A program made the position numbers and the translations under genes. DNA of 64,000 bases, from positions 1 to 64,000 of the IMG/VR virus record IMGVR_UViG_3300021597_000002; one strand, 5' to 3'. Source of the DNA: a virus. Of this stretch, positions 1 to 64,000 are shown piece by piece; the first letter of the stretch is position 1; each line of letters begins with the position of its first letter. The notes beneath the pieces were generated by a model. That model had not been told where the DNA came from. It made no database searches and was given only the letters and a program-made list of their open reading frames with translations.

Positions 1-278
1 CACTCTGCAAACCACTTGTGGATCCGCTCATCATCATGATCTCTAACAGTCATTGAGATAGAGACAGGCATAACGCCAGTAGGAAACTGCAGTTGGTTTA
101 CGCCCACCTTGACAGGTTCATATTCCAACTCGATAGGTCCGTAGGTCACGTCCTTAATGAAAATTTCAAAATCTAGCGGTTGCTCTTCGATTTCTAGGCG
201 AAATTGCCATTGATGCTGGAAATAGGTGTGAACCATCTTTTTAACCAGCAACTTCTCACGATTGAAATCAGCTGCCAT
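1..278 (-). CDS. Phage tail or baseplate protein, N-terminal part (runs off the left edge)
   Basis: An open frame starts at ATG 278 (MAADFNREKLL) and continues to the edge without a stop, giving 92 codons. The start overlaps the end of the upstream gene (stop at 268) by 11 bases, as is usual for translationally coupled phage genes. The visible part is beta-rich and includes FPTGVMPVSISMTV. I do not recognise the family. Its place at the end of the sheath and tube operon suggests a tail tube, tube cap or baseplate protein. Confidence 0.7.
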   Translation of the reverse strand, partial: MAADFNREKLLVKKMVHTYFQHQWQFRLEIEEQPLDFEIFIKDVTYGPIELEYEPVKVGVNQLQFPTGVMPVSISMTVRDHDDERIHKWFAE

Positions 279-624
279 CAGCTGCTCCCGTGATATGGTT
301 GTTCACCACGTCGTACATCTGTCGAATCAGAGGATAAGGCATGTTGTGGTGACGATTAGCCATAAAGAACTGGCGTAATGACTCAGAGAGCGCGTAACGC
401 CCTTTAGGCTCGTTCTCAGTCGCTTTTTGGGTATAGAAAGCGGTTCGTTCGCTGACTAATGTGGTCTTATCGACGGCGTAGACTCTATTCTCGTAACTTA
501 CGAGCCAAACCTGCTCGTGCTCCCCTGTCACTGTGCAAGTTAACCATTCGCCCACCAGCGGTCCCTCTGGCGTGATCTGGTAGAAATATAAGGGGGAACC
601 GATTGAAACGTCATTATGGCGCAT
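268..624 (-). CDS. Hypothetical tail-operon protein
   Basis: The product is 118 residues with no signal peptide or membrane segment. The start has a good ribosome site (TAGGAGAG upstream of ATG 624). It lies between a 185-residue protein and the partial tail gene at the left edge, in a tightly packed leftward structural operon. I do not recognise the family. Its role is inferred only from position, as a minor tail or baseplate component. Confidence 0.7.
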   Translation of the reverse strand: MRHNDVSIGSPLYFYQITPEGPLVGEWLTCTVTGEHEQVWLVSYENRVYAVDKTTLVSERTAFYTQKATENEPKGRYALSESLRQFFMANRHHNMPYPLIRQMYDVVNNHITGAADGS

Positions 625-635
625 GGACCGCTCTC

Positions 636-1193
636 CTAAAGCAACATGGAAGGCATCAGCATATTGCCCGACTCTTCCATTTCTTCTTCTAATTGGCGTT
701 TACGCTCGTGCAGCTCTGATAACTGTGGCATTCCATCAAGTGGTAAGCCTGCAGCGCTACGTGAGTACTGTTCACGCTCTGTGTTAGGGATTTCGATAAG
801 GACTTTGAGATACTTTTGCAGCATCCCCGTGATATGAGCCGGCAGTTCATCACTTTCTAAGTCGTATTGACTTATGGCTTCGAGATATTGGATTTTGAAT
901 GGTGCTACGCTGTAATCCGTTGTAACAACATTAAGCGTGTCATCATCTGTTGTTATTTCATGCCATACCTGATCAACGTCATTTGTGGTCACAACGGTCA
1001 TGAAATGTGGCGGTACCGGAATACCGCCAGCTTTTTGTTGGTCCAATGTCACGGTAACTGACCGGATCACACCTGCCCTATCCTGATACTCATTAAGCGC
1101 CTGAATAAGCAGCGCTTCAAGTTTCTCTGGCTCGTCATGGTAAAGGGTTACAAACTGCCCTTTGACTCGCTCTAATAGGGCGTTTGGCGTCAT
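636..1193 (-). CDS. Putative tail or neck structural protein
   Basis: The product is 185 residues. The N-terminus (LLERVKGQFVTLY, then LLIQALNEYQDRAGV) recalls connector or adaptor proteins that join head and tail. The C-terminus is a charged helix (ERKRQLEEEMEE) ending in a hydrophobic MLMPSMLL. The start overlaps the upstream stop as ATGA at 1190-1193, indicating coupled translation. The connector assignment is a weak resemblance; the structural role follows from the operon. Confidence 0.65.
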   Translation of the reverse strand: MTPNALLERVKGQFVTLYHDEPEKLEALLIQALNEYQDRAGVIRSVTVTLDQQKAGGIPVPPHFMTVVTTNDVDQVWHEITTDDDTLNVVTTDYSVAPFKIQYLEAISQYDLESDELPAHITGMLQKYLKVLIEIPNTEREQYSRSAAGLPLDGMPQLSELHERKRQLEEEMEESGNMLMPSMLL

Positions 1194-1690
1194 CCTGCAT
1201 AGCCTCCGATGCGTTCAAACCAGTTGTATTGGAAAGTTACAGGAATACGAACAGTTCCGGTGCGATTCTCTGTATCTAGATCGGCAGGGTCTGCGGCGAT
1301 CATTACATCTTCGAGTAGATACCCCTTTTTCTCGACATCTTCACCGTCTAGAAGAACCTCAATATTGACGTACTCCTTGTTGTCCACAATCTTGGCAATG
1401 GTCTTTAGGACATCCCCACGCTTGATTTCAACAATTTGAGCAGCCATATCGCCATCACGCTTAGTTGCGCCGTATTGACGGAAGCCTTGACCATATTGAC
1501 CTTGGTCTTCCACTGGCTCACCACGCTTCTCTTCAGGCAGCTGAGCAGTACGAATCAACGCTGAGAGTTGCGGGTATTCTCGGATTGTGACAGTAAAATC
1601 CGATGCAACCGCACGCTCACCGAGTGCGACGTTTTTCTTATGGGCTTGTCGCAGTAAGTCGACGTTCCCTTTTGCATTTGGTACAGCCAT
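1190..1690 (-). CDS. Putative tail tube-fold protein
   Basis: The product is 166 residues, close to the usual size of myophage tube proteins. It lies three genes after the sheath. The C-terminal half alternates beta strands (YVNIEVLLDGEDV, GTVRIPVTFQYNWFERIGG), as expected of a tube fold. The ribosome site GGAGCT precedes ATG 1690. It could equally be a tube-cap or baseplate protein sharing that fold. No catalytic motif is visible. Confidence 0.55.
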   Translation of the reverse strand: MAVPNAKGNVDLLRQAHKKNVALGERAVASDFTVTIREYPQLSALIRTAQLPEEKRGEPVEDQGQYGQGFRQYGATKRDGDMAAQIVEIKRGDVLKTIAKIVDNKEYVNIEVLLDGEDVEKKGYLLEDVMIAADPADLDTENRTGTVRIPVTFQYNWFERIGGYAG

Positions 1691-1703
1691 TGTTTAGCTC
1701 CAA

Positions 1704-2348
1704 TTAACCGTAAGTTGAAGGGATCTGAGAACGATTTAGCATAGCCTCAGATTGAATCATTAATTGAATATCAGCTTTCATCAGGTACCCATCGCGGCTG
1801 CGAGGACCATCCAACGGTGCTGACATACTTTCAATCACACAACCACTCAGCACGACATTGCGACCAATGTTGACCATGACAGAGCTAGGAACTCGACCGA
1901 CCGCATTACCATCCCCTACAGGGTTGCCGACAGGAGAGATCGCGTTGACTTCAGGAGAGAACATCCGCTCTAACTCCATAATGGCGTCTTCCACTTCAGC
2001 TTTAGGGTCAGATAACGCATACAGCGAAAGCGTTATCGGGAATGCATGAGGTTGGTTGCCCTCCCAAACCTGACGGCTTGAGAGGGTTGTGACTGACGTC
2101 ATGCCATTGGTAGCGTCGGTTACAGCACCTGTCTGTAAAACGCCACCGGCTTTACTGAATTTAGAGCCGACAGAATCGCCCTCGAAAGGGCTATTCCAGT
2201 TGGCATTCAGCTCTTTTGCGGTACCTTCCCCAATGACACCGACAACGCAGGTATTACCCTGCTTTATCCAGCATTTGAGGTATTGGCTGACTTTTGGATC
2301 ATTGTTCCCAACGGTCCTCGCCCCCGCTGATTGCCACACTTTCGCCAT
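1704..2348 (-). CDS. Putative tail tube or tube-initiator protein
   Basis: The product is 214 residues. The C-terminal part (RVPSSVMVNIGRNVVLSGCVIESMSAPL in pieces, then GYLMKADIQLMI) resembles tube-fold proteins of the gp54/gp48 or LysM-adjacent type in contractile tails. The start overlaps the upstream stop as TAATG at 2346-2350. Position just after sheath and one small protein supports a tube or tube-initiator role. The exact identity between this gene and its 166-residue neighbour is unresolved. Confidence 0.55.
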   Translation of the reverse strand: MAKVWQSAGARTVGNNDPKVSQYLKCWIKQGNTCVVGVIGEGTAKELNANWNSPFEGDSVGSKFSKAGGVLQTGAVTDATNGMTSVTTLSSRQVWEGNQPHAFPITLSLYALSDPKAEVEDAIMELERMFSPEVNAISPVGNPVGDGNAVGRVPSSVMVNIGRNVVLSGCVIESMSAPLDGPRSRDGYLMKADIQLMIQSEAMLNRSQIPSTYG

Positions 2349-3019
2349 TACATGTTACGCTGACGACGGGCTTTCATTGATTTGGCACGTTTACGTCGCG
2401 CACCTGAGTTATTTGCCTTGCGGCGAGCCTTCTTCAATGCAGCTTTCTGAGCCGAAGAGAGGCGTTTTTTCTTCAGGGGCTTTTTAATGACTTTCACCTT
2501 GCCATTACGGACCACTCGCTGAGTGGCATCGAGCACAAGCTTGGCTTTTACTGCATACTCGGTGATCAACTCATCGTCTGATTTCTCATTCTCAGATAAC
2601 TTGTCGTTCAGGTAGGTATGTAGCTTCTCACCCGCTTCTTCACTTTCGCTGTCAATAAAGCTTTCAACATTGGCAGCATTCGCGCCTAGTTCCACCAGCG
2701 AGTCCGCTGCCATGGTTAAGATCTCGTTGAAAAGTTCTTCTTCCGGCTCAGTAACTTCGCCGTCTTCATCCAAATCAGCAAGACCGGCAACGATAGCTTC
2801 AAAGTTTGAATAGCTGGCGTCATTGTCTTCCAGCCATGTCAGTGCTGCTGCCATTGCGTTAGCACGAATTTGCTTTTCACCTAGATCGTTACTGGCATCA
2901 TCCAGAATTTGATCAGGGATAGTGTATTCGTTGCTCTGAGGCTTCTTAACAGCTGGCATAACGCCAGCTGAATCAAACACAGGATCAGAACCACCAAATG
3001 GATAACCTGTTCCGTACAT
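2348..3019 (-). CDS. Acidic-then-basic structural protein of unknown function
   Basis: The product is 223 residues with split composition. Residues about 70-160 are strongly acidic (DLDEDGEVTEPEEE). The last 50 or so are very rich in Lys and Arg (KKPLKKKRLSSAQKAALKK, ARRKRAKSMKARRQRN). A basic tail like this could bind DNA or a negatively charged partner in the virion. It lies directly after the sheath gene with a strong site (GGAGTAAAT) before ATG 3019. I do not recognise the family. Confidence 0.65.
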   Translation of the reverse strand: MYGTGYPFGGSDPVFDSAGVMPAVKKPQSNEYTIPDQILDDASNDLGEKQIRANAMAAALTWLEDNDASYSNFEAIVAGLADLDEDGEVTEPEEELFNEILTMAADSLVELGANAANVESFIDSESEEAGEKLHTYLNDKLSENEKSDDELITEYAVKAKLVLDATQRVVRNGKVKVIKKPLKKKRLSSAQKAALKKARRKANNSGARRKRAKSMKARRQRNM

Positions 3020-3029
3020 ATTTACTCCA

Positions 3030-4583
3030 TTACGCCATTAAGCGAGGTTGAATTGCGATACGACGCGCCACACCGGTTTGAGCGTAGGCAACTTCAATGT
3101 GCCAGTAATCAATCTCAACTTGTTTCAGTGTGATACGGTAAGGGTTTTTGCCGTCTTTATTCGGATTGCGAGGCTCAACGAACGCGCCGGCTTCATAGCG
3201 CTTTTTACAGATCTTATCTGCAAGCTCTTGCAAGTTCTCCAACACAAAACCATCAGGCTCGAATTGAACCACGGCAGCGGCTTGCAAAAACTCATGACAA
3301 AGGTCATTGAGAATTGCCGTTGTGTGCTCAAAGCGAAGATAGTTGTTCTTGTGCCAGATATTCAGACAGTCATTAATCACCTTGCCTTTTGCGACAGGGT
3401 TAATGCGAGCTTTGACCAGCTCAGTTGGTTGCAGCTTGCCTGTTAGATGAAGTGGCTCAATACCACGACGATTGATTGTGCCGCGTTTTTCGCCGGCTGC
3501 GGTAAAGTGCGCACCTTTGACTGCAGCGTGACCTGTTGGCGTTGCAAAGCACTTGGCTTTTGCAGCGGTAGCCGCACCTGATAAGCCCCATACACTCTTA
3601 CCGCCGTACCATTCGTCGGTAGCTTTGTATGGATAGTGGAAACAAGACGCTTGATAAGACTCAAGGTTTGCATCTGCCAGCCACTGCTTAGCTGCAACTT
3701 CTGTTAACCATGGCGGCACATCGAAGCGGAATTGCGCCAGACGACCATCAGCAATGGTGATCATGTGAGCAATCGCTGCTGGCTCGTAGTTACCCGCTGC
3801 AAAACACAGATTGAAGTCAATATCATCTGTCTTTAGCAAGTCCCACGCTGCTTTCCAGTTATCCAGTGTTGGATCGCCGCCATTGGTACCACCTTCAAAG
3901 GCTTCTTCGCTGGCTTTAACAACAGAGAAGTCCACGGTAGTAGCGATTTCTGCACGGAAACGAGACGCACGCTCTTCCAATACGTTTGGCAGATAAGCCG
4001 TGAGACCTGAATCGTCCACATCATCCACACTCACGCCTACAACGTAGCTTTCGCCTTGAATGGATTGCCACTCGCCACTGATTTGCTCTTGGAACGAGAG
4101 AGTGAATCGTTCAGTCGCTGAATCGACGTCACTGATCGCCATGCGGCGCTTAGTTGATGGGTCGCCATCTACAGGGTAAACCGCTAACCAATGACCATTG
4201 GCGAGACTTAATGAGGTGCCGTAAGCATGTGATGATTTCACCGCCGCACCTTCTGCCGCTGTTGGTAGCGCAATAGATGGGTATTTCGCATCATCCGCTA
4301 CAACACGGATAACGTGACAGTACTGAAGATCATCAAGTGCATCTTTCAGCTGGCGTAAACCTTCTGCTTTTGTGCCTTGATTCATTGGCAGTGGGCGACC
4401 AAGTAGATCTTCCCAGTCTTCTGCCGTTGCAGTGATGACTTTACCTACTGGTCCTTTTGGTGCAATAACAACACACGCACCTACTGCGACATCGCCGCCA
4501 CCAGTGGTGTAGTTGTTATCAATTGGCGGCAGAACGGCAATACCCGCCGCCTCGGTAATAAATTGGCTGATCATTCCAGACAT
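3030..4583 (-). CDS. Tail sheath protein
   Basis: The product is 517 residues, in the normal range for contractile-tail sheaths and about the size I recall for P1 gp22. The N-terminal pattern (VVIAPKGPVGKVITATAEDWEDLLG, in pieces) is typical of sheath proteins. The C-terminal part (ITLKQVEIDYWHIEVAY and PRLMA) is the conserved sheath core. It would form the contractile outer tube. It is two genes downstream of the capsid gene, as in P1 23-22. Confidence 0.85.
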   Translation of the reverse strand: MSGMISQFITEAAGIAVLPPIDNNYTTGGGDVAVGACVVIAPKGPVGKVITATAEDWEDLLGRPLPMNQGTKAEGLRQLKDALDDLQYCHVIRVVADDAKYPSIALPTAAEGAAVKSSHAYGTSLSLANGHWLAVYPVDGDPSTKRRMAISDVDSATERFTLSFQEQISGEWQSIQGESYVVGVSVDDVDDSGLTAYLPNVLEERASRFRAEIATTVDFSVVKASEEAFEGGTNGGDPTLDNWKAAWDLLKTDDIDFNLCFAAGNYEPAAIAHMITIADGRLAQFRFDVPPWLTEVAAKQWLADANLESYQASCFHYPYKATDEWYGGKSVWGLSGAATAAKAKCFATPTGHAAVKGAHFTAAGEKRGTINRRGIEPLHLTGKLQPTELVKARINPVAKGKVINDCLNIWHKNNYLRFEHTTAILNDLCHEFLQAAAVVQFEPDGFVLENLQELADKICKKRYEAGAFVEPRNPNKDGKNPYRITLKQVEIDYWHIEVAYAQTGVARRIAIQPRLMA

Positions 4584-4589
4584 GCTGAA

Positions 4590-5051
4590 TTACTCCGCTT
4601 TAAGTTTGATTTCCACCCACGGCTTATTAGCAAGAGCGGTTTGAATAGCGACCAGCTCTTCTTTGTCTGTCGTGATTGGTAGATCTTTGCAATGCCCGTC
4701 GATAGCCAGAACGCTACCGTCAGCACGCAAGATTTCGTGACCAGATACGCTGTTGTTAGTCAGCAAGACGTGAAGCGTCGTCTCTTCTTCCGGTTCAACC
4801 TGCTCAGTGCCTGTGTCGGTATTGCCGTCTGATTGAGTACCTGTGTCGCTGTCGTCACCGTCAGTATCTTTTTTATCGCCAGTGCTTTCCGTACCAGTGG
4901 AATCACCAGCACCTACATCACCTGCACCTGTGGTTTCAGTGTCGTCAGTTACAACAACTTCAGTCTCTGTTGTTTTATCGCCAGTGCTTTCAGTACCTTT
5001 GTTATCTGTTGCTGACTTACGAGTACGGGTGTTTGCTTTTGTGGTTGCCAT
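4590..5051 (-). CDS. Thr/Asp-rich low-complexity structural protein
   Basis: The product is 153 residues from ATG 5051, preceded by AGGAA; an earlier TTG is less likely. Residues about 10-100 are a low-complexity acidic stretch with repeated TGDK, TEST and DTGT units, including TESTGDK twice. The last 55 residues (TTLHVLLTNNSVSGHEILRADG onward, in pieces) look like a small folded domain. It sits between capsid and sheath genes. The long disordered acidic segment could be a spacer on the virion surface, which is inference. Confidence 0.6.
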   Translation of the reverse strand: MATTKANTRTRKSATDNKGTESTGDKTTETEVVVTDDTETTGAGDVGAGDSTGTESTGDKKDTDGDDSDTGTQSDGNTDTGTEQVEPEEETTLHVLLTNNSVSGHEILRADGSVLAIDGHCKDLPITTDKEELVAIQTALANKPWVEIKLKAE

Positions 5052-5114
5052 GGACAAATTCCTGCTTAGTTAAATGACATAGGCGCCGCTACAAAGCAGC
5101 GCCCAGTGGAGCAA

Positions 5115-6716
5115 TTACGCTTTAGGGATAACGCGCAACCACATGAACCAGTCACGACCGTTGTGAGGGTGAAGGTCACGATATGCCAGCTCATAGAGCG
5201 TGTTTTCGTGCTTCAGGTTGCGACCGATGCTGTGTGCGTAGTTGATTGCAGAAATTGCATCACCCGCCACATAACCTGCATCACCGTGTTCACGACCTTT
5301 CGCATAACACAGGATTTTCCATGGGTCAGGCATGTGAGGGTCTTCTTTGAACTTGTAGCCAAAGACGGTACCGACATAATGCGGTTGTGGTAGCTGGCGA
5401 TAGTTAGGCGCATATACCATGTGTGGCGCACCTAGCGACTTGAGCACACGAGACGCTTCACGACCTGCAACCAGACCAACCAGACCGCTACGTTTCGTGC
5501 GGTTCATCAGCTCAGTTGAGATTGCCAACAAAATGGTTTGAATCATTTCGTAGTGTTGGCGGTAAGACAGACCAGACGGAATAGTAAGATCAAACGTCTT
5601 CTCACCTTTTGCGTAGAAATAGATATCGTTTAGGCGTTTGCGGTCTTTGTCCGCAGCCATTAGGTTACGGGCTGTTGCCAGCTGCATACCTGCGATATCA
5701 ATGTTGTATTCACGCTTACCAGTGAACTGAGACTGAATCGAGTTAGAGCTAACCAGCGCCGATTCGTGCGGGAACAGTTCATAGCTGACCATTTCGTGTT
5801 CAACGGTCGGGATAAGTGACGGGTCTTTCTCGATCGAGATATCCGCAATGGTGTGGATCTCAATACCGGTCTTAGGTGCTTTCGAGAATTTCAAAGCAAT
5901 CACACCAGTTTGATAATTCACTGTGCCCGTAAATGTTACCGTGTCACTGTCTGCGTCAACGAACTTACCGAAGATGCCGCCTTTACCGTCATCACCGCCT
6001 ACTGGCATACGATCAACAAGAATGCGCACTTTACCTTTGACGAACGGCATAGTTTTAGAAACCGATGCAATATCAAAGTTAAAGTTCACTTCGGTACCAT
6101 CGCCGTTACCAATCAGGTGACGTTGGTCCATAGACGAATATTGACCGTTAAAATCAACGTCAATCAGGTCGCCTTCGGTTAGATCACCAAATGTAGAGCC
6201 AGCAACACGGTTGATACGGAAGATTTCAGACTTGTTATAGTTCGCAGGGATGTGCGTCACCATATCATTGGTGATCATCATCAGTTGAACTGGCACAACC
6301 AGAGCAACCATACGGTTACGTTGGATAATGCCTTCCGATGCACTCATAGAGCCATCACCTGCGCTATCGAGAATAGCTTTTAAGTGAGGGTTGTCTGTGT
6401 TCGGGTCCAGCATGTTTGAAATGCTGTTGTGCATTGACGACATCAGTTCTGCAGACGGCATTTCACCGTGCATTGCATGGTAGTGACGAACAGCATTCGC
6501 CGCAGAACCTGCAATCATGCTCGACATTTCGCCTGCATTATCGAAGATGGAGCCGTTAAGGCTTTGAACAATAGCTTCGTTGCGAGCTGCACTGTCGGTG
6601 ATGATCTCACCGTTCTCCATTTGAGGATGGATAATGTGCTGCGCAAGCTGTGAAGCATTGTCGTTGATTTTAGCGACCTGTTCGCGGTACGCCTGTTCTG
6701 TGCTAGGAGTTCCCAT
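5115..6716 (-). CDS. Major capsid protein
   Basis: The product is 533 residues from ATG 6716, chosen because AAGGAAGAG lies just upstream; a 16-codon longer start at 6764 has no good site. The middle (LVVPVQLMMITNDMVTHIP, then a Gly/Asp-rich beta insertion around residues 215-310) and the C-terminus (RSGLVGLVAGREAS, VGTVFGYKFKEDPH) suit a large HK97-fold shell protein. The beta insertion may be a surface domain. It is followed by the sheath operon, as P1 gene 23 is by 22 (recall). Confidence 0.75.
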   Translation of the reverse strand: MGTPSTEQAYREQVAKINDNASQLAQHIIHPQMENGEIITDSAARNEAIVQSLNGSIFDNAGEMSSMIAGSAANAVRHYHAMHGEMPSAELMSSMHNSISNMLDPNTDNPHLKAILDSAGDGSMSASEGIIQRNRMVALVVPVQLMMITNDMVTHIPANYNKSEIFRINRVAGSTFGDLTEGDLIDVDFNGQYSSMDQRHLIGNGDGTEVNFNFDIASVSKTMPFVKGKVRILVDRMPVGGDDGKGGIFGKFVDADSDTVTFTGTVNYQTGVIALKFSKAPKTGIEIHTIADISIEKDPSLIPTVEHEMVSYELFPHESALVSSNSIQSQFTGKREYNIDIAGMQLATARNLMAADKDRKRLNDIYFYAKGEKTFDLTIPSGLSYRQHYEMIQTILLAISTELMNRTKRSGLVGLVAGREASRVLKSLGAPHMVYAPNYRQLPQPHYVGTVFGYKFKEDPHMPDPWKILCYAKGREHGDAGYVAGDAISAINYAHSIGRNLKHENTLYELAYRDLHPHNGRDWFMWLRVIPKA

Positions 6717-6889
6717 TGTCTCTTCCTTATTGGACTTGCGCACCGGCTTTGGTGCTTCAAACATGGTTTTTCAGCGAAGAGGCTAACAAGAGCGCTAATA
6801 CCCAGCATCAACACAAAAATTTTAGTTTTCAGGAGAGGGATAATCAGCGCCTCTAATTGACACAACCGATTTTTAGCAAGTAGGGAAAC

Positions 6890-6926
6890 CGCAAAACAAA
6901 AGGGCGCAATTCCTAGAATTACCCCC
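6890..6926 (-). terminator. Rho-independent terminator upstream of the capsid gene
   Basis: Read on the minus strand, GGGGGTAATTC and GAATTGCGCCC pair over 11 positions with one mismatch and one G-T pair around a TAG loop. A T-rich run (TTTTGTTTT) follows. It would end the baseplate transcript before the capsid gene, so the capsid operon probably has its own promoter in 6717-6889. I could not place convincing -35 and -10 boxes there. Confidence 0.75.
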
Positions 6927-6969
6927 TTATTGACATAACGAGATTATATTTAATTTAAAGCAATGGGAT

Positions 6970-7179
6970 TTATTTGATTTTCGCCATTTCCCCACCGTAT
7001 GAGCCACCGCCTTTTACTTCCACTTCTGACTCGCTCACAATGGTGTCGATAATGCCTTTACTGACAGCTGTCCAAAACTTAGCGCCTACCGCCTCTTGTG
7101 CTCGTGGTTTAAATCCTGCAGCTTCTAAGGCGTCCATGATGTTTTCCGCCATGATGGACTCTTGCCCTTTCAATGCCAT
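6970..7179 (-). CDS. Small conserved tail-operon protein
   Basis: The product is 69 residues from ATG 7179 (MALKGQESIM), one base after the stop of the spike gene and preceded by AGGAGA. A longer reading from 7326 would overlap the spike gene deeply and is rejected. The fold appears helical, then a Gly-rich end (VKGGGSYGG). I do not recognise it. Its place after the spike gene suggests an accessory of baseplate assembly. Confidence 0.6.
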   Translation of the reverse strand: MALKGQESIMAENIMDALEAAGFKPRAQEAVGAKFWTAVSKGIIDTIVSESEVEVKGGGSYGGEMAKIK

Positions 7180-7180
7180 G

Positions 7181-7951
7181 CTAATCTCCTGTAAATACGG
7201 TTTGTGAGCCTTGCCCGTGCGGTACACCGAGAATAATGCACGAGTCACACGCTCTGAATGTGTTCTGATCGCCCTTGCCTTGGTTGAAGTGAACGCTTTT
7301 CGCATCGACATGAGCGCTACCTTCAACCTTTATCTTCCAGAATCCGCCAACACTTTCATTCAGGTTGGTTCCTGCATGGTTTTCCATGGCTCCTGTGGTT
7401 GAGTGATGGCTATCGCCTTCAACGTGCAAAATGGAGTTACCCCGAGCATCAAACTCAAAAGCGGTCCCTGTCGGCATGTGGGTTACGCGATACACGCTGT
7501 CCTTTTCCACCTCGAACATCATGCCGTGCAAGATATACACTTTGCTTTCGTGATAACCCTGTGGTGATGGCTTTGACTCTTTATGGCTGCGCTTATGCTG
7601 GTAACGCCCCTCTCCTTCAAACGCTTCAGGCGGGAGGTTCGGAATACCATCAGGGTTATGATGCACTGAGCCAGTAATGCGAGGTCTGCGAGTGTCTTTC
7701 TTGCCGTGTGTGTAATACGGGAAGTCTACCCAAACCAGATCGCCAGTTTGAACCGGCGTAAAGTCACCTTGCCCAATACGAGCACCGATTGGTAGTTTAT
7801 ATGTCGCCCACGGCAGTTTGTCGTCTGGCACGTCATCAAAAACACCAAACACACGCACCTGTACGCGCATTTGTTTATCTGGGTCCTGCACACTAACCAC
7901 CACGGCTTCTAGCTCTGGGCGTTGTAGCAGGAGATCGGCTGGATTGTCCAT
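7181..7951 (-). CDS. Baseplate central spike, OB-fold (gp5/gpV-like)
   Basis: The product is 256 residues. The N-terminal region (residues about 15-110: MRVQVRVFGVFDD, LPIGARIGQGDFTPVQ, GDLVWVDFPY) is the OB fold that caps the hub of contractile tails. A beta-helix-like tail follows (VYILHGMMFEVEKDSVYRV, STTGAMENHAGTNLNESV). The C-terminus (IILGVPHGQGSQTVFTGD) resembles spike tips. It is directly downstream of the hub gene. No lysozyme domain is present, unlike T4 gp5. Confidence 0.75.
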   Translation of the reverse strand: MDNPADLLLQRPELEAVVVSVQDPDKQMRVQVRVFGVFDDVPDDKLPWATYKLPIGARIGQGDFTPVQTGDLVWVDFPYYTHGKKDTRRPRITGSVHHNPDGIPNLPPEAFEGEGRYQHKRSHKESKPSPQGYHESKVYILHGMMFEVEKDSVYRVTHMPTGTAFEFDARGNSILHVEGDSHHSTTGAMENHAGTNLNESVGGFWKIKVEGSAHVDAKSVHFNQGKGDQNTFRACDSCIILGVPHGQGSQTVFTGD

Positions 7952-7973
7952 TGAATACCCTTTAAATACTTAA

Positions 7974-8972
7974 TTAGTGTTTATCTAGTATCCCTTTGAT
8001 ACGGTTGTAATACTTTTTACCTTTGTAACTATGCGCAGCGAGACCAATCACAATCAGTGTTGGCAGGCTCTCATCTATCGGTCTTTCGAGATCTGAACGG
8101 TTCCAGACAATCTCTATTACATCCCCAGCTCTTAAACCGCCATTTCCAAGCATATAAGCGTCCAATACAGGGATAGGGATCTTACTGAGGTTATCCAATA
8201 CAAACTTGCTGGTTACGCCTGAGTGCTCAATAGGCGCTGCCGAGTACTTGCCGGAATACACCATGCCTTTCTTGTCATCCCAACCCACGAAACGACGCTG
8301 TATCAGATCTTCAATCAATGAGCTGTCATTGGGTAAGGTGTACTGCGCAATCTGGTATTGCTGGCGAGTGTCGTTGTAGTGGTAAAGGTACGTTGGTGCT
8401 CGTTCCTGCAGCTCTTTTAAGGTGCGAAATACCAGTGTGCCGCGACGGATAAACACCAATGCGCCCAGCTCTTTTGCCATTTGTCTGATCAAACGTGACG
8501 GACGCTGCGCCGGTAATAAGTGGAAATCCAGCCTTATAGGAAACGTACCTACATCTAAGGGCAGATCAGGCACAAGCTGACGTAACACCTTGCTTACTGG
8601 CTCTTTAACGAAAAATCGGGCGTTAGGGGATGGCTGCTTTAGATCATGGAGCGACTTTAAAAGCAGGTTAAAGGTAATGGTACCGCCCTCACTGGCTGGC
8701 ATTGTCATGACTACCCAATCCGTTTCCCAGTTAAGTGCATCTTGATTAACCGGATCGGACAGCACCACGGTAAACACCGCTCTTTCTTTGATGGCTAGGT
8801 CATCACGTAAGAACTGTTCTTTGTCGTCGTACTCAATTATGAGCTTAGGACCGTCTAACGTTGTGGTTTCAACGAACGTCGCTTCGATAAGAAAGGAGAG
8901 ATCTAATTCTTCGCGATGATCGTCACCATGATAGACAATGGACTGGACTAATTGGTGTTCATGCCTGCTCAC
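7974..8972 (-). CDS. Baseplate hub protein (gp27/gpD-like)
   Basis: The product is 332 residues. The arrangement suits the hub fold: an N-terminal beta domain, a middle segment (PSRLIRQMAKELGALVFIRRGTLVF, in pieces) typical of gpD/gp27 relatives, and a C-terminal domain with GGLRAGDVIEIVW. It is followed at once by the OB-fold spike, the usual hub-spike pair. The start overlaps the upstream stop by 4 bases. Confidence 0.7.
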   Translation of the reverse strand: MSRHEHQLVQSIVYHGDDHREELDLSFLIEATFVETTTLDGPKLIIEYDDKEQFLRDDLAIKERAVFTVVLSDPVNQDALNWETDWVVMTMPASEGGTITFNLLLKSLHDLKQPSPNARFFVKEPVSKVLRQLVPDLPLDVGTFPIRLDFHLLPAQRPSRLIRQMAKELGALVFIRRGTLVFRTLKELQERAPTYLYHYNDTRQQYQIAQYTLPNDSSLIEDLIQRRFVGWDDKKGMVYSGKYSAAPIEHSGVTSKFVLDNLSKIPIPVLDAYMLGNGGLRAGDVIEIVWNRSDLERPIDESLPTLIVIGLAAHSYKGKKYYNRIKGILDKH

Positions 8973-9700
8973 ACAAACACCTCTTCAAGCGGTCTGAACT
9001 CTACCATCCAACGGATAGGGCTAATGTGTCCTACACCTTTGCCATACAAGATGGGCGCATTCACTGTGTGCTCAACGTCAACAGCATAAAGACGACCATC
9101 CGCATAGTTGTGGCTTAGATTATTGGCTTCAATTGTCTGAGAGTCTTCTATGGTGATGGGGAGGTCGATATCTTCACCAAATAGCGAATAGGTGACATTG
9201 AAACGATGCCCACCAGCACGGCGACGAGCAATATGCATGTGCCAAGCCAAAACCAAGCGCTCTACTGACGCCTTATCGTTTGCCATAAATACAATACGAT
9301 AAGTCAGTTCAAGGTAGCTGATACTGATATTGGTCTTTTTGAGTAGTGCATCATCCCAACCTGTCACGCTCTCTACGAACTGAGCATATTCAGCGGAAGC
9401 GCTACGAAAGCCAATAGGGCGGTAGTAGTTGATGAGCGGCAGTCGTGCTGCATTAAATTTACGTTCGCCGTCGCTACCCGTTTGTTTTTGGAACTGGCGG
9501 ATAGCCTGAATAAAGGCTTTAGGTGAGTCGTAATCCCCACGAAACACTTGCTGCTTAGAGTCTCGTTGCAGAAAGGCTTTTACATGGTGCGGACAGCTAT
9601 CAGGCTCTAGCTCAGCCAATGCGTCAACAATGTGACCACCAAAGGCTACATCGACTGGATAAAAGTCGGTAATGTCGTTCTTTTCAGTAATCTCGGTCAT
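8969..9700 (-). CDS. Putative baseplate protein
   Basis: The product is 243 residues from ATG 9700; a TTG at 9712 would add four residues but overlaps the terminator stem. The ribosome site is weak (GGGTAG). No known motif is recognised. The C-terminal part (SPIRWMVEFRPLEEVFV) and position upstream of hub and spike suggest a baseplate component. It is the first gene after the terminator at 9712-9744, so its transcript may start between or read through. Confidence 0.55.
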   Translation of the reverse strand: MTEITEKNDITDFYPVDVAFGGHIVDALAELEPDSCPHHVKAFLQRDSKQQVFRGDYDSPKAFIQAIRQFQKQTGSDGERKFNAARLPLINYYRPIGFRSASAEYAQFVESVTGWDDALLKKTNISISYLELTYRIVFMANDKASVERLVLAWHMHIARRRAGGHRFNVTYSLFGEDIDLPITIEDSQTIEANNLSHNYADGRLYAVDVEHTVNAPILYGKGVGHISPIRWMVEFRPLEEVFV

Positions 9701-9711
9701 GGTACTACCCA

Positions 9712-9744
9712 ATAAAAAAGGGATAGCACAACGCTACCCCTTTT
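9712..9744 (-). terminator. Terminator between tail-fibre genes and baseplate hub genes
   Basis: AAAAGGGATAGC at 9716-9727 pairs with GCTACCCCTTTT at 9733-9744 (12 positions, one G-T) around a 5-base loop. On the minus strand it is followed by TTTTTTATT, and on the plus strand by TTTTCTATTT, so it may work both ways. It separates the fibre block from the hub block. Confidence 0.8.
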
Positions 9745-9772
9745 CTATTTCGAGATCCCTTACAGGGAAATG

Positions 9773-10003
9773 TTAGACGGTTGGTTTTTCAGGCCAAACC
9801 ACAGCATCAGGATCGTCACCATTTTGTGGTATATCTCGCAGTGCTTGGCGGTAAGTAACAAATTCTGCTTTTTTATCATCGGACAACGGACTATCTAACG
9901 TTTGGGTCCAATCTGTCAGAGAAATAAGGCGGTCACGTTGAGTGCGTATAGCAGCCCATTGCATTTTTCTTATCTCTTCTAGAGGAATATCTACAGGTTC
10001 CAT
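9773..10003 (-). CDS. Tail fibre assembly chaperone-like protein
   Basis: The product is 76 residues. The pattern WAAIRTQRDRLI, then DWTQ, DSPLSDDKKAEF, YRQALRDIPQ and WPEKP is the signature of small phage tail-assembly chaperone proteins (Phage_tail_APC type). Such proteins help fold or attach tail fibres. It follows the fibre gene, which fits. It ends just before the terminator. Confidence 0.75.
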   Translation of the reverse strand: MEPVDIPLEEIRKMQWAAIRTQRDRLISLTDWTQTLDSPLSDDKKAEFVTYRQALRDIPQNGDDPDAVVWPEKPTV

Positions 10004-10011
10004 TTTTCACC

Positions 10012-10608
10012 TTAGTAATTATTTAACGTTGCGTTTGGAGATACAATTAATTCCACATCACCTTTGTTTGGTAGACCACCGGATGCATTCATAGTGTCTA
10101 CATAGAAAGACCAGTAATAGAGGTTTGTTGCTTTTAGTCGAAGGTAAACATCACCATTAGGGGCGCGATACACCGTTGGCTCATGGGAGCCAAATGTACC
10201 AATGTTTATCACTTGATTGCTGGTTGTGTAACTATAGCCCGCCAGCGTCTCATCAATAATTGCAGCTTGACCGTAGGCATAACCTTGTATACGAAAATGA
10301 AACATTCCATTTTTGGTTATTGTGTTAAATTTGGTTTTAAAGTGCAGGTATAGATTCGCATTGTTATCAACCCAGCCTTCTGGCTTTTCCGAATCAGGAA
10401 CATGGTCATATCCTTGATAAAGGACGTTTTGATAAATATTCAGGCGACGACTTCCTGGTTCGCCATTTCCGATACGTTCACGATCACTCATAAAGGTTTC
10501 AAAATCTTTTCGCATTTGCTCTGTTGCTGCGTCAATTTCTCCAACTTTGTTTTCTACTGTTTCTGTCAAACGGCGGTTACTTTCGACTAGCGGTTGAAAG
10601 TCACTCAT
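10012..10608 (-). CDS. Tail fibre or receptor-binding protein
   Basis: The product is 198 residues. Residues about 1-45 form a charged helix (ESNRRLTETVENKVGEIDAA) likely to trimerise. The rest is a beta-rich domain with many aromatic residues (HFKTKFNTIT, IQGYAYGQAAII, LKATNLYYWSFYVDT), like fibre tips. It is directly upstream of the tail chaperone. It is short for a fibre and may attach to a longer one encoded outside this block. Confidence 0.6.
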   Translation of the reverse strand: MSDFQPLVESNRRLTETVENKVGEIDAATEQMRKDFETFMSDRERIGNGEPGSRRLNIYQNVLYQGYDHVPDSEKPEGWVDNNANLYLHFKTKFNTITKNGMFHFRIQGYAYGQAAIIDETLAGYSYTTSNQVINIGTFGSHEPTVYRAPNGDVYLRLKATNLYYWSFYVDTMNASGGLPNKGDVELIVSPNATLNNY

Positions 10609-10637
10609 GGCAACCTCCCTTAGTTTCGTTATGTTGT

Positions 10638-10835
10638 TTACGCATTAGTTTTCCCACTTAAACGATCTGCTGAATCGTTGTTTTGTTTAGTGATGGCATT
10701 GACTGCCGTCATTAGATCCTGCTTAAACTGCTCAAACTCCAGTGAAGAAACCATTCCGGTTTGAGCTTCCTCTTTGGCGTTAGCAACCTGTTGTTCGGTT
10801 GCCAGTTCGCCATAACGCTTAGGAGCCGTTGCCAT
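10638..10835 (-). CDS. Small fibre-associated protein
   Basis: The product is 65 residues, polar and helical (TEQQVANAKEEAQTGM, FEQFKQDLMTAVNAITKQ). It lies between the two fibre-type genes and starts 3 bases after the upstream stop. Helical linker pieces of this kind often join fibre segments. The family is not recognised and the role is inferred from position. Confidence 0.55.
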   Translation of the reverse strand: MATAPKRYGELATEQQVANAKEEAQTGMVSSLEFEQFKQDLMTAVNAITKQNNDSADRLSGKTNA

Positions 10836-10837
10836 GC

Positions 10838-11761
10838 TTAGCCCTGCGTTGTAGTCAGCGTTACGCGCACAGATACAGGCGTGACACTGGCATCATGCGG
10901 TTGTGGGCGGAAATGTACGCCCTTAGACTTCAATTCAATGGTGAAGCCTACCGCGAGTTTTTTAGTGATATACGCTTCCACCAGCGGATTACCCTCAACG
11001 GTAGCTGTTGCCATGTAGTCAGTTGCCAGTGGATAGCTTCCCATTCCTTCTTGTACAGTCAGAAAATCATAAGTACCTGCCGTACTCGAAATGGTGATGG
11101 TTTTCTCTTTCAGCTTACGCATTGAGTTCACCAGATTGACGGTTTCCTGCATCTGCTGCAGTACATCCGTGTCGGTCTGGTTCAGCTGCTCCAATGCCGC
11201 ATTGATGGTTGCCACCTTGGCAGCAATATCAGAGTCAGTAGCATAGGTCGCATCAAGCGCCGCTATCTTGTCTTGGCTGTTCTTGATCGCCGTTGAGAGC
11301 GTTGTCAGGTTCGACATGACAACAGAAAGACGCTGGTTAATGGCTGTTGCCATATCAGCGTTTTGCTGCTCGTTCTCTGTGCGTATGGTTGCAAGCTCTG
11401 CGTTAATGGAATCACGCAATGCCGCCATCTTGCTGTTGATCTCAGCAACCTGAAGGCTGTGCTCAGTACCTAATTGCCCAAGAATCAACGACACCGAGTT
11501 AGCAAACGAAGTTAGCTTGGCGTTCACATCATCACGCAGCGTCTTAGCGGTACGGTTTAGTGATTCGTCGTTGACCTCATCCGAGGTGGATACTGGCGTA
11601 AAATCGACAGAAGCCGGCGCTGTCACTGACGGCACCGAGACTTTGTTTTGAATTGGCTGAGTAGTGATATCGCTAGGGGATGGCGCCGTTACGGTCGAAT
11701 CATCAACACCGGTAATGGGTGTTAATGTAATGTCGATGGGCGTATTAGGATCGGTACTCAT
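10838..11761 (-). CDS. Tail fibre shaft with coiled coil
   Basis: The product is 307 residues. The N-terminus is Thr/Pro/Ser-rich and probably extended. Residues about 70-215 carry heptad-like helices (LRDDVNAKLTSFANSV, IAAKVATINAALEQLNQ) suited to a trimeric shaft. The C-terminus (FRPQPHDASVTPVSVRVTLTT) looks like a beta domain. The stop and next start overlap is typical of this operon. Likely part of the host-attachment apparatus. Confidence 0.6.
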   Translation of the reverse strand: MSTDPNTPIDITLTPITGVDDSTVTAPSPSDITTQPIQNKVSVPSVTAPASVDFTPVSTSDEVNDESLNRTAKTLRDDVNAKLTSFANSVSLILGQLGTEHSLQVAEINSKMAALRDSINAELATIRTENEQQNADMATAINQRLSVVMSNLTTLSTAIKNSQDKIAALDATYATDSDIAAKVATINAALEQLNQTDTDVLQQMQETVNLVNSMRKLKEKTITISSTAGTYDFLTVQEGMGSYPLATDYMATATVEGNPLVEAYITKKLAVGFTIELKSKGVHFRPQPHDASVTPVSVRVTLTTTQG

Positions 11762-12498
11762 TCATCGTCCCCTTTGAAGACATCAAAAATATCGGCAATA
11801 GCACCTACTTTCTCTTGAAGATCCGTTGCCTGTTTGTTCAGGTTCTGCTCGTTGATTTCATCCTGCTCGCTCACCACTGGCACTGGCTGGCGTAAGGATT
11901 CAATCTGTTCTTTGCTGGCAGCTTGCGCCAGTTTGTTTACCACACTGGTTAAGCTTGGCTCTGGGTGTGGATTTGGTAAGAACTCAATCGGCTCGCCAGA
12001 TTCTGGTTCAAACTTGTCAGGTAAGAAGTCACTGCCTACATCAAATGGCATTAGGTGATACTTAAAACCGCCAGAGCCATTCTTGCCGATGGGTTCAGCC
12101 TTCACGATGTAGAGTAGGCGCACCTGTATCTCTTCATCTGCGACTTGCTCTTCAATCCAGATAACGCTTTGCTCGGGCACGTTTGGCTCTTTAAGCAGCA
12201 TCTGAAAAACTTCTTCGCCTTCGTCGGTACCATCACCAAACGCCAGCATTTGAATGGAGCTACCATCATTGGGCAATTCTATGGCTCGTGTTGGGGAGGG
12301 GCTACTATAAGAAAATGTTTCCTCCCGAGCCTCTAAGTTGCCAACAACGTCACTTTCATCAATGTGCTCCAAGGCGTTTAGTTGTGCTTTGAAAAGCAAG
12401 CAATCAAACGCATTAGGGTTAATGTCTAGTGTCTTCTGCAGATCTGCATAAATAGGTTCAAATACGCGCCTGCGGTCTATTGGGGTTATTCTTGTCAT
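11758..12498 (-). CDS. Putative baseplate or fibre-attachment protein
   Basis: The product is 246 residues. A beta-rich middle (PNDGSSIQMLAFGDGTDEG, VIWIEEQVADEEIQVRLLYIV) is followed by a Pro/Glu-rich linker and a C-terminal helix (LNKQATDLQEKVGAIADIFDVF) like those of its fibre neighbour. The shared DEIN/DEVN..LN..A..L pattern in both suggests that the two interact or descend from one piece. The family is not recognised. Confidence 0.5.
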   Translation of the reverse strand: MTRITPIDRRRVFEPIYADLQKTLDINPNAFDCLLFKAQLNALEHIDESDVVGNLEAREETFSYSSPSPTRAIELPNDGSSIQMLAFGDGTDEGEEVFQMLLKEPNVPEQSVIWIEEQVADEEIQVRLLYIVKAEPIGKNGSGGFKYHLMPFDVGSDFLPDKFEPESGEPIEFLPNPHPEPSLTSVVNKLAQAASKEQIESLRQPVPVVSEQDEINEQNLNKQATDLQEKVGAIADIFDVFKGDDE

Positions 12499-13676
12499 TA
12501 CAGGTCCTTAGCCAGCTTCTGAGCATCGGCTAGTGGTACTTTGTTCATCTTGGCGAAGACTTTCACCGCACTGTCACGGTCTGCGCCGTACATCTTAGCT
12601 CTATCCAGCTCAGACCTGAGCAATGCCTTTAATTGGTCACGGTTCGCACTCTGAGCTTGTTTCTGACGCTGCTCTATTGCCTTTTTCGCTTTGGCTTTAC
12701 TGGTTGAGACTTTCGCCTGTTGCTTGCCTAGCTGCTTACGCAGCTCAGCGACTTCTTTTTCCAGCTTCTTGATGTACTTCGGATCCTTGATTTGGCGTTT
12801 AAAGACTCGCTTAGCCTGCTTCATTTTGTTGATCACTTGCATAGCGGCAGCTTTGTCCACATCACGGGGACGAGCACGCTCTAATTGCTCGCGGTCTTCT
12901 TTGGTCAAGAATGAGTCTGTATTGTCACCGGCGAAGCCCTCTTTCTCCGCTTGTGCCAGCAATTGTTTGGCAAGCTGAGCCTGTATGGTGGGTGACTTCA
13001 ATGCCCCCAGCGCTTTTAACTGGTGTTTACAGCAACAACCTGTCAGTTGAGGGTTTCGGATCTTCGGAAAGTCTTTTTCATAGGGAGCGATAGCAAAGTT
13101 GCCAGCAGTGGCAACATAGCGGTACCAGAATTGATAACGCCCACACTGACAGTCAATGGAGACATTACCTAAGCAAATACGCTTGATAGCGGCTGTCCAA
13201 CTGCGTTGCGTTTGGGTTAGCTCTTCCATCCAGTTTTCTAACCGGATACGGACCTGATAGCTATCTTCACCATGCTTACCCGATGCCGTGACATTGAAAT
13301 GCAGTAAGTCACCACGGACCTTATAAAGCCGTGCGACCTTGATTTCTGTATTGGCGCGTTGAACGTCGATTTTACGAGAGGCGACAATCAGCTGATCCAA
13401 TGGTGCGCCACGAGTACGCCCCCACTTCTTTGATGTGGATTTACGAGCCTTATCAAACGCTCGCATATCATCAATCGTAAACGGATCGCCACCTTTCTTA
13501 GAGCCGAGCAACACCGAGTGATAAAGTGGTAGCTCACCAGTACGAATGGCTTCACGAATGGCAGAGGGTGACAGAGTTCTTCGGGCATACTGACGCTCTG
13601 CCTTTTGGTTTCGGCGCCTTTCGTTAAAGTCTTTGTCCTGACTGCGGACGTTTTTTGTCATTTCTGGCTGCTTCAT
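12498..13676 (-). CDS. Structural-operon protein with SWIM-like CxC...CxH zinc motif
   Basis: The product is 392 residues, starting after GGAGGG. A beta-rich domain (residues about 95-215) holds CQCG and, roughly 35 residues later, GCCCKH, giving the CxC...CxH spacing of SWIM zinc fingers. The C-terminal 160 residues are very basic and coiled-coil (LEKEVAELRKQLGKQQ, KAKAKKAIEQRQKQ). I recall similar proteins in other large Vibrio phages but not a function. It may bind zinc and DNA or a tail partner. Confidence 0.55.
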   Translation of the reverse strand: MKQPEMTKNVRSQDKDFNERRRNQKAERQYARRTLSPSAIREAIRTGELPLYHSVLLGSKKGGDPFTIDDMRAFDKARKSTSKKWGRTRGAPLDQLIVASRKIDVQRANTEIKVARLYKVRGDLLHFNVTASGKHGEDSYQVRIRLENWMEELTQTQRSWTAAIKRICLGNVSIDCQCGRYQFWYRYVATAGNFAIAPYEKDFPKIRNPQLTGCCCKHQLKALGALKSPTIQAQLAKQLLAQAEKEGFAGDNTDSFLTKEDREQLERARPRDVDKAAAMQVINKMKQAKRVFKRQIKDPKYIKKLEKEVAELRKQLGKQQAKVSTSKAKAKKAIEQRQKQAQSANRDQLKALLRSELDRAKMYGADRDSAVKVFAKMNKVPLADAQKLAKDL

Positions 13677-13987
13677 ACGCCCTCCTGCTCAAACTGGCAG
13701 TAATAGCGAATGCGAGTTCTTACCCATTTAATGGTTGGCAACCGGATCAGGCTACCGGCTTCAAGGTATTCCCGCATATCATCAAGACCTGCACATACGG
13801 CAACGATTTTCTTGAGGCTTTCTGTGCCGTAATAGCGAAGAGAAACCAGTTCAGGCATACGGATCTCATCAATAGAGACTTCCCACTCTTCCCACTCAAA
13901 CAAACCATCACGCAATTCACGGTAAAAACGGGCGCGTATCAGCTCATCTTGGATATTCAAAGGGCTTAGACGTGATAACTGGGTCAT
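13673..13987 (-). CDS. Putative baseplate protein, gpX/LysM-like
   Basis: The product is 104 residues. The segment MPELVSLRYYGTESLKKIVAV, then LEAGSLIRLPTIKWV, follows the pattern of tail protein X and gp53-type LysM folds: a tyrosine pair, a helix, then a turn with G-S-x-I-x-L-P. Such proteins sit in the baseplate around the hub. Both ends overlap neighbours by 4 bases (ATGA type), showing tight coupling. Confidence 0.55.
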   Translation of the reverse strand: MTQLSRLSPLNIQDELIRARFYRELRDGLFEWEEWEVSIDEIRMPELVSLRYYGTESLKKIVAVCAGLDDMREYLEAGSLIRLPTIKWVRTRIRYYCQFEQEGV

Positions 13988-14610
13988 GCATCCCCCATAT
14001 CGCGCTCAATGGTAATGCGGCGAAGTGTAGAGAAAACCGGATCGTCTTCCTCTACGTCAATGGCATCCAAAAAGGTGTCGAGATAATTCTGGTTAACTTG
14101 GTTGAACTCACATGCAGCCAGCACACAAAGCAGGATTGCACGCTGATAGCCAGTAAATGAGCTGTGGTCGATGTCATAACGATAGCGCCCACGGTCATCT
14201 GGCATGATGTTCACACTAGAATCACGGATCCAGTGGCGTTCTAACCCTTTGTTCAGCACCAAGCAGCCGATTTGATGGCTATCGCTTACATCACCAAGGC
14301 GAAGTAAGTTGAAATAATGGTCAAATGCAATGTTCATATAACCACGGCGTTCTGTTGGGTCCGCTTCTTCCAATAACACCTTATGGGCGTATTCGCTGAA
14401 ATCGTCTCCGCGCTCTTCGACTATCATGTGATAGCCTTCCTCGTGCTTTTTCTTCAGATCACGCTTGAGCTTTCGCTTCCATGTACCAAATGCACCGGAA
14501 ATCTTTTCGAGCTTGGCGATCACCAACAGGTCGTCATTAAACACCGCCGTCGCTTGAACCTGCTCTTTACCCAGCAACGTGACACAAAATATTTTCTTCT
14601 GTGTGCTCAT
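13984..14610 (-). CDS. First gene of the leftward tail operon, unknown function
   Basis: The product is 208 residues. It begins with a beta domain (IFCVTLLGKEQVQATAVF), a basic helix (WKRKLKRDLKKKHEEGY) and a helical C-terminus (GYQRAILLCVLAACEFNQ). I do not recognise the family. It is the promoter-proximal gene of the tail block. Its start codon and the 100 bases upstream are duplicated once (see repeat at 14600-14766), so an upstream copy of its first four codons also exists. Confidence 0.6.
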   Translation of the reverse strand: MSTQKKIFCVTLLGKEQVQATAVFNDDLLVIAKLEKISGAFGTWKRKLKRDLKKKHEEGYHMIVEERGDDFSEYAHKVLLEEADPTERRGYMNIAFDHYFNLLRLGDVSDSHQIGCLVLNKGLERHWIRDSSVNIMPDDRGRYRYDIDHSSFTGYQRAILLCVLAACEFNQVNQNYLDTFLDAIDVEEDDPVFSTLRRITIERDMGDA

Positions 14611-14766
14611 GGCTTCGCATCACCCTATACGATCGTAAAAAACTATCATCATGATGGGTAAAAACGATCGATCTCGCAGCAACAGGGAAATATTGCGAAC
14701 TTTGTGTGCTCATGGCTTCACGAACGTAAAAACTATCATCAAGACGAGTAAAAACGATCGATCTCG
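14600..14766. repeat. Imperfect tandem duplication covering start and leader of the tail operon
   Basis: TGTGTGCTCATGGCTTC occurs at 14600-14616 and again at 14703-14719. GTAAAAACGATCGATCTCG occurs at 14658-14676 and 14748-14766. In between, ACTATCATCA is also shared. The copies are about 90-103 bases long and imperfect. They hold five GATC sites (14631, 14666, 14670, 14756, 14760). This is the leader of the leftward operon, so it may hold a doubled activator site for late transcription; that function is inference. Confidence 0.75.
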
Positions 14767-14920
14767 GAAAAACAGGAAAACAATGTGATATTTTGTTGCT
14801 TTGTTTTGTTTATTTGCTCGTTGTGACAATTACAGGCATTTAAATTACAACACCACCTTGTTTTGATGGGCTTCGCTAATTGCTTTAAGTGAGTTGTGTA
14901 AATTAGATAAGGTTTTACTT

Positions 14921-14959
14921 TTGTAAAACATATTTTTGTTGTTATACTTCGGTATAACA
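14921..14959 (+). promoter_or_regulatory. Promoter and two dyad operators of the toxin-antitoxin operon
   Basis: TTGTAA at 14921-14926 and TATACT at 14943-14948 are spaced by 16 bases. The -10 box lies inside a perfect dyad, TGTTATAC, TTCG, GTATAACA (14940-14959). A second dyad, TTTTAC, TTTT, GTAAAA (14913-14928), covers the -35. Two dyads on one promoter suit autoregulation by the AbrB-type antitoxin and its toxin complex. A ribosome site AAGGAA precedes ATG 14982. Confidence 0.65.
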
Positions 14960-14981
14960 CAGAGAAGAAGGAAACCAACAC

Positions 14982-15239
14982 ATGACCGCTGTTGTAATTC
15001 GCCAGTCTGGCGGCGCTAACATCGTTAGCATCCCTAAAACCATTGTTAAAATGCTTAGCTTGCACGCTGGATCAAAACTGGACCTATCCGTTCAGGATAA
15101 CAGAATCGTGCTAACTCCAGTTGAGGAAGAGCTAACGCTGGAAGCCTTACTCGCTGAAAGCCCAAAAGAGTGCTTTGCCATTACCGATGAAGACAGAGAA
15201 TGGATTAATGCTAAGCCTGTTGGCAAGGAAGTGATTTGA
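14982..15239 (+). CDS. MazE/PemI-type antitoxin (AbrB fold)
   Basis: The product is 85 residues. The N-terminal half (RQSGGANIVSIPKTIVKML, GSKLDLSVQDNRIVLTP) is the swapped-hairpin AbrB/SpoVT DNA-binding fold of MazE-like antitoxins. The acidic C-terminus would neutralise the toxin. It represses its own promoter in known systems, and dyads over the promoter fit that. Its stop overlaps the toxin start as TGATG. Confidence 0.88.
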   Translation: MTAVVIRQSGGANIVSIPKTIVKMLSLHAGSKLDLSVQDNRIVLTPVEEELTLEALLAESPKECFAITDEDREWINAKPVGKEVI

Positions 15240-15568
15240 TGTACGTACCAGATAAAGGAGACATTGTTTCACTCGACTTTGATCCGAGCGCAGGAAAGGA
15301 AATCATGAAACGTCGTCCTGCGTTTGTGATCTCTCGTAAAATGTTCAATGAACACACTGGATTTGCTGTTGTAGCTCCAATCACTAGCACAGTGAGAGGT
15401 ATGAAGCTGGAAGTCGTTTTGCCTGAAGAGCTATCGACACAAGGCGCCATCCTCATTCACCAAGTTAAATCTCTCGATTTCTCTAACCGTCAGGTCAAAT
15501 TCATAGAGAAAGCCCCACAAGCAATCACCGACAAAGCCACTGAGCTTACAAAAGTGATTATTTCGTAA
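15239..15568 (+). CDS. MazF/PemK-type endoribonuclease toxin
   Basis: The product is 109 residues from ATG 15239, overlapping the antitoxin stop; an upstream TTG is not needed. The sequence shows the CcdB/PemK fold: VPDKGDIVSLDFDPSAGKE, RRPAFVISRKMFN, APITSTVRG, and LIHQVKSLDFSNRQ with the conserved Q-V-K-S-L-D. MazF-type toxins cut mRNA. In a phage-plasmid the pair would kill or arrest cells that lose the element. It is 14 bases upstream of dnaB. Confidence 0.9.
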   Translation: MYVPDKGDIVSLDFDPSAGKEIMKRRPAFVISRKMFNEHTGFAVVAPITSTVRGMKLEVVLPEELSTQGAILIHQVKSLDFSNRQVKFIEKAPQAITDKATELTKVIIS

Positions 15569-15582
15569 TAAGTGGTCGCGCT

Positions 15583-16917
15583 ATGAACAACAAATTTGAC
15601 GATATTAAACACCCGCCTCACTCTATCGAGGCGGAGCAATCCGTGATTGGTGGCTTGCTTTTAGACAACGAACGTTGGGAATCAGTAAGCGAGCGATTGA
15701 CGAAAGCTGACTTCTACAGCCGTCCTCACCGGATTATCTTTGATGCTATAGGCTCGTTATTTGATAGCAGAACGCCCGTAGACCTTATCACCTTGTCTGA
15801 GCGCTTGGAGCAAAGAGAACAATTAGATGATGTTGGTGGGTTTGCGTATCTGGCGGACCTTGCCAAAAACACACCTAGTGCAGCCAACATCCTTGCTTAC
15901 ACTGACATTGTGGCTGAGCGTTCTATGTTGCGCCACATGATCTCTGCTGCAAATGAAATCGCTGACGCCGCATACAATACGCAAGGCAGAAAACCAGAGG
16001 AACTGCTCGATCTTGCAGAGAAGAAGGTGCTTTCTATCTCTGAGGCTCGCATCAAAAGTGACAACGTATTTGATGGCAAAAGCCTAATTGCAGAAACGAT
16101 GGCGCGATTCAAATCCAGCAAGCGCAACAGTATCACCGGAATGAGAACGGGCTTTGATGAGCTTGATGCCATGACGCTAGGCTTACAACCGTCAGACTTT
16201 GTTGTGGTAGCGGCTAGACCATCGCATGGTAAAACCACCATGGCGCTAAACATCTGTGAAAGTGCCATCATGGAAGAAGAGAAACCCGTGTTACTTTTCT
16301 CTCTTGAAATGCCAAAGAGTCAGATCATGGATAAGCTCGTCTCTTCACTGTCTCGCGTTAGCTTAACCAGCATTAAGACAGGGCAGCTAAATGAAGAACA
16401 AGAGACACAAGTCGGCTCTGCACTTGGTCTGCTCGATTGGAAGCCGAACTTTTACATTGATGATAGTGCAGGCTTAACGCCGACTGAAATGAGAGCTAAA
16501 GCTCGTCGTATTGCTCGGGAGCATGGCGGATTGTCGATGATAGTTGTTGATTACCTACAGTTGATGCGCGTACCAGCACTAGCAGATAACCGTACTTTGG
16601 AAATCTCTGAGATCTCCCGTTCACTCAAAGCATTAGCGAAAGAGTTAAACGTTCCTGTGGTTGCCTTGTCGCAGCTTAACCGCTCTTTGGAACAACGCCC
16701 AGACAAGCGCCCTATCAACTCAGATTTGCGTGAATCAGGCGCTATTGAACAAGATGCTGACCTTATCATGTTTATCTACCGTGACGAGCTGTACAACGAC
16801 AGAAGCAAGTACAAAGGCACCGCAGAGATCATCATAGGCAAGCAGCGCAACGGTCCTGTCGGTAACATTACGCTTCGTTTTGATGGCGACATCTCTCGCT
16901 TTGACAACTTACAGTAG
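15583..16917 (+). CDS. dnaB: Replicative DNA helicase DnaB
   Basis: The product is 444 residues, close to bacterial DnaB. The N-terminal collar domain begins PPHSIEAEQSVIGGLLLD. Walker A is ARPSHGKTT (residues 211-219) with His where Met is usual. Walker B is MIVVDYLQLM (about 319-328). The C-terminus has DLRESGAIEQDADLI and KQRNGP. It would be loaded at the element's origins by a Rep or DnaA route. It shares an operon with the toxin-antitoxin genes. No strong ribosome site is seen before ATG 15583. Confidence 0.93.
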   Translation: MNNKFDDIKHPPHSIEAEQSVIGGLLLDNERWESVSERLTKADFYSRPHRIIFDAIGSLFDSRTPVDLITLSERLEQREQLDDVGGFAYLADLAKNTPSAANILAYTDIVAERSMLRHMISAANEIADAAYNTQGRKPEELLDLAEKKVLSISEARIKSDNVFDGKSLIAETMARFKSSKRNSITGMRTGFDELDAMTLGLQPSDFVVVAARPSHGKTTMALNICESAIMEEEKPVLLFSLEMPKSQIMDKLVSSLSRVSLTSIKTGQLNEEQETQVGSALGLLDWKPNFYIDDSAGLTPTEMRAKARRIAREHGGLSMIVVDYLQLMRVPALADNRTLEISEISRSLKALAKELNVPVVALSQLNRSLEQRPDKRPINSDLRESGAIEQDADLIMFIYRDELYNDRSKYKGTAEIIIGKQRNGPVGNITLRFDGDISRFDNLQ

Positions 16918-16932
16918 GGGCGCAAAGCCCCT

Positions 16933-17280
16933 TCAATAGAATCGCAATGTACCGTCGTCAGTCAGCTTAACGATCATTTCTTCAATCTTCTTGGTATCTG
17001 AGAGCCAGAATAATTTCTGCTCCATCTGTGGCAGATCGCCAACAAGCGACATCAACATTTCCAAAGGCATAAACACGTACTCAGCTGGGCGCCCATGCTC
17101 GTGCTTAAATCGCTCGTGGTTTTCTTTAAGGAGAGTTAAATAAGGGTTGGTATTCTTTGCCAGCTCATACGCTAACGGGCTGATCTTGTGATGTACACTG
17201 CCAATTGTGCCAACGTTCGCATGTTCTGCTTGTTTCATTGCCGTGGCAAGCTGCTGACCTAGTTGTTCTAATTTATCCAT
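16933..17280 (-). CDS. Hypothetical protein
   Basis: The product is 115 residues, mostly helical (DKLEQLGQQLATAMKQAEHA, LPQMEQKLFWLSDTKKIEEM). GGAACGGAC precedes ATG 17280. It converges with dnaB across a 15-base gap that can form a GGGGC/GCCCC hairpin (16917-16931) without a T run. I do not recognise the family. Confidence 0.6.
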   Translation of the reverse strand: MDKLEQLGQQLATAMKQAEHANVGTIGSVHHKISPLAYELAKNTNPYLTLLKENHERFKHEHGRPAEYVFMPLEMLMSLVGDLPQMEQKLFWLSDTKKIEEMIVKLTDDGTLRFY

Positions 17281-17357
17281 GTCCGTTCCTTTCTACTCGA
17301 TAAAACGGACTTAGGGTGGCATTGCGCTCACCCTGTCGCCACAACAAAACATTATAA

Positions 17358-17783
17358 TCAAAGCTCTAATTTCTTTTTATCCGATGGGTAACACCCGTTA
17401 GCTTTGAAATATTCATTTTTCTTTAGAAGCATAACTCCATAGCATTCACGGCACATAGATTCTGTGGACTCTCGACCGTTCAGTACTTGCTCTATAAATT
17501 TTTTGGTTCTCTTACAGTATCTGCCACATACACAACGACATTGCCAAACCCCTTTCCCCAGATACCCAATAACCTTTAATCTACCGACAATAGAACCCGT
17601 TAGATCTGTAAAAGCGGAGTCATCAGGTATCGGTTGGTGTTTTCTAGGAGCCTCCCAAAACTCAACATCGACCAGTTTATCTCTGTTTTTTATGTTAAAA
17701 GTGGAATGCTCAGGCGCTTTTTGAACAACCAAAGCAGCTTGCTTATTTACAGGTCTCAGCCTCAATGTACTTTTAAGAGTCAT
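17358..17783 (-). CDS. Putative zinc-binding protein
   Basis: The product is 141 residues. The C-terminal half holds WQCRCVCGRYC and, about 25 residues later, CRECYG, a four-cysteine cluster of the kind seen in small phage zinc ribbon proteins. SIVGRLKVIGYLGKGVWQC precedes it, a pattern I associate with phage proteins that carry a GRLxV..G motif. A DNA- or RNA-binding role is likely but not shown. GGAGG lies upstream of ATG 17783. Confidence 0.6.
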   Translation of the reverse strand: MTLKSTLRLRPVNKQAALVVQKAPEHSTFNIKNRDKLVDVEFWEAPRKHQPIPDDSAFTDLTGSIVGRLKVIGYLGKGVWQCRCVCGRYCKRTKKFIEQVLNGRESTESMCRECYGVMLLKKNEYFKANGCYPSDKKKLEL

Positions 17784-17799
17784 TCCCTTTTAACCTCCT

Positions 17800-18087
17800 T
17801 TAATTTTCGACTGAATCAAGCACCATAGGCTTACGTTGACCTTTTTCAAAGTAAGCAATAATGGCATCACCAGACTCAAACTCTAACGTCACTAGCTCAG
17901 GCGTCAGATCTCGATCATCAATAACCAAAACATAGCCATTTCCCGCTTTGTTAATGATGTAGTCAACAACAATGCCGTCGCGCTCTTCAACTTCCAGCTC
18001 AAGCGGGTCAAACTCATTTTCAATTGACGGCAGTTGCTTCTTCAGAGCCACTGAGACATTGGCAAGCTGAATCGTGTTATCACTCAT
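17800..18087 (-). CDS. Hypothetical protein
   Basis: The product is 95 residues from ATG 18087, which overlaps the upstream stop (ATGAGTGA). It is acidic and beta-rich (ELEVEERDGIVVDYIINKAG, GYVLVIDDRDLTPELVTLEF). There is no known motif. It belongs to a four-gene leftward run of small unknown genes (17800-19141). Confidence 0.6.
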   Translation of the reverse strand: MSDNTIQLANVSVALKKQLPSIENEFDPLELEVEERDGIVVDYIINKAGNGYVLVIDDRDLTPELVTLEFESGDAIIAYFEKGQRKPMVLDSVEN

Positions 18088-18427
18088 AATCATCCTCATA
18101 AACTGATCTACCCTTACTCGGGAAGCTCAATACATTAAAACCCACATCCTTTAGCCAGTACGCTATTGGCTTATAAGCTGGCTCATAGAAAAACGGACCG
18201 CCGCCGGTATCACACCAAGCACCAAACATCACGTTTGGTCGCTCAAGTCCTTTCGACTCAATCGTGCGCTCACCTTCGAATAGGAAATAAGCCTTGCGGG
18301 TCACATCCCTTTGCACTCGAATAGCATTAAACTCATCACGCTCGGATATTTCACGCTGAAGTGCTTGCGCCTCATCTTCAGTCATTGATTTGGGCACCAG
18401 AACGGTGCCAAAAATAGTGATACTCAT
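18080..18427 (-). CDS. Hypothetical protein
   Basis: The product is 115 residues after GGAGAGCC. The first half looks like an alpha/beta fold (SITIFGTVLVPKSM, AQALQREISERDEFNAI). The second has CDTGGGPFFYEPAYKPIAYW. I do not recognise it. It is translationally coupled to the following gene. Confidence 0.6.
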   Translation of the reverse strand: MSITIFGTVLVPKSMTEDEAQALQREISERDEFNAIRVQRDVTRKAYFLFEGERTIESKGLERPNVMFGAWCDTGGGPFFYEPAYKPIAYWLKDVGFNVLSFPSKGRSVYEDDYE

Positions 18428-18438
18428 AAGGCTCTCCT

Positions 18439-18711
18439 TTAGCCAAGCACAGGCAAAATACTCACCCTTTTAAGCTCTTCCAGCTCAACATCTGTCAGCT
18501 GAAATGAAATCTCAGGCGGGGTTTTAGTAGAGTTGTCCATTTTGAACATCACCACATTCACACCACCTTCGTTAAGCGGATAATGATGAAACGCTCCGGA
18601 CTTAGGCAGCTCTATTGTGAAACCGGCACTCCCTTCGATAGTTAACCCCATAGGTGTGTCTGGGGACTCTTCAACGATCTCTAAAATAAAACCTTCAAAC
18701 TTATGTTTCAT
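18439..18711 (-). CDS. Hypothetical protein
   Basis: The product is 90 residues from ATG 18711, chosen because GAGGAAG lies just upstream. A longer reading from 18804 would overlap the preceding gene and is not supported. The protein is beta-rich with a Gly-Phe centre (GLTIEGSAGFTIELPKSGAF). The function is unknown. Confidence 0.6.
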   Translation of the reverse strand: MKHKFEGFILEIVEESPDTPMGLTIEGSAGFTIELPKSGAFHHYPLNEGGVNVVMFKMDNSTKTPPEISFQLTDVELEELKRVSILPVLG

Positions 18712-18727
18712 AGCTTCCTCGGTGATC

Positions 18728-19141
18728 CTAATTGTTATCCATAAATGACAAGCAGTACTGTTCAAACTGGTAAAGCGCTTCATCATCAAAGCGACCTGAA
18801 TCACGCAGCCCCATCATTTCTTGAAACAAATGACGATTTTTATAGTCAAGATTGACGTAATCATGCAGGTGAGCTATTCGCGGTGTTTCCGTTCTACGGT
18901 ACCAGTTAGAAAAAGCGGTTGTAAAAAATGTTCTTGCGCGACCGCCATCTTCGATAGCCTCGCGTATATCTGCTAGAACATCCTCAAGTGGACGAGCCTT
19001 AGTAATCGTCTTTGGCTCTACGACCAATGAGCGAATAGACTCTAAAATCTTCATCTGATCAAGCTTGCTGTATTTTGGAAACTGCTCCTGCAGCTGTACC
19101 AAGCAATCATTCAACATAGACTCTTCAAAAGTAGCGTTCAT
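18728..19141 (-). CDS. Hypothetical protein, first of a small leftward operon
   Basis: The product is 137 residues, helical (LVQLQEQFPKYSKLDQMKIL, LEDVLADIREAIEDGGRART). No motif is recognised. It starts the leftward run 19141-16933. An AAGTAT-N7-ATAC dyad (19187-19205) lies 46 bases upstream of the start, suggesting repression by a shared regulator. Confidence 0.6.
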   Translation of the reverse strand: MNATFEESMLNDCLVQLQEQFPKYSKLDQMKILESIRSLVVEPKTITKARPLEDVLADIREAIEDGGRARTFFTTAFSNWYRRTETPRIAHLHDYVNLDYKNRHLFQEMMGLRDSGRFDDEALYQFEQYCLSFMDNN

Positions 19142-19186
19142 AATCCCTAATCCTTGTATTGATTTACATTAAATATAGCACTTATT

Positions 19187-19212
19187 AAGTATTAGTTAGA
19201 TACCTATCTAAC
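19187..19212. promoter_or_regulatory. AAGTAT-N7-ATAC dyad plus overlapping GTTAGATA/TATCTAAC palindrome
   Basis: AAGTATTAGTTAGATACCT (19187-19205) fits the dyad seen at three other places. A perfect palindrome, GTTAGATA, CC, TATCTAAC (19195-19212), overlaps it. The site is upstream of the gene starting at 19141. Operator function is inferred from position and repetition. Confidence 0.5.
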
Positions 19213-19239
19213 ACTATTTAAATATTAGTTTAATATCTT

Positions 19240-20379
19240 CTATCCGCCTCCACCTCCCCAATTCATAGGGGCTGAGCGTGTTTTTACTCGACTATGAGCC
19301 ATTGCACCATCACGCGCTAATATTGCCCTACCATATCTAGCAACCATGGTACCGCTAGACCATCGTCCAGACTGTTGGATCTGTAACGTGTTATAGCCCT
19401 TTTTGAGTAGGTCTTGTGCTGCACCTACACGCGCACTGTGAGCAGTAAACGGCTTTACACCCTGACGTTCTAGGTCCAGCGCTTGCCATGCTGAATAGAA
19501 CACACCCTCAACCGTTTTGGTTGTAATGGCTTTGTGCAGTAGCTCTTCAGTATCTTTGTCTTTCTTCGGCTTGATGCAGGTATTGTGCTTTGATACACCC
19601 ACAAACAAGAAGCCATCACCACTCATATCCAGCTTGCCAGCTTCGGTGTAATCCATAAGCAAACTAACCACATCCTGACTGAGAATGCAGGTGTCCGGCT
19701 CGCCGCTATGGTTTGTCTTGGTGATAGGAATGGTTAACACTGCGGTACCATCCCCTGCTAATTCCATGTCACTAACTCGAATATTTGCCAGCTCAGACGC
19801 CCGTAACATGGACTCATACGCAACCGCCAACAACGCCAAGTTACGACGCAGCAACAGCTTATCGCTTCGGTACCAGAGCGAGGTGAGTTTCAGTAAATGC
19901 TGCTCGTTAAATGGTGAAGCCTGCTTAACGACCTCACCCTCCCTCACTTTCTTTCGAGATATGGCTTTGAGTCGGTCTTCTACATAAATATCAAGGCAGG
20001 GATCGGGACAGCCGGCGACACGGTGAACACGGGAGATAGCCCAGCGATACACCGACAACGTATTGCGGTGCAACTGTTCAGCTCGCTCAATAAAAAACGC
20101 TTCGACGGTATCCGGTGTGGCAGGCAAAGAATGTCGATGATTTGCCAAGCACCAATCCACAAAGCAAGTCCACGCACTTTCCAATCGACGCAAGGTATTA
20201 GGCGAATAGCGCTCTTCCCTTTTCTTGAACTCATTAAGCAGGTGCTCGAACGCTGCCTTGAATTGTTCGTTCTCGGCAACGTTGATCCCTTTCTTCTGTG
20301 CCGCTTGGATCGCGGTTCTCACATCGTCCGGTCTGACGCCGGAAAAATCCCCCAACAGGGAGAGTTGATTTTCTATCAT
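19240..20379 (-). CDS. Cre-type tyrosine recombinase (VCre-like)
   Basis: The product is 379 residues from ATG 20379 (MIENQLSLLG), the start I recall for VCre of Vibrio plasmid p0908. The earlier frame start lies inside the lox site. Catalytic residues are visible: R193 (MLRASEL), K221 (TKT), H314 and R317 (HSARVGAAQDL), W340, and nucleophile Y349 (ARYG). HSARVGAA matches Cre of P1. It would resolve plasmid dimers at the adjacent lox site and may circularise incoming phage DNA. The C-terminus ends in five glycines, unlike the charged end I recall for VCre. Confidence 0.93.
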   Translation of the reverse strand: MIENQLSLLGDFSGVRPDDVRTAIQAAQKKGINVAENEQFKAAFEHLLNEFKKREERYSPNTLRRLESAWTCFVDWCLANHRHSLPATPDTVEAFFIERAEQLHRNTLSVYRWAISRVHRVAGCPDPCLDIYVEDRLKAISRKKVREGEVVKQASPFNEQHLLKLTSLWYRSDKLLLRRNLALLAVAYESMLRASELANIRVSDMELAGDGTAVLTIPITKTNHSGEPDTCILSQDVVSLLMDYTEAGKLDMSGDGFLFVGVSKHNTCIKPKKDKDTEELLHKAITTKTVEGVFYSAWQALDLERQGVKPFTAHSARVGAAQDLLKKGYNTLQIQQSGRWSSGTMVARYGRAILARDGAMAHSRVKTRSAPMNWGGGGG

Positions 20380-20435
20380 GCTGGCAACGTGTAGTGATGG
20401 ATATGCAATCATATTGATGGAAAGCGGGATAATTG

Positions 20436-20469
20436 TCAATTTCTGAGAATGACAGTTCTCAGAAATTGA
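20436..20469. other. lox site (VloxP-like)
   Basis: This is a 34-base site of the loxP build. The left arm TCAATTTCTGAGA (20436-20448) and right arm TCTCAGAAATTGA (20457-20469) are perfect inverted repeats of 13. The spacer is the asymmetric ATGACAGT. Read on the other strand, the spacer is ACTGTCAT, as I recall for VloxP, and one arm base differs. It lies 57 bases upstream of the recombinase start. Confidence 0.92.
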
Positions 20470-20556
20470 GAGCTAGGCGGGTGTTTTTTGACCGCTCACA
20501 AAGTGACACGGTAACACTTTAAATATTAAGTTTTGTTTGGGTGTTTCTTAGTGGCA

Positions 20557-20579
20557 ATAAAAAACCGCCCGAAGGCGGC
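20557..20579 (-). terminator. Rho-independent terminator after the 216-residue membrane protein gene
   Basis: On the minus strand GCCGCC, TTCG, GGCGGT is followed by a run of six T. The stem is 20565-20578. It ends the leftward transcript of the gene at 20600-21250, so the recombinase gene beyond has its own promoter. Confidence 0.88.
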
Positions 20580-20599
20580 TTATTGATGATCTTGGTTAG

Positions 20600-21250
20600 T
20601 TAGGCAGGTAAAACATGGTAATCGGACACGGGACCAGACGGCAATGCCCCCACAACCGGAATACGGCTCAAATGGGTTTTCAATGTCTCCCGTAAGGCAT
20701 ACCCCGCCCCCATGGTATTGACGATCACCAAATCATAACCGCCCTGTTCGTACTGATCTTGAATCCGGCATGTGGCATCGAGAACGGTTTCACTGTCTTG
20801 TATTTCTGCCAGTAACGCCCGTTTAGCACGTAATACCGACGCCATATCACGCACATCAATGGATAAATATTGCTTCTCATTGTTCCCTTTCCGAAATAAC
20901 AAAAAGGCTTCACCAGAACGAAGTGGAATATTATTAATGACAGGCTGAGACACAAACCAATAACCGACAATCTTTGAAATGGAATAAAACAACATGAGAA
21001 ACACTGACAGGCTTGATATTAAGTCATAGCCTAAATCAACACTCCATAATAATTGCTTTAATGGCTCCTTGTCGGGAATGAGAAATAAAGCCAATGCCAT
21101 GACCAGCAAATAAGAAAGACTGAACTCTTTAAACAGCTGGAACGACTTCACTTGTTCTTTGTTGCCAAACAAACCCACACACAAATAGACGCTCAATGTC
21201 ATGAAAAACCATGACATCAGACAGAATGAAATGACCTGAAGTATACTCAT
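20600..21250 (-). CDS. Inner-membrane protein with a soluble C-terminal domain
   Basis: The product is 216 residues. Three hydrophobic segments are visible at about 5-27, 44-60 and 75-98. They are followed by a 110-residue soluble part (ETVLDATCRIQDQYEQGGYD, LVIVNTMGAGYALRETLKTH). The soluble part looks alpha/beta, but I do not recognise it. It has its own terminator. It could be an accessory or exclusion function; this is speculation from the membrane location. Confidence 0.65.
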   Translation of the reverse strand: MSILQVISFCLMSWFFMTLSVYLCVGLFGNKEQVKSFQLFKEFSLSYLLVMALALFLIPDKEPLKQLLWSVDLGYDLISSLSVFLMLFYSISKIVGYWFVSQPVINNIPLRSGEAFLLFRKGNNEKQYLSIDVRDMASVLRAKRALLAEIQDSETVLDATCRIQDQYEQGGYDLVIVNTMGAGYALRETLKTHLSRIPVVGALPSGPVSDYHVLPA

Positions 21251-21326
21251 CGTGATTCCCTATATTGACGATATCTTAGCCAATATAGGCGGATTGACCG
21301 CCTATCCGTACAACACAACTTTGTTG

Positions 21327-21803
21327 TCAAAGCCCGAGCAATTCTGCCGCTTGGGTCTCGGTTAGCTTGAGCTTGTATTTGGGATTCAAGAGTGCCCGAA
21401 TGGCAAAGCTATTGTCTCTGTAGTTGCCTTTTGCGATCTGCACTCGGTATGCCTGCACCTCAGCCCACTGGCGATAAGGGCGCACCAACAGATACAGCAA
21501 AACATGAAGAGCGGGGGCTAATCCGGCAATCACAGTGCTGGCGATCATCAAAACAGGATCGGCATAGAAGAAATGCAGCCCTGTCCAGCCAACGACTGAC
21601 AGTGGTAAAAACAGCATCCACCATTGCTTTACATGGCACTTTTCATGCTCAAGCAAGCCGATATCATGCTCTTTACCTTTACGAAGGGTGATAATAAATA
21701 GACGGGCGTTACCTGCTTGCCACGATGGCAGTTTGTCAGTGTAACGAACGAAGTACCAGCATTGGCTGAGTTTTGCCTTTAGTGAGGCGAGGAAGGTTTT
21801 CAT
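21327..21803 (-). CDS. Membrane protein with HEXXH metallopeptidase motif
   Basis: The product is 158 residues. HEKCH (residues 53-57) in LLEHEKCHVKQWW has the HEXXH zinc-site form. Two hydrophobic segments (about 61-80 and 84-108) follow, then EVQAYRVQI, where the Glu could be the third zinc ligand. Small membrane-anchored gluzincin-like proteins of this sort occur in phages. AGGAGC precedes ATG 21803. Activity is inferred. Confidence 0.6.
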   Translation of the reverse strand: MKTFLASLKAKLSQCWYFVRYTDKLPSWQAGNARLFIITLRKGKEHDIGLLEHEKCHVKQWWMLFLPLSVVGWTGLHFFYADPVLMIASTVIAGLAPALHVLLYLLVRPYRQWAEVQAYRVQIAKGNYRDNSFAIRALLNPKYKLKLTETQAAELLGL

Positions 21804-21883
21804 AGATGCTCCTAAGAGTTAAGTGAACATGCTCATTATTCACCGCCGCCATTTAGCGAGCATCTATACAAAAATATCAGTGG

Positions 21884-22279
21884 TTAGAGTACTTCATCGT
21901 CCGTTAAACAGTACGTCATGAAGCCGGTATCGTCTTCGGTGTAACCAACAACTTTTTCATTCGTCACTAAAGCAAAATGCGCAGCCAGTGCCGCTCTATC
22001 CTCTGTTGGCATTAAGCTTAGATACTCATCTTCTGACAGCACCATGTGTTTAGTGTCTGGTCCCTCTGTTGCCACTAGGTACACCTGACCACGTTCCAGC
22101 GACTTAAAGACATCCAAATATTGCTGTTCACTTTGAATGTACTCAATCAATAAAGGCTTAACGCCATCAATGATATTTTTTGCCGGTGCTGGCGAATGGG
22201 AAACGGGCGTTTTATGCGTTGCCTTTGCTTTCTTCCTCGCCTGACGGCGCTTGTTCTTCTGTGCTTGCTTAACTGACAT
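21884..22279 (-). CDS. Hypothetical protein with basic N-terminus
   Basis: The product is 131 residues from ATG 22279, after AAAGGAT. A longer start at 22309 runs into the dyad at 22300-22320. The first 25 residues are very basic (QAQKNKRRQARKKAKA). The next gene has a similar basic start, so the two may be related or bind the same partner. The rest is acidic with no known motif. Confidence 0.6.
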   Translation of the reverse strand: MSVKQAQKNKRRQARKKAKATHKTPVSHSPAPAKNIIDGVKPLLIEYIQSEQQYLDVFKSLERGQVYLVATEGPDTKHMVLSEDEYLSLMPTEDRAALAAHFALVTNEKVVGYTEDDTGFMTYCLTDDEVL

Positions 22280-22299
22280 ACAAGATCCTTTCTTTGCTT

Positions 22300-22320
22300 T
22301 AAGTATCAATCTAATACTTA
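22300..22320. promoter_or_regulatory. Perfect TAAGTAT-N7-ATACTTA dyad operator
   Basis: TAAGTAT and ATACTTA flank CAATCTA, a perfect 7-base inverted repeat 21 bases upstream of the ATG at 22279. A further TAAGTAT half-site on the minus strand lies about 15 bases beyond. It is the best match of the four-member dyad family in this window. Confidence 0.55.
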
Positions 22321-22361
22321 CTCGGTGTTATTTATATACTTAATAGGTGCTCAATTTGGCT

Positions 22362-22850
22362 TTAACGCCCTGATAGTGCAAGGCTTGCCTGATTAATCTC
22401 GCAACTAGAGGGTAAATTGAGAGGCAATTGATATTTATCCGATAAGAATCGCACTAAAGAGAGCTTCCATGTTAATCCTGAGCCACTTAACCCAGCATGA
22501 TATGGTTGCCCTTTATCAGTAACGGCTCTTCGCTTACCTACCTCTTTGGGTAACTGCAGCGACTGCTCATCCAATAGCTGATTCACTTTGCTCCAATGCA
22601 AACCGCCTAACAGCTTTCCAATCACCCACGGCGGGAACGCATCATTATGCAAACATCGCCCTATGTACCAGAGCAGTTTATCACCGTAAAGATCCTGCGT
22701 CTCAGCTTCTTCAGTAGGATTACCTTGGGTCAATAACGCTTCAACTTGCTGACGCACCTCACGCGCTTTTACTTCACCTTCACGCTGCTTAGTTATGGCT
22801 CTTTGCTTTTTCTTTTGAGCTGAGCGTTTATTTCTTTTATCTTTTTTCAC
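22362..22850 (-). CDS. Hypothetical protein with basic N-terminus, GTG start
   Basis: The product is 162 residues. The start is GTG at 22850 overlapping the DUF4236 gene stop as GTGA, with AAGGACAAGG upstream. The first 30 residues are rich in Lys and Arg. The centre has LLWYIGRCLHNDAFPPWVIG and GGLHWSKVNQLLDEQ. The family is unknown. It is coupled to the DUF4236 gene. Confidence 0.6.
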   Translation of the reverse strand: MKKDKRNKRSAQKKKQRAITKQREGEVKAREVRQQVEALLTQGNPTEEAETQDLYGDKLLWYIGRCLHNDAFPPWVIGKLLGGLHWSKVNQLLDEQSLQLPKEVGKRRAVTDKGQPYHAGLSGSGLTWKLSLVRFLSDKYQLPLNLPSSCEINQASLALSGR

Positions 22851-23056
22851 GCCTTGTCCTTATTGGTATTCAGCGGCACTTTCTTCCTAAATGACAACCC
22901 TGTACCAACTAAAGAGCCGCTAAACCAAAGACCACGACGACCAATATTAAATTTAATAAATCGGTTTCCTATCGTTATTGAAAAATTAGACTTGGATATA
23001 TTCACCCAAAGAAAAGGCAATACTTTAATTCTTTTTTGATACCGCAAACCTTTCAT
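22847..23056 (-). CDS. DUF4236-type protein
   Basis: The product is 69 residues from ATG 23056, after AGGGG. The pattern matches the short DUF4236 module: RYQKRIKVLPFLWVNISKS, then NIGRRGLWFSGSLVGTGLSF. Proteins of this family are beta-rich and of unknown function, common in plasmids and prophages. Here it is a stand-alone domain coupled to the next gene. Confidence 0.7.
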   Translation of the reverse strand: MKGLRYQKRIKVLPFLWVNISKSNFSITIGNRFIKFNIGRRGLWFSGSLVGTGLSFRKKVPLNTNKDKA

Positions 23057-23100
23057 ATTTACCCCTAACAAAAAGGCGAGATAATCCCGCCTTTAATATT

Positions 23101-23748
23101 CTATTTTGTTCGCCCTGCAAGTTCAGAGACTGCTTCCTCAAAAACACTACCTAACACATTGAGAGCTTGAGGAGAGATTGAGCGTGCCGCCACTTTGTCT
23201 CCTTTAGGGGATAAAATAACGACCAACCTCTCAACCGATCGATCCCATGGTCTAAGGTGTGTTTGCTGGTTATCCAGAATGAGAAACTTATACCCTTGCT
23301 GACGAGCACTATCTACAGACGCAACACCAAGCCCAGCAAGGCATTCAAAGAGCCACGATATAAACCTAGCCGCTTCTGTTTTATGATATTCCTCTCTCAA
23401 TGAAGTCATATCCAACTGGAACATTTGCAGATCATCAACAGTAAATCGAGAGTCTTGGGCTGTGTTAAAGGTCACATGAATATCGCCCTCAGAGCCTTGG
23501 TCAGACTTTCCATGCAATATTCGCTTAGCCAACTGCAGATCAGCGTATGCCGAGTAAATAGCACTATCAGGCTCTCTTGTTCCCAAATAGCTTTCTGGCA
23601 CCGCCATAGCTTGAGTAACTTTGCTCATCGTAGAAGACATTGCCGCTTGAATCGTAGTACGCCCGAAAGACGGAAAATCACTGGTTCTAATGGTGATCCC
23701 GCGCTCAGCTTCTTCAGCTACTACATGTGTATATACATTTCCTTTCAT
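23101..23748 (-). CDS. Hypothetical protein
   Basis: The product is 215 residues from ATG 23748 (MKGNVYTHVV). An upstream start would overlap the zinc-ribbon gene by more. It has no membrane segment or recognised motif. The C-terminal part (LDNQQTHLRPWDRSVERLVVILSP) may be an alpha/beta core. It follows a zinc-ribbon protein and a recombinase in one leftward run. Confidence 0.6.
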   Translation of the reverse strand: MKGNVYTHVVAEEAERGITIRTSDFPSFGRTTIQAAMSSTMSKVTQAMAVPESYLGTREPDSAIYSAYADLQLAKRILHGKSDQGSEGDIHVTFNTAQDSRFTVDDLQMFQLDMTSLREEYHKTEAARFISWLFECLAGLGVASVDSARQQGYKFLILDNQQTHLRPWDRSVERLVVILSPKGDKVAARSISPQALNVLGSVFEEAVSELAGRTK

Positions 23749-23762
23749 GACATCACCGCCAA

Positions 23763-24080
23763 TCACTTCAATAACTGCCAACGAGAGCCGCAACCCTCAC
23801 ATTTTGCTCTTTTAGAGCCTGAGCGCGTTTGCTTTAACTGACCTCCACATGAGCCACAACGAACATCAGTAACTCTGCGAGCCATTGCCTCGTTGATTGC
23901 ATCTACGTTAGAACGACGCTTTACCTTCGGAAGCAAACCAAGTGCTTTCAACACCTGACGATATTCTCTCTCAATCCACTTACCATCTGGCTCATGATGA
24001 AGACCATCGCCCATCATGTCACCAAGCTTAACTAACTGGCTGTGAAGGTGTGCCTTAGTGTCTTCGCTTAAATCTGACAT
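23763..24080 (-). CDS. Small zinc-ribbon protein
   Basis: The product is 105 residues from ATG 24080, after AAGGAGG. The C-terminus has CGSCGG and, 15 residues on, CEGCGSRW, a CxxC...CxxC zinc ribbon. The N-terminus is helical. It overlaps the end of the recombinase gene, so the two are translated together. A DNA- or RNA-binding role is likely. Confidence 0.65.
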   Translation of the reverse strand: MSDLSEDTKAHLHSQLVKLGDMMGDGLHHEPDGKWIEREYRQVLKALGLLPKVKRRSNVDAINEAMARRVTDVRCGSCGGQLKQTRSGSKRAKCEGCGSRWQLLK

Positions 24081-24090
24081 CCATGCCTCC

Positions 24091-24681
24091 TTACAAACCA
24101 ATTTCAATACTTAGGTAAACATCACGCACACGCTCATCTGTGATACCGATGTATTTAAACGTCTCTGTCACGCTTGAGTGATTAAACAGCTTTTGCAATA
24201 CGTTGATATCGGTACCACGCTTATATGCGTGATAACCAAAGGTCTTGCGCAGTGAGTGGGTATTTAAGCTGTAATCAAGCCCTAGACTATCTTTTACATC
24301 AATCAGCTTGGTAGATATCCATTGACGACTAACGGGCTTAGGATCGCCCTTAACGCGATTCCCTGTAGCTTGGAATAGATAAATAGCTTCTGGATGATTG
24401 GACTTGAGGCGTTCCACGCACTGCATAGCTGTACGATTGAGAGTAAGACGCTTGGGTTTACCAGTCTTTTTCTCTTCCAGCTCTACGTAACCAATGTCTT
24501 CACCTTCAAGCTGCATTGTCTTGATGTCATCAAACCTCAGTTTCAGTAGGTCACTAATACGCAGCGCCACGTTACAGCCAAGCATAACTAACTCAGCTTC
24601 ACGATGGTTTCCCCACTTTTTCAAGCGGTTATAGATGGCTCTCACGTCATCCAGATCTTTAATTGGGTCAACTTGTTTCAT
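24091..24681 (-). CDS. Short tyrosine recombinase (catalytic domain only)
   Basis: The product is 196 residues. All catalytic motifs of the tyrosine recombinase fold are present: R in ALRISDLL, K in EEKKTGKPK, HSLRKTFG, H in LFNHSS, and Y in TFKYIG. The N-terminal arm- and core-binding domain of a typical integrase is missing. This short form recurs in Vibrio and other gamma-proteobacterial phages. No target site is seen nearby. It is the second of three tyrosine recombinases here. Confidence 0.8.
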   Translation of the reverse strand: MKQVDPIKDLDDVRAIYNRLKKWGNHREAELVMLGCNVALRISDLLKLRFDDIKTMQLEGEDIGYVELEEKKTGKPKRLTLNRTAMQCVERLKSNHPEAIYLFQATGNRVKGDPKPVSRQWISTKLIDVKDSLGLDYSLNTHSLRKTFGYHAYKRGTDINVLQKLFNHSSVTETFKYIGITDERVRDVYLSIEIGL

Positions 24682-24746
24682 TTTTATCCCTCACAGTGCA
24701 GGAAGTCGAAATTACCTGCACTTGATCATGCTTTCGGTTATTTACG

Positions 24747-25301
24747 TTACGCCGCTTGTTCTATTGCCAAACCAGACTCTGTTAAAGCTGCTTGTACCGC
24801 TTCAATAATGCGGACCATGTAGGCGTATTTGTGAGGGACTCGCGTTGGGACAGTAATTGAACCAAAGTCCAAATACTCAAACTCTTCTTCGCTTTCAAAA
24901 TCAGTGCATTTATAAGTGTCATAGCTATGTTCTGGTGCGTATTCTTCCCAATCTTCAATATCGTAAAGCGCACGAGCTAAGCTAGAGCCGATAAGATTCA
25001 TGCGACGGCGACCTAATATGTGCTCTCTAGCTAAGGGTAAGAAAGCGTCATAATCAGGCTCTTCACTACTTAATGCTCCGCACAGGTTAGAGATCAGGTA
25101 GCCCTCATCGCAGCTGCAGAAGAACTGCGCAATAGTTCTTCCACCCATAGCGCCCCAGAATGAAGACCAAGACTTACCGTAGCATTCAATGACAATCTTT
25201 CCTTTGCCAATTTCATAGTCTTCTAAAAAAACAGTGATTGGGTCGAGGGATTCAACCTCAGTAATGCGCAACTTAATCGCTGTGCTTTGTTCGATTTTCA
25301 T
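24747..25301 (-). CDS. Conserved prophage protein of unknown function
   Basis: The product is 184 residues. The segment VFLEDYEIGKGKIVIECYGKS (in pieces), then WSSFWGAMGG and FFCSCDEGYLISNL, matches a protein I recall as common in lambdoid prophages. Its function is not known to me. GGAAAAAATC precedes ATG 25301. It ends the accessory block on the side of the gene-free region. Confidence 0.65.
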   Translation of the reverse strand: MKIEQSTAIKLRITEVESLDPITVFLEDYEIGKGKIVIECYGKSWSSFWGAMGGRTIAQFFCSCDEGYLISNLCGALSSEEPDYDAFLPLAREHILGRRRMNLIGSSLARALYDIEDWEEYAPEHSYDTYKCTDFESEEEFEYLDFGSITVPTRVPHKYAYMVRIIEAVQAALTESGLAIEQAA

Positions 25302-25451
25302 GATTTTTTCCTTTGGTCGGGGTTACAAATCTAATTGCTATAACGAGAATATAATAAGATTGTGTAAATCAATCAAGGGAAAGATAGGGAAATGTGAGAA
25401 ATGACGGGGGATTTCTTATTGCTAAAACGTGCTTTTAGCAATTAGGAAGCT
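25302..25451. other. AT-rich stretch without genes
   Basis: These 150 bases hold no credible open frame. TTATTGCTAAAA at about 25419-25430 and TTTTAGCAATTA at about 25434-25445 form an imperfect inverted repeat. Read leftward, this stretch is downstream of the terminator at 25452 and upstream of the gene at 25301. It therefore probably carries that gene's promoter, but I could not fix its boxes. Confidence 0.4.
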
Positions 25452-25479
25452 AAAAAAATGCCCCGCATCCTTGCGAGGC
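25452..25479 (-). terminator. Rho-independent terminator of the noncoding region
   Basis: GCCCCGCA (25460-25467) and TGCGAGGC (25472-25479) form an 8-base stem with a 4-base loop. Read leftward it is followed by ATTTTTTT. It marks the 3-prime end of a leftward transcript that carries no protein. Confidence 0.85.
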
Positions 25480-25690
25480 TACCCTAATACCCTACTGGCA
25501 GTGCAATCTATACATTGGGATAGCAATGCTCGCTCTTGGCATGAGGTTGGGGGACGACAGCCAGTGTAAACACCACTTACCGAACCCCCGTGTGCAGCTA
25601 AGGGAAGCTACGCCATTGCAAACAATGCCCGTTCATCTTAGTGCGGTCACTACGCAGCCAACCACAACAAAAAAATGTTGGATATAAGAA
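25452..25690 (-). ncRNA. Candidate structured RNA, possibly C4-type antisense RNA
   Basis: Read leftward this segment has no long frame but several hairpins. GTAGCT/AGCTGC has a 6-base loop. GGGGG/CCCCC encloses AGTG/CACT. It ends in a strong terminator, GCCTCGCA, AGGA, TGCGGGGC plus seven T (25452-25479). An upstream terminator-like stem at 25689-25714 insulates it. P1 and many prophages use a short C4 RNA with two hairpins and a terminator to silence an antirepressor. The likeness is by eye and memory only. Confidence 0.4.
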
Positions 25691-25714
25691 AGCCCACTCA
25701 CAAGAGCGGGCTTT
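25689..25714. terminator. Terminator-like hairpin, both directions
   Basis: AAAGCCCACTC (25689-25699) pairs with GAGCGGGCTTT (25704-25714) over 11 positions with one mismatch. Leftward, the sequence after it is CTTATATCC, only partly T-rich. It probably ends the terminase transcript before the structured RNA region. Confidence 0.6.
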
Positions 25715-25931
25715 GTCTTACACCGAGTTGAAAGAAGGAAGCTTTCACAAACGATAGTACGGACGCTTATGCGCTGGTACTACAACATTTTCTTGTTATC
25801 CTCGCCGCCTTACTAAGCCACACAATGGCGCAGCCATTGCCCGTAATTTAAACGATTAGGACCATTGTTCCTGTGTAGTTAGCATGAGTATTTTTTACAC
25901 AGGGTTATCCCCTTAATTTGGGGATAACCGC
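25715..25931. other. Gene-free segment with three strong hairpins after the terminase gene
   Basis: No open frame is credible here. Three inverted repeats stand out. ATAGTAC...GTACTAC (25754-25783) has an inner ACGC/GCGC stem. CAATGGC, GCA, GCCATTG lies at 25823-25839. GGTTATCCCC, TTAATTT, GGGGATAACC lies at 25903-25929, 3 bases after the terminase stop. The last lacks a T run on either strand, so it may protect mRNA or bind a protein. The promoter of the RNA at 25452-25690 may also lie here. Confidence 0.5.
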
Positions 25932-27650
25932 TTATGCTCGCTTATAAAACTTGAAGAACTCATCCAATCGCTCGATTTCCATCAAGCCAACTTGAGCGTA
26001 CTCCTCCAAGCCGTCCTCTATCCAATCACCACATGCTGACTGTATCGCAGCTCTAACCTCGGGGTAATCTTCAGCAAGACACTCAACCACACCACCGCTT
26101 TCAATTGCAGCCACTGCCTGATCTGCTGGGCTTGATTCTTCCTCTCCCAGCAATGCCATTGCGTTAGCCAGTGCACTATCAGATTGACCGTCGCTTTGCT
26201 CGCCGGCAGGAATGTAATCCACCAACCAGAAGAATGCTGTTGCGTCGAAAATATCAGGAGACTTAATGCCCTCACTACGCAGCTGCTTCTTAGAGAACAG
26301 GCGCCAACGTCCCAACTCATCAAACTCATACGGGATCTTGACGAATTGCTTCTGCAGTTTCTTCTCAAACTGTTTCGTCTCACCTTTATGCAGCTTCAAG
26401 CGACCAGTATTCAACGCTTCCTTGACCATGACACACGCATAGTCTTTTTCTTTCGGGAATCGCTGTTTCACTGAGTTAGCATGTGGAGGTCTACCCCAGT
26501 GGATGCGAGTAACATTCACACCAAGCTTTTCACACTCTTGAGCAGTTGTCAGACCGTACCCGTCCGCATCAATACCAACAGTGATATTGGTGTAGCCAGA
26601 TGTTTCTTGATGGATAAAGCGAGCAAATTGAACCCCATCCATATCTGCAGGTGCTTCGATAGCCTTAACGACCTCTACCTGTCGCTCACTACCAAAGCCA
26701 CAAACCTTACCGATCTTGAGCACTGAGCTATCTCGACCTTCACCGCCTGCAACGTCGGCAACAGCCACCCATCCCCACTCATCAACAAACTCAATAACCG
26801 CCTCAAAGCCTTTATCGACCATGCTACGGGAGATCAGGAAGCCACTTGCATCATCAGGACACACACCAAGAACACGAATGCCATACTCAGGGCTACTCAC
26901 ACCCCCGTATTCGATACGTTTTTCTCGGATAAACTTGAGGTTAACAAACGGACTCATTTCACTATTAAGCGTGATAGCCGTGTACAACCCTTGCTCTGCC
27001 AATTCCATTTGTGAATCAGCAAAGTGACCAGTTGGGCGCGTAAACTGGCTAATGAGTAGCATTTTGTTGTTGTCTTCGGTCAATGCACCACGAAGCACTT
27101 CAAACGCTCGATCGGATACACCAGACGCTTCATCGACCACCACCATGTAATCCCTACGGTGCTGACCGGCTAAGCCTTCCTCATTGCCTTTTGAACATGT
27201 TTTCCCGAAAATTTGCCATACGCCCTTGTAGCCTTTCGCATAGAAAGACTTAGCTGTAATGACGAAGTACTGCTCCAACCACGGCTGACGCTGGCAGATC
27301 TTCACCCAAAGGCGCTTAATGTATGAGAAGACAACGTTAGTTACCTGATCTAAGGAGTTTGCCGTCAACATACACAGAGATTCTGGGTGTGTAATGATGA
27401 AATGAAGACACAAAGCTGCGGTTAGGTGAGACTTACCCGTACCGTGACCAGAAGCAACAGACACACGCGCCCCGACCGGAGTCAGGGCGTTAATGACTTC
27501 AATTTGCTGAAACGATGGTTCCATCCCGATAATGTCGTAGATGAAAGCCAACGGTCGACTTCGGTAGCTCGCTGCAAAATCCAGATAACGAGGATCCAGC
27601 GTAATAGCGGCGTGCTTATGCTTTTTGCGGCTTCGGTTTCTAGCTGCCAT
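25932..27650 (-). CDS. pacB: Terminase large subunit (PacB-like)
   Basis: The product is 572 residues. Walker A is SGHGTGKS (residues 67-74), Walker B YMVVVDEA (168-175). The RNase H-type nuclease begins VAVADVAGGEGRDSS with D299, followed by VGIDADGYG near 363. It packs DNA into the procapsid and makes the cuts. The start overlaps the end of the small terminase gene. A PacB identity is favoured because the partner carries a GATC-rich pac-like region, as in P1. Confidence 0.9.
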   Translation of the reverse strand: MAARNRSRKKHKHAAITLDPRYLDFAASYRSRPLAFIYDIIGMEPSFQQIEVINALTPVGARVSVASGHGTGKSHLTAALCLHFIITHPESLCMLTANSLDQVTNVVFSYIKRLWVKICQRQPWLEQYFVITAKSFYAKGYKGVWQIFGKTCSKGNEEGLAGQHRRDYMVVVDEASGVSDRAFEVLRGALTEDNNKMLLISQFTRPTGHFADSQMELAEQGLYTAITLNSEMSPFVNLKFIREKRIEYGGVSSPEYGIRVLGVCPDDASGFLISRSMVDKGFEAVIEFVDEWGWVAVADVAGGEGRDSSVLKIGKVCGFGSERQVEVVKAIEAPADMDGVQFARFIHQETSGYTNITVGIDADGYGLTTAQECEKLGVNVTRIHWGRPPHANSVKQRFPKEKDYACVMVKEALNTGRLKLHKGETKQFEKKLQKQFVKIPYEFDELGRWRLFSKKQLRSEGIKSPDIFDATAFFWLVDYIPAGEQSDGQSDSALANAMALLGEEESSPADQAVAAIESGGVVECLAEDYPEVRAAIQSACGDWIEDGLEEYAQVGLMEIERLDEFFKFYKRA

Positions 27651-28806
27651 GACGGTCCTCAGCGTTTAACGCTTCCAACTCAGCCATACGTGCCGCTAAA
27701 AACTCTTCAGAGCTTTGCTGGTTGCCGAGCTGCAATTGTTTCTCGCGCTCTTCCACCAATTGAGGTGTAACTGCACCCGTTGGCAGTTCTGAATCGTCGT
27801 CATCACCTTCACCAAGCTCAAAGCGGATCTGAGCCAGTAGGTTAGGCGGAATATCTAACCCATTCGCACTGAGCATGTGCCCAGCGGTTAAAGCATCTAT
27901 CTCTTCATTAGCCAACTGATTAAAGACTGTCGACTTGATAGCCAATTGCTCGCTATACGTTAATGTGCTGCCTTGAAGCAGCTTTTGACGCAGTGACTCC
28001 AAGTTGGCAACGCGCCCCATCCAGCGGTCAATGACAGCATCCCAATCCACACGTTTCATTTTTATCGTGGTACCAAGTGGACCTATGTTGTCTTCAAAGA
28101 CTTCTGCACGCATTGCAGCATGGTTGAAGTAATCCGGCTTTTGAAAGTTAGGAAGCCCTTCTTCATCAGGACCAACAACAGGTGGAGGCTCATTCGCTGC
28201 TTCTTCGGCTCTTCTTGCTTGGTCTTCAGCAATTCGCTTCTCAATGTACTCTTGCTCCCCTTTCAATCGGAAAGCTTCTGCCAACTTGGCACGAGCCAAC
28301 GCTAACTCATGATCAATGCCGCCAGCTGCAGAGAATGCCGCCTCATAGGCTTCTGCCATTTCATCGGTTAGGTGTTGAGCGTACAGCCCGTGTTTACGAG
28401 CATTCGAATTACCAGCCTGACCACCTCTATTTCGTTTTGCACCAGCCTGAGAAAACGATCGATCACTATTGCGCGCGCGCTGCCCGTCAGAGTGATCATT
28501 ATTACCATTAACCCTTTGTTTGTTATTGGTTTTACCGCCTTTTTTTGATGTGCTTTTGTTGGTATTACGATCACTTAAACGATCATTATTAAGATCGTTT
28601 TTACGATCACTATCGTGGTCAATCGGCGCATGATCGGATACTTCAATCTTGCCTTTCCGGTATTGGGTAATCGCACGGGTAAGAGATCCGAGCGGAACCC
28701 CTTCATCTTCTGCGAAGTCTTTATTTTTGTACTTAGGGTCATCCTTCTGGCGCTGAAACAACAGCGCCAGTAGACTCGACCAATCGTAGGTGGGCTTTCT
28801 AGCCAT
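27640..28806 (-). CDS. pacA: Terminase small subunit (PacA-like) containing a pac-like site
   Basis: The product is 388 residues, large for a small terminase but close to P1 PacA as I recall it. The N-terminus (WSSLLALLFQRQKDDPKYK, then GVPLGSLTRAITQYRKG) looks like a helix-turn-helix. Residues about 60-115 are an Asn/Asp/Arg-rich low-complexity segment (DRKNDLNNDRLSDRNTN) coded by the 12-base GATC repeats. Then come GNSNARKHGLYAQ, found in many small terminases, and a helical C-terminus. It recognises pac and guides PacB. Confidence 0.8.
   Translation of the reverse strand: MARKPTYDWSSLLALLFQRQKDDPKYKNKDFAEDEGVPLGSLTRAITQYRKGKIEVSDHAPIDHDSDRKNDLNNDRLSDRNTNKSTSKKGGKTNNKQRVNGNNDHSDGQRARNSDRSFSQAGAKRNRGGQAGNSNARKHGLYAQHLTDEMAEAYEAAFSAAGGIDHELALARAKLAEAFRLKGEQEYIEKRIAEDQARRAEEAANEPPPVVGPDEEGLPNFQKPDYFNHAAMRAEVFEDNIGPLGTTIKMKRVDWDAVIDRWMGRVANLESLRQKLLQGSTLTYSEQLAIKSTVFNQLANEEIDALTAGHMLSANGLDIPPNLLAQIRFELGEGDDDDSELPTGAVTPQLVEEREKQLQLGNQQSSEEFLAARMAELEALNAEDRHGS
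28455..28635. other. Pac-like packaging site with eight GATC sequences
   Basis: GATC occurs at 28457, 28461, 28494, 28569, 28581, 28593, 28605 and 28632, eight in 179 bases. The four from 28569 are exactly 12 bases apart, in units such as ACGATCACTTAA and ACGATCATTATT. P1 pac also lies inside pacA, is about 160 bases long and holds seven GATC hexamers whose methylation controls cutting (established for P1). The site lies within the small terminase gene here too. Confidence 0.75.
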
Positions 28807-28818
28807 AGCTAACCTCTA

Positions 28819-29250
28819 CTACTGTGCTGCCGCTGCTTCAGCAATACAGTGATCGCACTTTGCTAGTAATTCATTTTCTTGAAGTAACCTCTTGTTTATC
28901 TCCTCCAATTTCCCTAATCGCTGAGACATTTCAGTAACTTGGTTTTCCAACTTACTGCGCTCTCGCTCCCATTCTCTGCGCTCACTTTCCAACTGCTTTG
29001 AATACAGGTCCTCAATAGCCTTAACACGTCTATCAAGGTCTTCCTGCAACTGCTTCATAACCTTTTGCTGTAACTCCACAACAGACGTAGCCCCTTGAAT
29101 CATGACCTCATCAGCCCGTTTCTCTTCGGTGGCGGCTTTGGCTTCATCAAGCGGCTTTTCCTGCCGTTTCTTCATAAAGTCCCAAAAACCAGCCCCAAGA
29201 ACGGCAGTGATCACGGGCACTAGGTAGTCTTTAAGTTCAGTCAACGCCAT
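28819..29250 (-). CDS. Membrane-anchored coiled-coil protein of the lysis region
   Basis: The product is 143 residues. Residues about 8-25 (YLVPVITAVLGAGFWDFM) are a membrane segment. Residues about 55-130 are a long charged coiled coil (LQQKVMKQLQEDLDRRVKAI, ERERSKLENQVTEMSQRL). Near the C-terminus is CDHC. It starts inside the last codons of the Rz1-like gene. It could be an additional lysis or packaging factor; I do not know the family. Confidence 0.6.
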   Translation of the reverse strand: MALTELKDYLVPVITAVLGAGFWDFMKKRQEKPLDEAKAATEEKRADEVMIQGATSVVELQQKVMKQLQEDLDRRVKAIEDLYSKQLESERREWERERSKLENQVTEMSQRLGKLEEINKRLLQENELLAKCDHCIAEAAAAQ

Positions 29251-29527
29251 CCTGTGAACCCTCGTCCTCTACCCATTCACGAAGCGACTGTTTATCAACG
29301 TTACAGGCTTTAATGACAGCTTCACGTTCAGCACTTTGAACGATGGCATCTTTAAAGCTTTCTCCCTTCAGCTGGGCATCAGGGCAGTCTTTCAGCCACT
29401 CTGGCGGTGGATATTGTTTCTCTACAACGGTTTTAATGACCGTCACTGTCTTTGGCGGTACCGCCGAGCAACCGGATAACGCTGTCAGGCATCCGAGTAC
29501 GCAAACACGCAGACTCTTCCCCCTCAT
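29237..29527 (-). CDS. Outer-membrane spanin lipoprotein (Rz1-like)
   Basis: The product is 96 residues from ATG 29527, after GAGGAGAG. A lipoprotein signal is visible: MRGKSLRVCVLGCLTALSGC with lipobox LSGC. A Pro-containing stretch follows (AVPPKTVTVIK, QYPPPEW). It overlaps the Rz gene in another frame by 95 bases, the usual embedded Rz/Rz1 build. With Rz it joins the inner and outer membranes to complete lysis. Confidence 0.82.
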   Translation of the reverse strand: MRGKSLRVCVLGCLTALSGCSAVPPKTVTVIKTVVEKQYPPPEWLKDCPDAQLKGESFKDAIVQSAEREAVIKACNVDKQSLREWVEDEGSQDGVD

Positions 29528-29831
29528 TGGCACTCTCCTCCTCAAGTTGAGCGAGTTTCCGTCCTAACTCGCTGTTACTCTTAGAAAGTTCACGCTCACG
29601 CTCTGCAGAAATCTTCCGCTCAAGGTCTCGCGCTTGCTTCATCTGAGTGATTTGCTCGTTGGACTGTTGCAATTCCTGCTTAAACTGGGCGTTAGTCTGC
29701 GCCAGCTTGGCATTCTCTTGCGTTTTGGCTTCTATCGTGGTCTCTAAGCCATTGATGGTGATGTACTGGACGCCTACGACGCCCAGTAACAAAGCCCCAA
29801 TGAGACCACCTGCGGCATACACAGGGTTCAT
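29433..29831 (-). CDS. Inner-membrane spanin (Rz-like)
   Basis: The product is 132 residues from ATG 29831, overlapping the endolysin stop by 4 bases. One N-terminal membrane segment (VYAAGGLIGALLLGVVGVQY) is followed by a long periplasmic coiled coil (NAQFKQELQQSNEQITQM, ISAERERELSKSNSELG). That is the i-spanin layout. The Rz1-like gene is embedded at its 3-prime end. Confidence 0.8.
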   Translation of the reverse strand: MNPVYAAGGLIGALLLGVVGVQYITINGLETTIEAKTQENAKLAQTNAQFKQELQQSNEQITQMKQARDLERKISAERERELSKSNSELGRKLAQLEEESANEGEESACLRTRMPDSVIRLLGGTAKDSDGH

Positions 29832-30436
29832 TTGAGCATCCTCATCTGCATCCAATACCGCCAGATACGCTCAACATAGGTCTTTGTCTCTTTCGAGTGA
29901 TGCCCTGTTACCTGCGGAAGACACCGGATAATGTCTTTGTAAGGAGCGGGATTACCACAAAGCTTTTGAGCCTTGAGGATCCAGCCACACCCTGCGTTGT
30001 AACAAGCCCATGCGAGCGATAAGCGGTCCGACATTGGACGGGGGGACTGCCATACATTCAACCTGCCTGCCATGTAGTAAGCAGCGGCTTCAATGTTGTG
30101 CTCTGGGCTATGCACCGACACACCATTAAAACCAAGCTGCCCCGACACCTCAGCCCATGTTGCAGGCATAAACTGCCCCAATCCTGCCGCCCCGACATAA
30201 CTGACAGCCTGCGGATCAAGAAGGCTCTCCTGATACAGTTGAGCCTTTAAAATCTCCATCCCATAGACCGCCTCATAAGCAGGAAGCCAGCGTTTAGCTG
30301 ACTTCTTGATCTGAGCGTCATATTTGTCAGGAAAGGACGCTGCCAAGGAGGAAACAGGTACTACCGAACATAACGCACTGGTAAATAGCAACAGAGCGGA
30401 AATCACCCTTTTCTTTAGCTTGCGCAATCCAGTCAT
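29828..30436 (-). CDS. Exported SLT-type lytic transglycosylase endolysin
   Basis: The product is 202 residues. A signal sequence (RVISALLLFTSALCSVVPVS, then SLAAS) starts after a basic N-terminus. The SLT domain has catalytic E70 in QLYQESLLDPQA and the GAAGLGQFMPATW motif, then AAYYMAGRL and CYNAGCGW. It cleaves peptidoglycan glycan strands. A Sec signal means it may need only membrane depolarisation by the holin. Its first 110 bases overlap the holin gene. Confidence 0.88.
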   Translation of the reverse strand: MTGLRKLKKRVISALLLFTSALCSVVPVSSLAASFPDKYDAQIKKSAKRWLPAYEAVYGMEILKAQLYQESLLDPQAVSYVGAAGLGQFMPATWAEVSGQLGFNGVSVHSPEHNIEAAAYYMAGRLNVWQSPRPMSDRLSLAWACYNAGCGWILKAQKLCGNPAPYKDIIRCLPQVTGHHSKETKTYVERIWRYWMQMRMLK

Positions 30437-30575
30437 TTTTCACCCCGTCATCACCAAAAATAACCTTGCGCATCATGGTCATAACAACCAAAGCAAGGCA
30501 CAAAAACACCAACTTCATACCGATACCAGTCAGAGCAGTAGCGCCCATCGTGAATAGATTGATTGATTCAGGCAT
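30327..30575 (-). CDS. Holin-like membrane protein
   Basis: The product is 82 residues, with two hydrophobic segments (GMKLVFLCLALVVMTMM and VAIYQCVMFGSTCFLLGSVL) joined by a charged loop. Size and place just upstream of the endolysin suit a holin. CGGAGGGCTT precedes ATG 30575. Its C-terminal coding region overlaps the endolysin signal sequence in another frame. Confidence 0.72.
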   Translation of the reverse strand: MPESINLFTMGATALTGIGMKLVFLCLALVVMTMMRKVIFGDDGVKNDWIAQAKEKGDFRSVAIYQCVMFGSTCFLLGSVLS

Positions 30576-30822
30576 AAGCCCTCCGATTTATTAACAAAAA
30601 GACAGCGTTAGCTGAGCCTGTAGTTTGTTTCGACGGGGGATTTATCGCATCAACACGTTTTTATTGACCTGCGGCGGACTAGAGCGTGAATCCTCCTACA
30701 CAACAGATTCACTCAGGCTATGCAAAGCCACGCCACGTAAGGGTTTGAGGAAATAAGAAGCAAAACAGAGATTACGCGCCAGTCTCATTTTTTATCTGGC
30801 TTTTCTGGTGAAATTTAGGCAT
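30576..30822. other. Leader region of the lysis and packaging operon
   Basis: There is no gene-length frame in this stretch. Read leftward it is the upstream region of the holin gene and should hold the late promoter of the lysis-terminase operon. A 29-codon frame (MRLARNLCFASYFLKPLRG) lies at about 30704-30793 without a ribosome site, so I do not call it. No clear -35 and -10 pair was found, which would fit an activator-dependent late promoter. Confidence 0.4.
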
Positions 30823-30844
30823 AAAAAAACCAGCTTAATGCTGG
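30823..30844 (-). terminator. Terminator ending the leftward accessory block
   Basis: CCAGC, TTAAT, GCTGG (30830-30844) is followed on the minus strand by seven T. It would stop leftward transcripts coming from 31221 onward before they enter the lysis operon. It also overlaps the leader of the rightward gene at 30889. Confidence 0.7.
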
Positions 30845-30888
30845 CTTGGTGTAATATGCGCTGCGTTTATATAAGACTAGGAGGAACC

Positions 30889-31197
30889 ATGACGATAGGC
30901 GCCGCTCTCTATGAACTAGATTCTGAACTACGTTTAGCCTTTATTAGAATAGAAGAATCTGAGACACCACAGGACATGGAGGCTCTCTTTGTATCTATGT
31001 GTCACACTGTCACAAGTGCCAATCAAATTATCATTGAAGCCGAAGCCTATAATCTACTTGATACATTTTATGGGTGTGCGAATCCTAGCTACCATCCACT
31101 AATAGAGCAGCTTTACCTAGAATATTTTTCAGAACTGAACTCAGAAGCAATAGATCAAGCCTATTTAAAATCTGAATTCAATTCTTTATTAATATAA
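30889..31197 (+). CDS. Small rightward gene of unknown function
   Basis: The product is 102 residues from ATG 30889, chosen for AGGAGG just upstream; the frame extends further back but without a site. It is acidic and helical (LRLAFIRIEESETPQDM, VTSANQIIIEAEAYNLLD). It is the only rightward gene between 16917 and 39413, so it has its own promoter and may be a moron-type gene. The family is not recognised. Confidence 0.65.
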   Translation: MTIGAALYELDSELRLAFIRIEESETPQDMEALFVSMCHTVTSANQIIIEAEAYNLLDTFYGCANPSYHPLIEQLYLEYFSELNSEAIDQAYLKSEFNSLLI

Positions 31198-31220
31198 ATC
31201 AGTCATTTAGTGAGCAACTA

Positions 31221-31448
31221 TTAGCCAACTACCTTTAGGACTACAAACCCGTCACATAAAAGCTCGATTATCCTTTGATGGTATAGCTCCGTTGGCTTGC
31301 TTACTTCCCAAATTCTTTCATATTCAGGCAGAACTTGTTTTCGATTTATTTTTAACTCTTCAAACTCAAGGCTTCCCTCAGAGTTTCTATGTTTCTTTAC
31401 GCAAATAAGAACCGCTTCACGCCACTGAGAGCTATTTTTTTTACACAT
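31221..31448 (-). CDS. Hypothetical small protein
   Basis: The product is 75 residues from ATG 31448, after AAGGGGAC. It is mixed charged and helical with no motif (EFEELKINRKQVLPEYERIW). It ends the leftward accessory block and converges with the rightward gene ending at 31197. Confidence 0.55.
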   Translation of the reverse strand: MCKKNSSQWREAVLICVKKHRNSEGSLEFEELKINRKQVLPEYERIWEVSKPTELYHQRIIELLCDGFVVLKVVG

Positions 31449-31457
31449 CAAGTCCCC

Positions 31458-31784
31458 TTATTTATGCTGATTTTTCAGATATTCTACATTCGCTTCTCTA
31501 GCTGCAATCATGCTGGTAAATGTCAAAACACTGATATGGTCATTATCATCAAGCGCCTTTCGTCGGTAAGAATACAGCTCGTCGATAGAGCAAACCTCTT
31601 CATTCCACCAGCCATACCGCCCTTTTTGACGGTACTGGTTGAGTTTTTCTGCCATCTGGGCTTGAGCGCCTATTAGCAGCTGAGCATCAGCAAACTCTTC
31701 ATGCATCGCCTGAGTAACAACACTACTTGAACGAAAATCAGGACGTGTAACCAGCTTCATTATTTCTGCAAAGAAGTTTCTCAT
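31458..31784 (-). CDS. Hypothetical protein
   Basis: The product is 108 residues, helical (QLLIGAQAQMAEKLNQYRQK, ALDDNDHISVLTFTSMIAAR). Start ATG 31784 overlaps the ASCH gene stop, so it is translated with it. I do not recognise the family. Confidence 0.6.
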   Translation of the reverse strand: MRNFFAEIMKLVTRPDFRSSSVVTQAMHEEFADAQLLIGAQAQMAEKLNQYRQKGRYGWWNEEVCSIDELYSYRRKALDDNDHISVLTFTSMIAAREANVEYLKNQHK

Positions 31785-32545
31785 GCTGCACTCTCCTGTT
31801 GTTTTAGCTCTTCAACAACCAATGATATGTTCTTGTTGATGACCTCGAACTCTATTACCCAAACATACGGGTTAGCATCCCAATCGCTATAAATGCCATT
31901 CCATAGATTTTTGAACCACGTAACCGGCTTTTGGTACCAACTCAAGCCAGATTCAACAGCCATACGCTGACATTCTTCATCAGTTGGCATCCCCTCAAGA
32001 ACAGCTTGTGCTTCAGTAATATCCTGAACCTGTTCAATACGGACATCCGTTACCTTTAATGTGATTCTACTTGCTGCTTTTGGCATGTGAATTGACGGGT
32101 GCCATGCTGATATTTCTTCTTCAAAATCATCACACCAGCGCATTTCACCATCAGCACGATAAATTACGTTCCCTGTGTAATAGCCCTTGCCGTACTTCAG
32201 CTCTCTTACTGGTAAAGCTGGTCTATCTGGCGTCCATTCAACCATATTGCCGTCTTCATCAAATGAGTGATTCACAACGCCCCACGTTTCACGAACCCAA
32301 ACTAGATCACCAACAAAGCAGGGAGCAGTAACAAGATCTGACTGAGGGAAATCAGCCCCTACCCCTCGACGTATTAACGCGCCCCACTTGCCCTTTTTAG
32401 GATGAGAACTGGTGATTTTTGATGGTTTGCGGTCATGAAGCTCCCAGCCATCAGGGATAACTAAGGGACGACGAGTAACTAACTTTCGCCCGTCCAACAA
32501 CGCATTAACCATATCGGCAGTAAATGGAAGGTATGTTTCTTTCAT
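31781..32545 (-). CDS. ASCH/PUA-like domain phage protein
   Basis: The product is 254 residues from ATG 32545, after GGAGGG. The features LVTRRPLVIPDGW, FVGDLVWVRETWG, VIYRADGEMRW, HMPKAASRITLKVTDVRIEQ, FKNLWNGIY and PYVWVIEFEV are those of a phage protein family with an ASCH fold, which resembles PUA and may bind RNA or modified DNA. Its function in phages is not established. Confidence 0.7.
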   Translation of the reverse strand: MKETYLPFTADMVNALLDGRKLVTRRPLVIPDGWELHDRKPSKITSSHPKKGKWGALIRRGVGADFPQSDLVTAPCFVGDLVWVRETWGVVNHSFDEDGNMVEWTPDRPALPVRELKYGKGYYTGNVIYRADGEMRWCDDFEEEISAWHPSIHMPKAASRITLKVTDVRIEQVQDITEAQAVLEGMPTDEECQRMAVESGLSWYQKPVTWFKNLWNGIYSDWDANPYVWVIEFEVINKNISLVVEELKQQESAA

Positions 32546-32547
32546 AG

Positions 32548-33006
32548 TTAACAACCCTCCAAATCAATTAACTCAACTTCAATACTGGATAAGTTAGAAA
32601 AGCTGTCACAACCATTTAGCGACACACAATTGAACCCATTGCTTTTACAAATCACGTCATTCATCTTGCTTGTCAGATCGTCTTTTTCAAACCATTCATC
32701 TTTAACAACCGAAACAACCAGATCGCGCAACTCTTTTACATCCTCACTTAGCTGAGTTCGAAACCCATCCATTGAAAAATGCACTTGCCCATTTTCAACC
32801 TCTCCCTCTTCCAAAGAATTAACCGATACACGATCACATTCATCAGCCAGCTCTAACAGGTACTCGATAAACTCTGGAGTCTGCCAATAACCCAAAACTT
32901 CGCCATCTTCCTTAACTGCACGGTCAGAACCTTTTCTTGTTTCTCTCAGTGCTGCTGCCACTTGTTTCAACGCCACTTCTGGCTTGTTATTCAATAGTTT
33001 TTCCAT
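32548..33006 (-). CDS. Hypothetical protein
   Basis: The product is 152 residues. Charged helices dominate the first 110 residues. The C-terminus (CKSNGFNCVSLNGCDSFSNL) has three cysteines. There is no known motif. It lies between the SNF2 helicase and ASCH genes in a closely packed run. Confidence 0.55.
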   Translation of the reverse strand: MEKLLNNKPEVALKQVAAALRETRKGSDRAVKEDGEVLGYWQTPEFIEYLLELADECDRVSVNSLEEGEVENGQVHFSMDGFRTQLSEDVKELRDLVVSVVKDEWFEKDDLTSKMNDVICKSNGFNCVSLNGCDSFSNLSSIEVELIDLEGC

Positions 33007-33017
33007 ATCCTTAGCAC

Positions 33018-34769
33018 CTAAATAACTTCTCTAAGCAGCTCTACGTCTGCATCGTTGAGCGATTTCGCTTTCTCTGGCACTTTCACACCACGGCTTGCCA
33101 AATAGTTCTCTGCAAGCTTCTTGATACGGTCTGTATCTACCTGCTTACCAACCACCTTAGAACCAGGGTCTTGAATGCCTCGGGCTTGTGATGATTTCAC
33201 CCCCAAGATAGAGAGGATTTCCGGATCACTGCCGTATTGAGTCACCGCATGGAACACAAACACTGAGTCTTCCTGCCCGTCACGGTCCAAACGACCAATG
33301 CACTGGGTCATAACCTGCGGACTCCAATCCTCTTCACCAAAGATGACCGTTGAACAACGATGCTGAATGCCGTCAGTACCTGCCCCAGAACGAAGACTCA
33401 TAATCAAAAGGTCTGACTCACCATTGATGAACGCTTTCTTGTTTCGCTCCTTCTGGGTTTGACTCTCAGAGCCGGTATAAAACAGAGGATTAAGGTCTGC
33501 GAGGTCCTTAGCCCATATGTCATAAACGCCCCTATGCCAGCCAAATAGAACGACAGGGGTTCCAGACTCTATAAACATTCGTACATAGGCAGCGACACTG
33601 TGAGCCTTTGCTATGCCCGTCATTTCGCGCATCTTGAGGTCAAAGTCTCGTGCTGCTTGTCCTCGTTCAACATAAGAGCCGGATAAGGTTTTCACCGCTA
33701 ATTGTTCGGCTAACACTTCCATATCAGCAACTTTCTTCATGTTTGGAGCCACCCACTCAATATGCGGCTCTAACTGCTTAGCAACCTGACCAACATCTGC
33801 CTTCGTGCGACGAATAAGCACTCTTGACTCTCTCAAGTACGAACCAAGCGCATCAGGGTCCGCCACAACCCCCTTATCGTTGGCGACTCCATAATCACGA
33901 GTACACCATTCACGCAAGAACTCATCACGGCTACCTAGCACTTCTGGCTTAATCATGTTGCTAATATTGAAAGCTTCAATGCCGTAGTTGTAGATAAGCG
34001 TTGCTGTTAAACCGACAACCATTGATACGTTCTGGTTGATAACAAACGCCGCCATACCTCGCTGGCTTTCCTCTCCACGTCTTAGCTGTTGAACTTCGTC
34101 ATATACGATGGCTTTTACCCATCCTGCGGACAATACATCTACCCATGACGACAGCTGACTGTACTTAAAAACATAGATATCAGCTTGCGGCAGCTTGTAT
34201 GGCTTATTACCTTTCGCTTTATGGACCGCTAGGTTGATAAACTCAGCTGCTTTTTCACACCACTGATCTTGTAAGTGCGGCTCCACCACAATTACCAGTG
34301 GCAAAGCATCAGGAAGTAGACCTACCCCTAAACCAAGGTATGTCTTACCTAGACCAACATCATCAATAACCAAAAGACGCTTAACCGATTCGAGCAGATC
34401 AAGCCCAACCAATTGATAATCACGAAGCGACTGATTAGGCATTAATCCTGCGCGTACTGCAGGCGTGTAATCAGGAAGCAAAATAGAGTGCGCCTCTTCC
34501 TGCTTCTTATGGTATTCACGACTGCGTTTTTTTAAGTACCTTATATCTTTATCAGACGCTTTTAGTGCATACCTCTGAGTAAACCAAAGAAGATCTGCCG
34601 CCACTTCTTGAGAGTCCTGAAGCGAAAACAACTTCGCTTGATGCTTTGGGATCTTAGGGAAAAGCTGTTTAAGGCGTATTGCCACATGAGGCTCGATATC
34701 CACAAGCTCCCAACGAGTATCAGAACGGCGCAACGCTCCAAAGGTTCGATTAATAACGAGTTTGCTCAT
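33018..34769 (-). CDS. SNF2-family helicase
   Basis: The product is 583 residues. Motif I is DDVGLGKT (residues 136-143); motif II is YDEVQ (223-227) rather than DEAH. Motif III is GLTATLIYN. Motif VI is QCIGRLDRDGQ near 495-505. It is a compact superfamily 2 ATPase that moves along double-stranded DNA. It overlaps a PD-(D/E)XK nuclease gene, so the two probably act together in replication, recombination or host-DNA handling. Confidence 0.85.
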   Translation of the reverse strand: MSKLVINRTFGALRRSDTRWELVDIEPHVAIRLKQLFPKIPKHQAKLFSLQDSQEVAADLLWFTQRYALKASDKDIRYLKKRSREYHKKQEEAHSILLPDYTPAVRAGLMPNQSLRDYQLVGLDLLESVKRLLVIDDVGLGKTYLGLGVGLLPDALPLVIVVEPHLQDQWCEKAAEFINLAVHKAKGNKPYKLPQADIYVFKYSQLSSWVDVLSAGWVKAIVYDEVQQLRRGEESQRGMAAFVINQNVSMVVGLTATLIYNYGIEAFNISNMIKPEVLGSRDEFLREWCTRDYGVANDKGVVADPDALGSYLRESRVLIRRTKADVGQVAKQLEPHIEWVAPNMKKVADMEVLAEQLAVKTLSGSYVERGQAARDFDLKMREMTGIAKAHSVAAYVRMFIESGTPVVLFGWHRGVYDIWAKDLADLNPLFYTGSESQTQKERNKKAFINGESDLLIMSLRSGAGTDGIQHRCSTVIFGEEDWSPQVMTQCIGRLDRDGQEDSVFVFHAVTQYGSDPEILSILGVKSSQARGIQDPGSKVVGKQVDTDRIKKLAENYLASRGVKVPEKAKSLNDADVELLREVI

Positions 34770-35167
34770 AGCCCGTTCTCCCCTAAGTGATAAAAGCGCG
34801 TTGGCTTACCCTCAATTTGTTCTGGCAAACCTTGCGGTCTCGCTGTAGCCAATATCAATCCAGAAATTTCAGGATTCAGACAGTAGCGCTCACACTGACG
34901 ATAAACGCCCATCTTGTTCCAAGCCTTAGATGCTTTGACTTCCAAACCGATCCCAGAATTGGGAAAGAAGAAGTCGATGATGCTACGACCATCAGATAAA
35001 CGATATTCACGCTCAAATCGAAGCCCTAGATTAGAGAAGTGCTCCTCTAAGTACTCTTGGCATACTTTCTCATCCGCAAACTCATATTTGCCTTTGCGAA
35101 GTATGACGATCAAGGCTTCAAGCTTATCGTTGAGGCAGATTGACTCTGCCCCGACTTTGTTTTGCAT
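34766..35167 (-). CDS. VRR-NUC-like nuclease
   Basis: The product is 133 residues. The nuclease core is visible as RSIIDFFFPNSGIGLEVKAS with D65, E76 and K78, a PD-(D/E)XK pattern. QCERYCLNPEISGLILATA follows. Small nucleases of this VRR-NUC type often sit beside SNF2 helicases in phages. Stop and start overlap by 4 bases with the helicase gene. Probably a structure-selective or nicking nuclease. Confidence 0.75.
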   Translation of the reverse strand: MQNKVGAESICLNDKLEALIVILRKGKYEFADEKVCQEYLEEHFSNLGLRFEREYRLSDGRSIIDFFFPNSGIGLEVKASKAWNKMGVYRQCERYCLNPEISGLILATARPQGLPEQIEGKPTRFYHLGENGL

Positions 35168-35179
35168 AGTCCCAGCTCC

Positions 35180-35662
35180 TTAGCTATTGCCCAAGCCGGA
35201 CAAGAAGCTATAAAGCTCTTCCCAGTTTTCGTTGTCATAATGAGCCACCAGCTCGTCCCAATGAGAAGCTATATCTCTCCACTCATGACCGGTGGTTAGC
35301 ATCAGGAACACTTTCTTCTCAAATCCAAGCGCTCGGACCATGCGAAGGCAGCGACCGAAATCATCCGCGTCATGAGGGTATGAATAACTTTGCACCGGCA
35401 ATCGTGTAGCGCCCCCGTCAATGGCATAAGCCATGTACTTCGAGCTAGTTCCAGTATCGTCACATTCAAACCATTCAGAGATAGACATACCATCCCTTAC
35501 TTTTACAGGCTCCCTGCCGCACTCATCCACGACTAAATTTGCCGCCTTGATAACCGTATTAAAGATGCTTGGGCAGAAAGGCATGTTAGGACATTGGCGC
35601 GATAACTCTGCATTGATGGCATTAACTAAGCCCATTTGGTCGATAGAAATAGGATCGTGCAT
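35180..35662 (-). CDS. Hypothetical protein
   Basis: The product is 160 residues. The C-terminal half (DADDFGRCLRMVRALGFEKK, HWDELVAHYDNENWEELYSF) resembles a protein common in phages but with no function known to me. The N-terminal half lacks motifs. It is part of the leftward run 37408-31221. Confidence 0.6.
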   Translation of the reverse strand: MHDPISIDQMGLVNAINAELSRQCPNMPFCPSIFNTVIKAANLVVDECGREPVKVRDGMSISEWFECDDTGTSSKYMAYAIDGGATRLPVQSYSYPHDADDFGRCLRMVRALGFEKKVFLMLTTGHEWRDIASHWDELVAHYDNENWEELYSFLSGLGNS

Positions 35663-35664
35663 GG

Positions 35665-36165
35665 TTATGACCTCTTACCCTGATTTTGTTTTACAACGTT
35701 TATCAATTCCAAAGGTGACTTAAAATCACCGGATGTCGACTCTGCTATACCTGCATGTTTAAGAAATCCACATTCTTCCCAACCGTAGAGGTGATGTGGG
35801 CACTCTTCCTTGTCGAGAGGCTTATAGCCTTTATGCCACGCCCACACTTCTGCACCAGCAATCATGTAAGCCGCTAAAGTCATTCCGTATTCAATAGGGG
35901 TTTTAACTTCCACTGAAGTATTAATAAGAACGTTGCGAAGCAATGAATCATCGCTACTCGTCTGCATAGACAAATCATTGCGAACTATGCGCGTTTCATC
36001 TAGCGAATCAAAACAATCGTCTGTCCACTCATCAGAACCAACAACAAAACGAGTACCATTCCAAAATGAGACTAACCATTCATTAGTTAGTCCCTTATCT
36101 CTCAGGTGACGACCAAAATGAACCCAGTAATAACCAATTTCTCTTGTTATTTGCGCCTCCATCAT
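35665..36165 (-). CDS. Hypothetical protein
   Basis: The product is 166 residues. The first part (YYWVHFGRHLRDKGLTNEWL) resembles DUF551-like small phage domains that read the word-like pattern W-V-H..W. No catalytic residues are seen. The start overlaps the upstream stop. Confidence 0.55.
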   Translation of the reverse strand: MMEAQITREIGYYWVHFGRHLRDKGLTNEWLVSFWNGTRFVVGSDEWTDDCFDSLDETRIVRNDLSMQTSSDDSLLRNVLINTSVEVKTPIEYGMTLAAYMIAGAEVWAWHKGYKPLDKEECPHHLYGWEECGFLKHAGIAESTSGDFKSPLELINVVKQNQGKRS

Positions 36166-36404
36166 TTCGAACCCTCTTTCTCTTCAAAGGTAACAACTTG
36201 AGGTCGAATGATTTCAGAGACATTTTCACAGCGAACCCATTCAATCTCCCATGGGTCAAACTCTTCATCATCAGCCGGCTTTTCTGGAAGCAAGCCAAAC
36301 AAACGCTCAGGGAAACTGCATGAAACGATAAACTTCCGCTCTCCATCATGCATGGCATACATGTTTCCAGTGAATCCAGTATTATCAAACTGTTCAGGCG
36401 TCAT
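36162..36404 (-). CDS. Hypothetical small protein
   Basis: The product is 80 residues, acidic (EKPADDEEFDPWEIEWVRCE). No motif is recognised. Both ends overlap neighbours by 4 bases, placing it in one translational chain with the YejK gene upstream. Confidence 0.55.
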   Translation of the reverse strand: MTPEQFDNTGFTGNMYAMHDGERKFIVSCSFPERLFGLLPEKPADDEEFDPWEIEWVRCENVSEIIRPQVVTFEEKEGSK

Positions 36405-37408
36405 TTTGCACCCCCTTGACGAGACAACTGATCACGAAGGTTAGGCGGGGTTCCCTTGATGGTAAGAGTGTCGGTTTCCGCATCATAGAAAACACGCTCG
36501 CCTAGCAACAGCGCGTCAAAGGTAAGATTGATGCCGCCACCAGCACCAACAAACTTTGTAAGCTTACGAACACAGGCAGAATCTACAGGAAAGCTTTCTT
36601 CTAGTTCATAACCCTGATCTTGGGTGTAATTAACGAACGAACCTACGTCACCGAAGTCTGGCAGCTCACCTGACAGCTCTTTAACGCAAACTTCTTCACC
36701 AAGTTTCTTTTGTCCATTGCAGTAGTCATGAACTTGCTTCTTAACGGACATCTTTTCTTCGCGGTCTAACTTCGCATCCGCACAGAAATCTTCAACCGCC
36801 TGCATGAGAACTTGGTTTTGTTGCTTTGCATCGAAGCCAACTTCTGCCTGCAGAAAATCAAGGAAGAAGTCTGACACCTTACGACCTACACGCCCTTTGA
36901 TGAATGATAGGTAGCGATTTGATTCTGTATCCGTTTCAAATGTCGACAGGTCCACTACAGCGGCAAGATCCATCTTGGCAATATCCAGATAAGCCGTAGC
37001 ACTTAGGCTTAGGTTGTCCATTACGGTCATACCAGAGTTAGATGAAACTAAGCCCACCAGTAAGTAATCAGTTGCCAATGATTGATACTGAGCAAAAACA
37101 AGTGTGCCCTCATCAGCAAATGGGTATTTGCTTAGTTCATTTTTAAGTCGGATTGCGCCTGTCTTAGAGAACTCATAGAAAGGAGCATTACCTTTACGGC
37201 AATCAATTAACCACTGCTTGAACTCACTATCCGACTGAAATTGTCCGTAGCCCTTGGTTTTACCCGAATAAGCGCGATGAAGCTCTTCTACTAGCGCTTC
37301 ATACGCAGGCTGGATTGGATGATGGTGATTACCGTAGTTAACCGTCAATTCGTCTTGTTCGTTTTTAACCAACTGGTGTAGAGCAACTGCATTCAGTGAA
37401 ATACTCAT
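36401..37408 (-). CDS. yejK: Nucleoid-associated protein YejK/NdpA homologue
   Basis: The product is 335 residues, the same length as host YejK. Shared landmarks are NAVALHQLVKNEQDEL, LSKYPFADEGTLVFAQYQSL, SFIKGRVGRKVSDFFLDFL, GYELEESFPVDSACVRKL, and FDALLLGERVFYDAETDTLT followed by IKGTPPNLRDQL. The host protein binds the nucleoid and its role is poorly known. A phage-plasmid copy may shape plasmid DNA or mimic the host protein. AAGGAAAC precedes ATG 37408. Confidence 0.92.
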   Translation of the reverse strand: MSISLNAVALHQLVKNEQDELTVNYGNHHHPIQPAYEALVEELHRAYSGKTKGYGQFQSDSEFKQWLIDCRKGNAPFYEFSKTGAIRLKNELSKYPFADEGTLVFAQYQSLATDYLLVGLVSSNSGMTVMDNLSLSATAYLDIAKMDLAAVVDLSTFETDTESNRYLSFIKGRVGRKVSDFFLDFLQAEVGFDAKQQNQVLMQAVEDFCADAKLDREEKMSVKKQVHDYCNGQKKLGEEVCVKELSGELPDFGDVGSFVNYTQDQGYELEESFPVDSACVRKLTKFVGAGGGINLTFDALLLGERVFYDAETDTLTIKGTPPNLRDQLSRQGGAK

Positions 37409-37457
37409 TGGGTTTCCTTCTTTGTGTGATTTAAAGGGTTTTGGTCAGGGTCTGTAA

Positions 37458-37970
37458 TTAAGCAGCCATACGCTTAGAGTCTTGCAGGTACTCCAAGACT
37501 TCTACGCAATAGCTTTCTTCAGCGCGATTGATATAGATCTCACGCTGCATTGAGATTCGTTCTGACGGGAGTTCGGTTTCTTCTAAGAGCTGCTCGGTCT
37601 TTTGGATCTCAGTTCTTAACTGCTCCAATAGCTCTTCAAAATACTTTTGATTACCCACGTTCAACATGACAGTACGAATGCTGTGCAGGGACTTAATTGA
37701 AGGGATGGCGCTTTCTACCGCCTCATTGAGCTTGGCAATTCCATCATTGGTCAGCGAATAAACCTTACGATCGGGCTTACCTTTCTGCGGCTCATCTTTG
37801 CAAGCCAGAAAACCATCATCTGCGAGCTTATTCAGGGAGCGATAGATTTTTTGGTGGGACGCACGCCATACATGGCTAGTGCTCATCATTTTTGTCAGGT
37901 CATAGCCTGTCGCCGTTTTATGCTCAGACAGCAAAGAAAGCAGGTGGATATTCAATTCGTTTAACAGCAT
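37458..37970 (-). CDS. PadR-family transcription regulator
   Basis: The product is 170 residues. A winged helix-turn-helix fills residues 1-90: HLLSLLSEHKTATGYDLTK, SHVWRASHQKIYRSLNKLAD, DGFLACKDEPQKGKPDRKVY. The C-terminal half is the helical PadR dimerisation part. A perfect palindrome (38016-38032) lies 46 bases upstream and again before the integrase, so it probably represses both. AAGGAG lies 7 bases before ATG 37970. Confidence 0.87.
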   Translation of the reverse strand: MLLNELNIHLLSLLSEHKTATGYDLTKMMSTSHVWRASHQKIYRSLNKLADDGFLACKDEPQKGKPDRKVYSLTNDGIAKLNEAVESAIPSIKSLHSIRTVMLNVGNQKYFEELLEQLRTEIQKTEQLLEETELPSERISMQREIYINRAEESYCVEVLEYLQDSKRMAA

Positions 37971-38015
37971 TTCGACACTCCTTTTTTAGAAAGTGGAAAC
38001 ACCATATAATAAAAA

Positions 38016-38032
38016 CCTGTACATTGTACAGG
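38016..38032. promoter_or_regulatory. PadR operator candidate 1 (own promoter)
   Basis: CCTGTACATTGTACAGG is an 8-base-arm palindrome. On the minus strand it is followed by TTTTTATTATATGG, with a -10-like TATTAT, so the palindrome would cover the -35 and spacer of the padR promoter. An identical 17-mer lies upstream of the integrase gene. Confidence 0.7.
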
Positions 38033-38065
38033 ATTATTTATTTTTAAGTGGAATTTTTGAGAAGA

Positions 38066-39241
38066 TTAGAACGGGAATCCCTGTTTCTTTAGCCAGTCGT
38101 GGTACTCGCTAAGGGCTTCTTTCATCTTGTGTTCGACGTGAGTATGGATATAAGTCTTATCCAGCTTGCTAAGAGCATGGTTCAACAACATTTCGCCCAC
38201 CATGTAATCCACACCAAGATCAGCCCAGACCGTACGCGCTACTTTTCGTAAGTCGTGCGCTGTCCAATTACTGGCTGAAATGCGCTTAATTTGAGTACTC
38301 GCGGTACTAGCAGGAACACATTGACCACTACGATCATCGTTAGGGAATAGAAATTGCCCTGTGTAACCCTTGGATTTTTGAGCATTCCGGTAAGCATCAA
38401 GCAAAGCTTTAACTGGCTCAGTCAAAGGTAAGCGGTGCGACTGCTTCGTTTTGGTGTGCTCTGCAGGTAGGTACCAATAATCACCGTCTATATGGGACCA
38501 CTTAGCCTGACGTGTTTCGCCTATACGGGTACCAAATAGCAACATCATGAAAATCAGCATTCTGGTGCTGTAGTGACAATCCACCAGCGAAGAAAGTACC
38601 GCTGGAATATCCGACGCTCTGATTTGCGCATCCTTGGGATTGATGCGTTTTTGAATGAAATCAGTGAACTGAAGACCAGCCAAAGGATTGGTACTAATAC
38701 GGTTTTGCTTGGAGGCAAGCTTAAATGCCGCTTTCAGTGCGGAAAATATCAATCTGACGTTAGATAAGGAGTATTTACTTTGAAGGCGCCAGATAAGCGC
38801 ATCGTCTATGCAAGCATGGTTCAACTCATCAATCAGCTTATCACCCAGCATAGGGATCAGGTGCTTATTGATAACGGACTTCACTGTGGCTTTACGCTTT
38901 TTAGATAACTCACGATCTGATTGCGCTCTATCGCAGTACCACTCAAGCAGATCAGAAACGTTCTGGAAGCCGCTGATCTCGATATTCGCTTCAGGGTTCA
39001 GCGTTAACTCCATCACTATGCTAGGCAAACGCTCTTTTACCAGTGATACAGGAACCGCCGGATAACCACCTAGTGGGTGATATTTCTTACCTTTTCTCAG
39101 ATACCAAGTGCCAGTTTCTAACCCTTTATGCGGACGCAACAATACCGTGGGCTTGGACGAAACTTTGATTTCGTAACCCTCGGCGGTTTTTAGCGCTCGC
39201 TTAACGGATGATTCGGAAAAACTGACTGTAAGTGTCTGCAT
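38066..39241 (-). CDS. P4-type tyrosine integrase
   Basis: The product is 391 residues from ATG 39241. The N-terminal arm-binding domain (LRPHKGLETGTWYLRKGKKY, HPLGGYPAVPVSLVKERL) is the DUF4102 type of P4-like integrases. Catalytic motifs are R in LFGTRIGETRQAKW, K in HTKTKQSHRLPL, HDLRKVART, H in LLNHALS, and Y in DKTYIHTH. Such enzymes insert elements into tRNA genes. Here it sits on a replicating element, flanked by the two PadR operators. No att core was recognised. Confidence 0.9.
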   Translation of the reverse strand: MQTLTVSFSESSVKRALKTAEGYEIKVSSKPTVLLRPHKGLETGTWYLRKGKKYHPLGGYPAVPVSLVKERLPSIVMELTLNPEANIEISGFQNVSDLLEWYCDRAQSDRELSKKRKATVKSVINKHLIPMLGDKLIDELNHACIDDALIWRLQSKYSLSNVRLIFSALKAAFKLASKQNRISTNPLAGLQFTDFIQKRINPKDAQIRASDIPAVLSSLVDCHYSTRMLIFMMLLFGTRIGETRQAKWSHIDGDYWYLPAEHTKTKQSHRLPLTEPVKALLDAYRNAQKSKGYTGQFLFPNDDRSGQCVPASTASTQIKRISASNWTAHDLRKVARTVWADLGVDYMVGEMLLNHALSKLDKTYIHTHVEHKMKEALSEYHDWLKKQGFPF

Positions 39242-39296
39242 TAAGAGTCCCAACGGCTGAGTGACTTTTTACCTCTGGCTCAACCTTTTTAAAAAA

Positions 39297-39317
39297 ATCC
39301 TGTACATTGTACAGGAT
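39297..39317. promoter_or_regulatory. PadR operator candidate 2 (between integrase and rightward operon)
   Basis: ATCCTGTACATTGTACAGGA with its final T is a 21-base palindrome that contains the same 17-mer as the site before padR. Rightward, TATATATT at about 39321-39328 could be a -10 for the operon at 39413. Leftward, it is 56 bases from the integrase start. It could regulate both directions. Confidence 0.7.
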
Positions 39318-39412
39318 TTAGATATATATTGGCGTCGTTAGCACGAAGAGAGCTAACTGTCTCGGTGACGTTAACACCAGATTTTCTAACTATCGACAAC
39401 AGGAAAATGTTG

Positions 39413-39637
39413 ATGACAACACTACAAAGACATGCAAACGGAGATGGGAAGCACAAGGTAATAGTGCTTTCAGCGCACTTTCAGGGAAATACAGCAAACA
39501 ACCTGACGCGACACCAGTTCGCAGATTTCCACGCTGATGCCCAAAGGTTGGCTGATGAAATTGATGGTGAATTTAATCTGACCGGCAAAAAAGCCGATGG
39601 AAAGAGATTCAAGCTAAGAATTAAGCCGAAATTTTGA
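39413..39637 (+). CDS. Small protein, first gene of the rightward operon
   Basis: The product is 74 residues from ATG 39413, preceded by CAGGAAAA. The frame is open further upstream, but that part covers the promoter. It is basic at the C-terminus (TGKKADGKRFKLRIKPKF) with no known motif. It is divergent from the integrase and downstream of the PadR operator. Confidence 0.6.
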   Translation: MTTLQRHANGDGKHKVIVLSAHFQGNTANNLTRHQFADFHADAQRLADEIDGEFNLTGKKADGKRFKLRIKPKF

Positions 39638-39642
39638 AAGGT

Positions 39643-39676
39643 TGGCGTATCGCCCCGACCAAAGATTGATACGCCA
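39643..39676. other. Intergenic hairpin 1 of the rightward operon
   Basis: TGGCGTATC (39643-39651) and GATACGCCA (39668-39676) are perfect 9-base arms with a 16-base loop. No T run follows. It lies between the first two genes. Similar stems occupy the later gaps of this operon. Confidence 0.55.
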
Positions 39677-39713
39677 TAGTCTACACACCACACAGGAAGA
39701 AGGATCCCAAACA

Positions 39714-39911
39714 ATGGACAATCAACAGTTATCCAGAATGGAACGCTCAGAGCGCCTGTTAGCTGCTCACTGTTTTCTTATGCGTAAACCAGTTCCCTAT
39801 TCTATGCGCCTCAAGAAGTCGCTGCAAGCAAAGCTCACGCGCATTGATCAGAAGCTCGAAGTTTATATCGACAAAATCTGGAGCTTCCTAAATAGCTCTA
39901 TGCAGCCATAA
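39714..39911 (+). CDS. Small basic protein
   Basis: The product is 65 residues from ATG 39714, after AGGAAGAAGG. It is a helical basic protein (RMERSERLLAAHCFLMRKPV, LKKSLQAKLTRIDQKLEVYI). The family is unknown. Upstream codons in the frame are not supported by a ribosome site. Confidence 0.6.
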   Translation: MDNQQLSRMERSERLLAAHCFLMRKPVPYSMRLKKSLQAKLTRIDQKLEVYIDKIWSFLNSSMQP

Positions 39912-39962
39912 GCCATCATCCCGTTTATTACTACCGAGTTTAAAAATTGAAGGAGAAGTAGA

Positions 39963-41153
39963 ATGACAACCGAGAAAAGCACCGTAGCGATTGCCCTACA
40001 GTCCGCTCTTAACCCTGCTCGTTACCAGCTAGGCATTGCTGCAGACAAAACGGAAGGTCTTGCTCACACATCTGTAAACGCTGCAATCACCATGATTGAT
40101 CAAATTGAGCAAATCGTTATTGAGCAATACAACATTGAAGTTGATGACTTTAATTCGCTTTGTGATGAGCTTGAACAAACGCAAGAGAGCTTATCCAAAA
40201 CAGAAAAAGCACTAGCGGATCTTCGCTCTAACCTTGACGAGCTTGAACTTGAAGCCAAAAAAGCCACTGCAGAAGCGGAACGAGAAAAAGCTCAAGCTAA
40301 ACTCACTCAAGCCAATGTAAAAGATAAACTGGCAGAGCTTAAACGCCTGCAAGATATGCAGCCTGAGCAAATGAAAGCCCGTATAGCTGCCCAGCGTAAA
40401 AAGAACGACGAAAAACAAAAGCTATTAGAAGAGCAGCGCATCAAGATCCGTGATCTTAAAAATCAGCTGGTGGACACAGAGACTAAGAAGAACGTCATGG
40501 TCCAAGCCAACACGCAACTTACTGAAGAGCTAAACGAAGCTCGCTCTCGATTAATGCACAAAGACGGTGACGTTATCAATAAGGTATTTGTTGGTAGTGA
40601 TGGCATATTGAAGTGCTACATCCATGTGTTTGAGTATGGTTTATCATTCCGACCAGAAGCAAAAACCATCAAAATCATTAACGACCTTGACTGGTATTAC
40701 GAGGTTAAAACCAACCACGGGCTAAATATCACTGTTTCCGTGACAGACTGGCTACAACCTTTCTACCCTCCATGCGATTACTTAGCTGACCGTTGGCCAA
40801 CTGACATTCATGACGCTTTGCATGAACTCATTATCAACCGCATCGAGATCACCCACCCTCACCTCATTGAACGTATGGAGTGGGCTAAAGAAACGTACCT
40901 AGAAGATGCTGAGTTGGATCCTAAGCATCTTGAAGTACTAAACAACGCTGGATTCCAAAGTCTATACAGCGTTCTTCACATTCCACCTCACCGCCTACTT
41001 GCCATCGTTAAAGACAAAGCCGGTGACGCATCGAAAGGATTCGGAGAAGCCGCTGTGAAGCAAATCTACTCCAAGCTGGACAAGTTAGTAGACCAATGGC
41101 AACGACAGCATGATTGCTGGTCAGACCTAAATCGACAACCTAAAGCCGCTTAA
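39963..41153 (+). CDS. Coiled-coil protein with a possible helix-hairpin-helix C-terminus
   Basis: The product is 396 residues after AAGGAGAAG. Residues about 60-205 are a long coiled coil (LEQTQESLSKTEKALADLRS, AEAEREKAQAKLTQANVKDK). A folded middle follows. Residues about 320-370 (LEVLNNAGFQSLYSVLHIPP, GFGEAAVKQIYSKL) look like a helix-hairpin-helix unit, as in DNA-binding ends of polymerase or repair proteins. It may organise DNA or RNA. I do not know the family. Confidence 0.6.
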   Translation: MTTEKSTVAIALQSALNPARYQLGIAADKTEGLAHTSVNAAITMIDQIEQIVIEQYNIEVDDFNSLCDELEQTQESLSKTEKALADLRSNLDELELEAKKATAEAEREKAQAKLTQANVKDKLAELKRLQDMQPEQMKARIAAQRKKNDEKQKLLEEQRIKIRDLKNQLVDTETKKNVMVQANTQLTEELNEARSRLMHKDGDVINKVFVGSDGILKCYIHVFEYGLSFRPEAKTIKIINDLDWYYEVKTNHGLNITVSVTDWLQPFYPPCDYLADRWPTDIHDALHELIINRIEITHPHLIERMEWAKETYLEDAELDPKHLEVLNNAGFQSLYSVLHIPPHRLLAIVKDKAGDASKGFGEAAVKQIYSKLDKLVDQWQRQHDCWSDLNRQPKAA

Positions 41154-41162
41154 CGAACAACA

Positions 41163-41184
41163 GGCTGCGGCAAAGGTCGCAGCC
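41163..41184. other. Intergenic hairpin 2 of the rightward operon
   Basis: GGCTGCG (41163-41169) and CGCAGCC (41178-41184) form a 7-base stem with an 8-base loop between two genes. There is no T run, so it is not a classical terminator. Confidence 0.55.
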
Positions 41185-41201
41185 ACCAGCAGGAGAAGAT
41201 T

Positions 41202-42128
41202 ATGACTATTCGCAGGAAAGGTACCATTGGCATTAGTGATACGTCGATCAGAGTTAATGATCAAACTGGCGATTTCAAAAACGGATTTGATGCTGAGCCA
41301 ATTTTAAAGGCTCAACTGGTTTTAAGGCTGGTCGCTTACCTTAAATCACAGGGATGGAGCTTCCACGTTCCTTATGATGACTACGCATACCTTGAACGCA
41401 GCTCAAGCTCTCGTGGAGCTAAAAGGTTTGCAGAGAAACACCGGAAAGGCATTAAAGACGGTCTAGAAATAGAGGTTGCCGCAAGTGGTGCAGGATTGGA
41501 TATAGATTTTTGGGAAAACGTAACTGACCATACCGCCGACAACTCTAATGGCGGTCGATATGTTTTTGATAAAGAGTCAAAAATGCCTTATCGCCAGCTT
41601 TGTCGATTTAGAGCAACCAAACTCAAAATCATAAACTTTCTAACCACATATCACGACTATGCCGTTATGGAGAATGCTCGTCCATTATTCCCTAAGCGAC
41701 ATACTGGTTTAGAGCTTGTGCAACAAGACTATGATGAAAGCTGTCACCGTGATGGCTCCGACATATGGAACGCGAACCTACAAAGAATCTGCGAATACAA
41801 TGCTAAATCCGCAGATGGGCACCAAATTGAGCACGGTTCAATGATCTGGACTCGGAACTACCATGGACGCTGGGTTTATGGTCGAGCAATGTACAACATC
41901 AATAACATGTGGTGGGTTCTTTCTGGTAAATGGGATCGTTACAACAAAGCTAACTTCGAAATATATACAGAAAAACCTGCAGATCTGAACGTTAGAGTTT
42001 CTAGGGAAAAAGCCACCAGAAGCCTAGAAAGTAAAATTAAGAAGGCTGTAGATAACAAAGACTTTCTACTTGCTCATAAATTCCAAACTGCACTCGACCA
42101 ACAATTTGGCGAAGTTGAAGCAGCATAA
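41202..42128 (+). CDS. Hypothetical protein
   Basis: The product is 308 residues after AGGAGAAG. The centre is rich in aromatic residues (MIWTRNYHGRWVYGRAMYNI, MWWVLSGKWDRYN). The C-terminus is helical and charged. Such aromatic, Trp-rich pieces recur in plasmid proteins of unknown function. I do not recognise catalytic residues. Confidence 0.6.
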   Translation: MTIRRKGTIGISDTSIRVNDQTGDFKNGFDAEPILKAQLVLRLVAYLKSQGWSFHVPYDDYAYLERSSSSRGAKRFAEKHRKGIKDGLEIEVAASGAGLDIDFWENVTDHTADNSNGGRYVFDKESKMPYRQLCRFRATKLKIINFLTTYHDYAVMENARPLFPKRHTGLELVQQDYDESCHRDGSDIWNANLQRICEYNAKSADGHQIEHGSMIWTRNYHGRWVYGRAMYNINNMWWVLSGKWDRYNKANFEIYTEKPADLNVRVSREKATRSLESKIKKAVDNKDFLLAHKFQTALDQQFGEVEAA

Positions 42129-42137
42129 CCAACATTT

Positions 42138-42159
42138 AGGGATGCCTTGGCGCATCCCT
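42138..42159. other. Intergenic hairpin 3 of the rightward operon
   Basis: AGGGATGC (42138-42145) and GCATCCCT (42152-42159) form an 8-base stem with a 6-base loop in the gap before the exonuclease gene. It is not followed by a T run. Confidence 0.55.
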
Positions 42160-42185
42160 GTTAACTACGACGAACAAGGTTAAAC

Positions 42186-43004
42186 ATGATCTTACCAACA
42201 CTTGAATATCTAAAAAGCATCAAATCAAGCCCTGTCATCCATGTAACCGACATCGAAACAGGTTCTACAGGTCCGAATACGCACATCTTCTCAGCTGCCG
42301 TTGTAACTGTTGATTTATATCAGCGCCGAATCATCAACCAAACCTACATGTTGATCAGCGATGAGGGGCAAGAAAACCGCATCAAAGACGACATCAACCA
42401 ACCAAACAGCACAATGGCTTTCTGGGAAAAACAAAAAACTGAATCACCAGAAGCGTATGCGGAACTATTTTCAGCAGAGAAGCAAGAAGAACGCTTATCT
42501 CTTCCTGAAGCTCTCCATCAAATTGCTTACTACATTAAGGAAAACACACCAGAGGGCACTAAAGCTCAGGTTATGGGGAACGGTCCAGAATTTGACAACG
42601 TTATCCTGTCACACGCTTATGAAGAAGCAGGCATTGAGCAACCTTGGTATTTCCGAGGCAATCAATCACTACGCACCGCCTGTTTGCTAGGTCGACTGTT
42701 ACTTGGCATTGACCCTAAATACACACTAGAACGCAAAGGTCCTCTTCATCATGCGCTATATGATGCTTTGCACGAAGCTGAATACCTTATCGAAATCACA
42801 TCATCACTGATCACTGAAATCACAAAAGGGCATAACGTTGTCGCTATGGAGACTGAACAGCAAGAAATGTTCAAAAGCTCCCTGCTCAAAGCCCTTGGCT
42901 ATCAACAGAACTCAGATAAAGAGTTAGTGGACCTGTTAGCAGAAGTTGAATTTAACAGAAAAGCGCTTCACAACGGCGAAGCTGAAGCCTGCGCCTGCCG
43001 ATAA
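42186..43004 (+). CDS. DnaQ-like 3'-5' exonuclease (DEDD family)
   Basis: The product is 272 residues. Exo I is VTDIETGSTGP (D22, E24). Exo II is GNGPEFDNVILSHAY. Exo III is HHALYDALHEAEYL, with His and Asp of the DEDDh kind. It is closest to phage and plasmid 3'-5' exonucleases of the ExoVIII/RNase AS type, acting on DNA or RNA ends. The C-terminal 60 residues look like an extra helical part. Confidence 0.82.
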   Translation: MILPTLEYLKSIKSSPVIHVTDIETGSTGPNTHIFSAAVVTVDLYQRRIINQTYMLISDEGQENRIKDDINQPNSTMAFWEKQKTESPEAYAELFSAEKQEERLSLPEALHQIAYYIKENTPEGTKAQVMGNGPEFDNVILSHAYEEAGIEQPWYFRGNQSLRTACLLGRLLLGIDPKYTLERKGPLHHALYDALHEAEYLIEITSSLITEITKGHNVVAMETEQQEMFKSSLLKALGYQQNSDKELVDLLAEVEFNRKALHNGEAEACACR

Positions 43005-43022
43005 CCCTACCATTCATTGACT

Positions 43023-43046
43023 GGTGCCCTCACAGATGAGGGTACC
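43023..43046. other. Intergenic hairpin 4 of the rightward operon
   Basis: GGTGCCCTC (43023-43031) pairs with GAGGGTACC (43038-43046), 9 positions with one G-T, around ACAGAT. It lies between the exonuclease and the zinc-binding protein genes. Confidence 0.55.
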
Positions 43047-43063
43047 AAACAACGGAACTCAAA

Positions 43064-43387
43064 ATGGAAGATAACGACAACATTGTTAAGTTTAAGAAAA
43101 TAAAACAGCCTCCTTCTGATAAGCCCATCTTTAAAGAGACTCAGACGTATCGAAGACGATTGAAGTGTCCACACGGTGATTTTACGATTGATGAGTCTAA
43201 TGAAACGATAGAGTGTGGCTTATGTGGTGAGCTATTAAGCCCTATGTGGGTTTTAAAACTTTTAGCTAATGAAAACTCTAACCTGTACTGGCAATGGCTA
43301 AAAATGCAAGAGAACGTAGAAAAGACACGCAACAAAATGCGTTGTAAGTGCCAGCATTGTGGAAAAATGACCGCCATTCAGCGTTAA
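43064..43387 (+). CDS. Small zinc-binding protein
   Basis: The product is 107 residues. CPHG, CGLCGE and the C-terminal CKCQHCG give cysteine pairs for one or two zinc sites. The N-terminus is basic (VKFKKIKQPPSDKP). It probably binds nucleic acid. It follows the exonuclease and could be a cofactor; that is inference from order. Confidence 0.62.
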   Translation: MEDNDNIVKFKKIKQPPSDKPIFKETQTYRRRLKCPHGDFTIDESNETIECGLCGELLSPMWVLKLLANENSNLYWQWLKMQENVEKTRNKMRCKCQHCGKMTAIQR

Positions 43388-43430
43388 CCTGTACTTTGTA
43401 CCGCCTGAGTGTTATTTTCTACGAAACACT
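43388..43430. promoter_or_regulatory. Partial PadR-type palindrome and intergenic hairpin 5
   Basis: CCTGTACTTTGTACCGC (43388-43404) matches the PadR palindrome at 14 of 17 positions. Just after it, AGTGTT (43408-43413) and AACACT (43425-43430) form a 6-base stem. Both lie upstream of the helix-turn-helix gene at 43445, so this gene may be under PadR control or have its own promoter. Confidence 0.4.
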
Positions 43431-43444
43431 GACGGAACGACTTA

Positions 43445-43690
43445 ATGACCAATAACGAAAAACTCAAGATCATTCAGAAACACTTCAAGCTTAAAGCGCA
43501 AGACGTGGCTGACATTTGTTACAAGACAAGTGTTAACACTATTTGGGCATGGCGAACAACCCCAGACAGTGTTCGCTTCAGAACAATGAACGATGGTGAA
43601 TATGCGCTATTGGTTAATTGGCTGGTAAAAAACGAACGCATTGTCGATGAATCTGAACTTGACGAACTCTTTCAAGAAGACACCAATTAA
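43445..43690 (+). CDS. Helix-turn-helix regulator candidate
   Basis: The product is 81 residues. KLKAQDVADICYKTSVNTIW, then AWRTTPDSVRFRTMND, follows the layout of small XRE or Cro-like DNA-binding proteins. It ends the rightward operon. A small repressor at the end of an operon often controls it. Its binding site is not known; the CCTGTAC-type site and the AAGTAT dyads are both candidates. Confidence 0.6.
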   Translation: MTNNEKLKIIQKHFKLKAQDVADICYKTSVNTIWAWRTTPDSVRFRTMNDGEYALLVNWLVKNERIVDESELDELFQEDTN

Positions 43691-43691
43691 G

Positions 43692-43726
43692 TATCTAACG
43701 GGTATTAATAGTATACCCGTTAGATA
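43692..43726. terminator. 14-base inverted repeat between convergent genes
   Basis: TATCTAACGGGTAT (43692-43705) and ATACCCGTTAGATA (43713-43726) are perfect 14-base arms around TAATAGT. It starts 2 bases after the stop of the rightward operon and lies before the stop of the leftward nuclease gene. It is probably a two-way transcription stop although T runs are short. Its arms resemble the AAGTAT dyad sequence. Confidence 0.6.
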
Positions 43727-43737
43727 TTCATTCGACA

Positions 43738-44268
43738 TCAACCAGATACTCTATCCTTAATCGCCCTCTCAAGCATTGCCAAGGCTGAACCGTCCTTAAT
43801 CATTTTGGCATCCACTCGAAGAACGCACCAACCAAGAATTGCCGCCTCTCCATACTTAATGCAATCCTCATGAAAACCTGTAGGCGTTAAGTGCCTCGAT
43901 TTTTGAGTAACCGCCTTACCTGTCCCTGAATCCATTCGCTTCTTTCCATGGCTATAAGTGCCACCTTCGATCTCTACGGCAACCTTGTGGTCTTTCCATG
44001 CAAAATCAAACCTCCAGCGTCGCTTAGGATGAAACATCAATTCATCCTTACCCCAGAGTGGCATAGGAAGCCCCGCAGCTTTAACCTGCATAGCAAAAGA
44101 CAATTCCAACCCACTAGGACCTTTGTCCCCTTTCCGCTTCACAGGGACGGTTTTAAGCGGCTTCCCGTTGGTTCTTTTGGGTGCTTTAGCTTGTTTATAT
44201 TTCCTCAATGTTTGACCAGCAAGGATATTGCCGGCTTTTGCCATATTTTCCAGTTGTGTTTCAGTCAT
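43738..44268 (-). CDS. PD-(D/E)XK endonuclease-like protein
   Basis: The product is 176 residues from ATG 44268. The core RRWRFDFAWKDHKVAVEIEG has Asp then Glu in the spacing of VSR/DUF559-type nucleases. GGTYSHGKKRMDSG and HLTPTGFHEDCIKYGEAAI follow, with GWCVLRVDAKM near the end. This form is common in phages and was proposed to act at junctions or nicks. Activity here is inferred. Confidence 0.7.
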   Translation of the reverse strand: MTETQLENMAKAGNILAGQTLRKYKQAKAPKRTNGKPLKTVPVKRKGDKGPSGLELSFAMQVKAAGLPMPLWGKDELMFHPKRRWRFDFAWKDHKVAVEIEGGTYSHGKKRMDSGTGKAVTQKSRHLTPTGFHEDCIKYGEAAILGWCVLRVDAKMIKDGSALAMLERAIKDRVSG

Positions 44269-44280
44269 AAGATCCAAATT

Positions 44281-44820
44281 CTACAGATAGGTTTCTATCG
44301 GTTTATTCTTGAATCCAGCCATTTCCAATAAACACCGCCAGTTAGCATAATCAATACTTCGACTCTCGCCGTCTTCAGCAATCCAATACCTAACTCCTCG
44401 GGAACTTCGACCTAACACTCGACCAATCATCTCACCGGAGATCTCACAGCCTATTTTCTCCCCAGAACGGAGTAAGATTGCAGCTTTCAACCCCTTAACC
44501 ATGTATGTTGTCGGAGCTTTCCAGCGCTTATAGGGTATTTCTTGCGGCATAGCCCACGCTACCCAACGACGGATCTCTTGCTCTTCTCGATCGACATTCC
44601 AACTAATACCAACACTTGTGTTAAATCGCCCATACGGCACCACATCAGGATCACTTGACTGCAGGAACACATAACCTTGCTTACCAAGCATCTTCTTGCA
44701 CAGCTTGAAGTACATTTGCTCAGCTCTAACAGGATCATCCGTTTCCACGCAGTGCAACCAATTGGCTTTGTTTGTTATATGGCTGTCTTCACTCCAATAA
44801 ACTTGAAATGGTTTACTCAT
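44281..44820 (-). CDS. Hypothetical protein
   Basis: The product is 179 residues from ATG 44820 after GGGAGGG. A C-terminal stretch (SGEMIGRVLGRSSRGVRYWI) may be a helix-turn-helix. The N-terminal half has LGKQGYVFLQSSDPDVV. No family is recognised. It is the first gene of a two-gene leftward unit next to origin 1. Confidence 0.58.
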   Translation of the reverse strand: MSKPFQVYWSEDSHITNKANWLHCVETDDPVRAEQMYFKLCKKMLGKQGYVFLQSSDPDVVPYGRFNTSVGISWNVDREEQEIRRWVAWAMPQEIPYKRWKAPTTYMVKGLKAAILLRSGEKIGCEISGEMIGRVLGRSSRGVRYWIAEDGESRSIDYANWRCLLEMAGFKNKPIETYL

Positions 44821-44841
44821 GGCATAGCCCTCCCTTAACAA

Positions 44842-45218
44842 TCACATTATAGGCACATAGTTCCTACAAAGTCAGCTGACGTTCTAATCCCTCCCCTATA
44901 GCCTTGCAGGACCTTTGCAATAGATAGTGATGCAATGGCATTCATGAGCATAGAAACGTTGAATAGCGAGGCACTGACACAGCCTAACAAGACGAAATCA
45001 CAAAAGATCCTATTAGATCTCTATCTGTATTTGGATGAACTGTTTCTTTCCATCAATTTAAAAATAAAAAAAATCTCTCTTTATTATTTCTTTATTTAAT
45101 AGGTTATAAGATGGCTTATTAAATGGTTATATATGGTTATAAGATGGTTGTTGGGCTTTAAAGTTGGACCAAACAAGAAACGTAAGTTCATGTTTTAACA
45201 ATGAAATAAAATCAATCT
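44842..45218. other. Gene-free AT-rich segment of origin 1
   Basis: No credible frame is present. From about 45057 the sequence is very AT-rich (TTTATTATTTCTTTATTTAA). GGTTATAAGATGG occurs at 45102-45114 and 45135-45147, with a related GGTTATATATGG between. Next to the iterons, this is the likely unwinding region. The first 200 bases also hold the promoter of the gene at 44820. Confidence 0.5.
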
Positions 45219-45346
45219 GGTATCTCGACTTATGCTTTGCTAGTATCTCGATTTATGCAAAACGGCATCTCAACTTATGCGTTTGGGTATCTCGATTTAT
45301 GCAAAGTGGTATCTCAACTTATGCGTTTGGGTATCTCGATTTATGC
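45219..45346 (+). repeat. Origin 1: six iterons of 22 bases
   Basis: Six copies of GGTATCTCGAYTTATGC or close variants start at 45219, 45242, 45264, 45286, 45308 and 45330, that is, 22 or 23 bases apart. Two forms alternate: CGATTTATGCAAA and CAACTTATGCGTT. Iterons of this size bind replication initiators. The TrfA-like gene 570 bases away is the likely binder. This is not CRISPR, as there are no unique spacers. Confidence 0.87.
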
Positions 45347-45363
45347 ATTTTTTCACTTCAATT

Positions 45364-45413
45364 CCACTGTATATACAGCACTTATCCCACTGTATATAAA
45401 CAGCTTTTCCACA
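45364..45413. promoter_or_regulatory. Origin 1: repeated palindrome and DnaA-box-like sites
   Basis: CCACTGTATATACAGC (45364-45379) and CCACTGTATATAAACAGC (45387-45404) are near-copies; the first holds the palindrome CTGTATATACAG. Between them is TTATCCCAC and after them TTTTCCACA (45405-45413), each close to the DnaA box TTATCCACA. They may be a regulator site and DnaA contacts beside the iterons. Confidence 0.5.
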
Positions 45414-45450
45414 AATAAAAGCACCACTAAACACCTACCATTTAGGCATA

Positions 45451-45483
45451 AAAAAACGGCACTCTCTTTCAAGAATGCCGTTT
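45451..45483 (-). terminator. Terminator after the small membrane protein gene
   Basis: AAACGGCA (45454-45461) and TGCCGTTT (45476-45483) form an 8-base stem. Leftward it is followed by TTTT and TATGCC. It isolates origin 1 from the rep transcript. Confidence 0.75.
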
Positions 45484-45500
45484 ACGGTCGGTAAATTAAA

Positions 45501-45851
45501 TCAGTAAGAATGTCTGACGATGTGGTTTCTCATTCCGTGGTACATAGCGGTGCTTAGCACTACCATGCACAGCACTAATACCGCCCCCCATACCACCAGC
45601 GACCAAAGAGTGATAAACGAAACGATGAATACTGTCGCAGGCTTTTTAAGTTGGCGTCGGTGATAGCGTCGTGTTAACTGATCAGCCTTTTGAAATTTGA
45701 GGTACATCTTGGGGACGGTGAACAGCACAAGAGCTGCACGTATGGCTATGAGCGTGATAGCAAAAGTAACCAGTTCAGGCTCGCCGGCTGAAAATCCAAA
45801 CCAGCCTAGCAGCAAAGGAATGAGGTTAAAAACAATGAATATCCAATTCAC
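45501..45851 (-). CDS. Small membrane protein
   Basis: The product is 116 residues with three membrane segments (WIFIVFNLIPLLLGWFGF, LVTFAITLIAIRAALVLF, VFIVSFITLWSLVVWGAVLV) and a basic cytoplasmic loop (KADQLTRRYHRRQLKK). It is downstream of the TrfA-like gene. Function is unknown. Possible roles such as exclusion are not supported by a motif. Confidence 0.6.
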   Translation of the reverse strand: MNWIFIVFNLIPLLLGWFGFSAGEPELVTFAITLIAIRAALVLFTVPKMYLKFQKADQLTRRYHRRQLKKPATVFIVSFITLWSLVVWGAVLVLCMVVLSTAMYHGMRNHIVRHSY

Positions 45852-45915
45852 AATAAGACCTTATCAATAAAAACGCCCCTGAAATACGGGGCGTTGTATC
45901 CGAACAGTATGAGCG

Positions 45916-46704
45916 TTACTTACGCAGAATCCGATCTGACTCTTTATCTATGTAGGCATCAACAATACCAGCTGCTTTGAGCAATTTAAGTGCTGTCTTC
46001 AACTTTTGACGAAACGTTTTCAAATCGCTCGCCTTAGAACCACAGCTATGCATCACTTTTTCTACTGACACAGCGTACTTGTTGTTCGCTTTATGGCTGG
46101 CAAAATAAAACTGCAACCATTTTGCTATGTTGTTGTTCTTTAGTACCTGACGACGTTTTAGATCGATTCTAGCAAAACCAGAAGAAGTGAAAAATTTCAC
46201 CAACTCTACGGGTAAACGATAATGCCAAAAGCGTGCCATTGCACCATTTACGTCTTTATATTCGAACGAGTCTACCAAATTAAAGTTAAATCGGTGTTGA
46301 ATTAGATCGCCTTCTTCTCTTCGAGTGATAAGACCTTCAATATTTGACTGGCTTAATCGACGCATACATTGCAGTAGTCTTTCATAGTAAAAAGGCGTTC
46401 TAGCCCAGCCTAAAGACTTCATTAACTCTGCTCGTTTGAATTTCAACTTACCTGATAGGTCTGCATTGCGTGCATAGTGAAGAAGTTCCAGATACACATC
46501 TAGATCATCTTGCCTTAGCTCTGGTCCTACGAACTGCAGTTCCATCGGCGTATGACTACCATCAAGCAATCCCAGTAAAATTGGCTTTGTGTAGTATCGA
46601 CGCTCTTGTGAAGTGCCAACGGTGAATAGCGCATATCGCGCTAATTCATTAGGTAGGCAGCGAACGGCTTTCGCCCATGGTTTTTCAATTAGCTTTACTG
46701 ACAT
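45916..46704 (-). CDS. TrfA-like replication initiator
   Basis: The product is 262 residues. [55 protein letters not shown] and [20 protein letters not shown] (each part of the same order) match the TrfA family of RK2-type plasmids, including the final winged-helix region. It would bind the iterons at 45219-45346. Its start overlaps the rdgC stop by 10 bases. Confidence 0.82.
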
Positions 46705-47606
46705 GTCGCTACCCCACCCAAAGCATCAAACAACTGAGGCAGGAAGGCATCAAACTCACCAGCAAACAGAACCATATCAGCATCAAATCGCTGAGCGACA
46801 TCTTCTCTCGCAATATCGTCATTTTGGTCGGTCAGTTCGTCAGAAAACTTTAATCGCTTTAAGCTGCCATCATCCGACAAGATGAAGTCAACACGATCTT
46901 GCCAGTTGACTGCCAGCTTCGTTACTACTTTGTCAGCTTCAATGTGTGACTGAATTTCTTCAGAAGTCAGCTCTTGTTGTTTACAACGGATTTGACCGCC
47001 ATCTTCTAATACTGATTTTAGCTCTGCTTCCTCAAGCAATGAAAAACCGCTAGGAACTTCACCAGTCTTTAACCAATCAGTCAGAGTTACCTCAATCGCA
47101 GACGCAAACGTAACAGGAACCACCGGCAAAGAGCCGATTGTTTTTCTTAGCAGGGCTAAAACGTCTTCCGCTTTCTTAAAGCTGCTGGCATCAACAAAAA
47201 GCAATTCTTTTTTAGGGCAAATCCAAACATAAGTGGTATTGGTTCGTTTAAATGCTCGTGGTAGCAAATCAATGACGACATCATCCTTAATGTTGTCTTT
47301 CTCTTTTTTCTTGAGAGGTCGACCTTCCGCAGCTTCAAGAGCATCTATGCGCTCATTTACTTCCTCTTTGATTACCGATGCTGGCAACATTTTCTCTTGA
47401 AGACGAGCAGCAAGCAAAATCCAATCAGCACCGACATGCAATAGCTGATCGCTATGTTTACCCATTACTGGCGCCCACCCAAACTTCCGTTTGTCTTGCT
47501 CACCGCATGGAACGAACGCAAATTCAGACAGTTGCTCACTTAGTTGGTCGGGAGTGAGTTGAACTGTCCGAGAAAAGCGATAAGCCATGATATTTTTAGG
47601 CTTCAT
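46695..47606 (-). CDS. rdgC: Recombination-associated protein RdgC
   Basis: The product is 303 residues, the normal length. Landmarks are [59 protein letters not shown], and [20 protein letters not shown]. RdgC forms rings on DNA and limits RecA loading. AAGGATCC precedes ATG 47606. It overlaps the initiator gene, so replication and control of recombination are expressed together. Confidence 0.93.
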
Positions 47607-47633
47607 ACTCTGGGATCCTTCTTTCTTCTGGTA

Positions 47634-48050
47634 TTACTTTTTTTGAGTTGCAGCTGCAAGCTCTGCTTCCAACTGGCTTAGAATGGTGCGTTCTGAGCGC
47701 AGCGTTATTTGAGCACTGGTTAGGCGCTCACTTTGCTGTTCGATTTCGCGGCGAAGTTGTTCAGGATCACGAGGCGCAGTTTGGGAAATAAACTGATGCT
47801 TGTTTTCTCGAAGCTGTTCAAGGAATGGGCTATGACAGTCTTTATTGGCAGCATCAATATTAATCGACTCATAAGCTTGAGGATTAACACGACGGCAATA
47901 CTTGTGAAGGATTTCGCGGCAAGCGGCATACTTCATACCGTTTACTGCCGCGACATCTGAGGTTTTAGCGCCCTTTAGAATGGCGCACGCAATTTGTTCT
48001 TCTTTTCTGAGTGAGATTTCACGCTCTTGATTTGTCTCGGTCTTGTCCAT
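47634..48050 (-). CDS. Hypothetical DNA-binding-like protein
   Basis: The product is 138 residues. KEEQIACAILKGAKTSDVAA, VNGMKYAACREILHKYCRR could be a helix-turn-helix. The C-terminus is a coiled coil (EQLRREIEQQSERLTSAQIT). It is the first gene of the rdgC-trfA operon and may regulate it. The family is unknown. Confidence 0.55.
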   Translation of the reverse strand: MDKTETNQEREISLRKEEQIACAILKGAKTSDVAAVNGMKYAACREILHKYCRRVNPQAYESINIDAANKDCHSPFLEQLRENKHQFISQTAPRDPEQLRREIEQQSERLTSAQITLRSERTILSQLEAELAAATQKK

Positions 48051-48238
48051 TTCGATTTCAGCCTTCCAACGTCACCGCTAAGCCGTGGTACCGCGCTCTA
48101 CTTCAAAAGCGCTTTTGGTTGCCACAACAAACTTTTATCTTTTTGTTGTGCACTGTTTACCGTTTTTAGCGATGGCGAGAAACAACAAAAAAATGTTGTT
48201 TAATCTTTTCTCGACTGGATCAAAACTTCGCAGATCAA
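48051..48238. promoter_or_regulatory. Upstream region of the rdgC-trfA operon with hairpins
   Basis: No gene is seen. AACAACAAAAAAATGTTGTT (48184-48203) is an inverted repeat with A-rich loop, and ACAACAAACTTTTATCTTTT followed by TGTTGT is similar. The former shares 16 bases with a hairpin at 25664-25679. The promoter of the operon should lie here. The repeated stem may be a weak terminator or a regulator site. Confidence 0.4.
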
Positions 48239-48532
48239 TCAGGTTTCAAACTCGATATCTCCAGACTCAACACCTTTAAGCACTTGCTTACCTTTTTCGG
48301 TGAGAGTGATCAAAGTTGGAGTACGGCGCATGGCTGGTATCTGCTTTCTTTCAACAGCGACCAAGCCTTGCTCTTTTAGCGACTCAAGTATCTGGTTTTT
48401 CTCTGCGGCTTTGATACCAGCATTGACATTAAGGCGTCGAGTGAGGTCGGTCATGGCAATGGTGTTCTTTTTCTCTTTCTTGAGAATAACAAGAACACGT
48501 ACCTCAGCGTTTTTTAGCATGTTGATATCCAT
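48239..48532 (-). CDS. Winged-helix regulator candidate
   Basis: The product is 97 residues from ATG 48532. EVRVLVILKKEKKNTIAMTD, LTRRLNVNAGIKAAEKNQIL and QGLVAVERKQIPAMRRTPTL, then ITLTEKGKQVL, give a MarR-like winged helix. The divergent intergenic region carries three 12-base repeats (48631-48666) that could be its operator. Confidence 0.7.
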   Translation of the reverse strand: MDINMLKNAEVRVLVILKKEKKNTIAMTDLTRRLNVNAGIKAAEKNQILESLKEQGLVAVERKQIPAMRRTPTLITLTEKGKQVLKGVESGDIEFET

Positions 48533-48630
48533 CAAATTTGTTATCTAGTTGACGATTATCGCCATGCTACATGAAGGATGCACACTTACCAATCACCAAC
48601 TTACTCTTCACCGTTAGTTAGAACGCATTA

Positions 48631-48666
48631 AATTACGTCAATAATTACGTTTTTAATTACGCTATT
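48631..48666. promoter_or_regulatory. Three 12-base direct repeats in a divergent promoter region
   Basis: AATTACGTCAAT, AATTACGTTTTT and AATTACGCTATT follow each other without a gap at 48631, 48643 and 48655. They lie between the winged-helix gene (leftward) and the DUF4406 gene (rightward). Evenly spaced direct repeats suggest binding of a regulator along one face of the helix. Confidence 0.6.
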
Positions 48667-48725
48667 GATTAACATACATCAAAGTGTTAATTTCTGTCCA
48701 CCACTTTGTTTTAAAGGGAAATTGG

Positions 48726-49091
48726 ATGTCACCGGAAATGGCTCACGTTACGTGTCGTGCTGAATTGACTTTAGAAAGTTTGAAGCAATTAAGAAAAGAT
48801 GCAGGAAAGCTCACAATTTATATCAGCGGACCAATGACAGGGCACCGCCATTTCAATCATCCAGAATTCTTCCGTATCGAAGAAATGATACAGGATGCCG
48901 GACACATCCCACTGAACCCAGCAAGAAACCCCAAAGGGTTAACTTACGACCAGTACATGAAGCTGAGCTTCTCAGATCTTTTTGTCTCGAATGCTGTTGT
49001 TCGCCTTAAAGGTTGGATGGAGTCAAAAGGCGCACTGGCGGAAGTGTTTGCTGCTCATTCCCTTGGATTAATGCTCATTGATGAAGAGTAA
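48726..49091 (+). CDS. DUF4406 / nucleoside deoxyribosyltransferase-like protein
   Basis: The product is 121 residues from ATG 48726, after AAAGGGAAA. LTIYISGPMTGHRHFNHPEF, HIPLNPARNPKGLTYDQYMK, and GWMESKGALAEVFAAHSLGL match the DUF4406 fold, a relative of nucleoside 2-deoxyribosyltransferases. It may act in nucleotide metabolism during infection. It is followed by a zinc-motif gene overlapping by 11 bases. Confidence 0.75.
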   Translation: MSPEMAHVTCRAELTLESLKQLRKDAGKLTIYISGPMTGHRHFNHPEFFRIEEMIQDAGHIPLNPARNPKGLTYDQYMKLSFSDLFVSNAVVRLKGWMESKGALAEVFAAHSLGLMLIDEE

Positions 49092-49443
49092 ACGTTCTTT
49101 AGTCGATGCAGCCATAGAGCTTGCAAACAACCAAGTAGAGCACACCCCAGAAGTGTGCTCTCACTGCAGCGGGAAAGGTGAAACCAAAGGGTTATTCTCT
49201 GCTAAATGGGAATGCCTTCATTGTGATGGGCTTGGTTATACCGGCGATCCAGTAGCAATAGCTAAATGGTTTAAAAGTGCGCTAATTCAACGAACCGAAA
49301 AGATACAACAGCTTGGTTCACACTGCGGCAGATTGAACGATGAAAATGATGTGCTCAAAGTTATCTATCCCGATTGGGAGCAAAAACTAAAAGAGCACTA
49401 TGAACAAGAAACCCACGATAAGTGCAGATCACGGTTTGACTGA
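49081..49443 (+). CDS. Small protein with DnaJ-type zinc motif
   Basis: The product is 120 residues from ATG 49081. CSHCSGKGETKG and CLHCDGLGYTG are two CxxCxGxG motifs as in the DnaJ cysteine-rich region. The C-terminus is a charged helix. It may bind zinc and act as an accessory to the neighbouring genes; specific function is unknown. Confidence 0.62.
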   Translation: MKSKRSLVDAAIELANNQVEHTPEVCSHCSGKGETKGLFSAKWECLHCDGLGYTGDPVAIAKWFKSALIQRTEKIQQLGSHCGRLNDENDVLKVIYPDWEQKLKEHYEQETHDKCRSRFD

Positions 49444-49460
49444 CTGTGAATGGAGGCGGA

Positions 49461-49721
49461 ATGTCAAACCACCAGCAACGATATACACGATGGCAGCGTA
49501 TTAAAACACTAGGCTTCCATGATTTGCTAATTCGCTTTTCCTCTCCATACAAACTCCATTTCTTGGCTGGATTGCACGCCATATCTATCAACCATGGTGC
49601 CAACATCACTAAGGAAGTGACCTCCCTTAAAAGCGCATTCTCTGATTTAGATACGGAAAAGGCAGCAACCGCCATCATATTTCACCCGCAATTTGGGAAA
49701 ACCAGCAACAAAAAGGGATAG
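49461..49721 (+). CDS. Hypothetical small protein
   Basis: The product is 86 residues from ATG 49461, after TGGAGGCGGA. It has HFLAGLHAISINHGANITKE and a helical end. The stop is 1 base before the Dam start. The family is unknown. Confidence 0.55.
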   Translation: MSNHQQRYTRWQRIKTLGFHDLLIRFSSPYKLHFLAGLHAISINHGANITKEVTSLKSAFSDLDTEKAATAIIFHPQFGKTSNKKG

Positions 49722-49722
49722 C

Positions 49723-50562
49723 ATGAAACCACTAATCAAATGGGCAGGCGGCAAAACGTGGCTTGCCAAACGTGCAGAGCGCATTGTTAATGACATTGCA
49801 CCAGAACGAGTCGTAGAGCCTTTCGCCGGCTCTGCAGCATTTTCTTTGTTTTATGAATTTAACAACGTCACCCTCAATGATGCTAACCCCGCCCTTATCA
49901 ATTTGTATAAGCAACTCTCCAACGGGTATGAAATAGATCCAAACGATTTCTTGCTAGAAGAGGAGTTCTTCTATTCTGCCAGAGAGGAACTGAATAACTC
50001 TTTACTGCCTGGTCAGGAGCTAGGCGAAAGGGAAGCTGCCCTTTTTTGGTATCTATGCAAACACTCTTTCAATGGGCTTGTTCGCCAAAGCAAACGAGAA
50101 GGCAAATTTAACATGCCGTTTGGTGACTATAAGGGCATCGCCACTCCACCGGACACAAAAGAGTTTATGCGAGTCGCTAAAAACTGGACCTTTAATTGCG
50201 GTTGCTTCTCAGCGGTAGATATATCCGATGCTCAGATGGTCCTAATGGATCCTCCTTATGAGAAAACATTTAACGGCTACACCAAAGATAAAAATGAAAA
50301 CTTACAAGATCGCATTGTTAGTATGCTTAGTGGCTACGATGGTGCTGTAATCGCCACTAACACGCTTTTGCCTGAACTTACCCATATCTACCGAGAGGAG
50401 GGCTTTACCGTCTATAAAACGCCTGTGAGGCGCTCTATCAGCTGTAAAGGGAGCGGGAGAGGTAAAACATTTGAAATGATCGCACTTAGAGGGTTTTCTA
50501 AGAAGCAATTTAGGCGCTACATGGATGGGTTACAACCTTACTACCCTAAACCAGTGAACGTT
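49723..50562 (+). CDS. dam: Dam-type adenine DNA methyltransferase (GATC)
   Basis: The product is about 280 residues from ATG 49723, after AAAAGGG; the frame ends with a TGA at 50563-50565. KPLIKWAGGKTWL and EPFAGSAA (32-39) form the AdoMet site. DPPY (176-179) is the catalytic motif. FNMPFGDYKG and the NLQD part match the D12-class Dam family. It should methylate GATC. The pac-like site and half the iterons of origin 2 carry GATC. Confidence 0.9.
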
Positions 50563-50714
50563 TGAGGATAAAAACGTGAGGATTTGAGGTGAATCGTGAA
50601 GTGATGACTCCGTAGAACACCCCCATCAACACCACGCCAATACTAATTAAAGTCTTGAATAATATGGCTTTTGTAAAAACTCAAAAGCTCATTGTTATCA
50701 TTAGTTACCCCATA

Positions 50715-50747
50715 AACCGTGAAAGACAGAAGGCATCTTTCACGGTT
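50715..50747. terminator. Two-way terminator between dam and rep
   Basis: AACCGTGAAAGA (50715-50726) and TCTTTCACGGTT (50736-50747) are perfect 12-base arms with a 9-base loop. The dam gene runs toward it from the left and rep from the right. T runs are short, but position and stem length suit a shared stop. Confidence 0.65.
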
Positions 50748-50760
50748 ATACTTCAAATTA

Positions 50761-51807
50761 TCACGCTTTTTCTTCAATCTCTTGAGCAGCTTCTTCAGAT
50801 TCTCTCAGTTTTGAAAAGAACCCACTGCCAAAATCGTGCCCTTCAGTACCAATCCTCACCAAATGTTCTTTTAGATTATTAATTTCCTCAATGGACGGAA
50901 TGCATCGCTTATCAACAACGTCGGCAAATGTCTTTAATGCATCCTCGTAGGTCAGATTTTTCTCAACCTTAACGCCGACCTCTTTTTCCGGCAATTGCCA
51001 CTTAAAAAGAAACTTAATCCCGACTACTTTTCTACCTTCTTTGATGTAAGAGAATCCGTAGTTCCCTGTTTTGTCATCGATCAGGAATCTAATATGGGAC
51101 TCTTTCTCATCAATTTCTTGAATCGCTGGTTTAATGATCCGCTTGATAAAGTTAGCGTTTACAGCATAAGTCTTTTTCAATAGCGTCCCTTGCCTATCTA
51201 ACAAACCAAAGAAACCATGGAGGTCTTCAATCGTTTGTGGGTGCAGCTCAGTGTTAGGGGATTTGAACCGGCAAAGCATGGTATACAATCTTTTGCCATG
51301 CTCCGTTTTTATTTGTCGGAATGATTTATGTGGAATTTGAGCGTGACCTTGGGATATCCCTAAATACTCTGTGATCAGCTCATCATTAGGTTTGATGGTT
51401 AGCGTGCCATGTTTGTACTTAACTCGCTTAAACAAAGGGATAAAGTCGAAAGAATCACCTTCCTGTATCACACCTATTTTCTTACCTGCCAATCGTTCTG
51501 ACGGCTTATAGAGGATGTTATAAAGGTCTTCCTTTTCCACGCAAAACCAGTCGCAAAGCACTTTGCTTTTAAACTCATAGCTAGGTGATATCGGTGTTTT
51601 CCCTGCCATAAAGTCTTCCCACTGGTCTTTATGCAACCGTGACAGTAATAGAGCAAAAATATCGTGCTCCACTGGTGATAACGACAGTCGGGAAAAGACA
51701 AGCGCATGAGATTTTTTGAAAAAGTCGCTATGGATATCGGCAGACACTGCACTTGTGATTGTTCGTTCTTTTGGCAACTTTTGCTCAGGGGCGTCATTGT
51801 CATTCAT
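50761..51807 (-). CDS. Rep_3-type replication initiator
   Basis: The product is 348 residues. FSRLSLSPVEHDIFALLLSR, RLAGKKIGVIQEGDSFDFIP, SFRQIKTEHGKRLYTMLCRF, and YAVNANFIKRIIKPAIQEID are the two winged-helix repeats of the Rep_3 superfamily. Iterons lie upstream. One of them overlaps the ribosome site directly before ATG 51807, so Rep binding may block its own gene. This is the second initiator in the window. Confidence 0.83.
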   Translation of the reverse strand: MNDNDAPEQKLPKERTITSAVSADIHSDFFKKSHALVFSRLSLSPVEHDIFALLLSRLHKDQWEDFMAGKTPISPSYEFKSKVLCDWFCVEKEDLYNILYKPSERLAGKKIGVIQEGDSFDFIPLFKRVKYKHGTLTIKPNDELITEYLGISQGHAQIPHKSFRQIKTEHGKRLYTMLCRFKSPNTELHPQTIEDLHGFFGLLDRQGTLLKKTYAVNANFIKRIIKPAIQEIDEKESHIRFLIDDKTGNYGFSYIKEGRKVVGIKFLFKWQLPEKEVGVKVEKNLTYEDALKTFADVVDKRCIPSIEEINNLKEHLVRIGTEGHDFGSGFFSKLRESEEAAQEIEEKA

Positions 51808-51808
51808 A

Positions 51809-52010
51809 ACTATTACCTTTTACTCCGGTGCTTCTTGCTAACTATGACTCTTTGTTGCTAAGGGGCTTTTAATTATTACCCTTTACTCCGGAAAAGCCGG
51901 AGTAAGAAGTCATTTATTGTGATTTATTGCCTTTAATACCGGAGTAAGAAGTAATAGTAAAGGTTTTATAGAGAGTTTTGAGCGCCAAAGCGGAGTAAAA
52001 GGTAATAGTT
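51809..52010. repeat. Origin 2: scattered iterons in both orientations upstream of rep
   Basis: Copies related to CGGAGTAAAAGGTAATAGT lie at 51809-51828 and 51876-51891 (reverse), and 51897-51913, 51939-51958 and 51991-52010 (forward). Mixed orientation near the rep start is typical of operators, while the ordered array beyond is the origin. The first supplies the AAAGG of the rep ribosome site. Confidence 0.8.
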
Positions 52011-52072
52011 ATAGAAAAAATCAACGAATCAAGGACATAAATAGCCATTTATCAACAAACTTACACCTCAAG

Positions 52073-52204
52073 CCGGAGTAAAAGGTAATAGTTACCGGAG
52101 TAAAACGATCTATCTAGCGGAGTAAAAGGTAATAGTTACCGGAGTAAAGTGATCTAGTTACCGGAGTAGAACGATCTAGTTACCGGAGTAAAAGGTAATA
52201 GTTT
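52073..52204 (+). repeat. Origin 2: six tandem 22-base iterons of two types
   Basis: Units start at 52073, 52095, 52117, 52139, 52161 and 52183, exactly 22 apart. Type 1 (52073, 52117, 52183) reads CGGAGTAAAAGGTAATAGTT. Type 2 (52095, 52139, 52161) replaces the middle with CGATCTA or TGATCTA, so it carries GATC. The Rep_3 protein should bind them. The GATC units would be open to Dam methylation. Confidence 0.88.
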
Positions 52205-52318
52205 GTTCTGTAAGCTATTGACCCTAAAGGTTTTTTAGCGCCCTATATATCTTTATAGATCTTTATAGATCTTCATAAATAAAATATAACTATTATATAA
52301 GTGTGGATTTGTGGATAA
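52205..52318. other. Origin 2: AT-rich unwinding region and DnaA box
   Basis: The segment holds repeated TCTTTATAGAT units (two, plus a third degenerate one) and a run of A and T. It ends in a perfect DnaA box TGTGGATAA at 52310-52318. This iterons, AT-rich, DnaA-box layout is that of an iteron-type plasmid origin. Confidence 0.75.
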
Positions 52319-52391
52319 CTAATTTAGTCACCTCCTTAGCCTAACATGTCAAACGCCCCTAACTAGATGGCAACTTCCAAGTGATAACAAA

Positions 52392-52420
52392 TAAGTATCT
52401 ACCTGATACCTGTTAAGTGT
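52392..52420. promoter_or_regulatory. AAGTAT-N7-ATAC dyad upstream of parA
   Basis: TAAGTATCTACCTGATACCT and the following GTTAAGTGT match a site at 56912-56943 at 28 of 32 positions. It lies 75-100 bases upstream of the parA start. It could bind ParA/ParB partner proteins for autoregulation, or the common repressor of the dyad family. Confidence 0.5.
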
Positions 52421-52494
52421 CGTTGTGGTGTTTTATGGGTATCAATTAAGCTTTTATGTGCTATGATAAGCCCACACAAAAGAAGGAGATGCTC

Positions 52495-53154
52495 ATGATT
52501 ATCTTAGTTTTTGGGCAAAGAGGGGGAGCAATGAAGTCTATTTGTTCCCAAAACTTAGCCGTAGAACTTGCACACCGCCAACATTCAGTTTGTCTGGTTG
52601 ATGCAGACCCGGGTGGCACCACTACAAACTTTGGCGCCTACCGTGAAGAAGAAGGTGTTGAACCTGAAATCTTCTGTGTCCAGAAGAAAGGGAAGATCAC
52701 TAAAACCCTGCAGGAGCTGGATACAAAATACGATTATGTGATTGTTGATGTACAGGGAAACATCGAGCCTACACGCACACAAGAAATGCGTAGTGGTTTG
52801 TTAGCAGCTCATATTGCACTTGCTCCTTTCAAACCCACTCAGGACCACAGGGATAGCATTCTAGATGTACAGGATCTGATTGATTCTGCCAAAGATTTCA
52901 ATTCCAAATTAAAAACGTTTTGCATGGTCTCGATTGCCTCGACCCATATTGCGAGAAAGCAAGACATTATTTTCACCAAAGACACTCTGAAAAAGTTCAG
53001 CACCATGGAAGTTCTCGATACTGTGACATACAACCGAGTGGTGTACAGCGATGCCTACGCTGTTGGTCGAGGCGTAAGAGAAATGAACGATACAAAAGCA
53101 AAGGAAGAAATGAACGCCTTAGTTGAAGAATTACTGGAGAAAGCAAATGGCTGA
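52495..53154 (+). CDS. parA: ParA-family partition ATPase with altered Walker A
   Basis: The product is 219 residues from ATG 52495, after AAGGAG. The ATP site is FGQRGGAMKS (residues 6-15), where ParA normally has K-G-G-x-G-K-S/T. The signature Lys is Arg, and the Gly before the catalytic Lys is Met; K14 and S15 remain. CLVDADPGGTTTNF and YVIVDVQGN are the other ParA motifs, and APFKPTQDHRDSILD follows. With its partner it would segregate the plasmid form. Confidence 0.82.
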   Translation: MIILVFGQRGGAMKSICSQNLAVELAHRQHSVCLVDADPGGTTTNFGAYREEEGVEPEIFCVQKKGKITKTLQELDTKYDYVIVDVQGNIEPTRTQEMRSGLLAAHIALAPFKPTQDHRDSILDVQDLIDSAKDFNSKLKTFCMVSIASTHIARKQDIIFTKDTLKKFSTMEVLDTVTYNRVVYSDAYAVGRGVREMNDTKAKEEMNALVEELLEKANG

Positions 53155-53485
53155 TAAACAAAAACGATTTAGAGAACCTATCCGCAAAAACCAAGAAGCT
53201 AAAAAAGATGCCGATGCTTTCATCAATGGTGACGTAAGTTCTCAGTCAAACGAAGAAGTTCAACTGGAATGGCATGAAGCATTAGAGTCTACTGACAAAA
53301 CAAAATCGTCAGAAAAGCCAGTGCATATCAACTTGAATGAATATTACCGCGAATGGGGTACTAAATTAGCTGAATTGGACCCTCAATTTGCTAACAGAAA
53401 ACACCTTTGCCAAGTTTTAATCGCAGAAGGCATGAATAAGCTCATTGAGAAAACTCTTAAAGAGCAAAAGAAAAAAGAAGCATAA
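53147..53485 (+). CDS. Small partition partner (ParB/ParG-like)
   Basis: The product is 112 residues from ATG 53147, overlapping the parA stop as ATGGCTGA. The first half is polar and likely disordered. The second (KPVHINLNEYYREWGTKLAE, ANRKHLCQVLIAEGMNKLIE) looks like a ribbon-helix-helix DNA-binding domain. Small partners like this bind a centromere and often repress the operon. It ends at a strong terminator. Confidence 0.72.
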   Translation: MADKQKRFREPIRKNQEAKKDADAFINGDVSSQSNEEVQLEWHEALESTDKTKSSEKPVHINLNEYYREWGTKLAELDPQFANRKHLCQVLIAEGMNKLIEKTLKEQKKKEA

Positions 53486-53512
53486 AAAAGGAGCCGACAG
53501 GCTCCTTTTTTT
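53485..53512 (+). terminator. Rho-independent terminator of parAB
   Basis: GGAGCC, GACA, GGCTCC (53490-53505) is followed by seven T. It is flanked on the other side by A5, so the stem is extended to about 11 pairs. Confidence 0.92.
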
Positions 53513-53604
53513 AAACTAATAACCATGCTGATAACATAGGAACAAAGTTCCTAAAACATTATTGATTATTTGCTGGCTTCGCCAGCTAAAGGTCTAGCAA
53601 GGCG
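53513..53604. other. Possible centromere or terminator hairpins after parAB
   Basis: TAGGAAC, AAA, GTTCCTA (53537-53553) is a perfect 7-base inverted repeat, and GCTGGC, TTC, GCCAGC follows within 25 bases. Neither has a T run. They lie between the parAB terminator and the stop of the protease gene. They may end the protease transcript or serve as the partition site. Confidence 0.35.
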
Positions 53605-54636
53605 TTAATCGTAAAAGCCTGCGTCCATAGAAGCATTAATGCTAAATGGATCGTTCTTATCGCCTCTCTCGTCTGTTTCTGCTGATTGCTTAACAAACGT
53701 TTTTTTATGCCCTGCTATTGGTAGGTGCTGAGTGCTGATATTGGCGGTATCCATAATCATTTGCATAATGGACTCCATACTCTCTTCACTGTCAGCATTA
53801 ATCAATGCATCAAGAACCTGATCAGTTATCGCAACATGGCTACGCTCTTGTAGTTGTTTAAAGAACTGCTCACGATTTGTCTTTTCAGATTTCAGCGTTT
53901 CTGTTTCTTCAGTGGCACTGTCCAAAAGTTGTTGAAGCTCTTGGGCTTTCTCATCTTGATCTGCAATTACCTGCTGAGCATCAAGCAACATGCCTTTAAA
54001 ATGAGCCGACTCAAACGCCATGGAGGCGTTGAACGAATCCAATACCATTTCTCGCTCATCTTCAGGTACGCCGGCACTGGTTAGATTATCGAGGACCGCT
54101 TGGCGATCAAATTCATCTTCTGCAGATGCAGAATCCAACACATAGCCACGGTTGCCAGCGAATAACGGGTTATGTACATAATCAAAACCATAAAACCCAT
54201 TAATAAGTGTGTTGCCCCCAACTTTGCCACCACCACAAGCCCACGAAAAACCACCAATACGAGAGTTGTGTAACCCAAGAAGCTTACGCCCTTCGTCATT
54301 GTCCAATACCTCTTGGGTGTGAGTTAGGTTGCCATCGTCATCAATAGACAAACCTACAGTCACACAGGCAGGAATAGCGTTAACAACGGTCATTTGTCCA
54401 TTAGGCAAGTGAACGGGTAAAGTTTCCCCCAGAGTAAGCTTGCCAGCCATTTCACGAAGACCATGTGAGACATACCCCACCAATTCTCGTAAACGCAAAC
54501 GCTCTTCCACTTCAGGCGCTGTCAGCACCGACTTGACGTTATCAAGAATGTACCCACGTTGTTTGCCCGTATACTTTCTACCTGTATCAAAAATATTGAA
54601 TGTACAGGTAATACTTTGCAGGATTTTTTTAGACAT
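53605..54636 (-). CDS. Capsid maturation protease/scaffold
   Basis: The product is 343 residues. The N-terminal 170 (GRKYTGKQRGYILDNVKSVL, RELVGYVSHGLREMAGKLTL, GGFSWACGGGKVGGN) form the likely protease. Residues about 210-260 are a coiled coil (IADQDEKAQELQQLLDSATE), as in fused scaffold parts. It overlaps the portal stop by 8 bases. P1 has prt and pro in this order by recall. The catalytic residues are not certain. Confidence 0.6.
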   Translation of the reverse strand: MSKKILQSITCTFNIFDTGRKYTGKQRGYILDNVKSVLTAPEVEERLRLRELVGYVSHGLREMAGKLTLGETLPVHLPNGQMTVVNAIPACVTVGLSIDDDGNLTHTQEVLDNDEGRKLLGLHNSRIGGFSWACGGGKVGGNTLINGFYGFDYVHNPLFAGNRGYVLDSASAEDEFDRQAVLDNLTSAGVPEDEREMVLDSFNASMAFESAHFKGMLLDAQQVIADQDEKAQELQQLLDSATEETETLKSEKTNREQFFKQLQERSHVAITDQVLDALINADSEESMESIMQMIMDTANISTQHLPIAGHKKTFVKQSAETDERGDKNDPFSINASMDAGFYD

Positions 54637-56293
54637 TTTCCTCTCCCATCAGCTCTGCAATGCAGCTGTAAATCATGGTTTTCAGTTGATTATGGCTATC
54701 TGGATCGGAAACCGAGTCCAGAACCTTGTCGACTTCATCCTGATCACCATCTTTCGCAGCCTCTATCAGTTGCTTAAATGTTTCTTCACTCACACGCAAA
54801 ACATCAGTAAAGAGCCAGTTTGAAGTCTGTTTAAAGTTGAACTTGTTGAGTTCGGGATCGAGCATCTGCATTAGCGTAACAACTGACGTTGCGAAGTTAA
54901 TTCTTGACTCCCTCGCCGTCGCTTCTTCACGTTCTAATACGTTATTTAAGCTGTTAAACTCGATACGCCATGGTTTGTCTGTTTCCGTATAAACCTTGCC
55001 CCATTTCATCAACACATGGATTTCACAGAGCTTTTCTGCACCAGCCTTGATCGCTCGGCGGATTAGATTAGCCTTGATTGCAGCAACCATAGATTGCGTC
55101 CACCAGCCACCCTCACCAAGACCACCACTCATATCTTCAGTAAAGCCAACGAGTGATTTATCCACGCCTAGCGCACTACACAGACGATTGACATGGAAGT
55201 TTACGTCTTCGATATGGCTAATATTGACATCCGACTGCTCGGTTTGAATGTTTACTTGACCTGAACCGTCAGCGGTAACTGGCAGAATATGGTTGTCTAT
55301 TGTTGAAATATGCCCACGTTTAGCTGAGCGCTTAGCCGACAGGTTCAACTTTCGCTTTAACGCCCCCAAAATGGTGTTGTAATACTGAGCTGCTAGAGTT
55401 GGGTTTTTCTTACCGGTCTGGATTGTGATGAATCGGTCTCGCTTCGCAGCGTTCTTACGTGCTGAGTTGAGTGACAATATGGCTTCATTTAAATCAACCC
55501 ATGGATCATAAGCTGAGCGTAACAGACTGGAACCGTAGTCCTGTGTTTCGACCGGCTCTTCATTCAGGTAGTCATCATCATTAATATCAAATGCCAATGG
55601 GTTTAAACGCACAGGTTCAATAAGCGTGCTGCCGTGACCATCCCATTTAGGGATTTTAAATTGGATAAATTTCCACGGCTCCATAAGCTCAACAAGCCCT
55701 TTCTTCTCAAGGCTTCGTTGGTATTTTGAAGTGTAGCCACACAATAATCCTGCTCGCTCATAGCAACGGATATGAGCAGGGTGTGTATAGTGGTCAAATC
55801 GAATGTGAGTGATCCCTTTTTGTGGCTCGATATAGGGACGCACATAACTCAGACCGTATTTAGCGGCTTGAAAAGCTATTGCTTCGGCATTTTCGTTTAA
55901 CCAGCGACCGATAGTGTTTCGCAGGTCCTTAACAATTTTGTCTCCCTCCCCTTCTTTGGTAGAGGCAATAAACAAAATTTCTTGAGTGTCGGTTTTGGCA
56001 GACAGAGCATTGGCAACATGCATCTTTAGGGCGCTGTCGATAGTCGGATCGACTGCCATTTCTTCATATCTCAAATAACCAGCACGACGATTGCGAGGGA
56101 ACGGCTCAATCAGCTTTTCGGTTTCTGACTCAGAGTTAGCTCCCTCTTTGCCTAGTAAATCATCAAGCTTGCCTGCATCCTCATAGTCGAAACCTGATTC
56201 TGCCAGCTCTAAATGACCGCTATGGTCATCGTCTTGCTGACCTTGGAACATTTGTGAGAGTTGTTGCCACCACCTCTTTTTTTTCTCAGCCAT
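54629..56293 (-). CDS. Portal protein
   Basis: The product is 554 residues. RRAGYLRYEEMAVDPTIDSA, LSLNSARKNAAKRDRFITIQ, NFHVNRLCSALGVDKSLVGF, and LGEGGWWTQSMVAAIKANLI are portal features: a stem-wing layout with a late conserved gate segment. It would form the ring through which terminase packs DNA. GGCGAGAGAA precedes ATG 56293. It is upstream of the protease gene in the same run. Confidence 0.78.
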   Translation of the reverse strand: MAEKKKRWWQQLSQMFQGQQDDDHSGHLELAESGFDYEDAGKLDDLLGKEGANSESETEKLIEPFPRNRRAGYLRYEEMAVDPTIDSALKMHVANALSAKTDTQEILFIASTKEGEGDKIVKDLRNTIGRWLNENAEAIAFQAAKYGLSYVRPYIEPQKGITHIRFDHYTHPAHIRCYERAGLLCGYTSKYQRSLEKKGLVELMEPWKFIQFKIPKWDGHGSTLIEPVRLNPLAFDINDDDYLNEEPVETQDYGSSLLRSAYDPWVDLNEAILSLNSARKNAAKRDRFITIQTGKKNPTLAAQYYNTILGALKRKLNLSAKRSAKRGHISTIDNHILPVTADGSGQVNIQTEQSDVNISHIEDVNFHVNRLCSALGVDKSLVGFTEDMSGGLGEGGWWTQSMVAAIKANLIRRAIKAGAEKLCEIHVLMKWGKVYTETDKPWRIEFNSLNNVLEREEATARESRINFATSVVTLMQMLDPELNKFNFKQTSNWLFTDVLRVSEETFKQLIEAAKDGDQDEVDKVLDSVSDPDSHNQLKTMIYSCIAELMGEENV

Positions 56294-56400
56294 GATTCTC
56301 TCGCCTGTTAATTAACATCGAGAGAGTAACGAGCAGTGGTTAGAGGTGCATCAACACAGATTTGTTTGAGTGGGACTTGGCGGGTATCTTGTAAGTATTT

Positions 56401-56425
56401 AAAGGGTATCGTATTGATACCCTTT
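56401..56425. terminator. Hairpin between the 138-residue gene and portal
   Basis: AAAGGGTATC (56401-56410) and GATACCCTTT (56416-56425) are perfect 10-base arms with a 5-base loop. T-rich bases follow on both sides, weakly. GTAAGTATTTAAAGGGTATC links it to the AAGTAT sequence family. It may end the transcript of 56439-56855. Confidence 0.55.
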
Positions 56426-56438
56426 ATTTCATTGCGCT

Positions 56439-56855
56439 TTAAGCAATAGCATTGGCGACGGCGACTAATTCAAAGTCTTCGTCGATTAGGATGTAGCTGT
56501 CTATGGCGCCATCTTCAAACTCAATGACATGCGTATCATCTTCTAACGCTCCGATGTCTTGACGTTCGTCATGGTAAGCAAAGCCTGCGAGCAAAAGATA
56601 GGCAGGTTTTTCATAATGAATTTTCTCTAACCATTCAGCATCAATAAAATCAGACGATACCAGCTCTCGCTCAATAAGCATTTGTTTTATACCCCACCAA
56701 TAGATGCCATATGCACGGTACCAAAGTGGATTTTTACGCAGCATCTTTGCTACAGCTGAAAGAAAGATTTCCATCCACTGTTCTTCAGTCTGCCCTTCCG
56801 TTGCTTCATCATAAAGAGGCTGAAGTTCTGCTTGTGTTGGGATTTTTATTTTCAT
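56439..56855 (-). CDS. Hypothetical protein between DarB-like and portal genes
   Basis: The product is 138 residues, acidic at the C-terminus (IGALEDDTHVIEFEDGAIDS). Its centre has NPLWYRAYGIYWWGIKQMLI. It is not recognised. A dyad of the AAGTAT family (56912-56943) lies upstream, so it may be expressed separately from the surrounding late genes. Confidence 0.6.
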   Translation of the reverse strand: MKIKIPTQAELQPLYDEATEGQTEEQWMEIFLSAVAKMLRKNPLWYRAYGIYWWGIKQMLIERELVSSDFIDAEWLEKIHYEKPAYLLLAGFAYHDERQDIGALEDDTHVIEFEDGAIDSYILIDEDFELVAVANAIA

Positions 56856-56911
56856 GGTCGTAATTCCTTGCCATAGGGTACCTACAATATAGCAGATACC
56901 CTACAAGTGTT

Positions 56912-56943
56912 AAATAAGTATTTATCTGATACCTGTTAGGTGT
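56912..56943. promoter_or_regulatory. AAGTAT-N7-ATAC dyad upstream of a 138-residue gene
   Basis: TAAGTATTTATCTGATACCT (56915-56934), with GTTAGGTGT after it, is almost the same 32-base block as at 52389-52420. A second inverted repeat, TAGGGTA...TACCCTA, lies just before it at about 56875-56905. It also overlaps the stop of the giant gene. Confidence 0.5.
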
Positions 56944-59900
56944 TAGGCGATAATCTCAAACACCTCCTTAACATCAACGCTCACAGGGAAATACCACCAG
57001 CTGCCATCCCAATCACCCTCTGCGGTACAGAACTTAGCACCAAAGCGGTTTTTAAGGATATCTTTAGCAGCAAACAGCTTACCGGCTTTACCATTTTCAT
57101 CTTTCAAGAAGAAATACTGAAATGCTGACAATGAACGAGCGCGGTATCGACCATTACGAGGAATAGAAACATCTTTGTAGTTATATCGTGCAGTCACACC
57201 GATATCTTCAAATCCTTTTTTCACTTCCGCTGGTAGCTCTTTAAAGGCTGGGTTCTTTTTTAGCTCTTCAAGTTCAGCGTCGGCAGCCTGACGTTTCGCG
57301 GTTTCTGCCTCATCAAGTAGCTTGTTTTCAAGTCCTGAAATGAACTCTCTCACCCAACGATTAATTTCCATTCGGTTATCCCCAAGTTCTGCGGCTTTAT
57401 CTTCTGCAGATTCTTGGAAGTCCTGACGAGCCAGACGATATGCTTGGTGCTTAGCTATTGCTGCTGGCAGTCCTTTTAACGAAGAGGACAATTGAATGCC
57501 TTCTAAGAGCGTTGGTTGATAGTCCATCCAAGCCTTATCACACATTGCTAGGACATCGGCTTGTGAGGCTTTTTGTCCGTATTCCGCAATTTCTTGATCA
57601 TAAAAGTCACCAAAGAATGGTTTTACAACTTCTCGCCATGCATACATTGGCTTATCTTCTCTGCGAAGTTTTAAGTAATGCAATGCAATCTCACGCTTCA
57701 AAGCGTTGTCACTGACGTCAGGGTAAACCAACATTTCTGTTGGATGCTGATCTGCGCTGGCGAGAGTAAGCTCTCCATTGACTCGGAATAGGAAGTTACC
57801 GTAACCCTGCAGCTTGATGTCATCACGGTATTTTACAAACTGATCTTTTTTCAGTTTTGATAGCGTGTTGTAGGTATAAGTGATAGATAAAATCTGTTTC
57901 ACCCTTACCTCATCATCTGACAAAGAAACATGCTTTAATCCGTCTGGCATGGAGTCCAAATCCGCTTTCATGAACTCCCCATTGCGGCGCCCCCACCAAT
58001 AATAGGAAACATCCCCAACAGGCACAGAGTAATGCACTGAGCGTGAAGATTGTTCAACCTGTTCAATGCGAAGAATTGCCCCGAAATCCGTTTCAAAATA
58101 AGTGCCAACCGTAAGCACCGAACCGTCACGAGCAACAATGGCATTTTCAGGGTTTTCGATAATCGTACTGTCAAACGGAAGTTCGCCAGCACTCGCTTTT
58201 TGTTTTAGGAACGTCATCCGTTGTGATAGTCGAGATTCAAGCTTGGCTTTATCTTCTTCCCATTTCGCATCATGATCTTGAAGGGATTTGTTAATTCGAG
58301 CCAATGCTTGTTCTGCTTTGCTACTATCTTCTCCTTTTTCTTTAATGCGAGAAAGCGATGCTTGAGCTTTGTCTTTACGCTCAACCAGTCGATTGTAGTC
58401 TTCAGCCTTATCCGCTTCCCAGCTGGCTAACTGACTGCGTAAGCCAATTACTTGAGACAGGTCTACAGCGCATTTCAAATCAGACTTACGCTTACGCTCT
58501 GCTTGTTTTTGGGCTAAGCGTTCCATCCGTTTAGCTTTGGCTGCTTCAGGATCGGCTTCAAACATGTCTAGGTAGTCATCGTTATCTATCGCATTGCCAT
58601 TGACTGCTTCTGATTCTGTTCCGTTGAACAAATCTCGCATCCAACTCTTTTTCTTATTGAGTAGATCAAGGCGGTAGCCATCAAACGAGCCTTTACCAAG
58701 GTAGTAGTACAGGCTTACTTTTGATGCTGTATTCCCTTGTCTTACCCCTCGTCCATTGCGTTGCTGAATAGAGGCAGGTGTCCATGGCAATGTTAGATGG
58801 TGAATTGCACTGGTCCCTTTTTGTAGGTTTACACCAACTTCAGCTTTTTTGTTACAGATAACGATTTTAATATCACCGGCATTGTAAGCATCAGCAATTC
58901 GTTGAAGCTTTGCCCCTGCGGCATCAGAGCCATTGATAATGCCGATCTGCTTTTCATCCAGACCAAGCTGGTTAACGATGATTCGCTTTAACTTATGGTG
59001 CTGAGTTTTTTCCTCGGTAAAGATAATTTGCTTACCTTTAACTTCTAACTCCGCTTTTAAGTTAGCGACCAGCTTCGCATACTTAGGCGTTAATGGATGG
59101 CTTACGTCGGCAGGCTTGATAGCCGCATCATTTAAACGGTCAAGTACAGCCTGTTCGTACACATCAGGAACCACCAGCACAATAGAGTCGGACTCGTCCT
59201 TTCGTTGATAATCCAGCTCAATAGAGACTTTACGTTTAACCTCTTCGCCATCTTCAGTTTGTTCGATGCGCTCTGCTTCGATAGATGCAGGAAGGGCAGC
59301 GATAAGCTGATCAACCGCTTTGGCTTTTGACGCTGGGAAAGTAAAGGTCATGGCCTGGTTGAACAGATCCATGTCTGTTGTCACCTTATCCATGTCTCGC
59401 ATAACAGCGAATAGAGCGCGAGCATTCGCACTACGCTGGCGAGCCGGCTTGCTGGCTTCTTTTGCTTCTTCACGTAATGACTCATATGCCGATTCTTGAT
59501 CTGCGGTCATGTCGACACTTTCATGAGTTTCTGGGGCATCTGGTAGCGCTAAGCTTACGTCTTCTGCGTTACGCATTAAGGTGTAACGGTGGAATAGGTT
59601 TCGTAATCCATCTAAGTTTTGGAAGCCGACTAATCCATCCTTTTGTACGATTTCACCTTTTACCGTCATTTTCTCAACGGTTTCAACCTTGCCGAACACA
59701 CGAACAAAATCATCTGCAGTATAAACACCAAACTTTTCAAACTCTTCAACGGGTAATACCAGAGAAAGCATATTGAAAATCTCAAGGGGAGAGTTGGTTA
59801 CTGGTGTCGCAGATAAAAGAACAGGTCCACGACCTTCGTTTTGATCACGTAGATATGCCATCTTCATTGCCATGTCGATAGCACGTTGTGATTCAGTCGG

Positions 59901-62900
59901 GTTTGGCAAGTATGCAATATTTGCCGTTTTGTCACCGGCTTTAAAACTGTTCTTAAATGCATGTGCTTCATCAATGATCACTGATTGGAAGCCCATATCT
60001 TCAAAATATGGGTACTCACCTTTCTTGTGACCGCCGTCTTCAAGGAAGCGTTGTTGCAAGGCTTCACGACGAACCGCTTCTTTATAGCTGATCTTGTCTT
60101 TGCCCTTACCAAGACTGAAGTCATCACCAGCGACCGTACTTGCTGCCATCTGGTCCGAAATTAGCGATTTCTCTACCCACTTGTCGGCATACTTATGCTT
60201 GTTGACTGGACGCATTTGAATTTCTTTATACTTTTCAAATGTCATGACAACTAACGATTTTGAGGTCTGGGGAATTTGGTGCATCTTGTCAAAGACTTCT
60301 TCGGCAGATTCTTTGATTAGGATGTCTTGATATTCGACGTCACCTGTATGCTTGTTTTTCTTTGGGTTTCCTTTCTCATCTTTTACGGCTTCACGCTGAA
60401 TTTGCCCGTCTTTGTCTAACTTTGGTTTAAATCCGACAAACAGCGCATTATCCAGATTGCCATGAAACATCTTCGCTTCGTGGTACCAGTTCGCTAAAAC
60501 AGAGTTAGGCACGACAATTAAGGTTTTATTGGCTCGCCCCATTTGCTTGTTGTAAGCCGCAAGCGCTAAGGCGCTAAATGTCTTACCAAGACCAACATCA
60601 AACCCAAGAATACCAGAGCCATCTTCTGACAAGCGGCGTACAGCGGAACATTGGTAGCCATGAGGTTTAACCATGGCGCTAACACCTTCTAAACCTAAAT
60701 CGGCATCAGAATGTTCAAATGGGATGTAAGAGTTAAACTTCTGGTTGTACAGCTCCGCCAGATCATCAATATCTTTGTGCTGCTGCATCCATAAGCGGAA
60801 CTCTTCATCCAAACGCGCAACGCGCTCTTTGTACTCTTCGATATACTCTTGTTTTGAGCTAGTGACGTTGCCGCCATTTAGCCAGCTATTAAGCTGCTTA
60901 TTGAAGCCTTGATTGTCTTCATAACCAACAAACTCACCAAATGGAGAGCTGGTATCACGCACTTTCACGTTTTCAACAAAACTGCCGCCAGTGTCATCGT
61001 CCGTCGCAACCTGCTTTTTATCGACGAGGTAATCTAAGTTTGAGTACCCTTTCTCATGCATAAATTCCAACACATACTGGCGGTCAATCCACTTGTGGCG
61101 CATTGAAAATGCGATATTTTCCGGCTGCGTTTTGTATCGGCGCTGCTCTATTTCTTCCAGTTGCTGCTGGTACTTGGCTTTAAGCTTTGGATCGGTTTCG
61201 ACATTGAGTGCATGACTAAGAGTAAGCACTTTTTGGTAAACATCGCCGGAGCAAAAGCGGCTCATTGGCATAACCAGACCATCGGGGTGAATAGCGAGGT
61301 TTTTATCATCTGCCAAGTCAGACAATGATTGAATTGGGGTCTTGCCTTTATAGAGTTGCTGAATGTCTTCTAGCGTAATGTGCATCATGCCTTCACGTAG
61401 ATACAGATGTTCCACAATTGCATGTGGATTTGTATCATCAAACGCCAGACCTTTTGTGCTGACTTCACCAGTTAATAAGGTTGAATAATCACCATTTTCG
61501 TCCATAGCATTAGAAAAAACGCCAAAATAGCGAGAGCGTTCACCTGCTAGAATCAGCCCCTTGTTCTGTTTAGGGTGTCCATACTTGTTGATTTCGTTTG
61601 CCACCAGCTCTTGCAAACGCATTTGTTCAGTGGCATTCCAATTACCCTGATTAGTATCATTTTGGAAGCGAGCTAGATCAGCACCGATTAATGAACCTCG
61701 GAAGATTTGCTCTCGATACTCATCGCTTGGTTGCGTCATGGCAAATTCAATAGCTTGCTTTTGAGGCTTAGAAAACAAATGTCCCCATGCTTTCATTGCA
61801 GCAAATGCCTGCTTCACTGAGAGCGACATTAAACCATGATTACTTTCAAGTAGCCCCTGAAGTGCCTCCAAAGACGCCACACCGTATTTACTTTCATCAA
61901 TATCAGTGGTCGTTTGTAATGCATCAACAGGCTCCCAGTTGCCACGAGTGAACTCATACGTGCGCTCATCAATAACACGGCGATCACCTTCCACGTAGTT
62001 CTTAATGGCTGGCTCAGCTGTATCTAGGGCTTCCCAGTCAATGCGAGAATGGAATTTTGCCGCCAGCTTACGCTTGAGGGCGACATCTGTAACACTCGCA
62101 TCACGGATCACTTTGTCGTCGTCACGTACTTTACTGGCATCTTTTGGAACAAATTTCCCATGAATAAAAGGTTTACCGTCACGCTCCCACCACTTACCTT
62201 CTAAGAAAGTGTCCCATAGTACATTTGCCGCTTGTAACTGCTCCATTGGTAGTTGAGCGATTTTCTCTGCGGCATTCTTGGAGTGTTTACGTAAGACGAT
62301 AATATCTGTAACAACACCGGTACCTTGTTTGCCAAATGTTTTGCTTGGGAGCTTGTGAGCACCAAGGAACTCAGCTTTTTTGCTGATCTTGGCTCGCCAT
62401 TTTTGCCATGCTTTTCCACGTTCGCGCACAATATTCACAGGCACAACGAGAACAAGTAATCCACTAGGCTTTACTTTGTCGATAAGGCGGTTAATAAAGT
62501 AACGCTCAATGAGCTTTTCACTTTTATGATCAGGGTCATCGTGAGCAGACGCACCACGGGCACTGCCAAAAGGTATGTTGCCAATTACAGAATCAAAGTG
62601 GTTGTCAGGTGATTCAACCGCCATCTTTTCAAACGATTGATTGAAAACATTATCTTCAGGGTGAAGAATTTTATTCACGGCAGAACTGATCGGATCGATT
62701 TCCGTTGCTGTCATTTTAACGCCTTGATGCTTAGTGGCATTAAATACACCAGCGCCGGCAGATGGCTCTAACACGTTGCCGTTATCAAACCCATTCGCAC
62801 TCAACAGCTCCCAGCACCCTTCTGCAATGTAGGTCGGAGTGTAATATTCGTATTGGCTATTTTCACTCAGACCGCCACGCCCTGAGTACTGAACAAGCAG

Positions 62901-63989
62901 ATCATAATCTTCCGCTGTGAGCGTGCTTGTGTCCCAATTTGACGCTTTAATACGATCAACGATCGCTTTTACTTTGTTGTTGATCGCTTCTCGGGTTTTT
63001 ACGCCACTGGCTTTTAGACCAAACTCACGATCGCCAGCAAATGCGATAGGCTTGAATATCTGGTTGAAAGTAGCTTCTAACTCATTGATATCTTTAGCTG
63101 CCAATAGAGCTTGCACCTGTTCATCTGTCGCGCTATCAAGCACAGCATGGTCATGCACAAACTGTAATGGTAAGTCTAATTCCTCTCCATCAGCTTCAGC
63201 GATCGCTTTTTTGAAGTCTTCAATGCGCATTGTAGAGATCGGTCCCAAGAACAGATCAGAATCATACTGCTTTAGATAAGCGTCTCGGGCTTGCTCTTTG
63301 TTGTCAAAGCCTAGCATTACCTTGTCTTCGTCAAAGAACTCAGGACAAGCGCAGTCTTGAACGTGCTCCTTACATTGAGGGCAGTATTTTGATGACCATT
63401 GTTTGATTTTTTCGATCGCATGTTGCTTCACGATGTAAACGTGATCGGCTTTTCGGTTCGGACCTACATAACAATCAATACCTTCCTGATCGGTTCCTTT
63501 GGTCGATCTTATGTACCCGTAGTCATAATGCATTGACACTGCCCATTCGCTACCATCAGGGTCTAGACCTGAACGTTTAGTGCCTGCCTTGTTTTCAATG
63601 GAAATCGGTAAACCTTGGAACTGATAACGGTCCTGCAGCTTGAATGATTGTGGTTTGGTCGTGAAGGATGGTTCTTCATCTTCCGCGCTATCAAACACAA
63701 CATCACGGTGTGGGTACGGTTTTTGCTCACCTTCAATAAACGTAATAGAAAAACCTTGTTCAATCGCGGCTTTAGTGGTGAACGAGTAATGAGCACTCAT
63801 TGGTGCCATTTCTGGAAGCTGAGCAATTCGTCCGTCTGGGGTCATGCCATGAAAACGGATGAAATTTTTTATCATCGTCTGATCTTCGGCTGTGCCATCC
63901 ATTTCGACGGTTGCTTTTTGTTCCCAGTGAGAGTCAATCAGAATGGAAACTTCTGATTTAAAAGGGGTTGTTATTAAGAATCTGTACAT
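56943..63989 (-). CDS. darB: DarB-like giant antirestriction protein (pyrophosphatase-like, methyltransferase and helicase)
   Basis: The product is 2348 residues, close to P1 DarB as I recall. An in-frame TGA directly upstream fixes the start at 63989. Residues about 120-275 resemble the inorganic-pyrophosphatase-like domain of phage polyvalent proteins (FQGLPISIENKAGT, HYDYGYIRSTKG, IDCYVGPNRKADHVY) with a CPQC...CAC insert. An N6-adenine methyltransferase follows: EPSAGAG near 406, NIPFG near 468. An SNF2 helicase has GLGKT near 1128, DEAH near 1336, SATPVTNSP near 1390 and RGVRQGN near 1743. A coiled coil follows. DarB is packaged and protects DNA from type I restriction. Confidence 0.85.
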   Translation of the reverse strand: MYRFLITTPFKSEVSILIDSHWEQKATVEMDGTAEDQTMIKNFIRFHGMTPDGRIAQLPEMAPMSAHYSFTTKAAIEQGFSITFIEGEQKPYPHRDVVFDSAEDEEPSFTTKPQSFKLQDRYQFQGLPISIENKAGTKRSGLDPDGSEWAVSMHYDYGYIRSTKGTDQEGIDCYVGPNRKADHVYIVKQHAIEKIKQWSSKYCPQCKEHVQDCACPEFFDEDKVMLGFDNKEQARDAYLKQYDSDLFLGPISTMRIEDFKKAIAEADGEELDLPLQFVHDHAVLDSATDEQVQALLAAKDINELEATFNQIFKPIAFAGDREFGLKASGVKTREAINNKVKAIVDRIKASNWDTSTLTAEDYDLLVQYSGRGGLSENSQYEYYTPTYIAEGCWELLSANGFDNGNVLEPSAGAGVFNATKHQGVKMTATEIDPISSAVNKILHPEDNVFNQSFEKMAVESPDNHFDSVIGNIPFGSARGASAHDDPDHKSEKLIERYFINRLIDKVKPSGLLVLVVPVNIVRERGKAWQKWRAKISKKAEFLGAHKLPSKTFGKQGTGVVTDIIVLRKHSKNAAEKIAQLPMEQLQAANVLWDTFLEGKWWERDGKPFIHGKFVPKDASKVRDDDKVIRDASVTDVALKRKLAAKFHSRIDWEALDTAEPAIKNYVEGDRRVIDERTYEFTRGNWEPVDALQTTTDIDESKYGVASLEALQGLLESNHGLMSLSVKQAFAAMKAWGHLFSKPQKQAIEFAMTQPSDEYREQIFRGSLIGADLARFQNDTNQGNWNATEQMRLQELVANEINKYGHPKQNKGLILAGERSRYFGVFSNAMDENGDYSTLLTGEVSTKGLAFDDTNPHAIVEHLYLREGMMHITLEDIQQLYKGKTPIQSLSDLADDKNLAIHPDGLVMPMSRFCSGDVYQKVLTLSHALNVETDPKLKAKYQQQLEEIEQRRYKTQPENIAFSMRHKWIDRQYVLEFMHEKGYSNLDYLVDKKQVATDDDTGGSFVENVKVRDTSSPFGEFVGYEDNQGFNKQLNSWLNGGNVTSSKQEYIEEYKERVARLDEEFRLWMQQHKDIDDLAELYNQKFNSYIPFEHSDADLGLEGVSAMVKPHGYQCSAVRRLSEDGSGILGFDVGLGKTFSALALAAYNKQMGRANKTLIVVPNSVLANWYHEAKMFHGNLDNALFVGFKPKLDKDGQIQREAVKDEKGNPKKNKHTGDVEYQDILIKESAEEVFDKMHQIPQTSKSLVVMTFEKYKEIQMRPVNKHKYADKWVEKSLISDQMAASTVAGDDFSLGKGKDKISYKEAVRREALQQRFLEDGGHKKGEYPYFEDMGFQSVIIDEAHAFKNSFKAGDKTANIAYLPNPTESQRAIDMAMKMAYLRDQNEGRGPVLLSATPVTNSPLEIFNMLSLVLPVEEFEKFGVYTADDFVRVFGKVETVEKMTVKGEIVQKDGLVGFQNLDGLRNLFHRYTLMRNAEDVSLALPDAPETHESVDMTADQESAYESLREEAKEASKPARQRSANARALFAVMRDMDKVTTDMDLFNQAMTFTFPASKAKAVDQLIAALPASIEAERIEQTEDGEEVKRKVSIELDYQRKDESDSIVLVVPDVYEQAVLDRLNDAAIKPADVSHPLTPKYAKLVANLKAELEVKGKQIIFTEEKTQHHKLKRIIVNQLGLDEKQIGIINGSDAAGAKLQRIADAYNAGDIKIVICNKKAEVGVNLQKGTSAIHHLTLPWTPASIQQRNGRGVRQGNTASKVSLYYYLGKGSFDGYRLDLLNKKKSWMRDLFNGTESEAVNGNAIDNDDYLDMFEADPEAAKAKRMERLAQKQAERKRKSDLKCAVDLSQVIGLRSQLASWEADKAEDYNRLVERKDKAQASLSRIKEKGEDSSKAEQALARINKSLQDHDAKWEEDKAKLESRLSQRMTFLKQKASAGELPFDSTIIENPENAIVARDGSVLTVGTYFETDFGAILRIEQVEQSSRSVHYSVPVGDVSYYWWGRRNGEFMKADLDSMPDGLKHVSLSDDEVRVKQILSITYTYNTLSKLKKDQFVKYRDDIKLQGYGNFLFRVNGELTLASADQHPTEMLVYPDVSDNALKREIALHYLKLRREDKPMYAWREVVKPFFGDFYDQEIAEYGQKASQADVLAMCDKAWMDYQPTLLEGIQLSSSLKGLPAAIAKHQAYRLARQDFQESAEDKAAELGDNRMEINRWVREFISGLENKLLDEAETAKRQAADAELEELKKNPAFKELPAEVKKGFEDIGVTARYNYKDVSIPRNGRYRARSLSAFQYFFLKDENGKAGKLFAAKDILKNRFGAKFCTAEGDWDGSWWYFPVSVDVKEVFEIIA

Positions 63990-64000
63990 TCAGCGTATGG

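Follow-up and report, generated by a model that had tools for sequence, protein, structure and literature searches.

A GATC repeat array inside a pacA-like gene is probably the pac site in a P1-like Vibrio phage-plasmid

The pac site of phage P1 is 161 bp long and contains seven TGATC(A/G) hexamers, four in one group and three in another. It is sensitive to hemimethylation, and silent changes to the hexamers lower the phage titre about ninefold (PMC10028697). In the P1 record, GATC occurs at positions 195, 202, 214, 229, 325, 337, 348 and 376 of the pacA gene, with an IHF site (AAACAAAGAGTTA) at positions 256-268 and the cleavage sites at positions 276-285. In Vibrio, the related prophage pVv01 is an inducible phage, and its virion DNA is circularly permuted by Bal31 analysis, which is what headful packaging predicts (PMC4132613). 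PacA has been reported as not identified in pVv01 and its group (PMC4132613), and our literature search found no description of a pac site in p0908 or pVv01.

We analyzed a stretch of 64,000 nucleotides (the window) from a virus record of 78,302 bases. The element belongs to the p0908/pVv01 group of P1-like Vibrio plasmid prophages. A 74-kb plasmid of Vibrio campbellii BoB-90 shares 99.1% identity with the region, and DNA identity over the region is 87% for p0908 and 79% for both V. vulnificus p48/10 and V. cholerae pSA7G2. The last three plasmids each carry a pacA with the same array as that described below. The window also contains two sets of iteron-like 22/44-bp repeats (45222-45347 and 52073-52203). 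Each set is near a replication-initiator-like gene, one TrfA-like (45916-46704) and the other rep-like (50761-51807), which suggests that the element has two replication systems.

As in P1, the array is inside a small terminase gene beside pacB. The large terminase is of the pacB type (572 amino acids; 25932-27650, minus strand) and is 40-41% identical to the PacB proteins of D6 and P1 over 85-89% of its length. Directly upstream, and overlapping the start of pacB by 11 bp, is the pacA-like small terminase gene (388 amino acids; 27640-28806, minus strand). This gene belongs to PHROG 19659, for which no function is given, and has weak matches to two small-terminase families. A direct protein search with the small terminase in a phage collection gave no match, and the similarity to P1 PacA in pairwise BLAST is weak, does not extend over the full length and is insufficient alone. 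Because the direct search was empty and pairwise BLAST too weak, profile comparison and an intermediate protein were needed. In hhalign, a Vibrio/Photobacterium profile matched P1, D6 and other PacA proteins with 93.4% probability (E 2.5e-7) over residues 277-380 (27667-27978, minus strand), a C-terminal stretch common to PacA proteins. The score there was 47.1, compared to at most 29.9 in 60 column-shuffled controls, and the N-terminal comparison scored 16.5, compared to at most 12.3 in 60 such controls. Furthermore, the second helix-turn-helix of a V. alginolyticus PacA that has two links the N-termini of the window protein and P1 PacA. Based on these sequence comparisons, we conclude that the gene is remotely homologous to PacA and that the pair is homologous to pacA-pacB of P1.

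The N-terminal helix-turn-helix of the protein (residues 9-50; 28657-28782, minus strand) is predicted by AlphaFold as three helices with a pLDDT of 87-89. The rest of the model is poor (mean pLDDT of 51.6 for the whole protein). Structure matches to the helix-turn-helix are generic DNA-binding domains with low Z scores, up to 5.6, and the failure to recognize a small-terminase fold among them proves nothing. Just after this domain is a linker that is predicted to be disordered (residues 59-151; 28354-28632, minus strand; pLDDT mostly 29-49). The array codes for residues 58-117, which is the start of this predicted linker.

Two tyrosine recombinase genes flank the terminase pair. A short one (196 amino acids; 24091-24681) is downstream of pacB, in approximately the place that cre occupies relative to pac in P1, and a longer one (395 amino acids; 38066-39253) is about 10 kb away on the other side. 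We looked for a lox-like site near pacB and none was established.

An earlier note on this DNA had described eight GATC sites, four of them at exact 12-base spacing, inside a small terminase gene. Our recount of the positions bears this out: the sites start at 28457, 28461, 28494, 28569, 28581, 28593, 28605 and 28632, all within 179 bases (28457-28635), and the 388-codon pacA-like gene encloses all eight. Other 180-bp stretches of the window that do not overlap the cluster have at most five GATC. Simulated Markov copies of the window (orders 1-3; 900 in total) never had eight GATC in the same span, nor four at 12-base spacing. Over all 78,302 bases of the record, a pattern search found a run of three GATC at 12-base spacing nowhere but at the cluster. 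An Rfam search of the cluster region gave no match. In a Poisson scan of the window, GATC ranks only about 11th of the 256 tetramers by clustering. Clustering alone is thus weak evidence and not extraordinary; the 12-base spacing and the conservation across relatives are stronger evidence.

The layout of the cluster resembles that of P1 pac. On the coding strand, the eight sites are at gene positions 172, 199, 211, 223, 235, 310, 343 and 347. Four of them form a left arm at 12-bp spacing (199, 211, 223 and 235; 28569-28608, minus strand) and three a right arm (310, 343 and 347; 28457-28497, minus strand). The remaining outer site (172; 28632-28635, minus strand) is not conserved in relatives. 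The arms of the window gene (199-235 and 310-347) are similarly placed to those of P1 (195-229 and 325-348), and both have a four-plus-three arrangement. Six of the eight sites fit TGATC(A/G) in either orientation, compared to 24% of sites window-wide (P = 0.003). An IHF-like sequence, AAACAAAGGGTTA, lies between the arms (gene position 286; 28509-28521, minus strand). It has one mismatch and is the only IHF-like match with no more than one mismatch in the gene. The corresponding sequence has two mismatches in p0908, and Photobacterium has no match within one mismatch.

There are also differences from P1. The left arm of the window is regular, with 12-bp steps, whereas the steps in P1 are 7, 12 and 15 bp, and two of the eight hexamers in the window depart from TGATC(A/G) whichever way they are read. 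The window PacA is only remotely similar to that of P1, whose pac cleavage is mapped. Lastly, the IHF-like sequence in the window is closer to the right arm. Because its spacing to the arms differs from that in P1, we do not predict a cut position.

Comparison among relatives indicates that the DNA of the array is maintained while the protein it encodes changes quickly. Absence of the repeats from close relatives, which the earlier note considered to be evidence against a pac site, was looked for, and instead six of the seven core sites were found in every full-length homologue. Sites 199, 211, 223, 235, 343 and 347 are retained in all homologues examined. Site 310 (28494) is absent only from Photobacterium, in which the left arm is kept with one 9-bp step. 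Between Photobacterium and the window, all six array GATC are retained, compared to 8 of 51 other in-phase tetramers (P = 8e-5). Relative to p0908, codon differences in residues 57-125 are amino-acid-changing in 18 cases and silent in 8; in the gene after residue 125, 14 change the amino acid and 95 are silent. The residue after Asp varies among homologues (Arg, Leu or His), yet its codon begins with C every time. The linker protein changes rapidly while GATC persists, and therefore the DNA motif is under more constraint than the protein. These alignments agree with the suggestion in the earlier note that a DNA signal constrains the protein, in that the DNA of the repeat block is the better conserved of the two.

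It is conceivable that the repeats are a by-product of the protein. A disordered linker rich in Asn, Asp and Arg, in which GAT is followed by CGN, could contain many GATC that have no role as DNA. The linker is indeed of low complexity and predicted to be disordered, and amino-acid composition explains some of the GATC: with the protein held fixed, synonymous codon shuffling still gives about 4.9 of the 8 GATC seen in the region. However, the counts exceed those in synonymous shuffles for the window (P = 0.016), p0908 (P = 0.0006) and p48/10 (P = 0.0016). In-frame Asp codons that precede a C are GAT in six of six cases in the array, whereas elsewhere in the gene GAC is used five times and GAT twice. 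The freedom with which the linker amino acids vary while GATC stays, and the recurrence of 12-bp-spaced arrays in unrelated linkers (see below), also argue against this explanation, and we consider it improbable.

We surveyed relatives to determine how widespread such arrays are. Viral contigs, plasmids, phages and Vibrionaceae genomes were collected via PacB protein alignment, the pacA-like gene upstream was taken from each relative, and the set was reduced to 40 lineages. Gammaproteobacteria genomes contributed only one further match, a distant one. With a GATC array defined as at least six GATC in 200 bp with P <= 0.02, thresholds that were set after seeing the data, 15 of the 40 PacB-family lineages have a GATC array in pacA. 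Four of the 40 have a TGCGCA array, and one lineage has both. No core recurs more often than GATC among these lineages. GATC arrays are commonly divided by their largest gap into two arms, e.g., four plus three in lineages L060 and L070 and five plus three in Aeromonas. Exactly 12 bp separates 25 of 67 adjacent GATC pairs, in 10 of 11 sampled lineages, compared to 1 of 32 pairs in flanking DNA. Coding constraint favors multiples of three, yet 12 exceeds 9, 15 and 18. In the pacA genes of three other P1-like elements (L047, L048 and L053), five or six consecutive GATC are at exact 12-bp spacing, which is more regular than in the window.

Two plasmids illustrate the range of these arrays. The Aeromonas salmonicida AS3 plasmid (L024) resembles the window in having five TGATCA repeats, an 85-bp gap and then three GATC inside pacA. 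It differs in that the repeat spacing is 15-18 bp rather than 12 bp, and a D12-class methyltransferase was not found on the plasmid. Spartinivicinus ruber plasmid pA (L037) has the same order of lysis genes, pacA and pacB as the window, and its pacA has an array in the matching position. In contrast to the window, its repeats are of the TGCGCA type, and Dam would therefore be unable to act on them. Seven to nine TGCGCAA-type copies (2101-2247 of L037) occupy the position of the GATC array there.

We had expected a GATC array to be universal among PacB relatives, and the survey rejected this. The closest outgroups by PacB (L045, L046 and the Spartinivicinus lineage L037) have no GATC array, and such an array is thus not a strict property of the PacB family. 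In the D6 and Citrobacter groups, arrays are weak or absent. Five PacB relatives in Vibrionaceae genomes (L127-L131) have short upstream genes (230-250 amino acids) without any repeat array, and these genes are possibly a different type of small terminase. Xanthomonas phage Rb1 and Ideonella have GAAACC repeats in their small-terminase genes; these did not consistently exceed the null and were set aside. In Alteromonas pAMBAS45 (L018), a Tn3-family transposon is just upstream of the array (about 2979-3080); the first ~55 codons of pacA have been lost, and the array, the remainder of pacA and pacB are retained.

GATC clusters also mark Dam-controlled origins of replication. The array might then be an origin, or a switch controlled by SeqA and Dam, inside the gene and comparable to oriR or oriL of P1. 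A precedent for an origin within a coding sequence is the lytic origin of P1, which has been postulated inside repL (PMC9948254). However, the rep-like gene (50761-51807) with 22-bp repeats at 52073-52203 lies elsewhere in the window, as does the TrfA-like gene near the repeats at 45222-45347. Moreover, the array tracks pacA across the PacB family and matches the mapped pac of P1. We regard an origin or switch here as very improbable.

Based on the homology of the gene pair to pacA-pacB, the position of the array relative to that of P1 pac, and the better conservation of DNA than protein, all of which favor the pac-like reading in the earlier note, we conclude that the GATC cluster very probably serves this P1-like Vibrio phage-plasmid as its pac site, located inside its own PacA gene. 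We postulate that the N-terminal helix-turn-helix of PacA probably binds the two arms of GATC-centered repeats and that the intervening DNA may be bent by IHF. The terminase formed by PacA and PacB would then cut between or beside the arms, and headfuls would be packed from the cut. Adenine methylation of the GATCs by the Dam of the host or of the element probably decides which copies are cut, as in P1. Taken as a whole, this explanation, with its PacA-PacB, IHF and Dam steps, is in our judgment highly probable.

The contribution of Dam deserves separate consideration. The earlier note had pointed to a Dam gene in the window, and there is indeed a gene for a Dam-family N6-adenine methyltransferase at 49693-50565 on the plus strand (MethyltransfD12, E 2e-29), so that the element resembles P1 in this respect as well. 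The protein matches E. coli Dam (E 3e-20), and a Dam-family gene is present on each of the seven related Vibrio plasmids that carry this pacA. The search for a D12-class gene on the Photobacterium plasmid was negative, and several elements with GATC arrays have no D12-class enzyme. Vibrio hosts have Dam, and host Dam could be the source of methylation for such elements. We doubt that host Dam is a sufficient explanation: in Vibrionaceae, at least one genome (L124) has a TGCGCA array and no significant GATC array, and L127-L131 have neither. Dam control is therefore plausible. If the array is a pac site, we think it likely that cutting is under Dam control.

Alternatively, the array could be a pac site at which cutting is independent of Dam and the GATC core is simply the sequence read by PacA. 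Relatives that use TGCGCA-type arrays without GATC in the same linker fit this alternative, since they indicate that methylation is unnecessary for a pac array as such, and so do the elements with a GATC array and no D12-class methyltransferase. On the other hand, the element has its own Dam-family gene in addition to the Dam of its Vibrio host, and no other core recurs as often as GATC in the survey. Hemimethylation control has also been reported for P1 pac (PMC10028697). We therefore consider Dam-independent cutting unlikely, although it is the most serious of the alternatives.

The P1 type of pac is known already, and what is newer here is the apparent lineage-specific swap of the repeat core. 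On a PacB tree, branches without GATC arrays separate the clade of the window from the GATC lineages of P1 and Aeromonas. A GATC-only label requires at least four changes on this tree, or five when the lineage that has both arrays is included; the tree is a quick one, and the placement of two long end branches (L037 and L046) is unsure. We speculate that throughout the PacB family pac is a repeat array in the disordered linker of PacA, and that the core has been exchanged between lineages (GATC, TGCGCA-type and possibly others). Dam-sensitive packaging would then have been gained or lost several times and not passed down unbroken from an ancestor of P1. Because the nearest outgroups have no GATC arrays, the clade of the window would be a separate case from that of P1. 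We offer this scenario tentatively, as one with slightly less than an even chance of being correct.

Our findings provide marine P1-like phage-plasmids with the PacA that was missing and with a predicted pac site. They also indicate that the design of P1 pac, a DNA signal centered on Dam sites within a protein-coding linker, is recurrent, with a 12-bp periodicity, and is not an oddity of P1. Relatives with arrays of another core at this position offer natural controls for studying what purpose Dam control serves in packaging.
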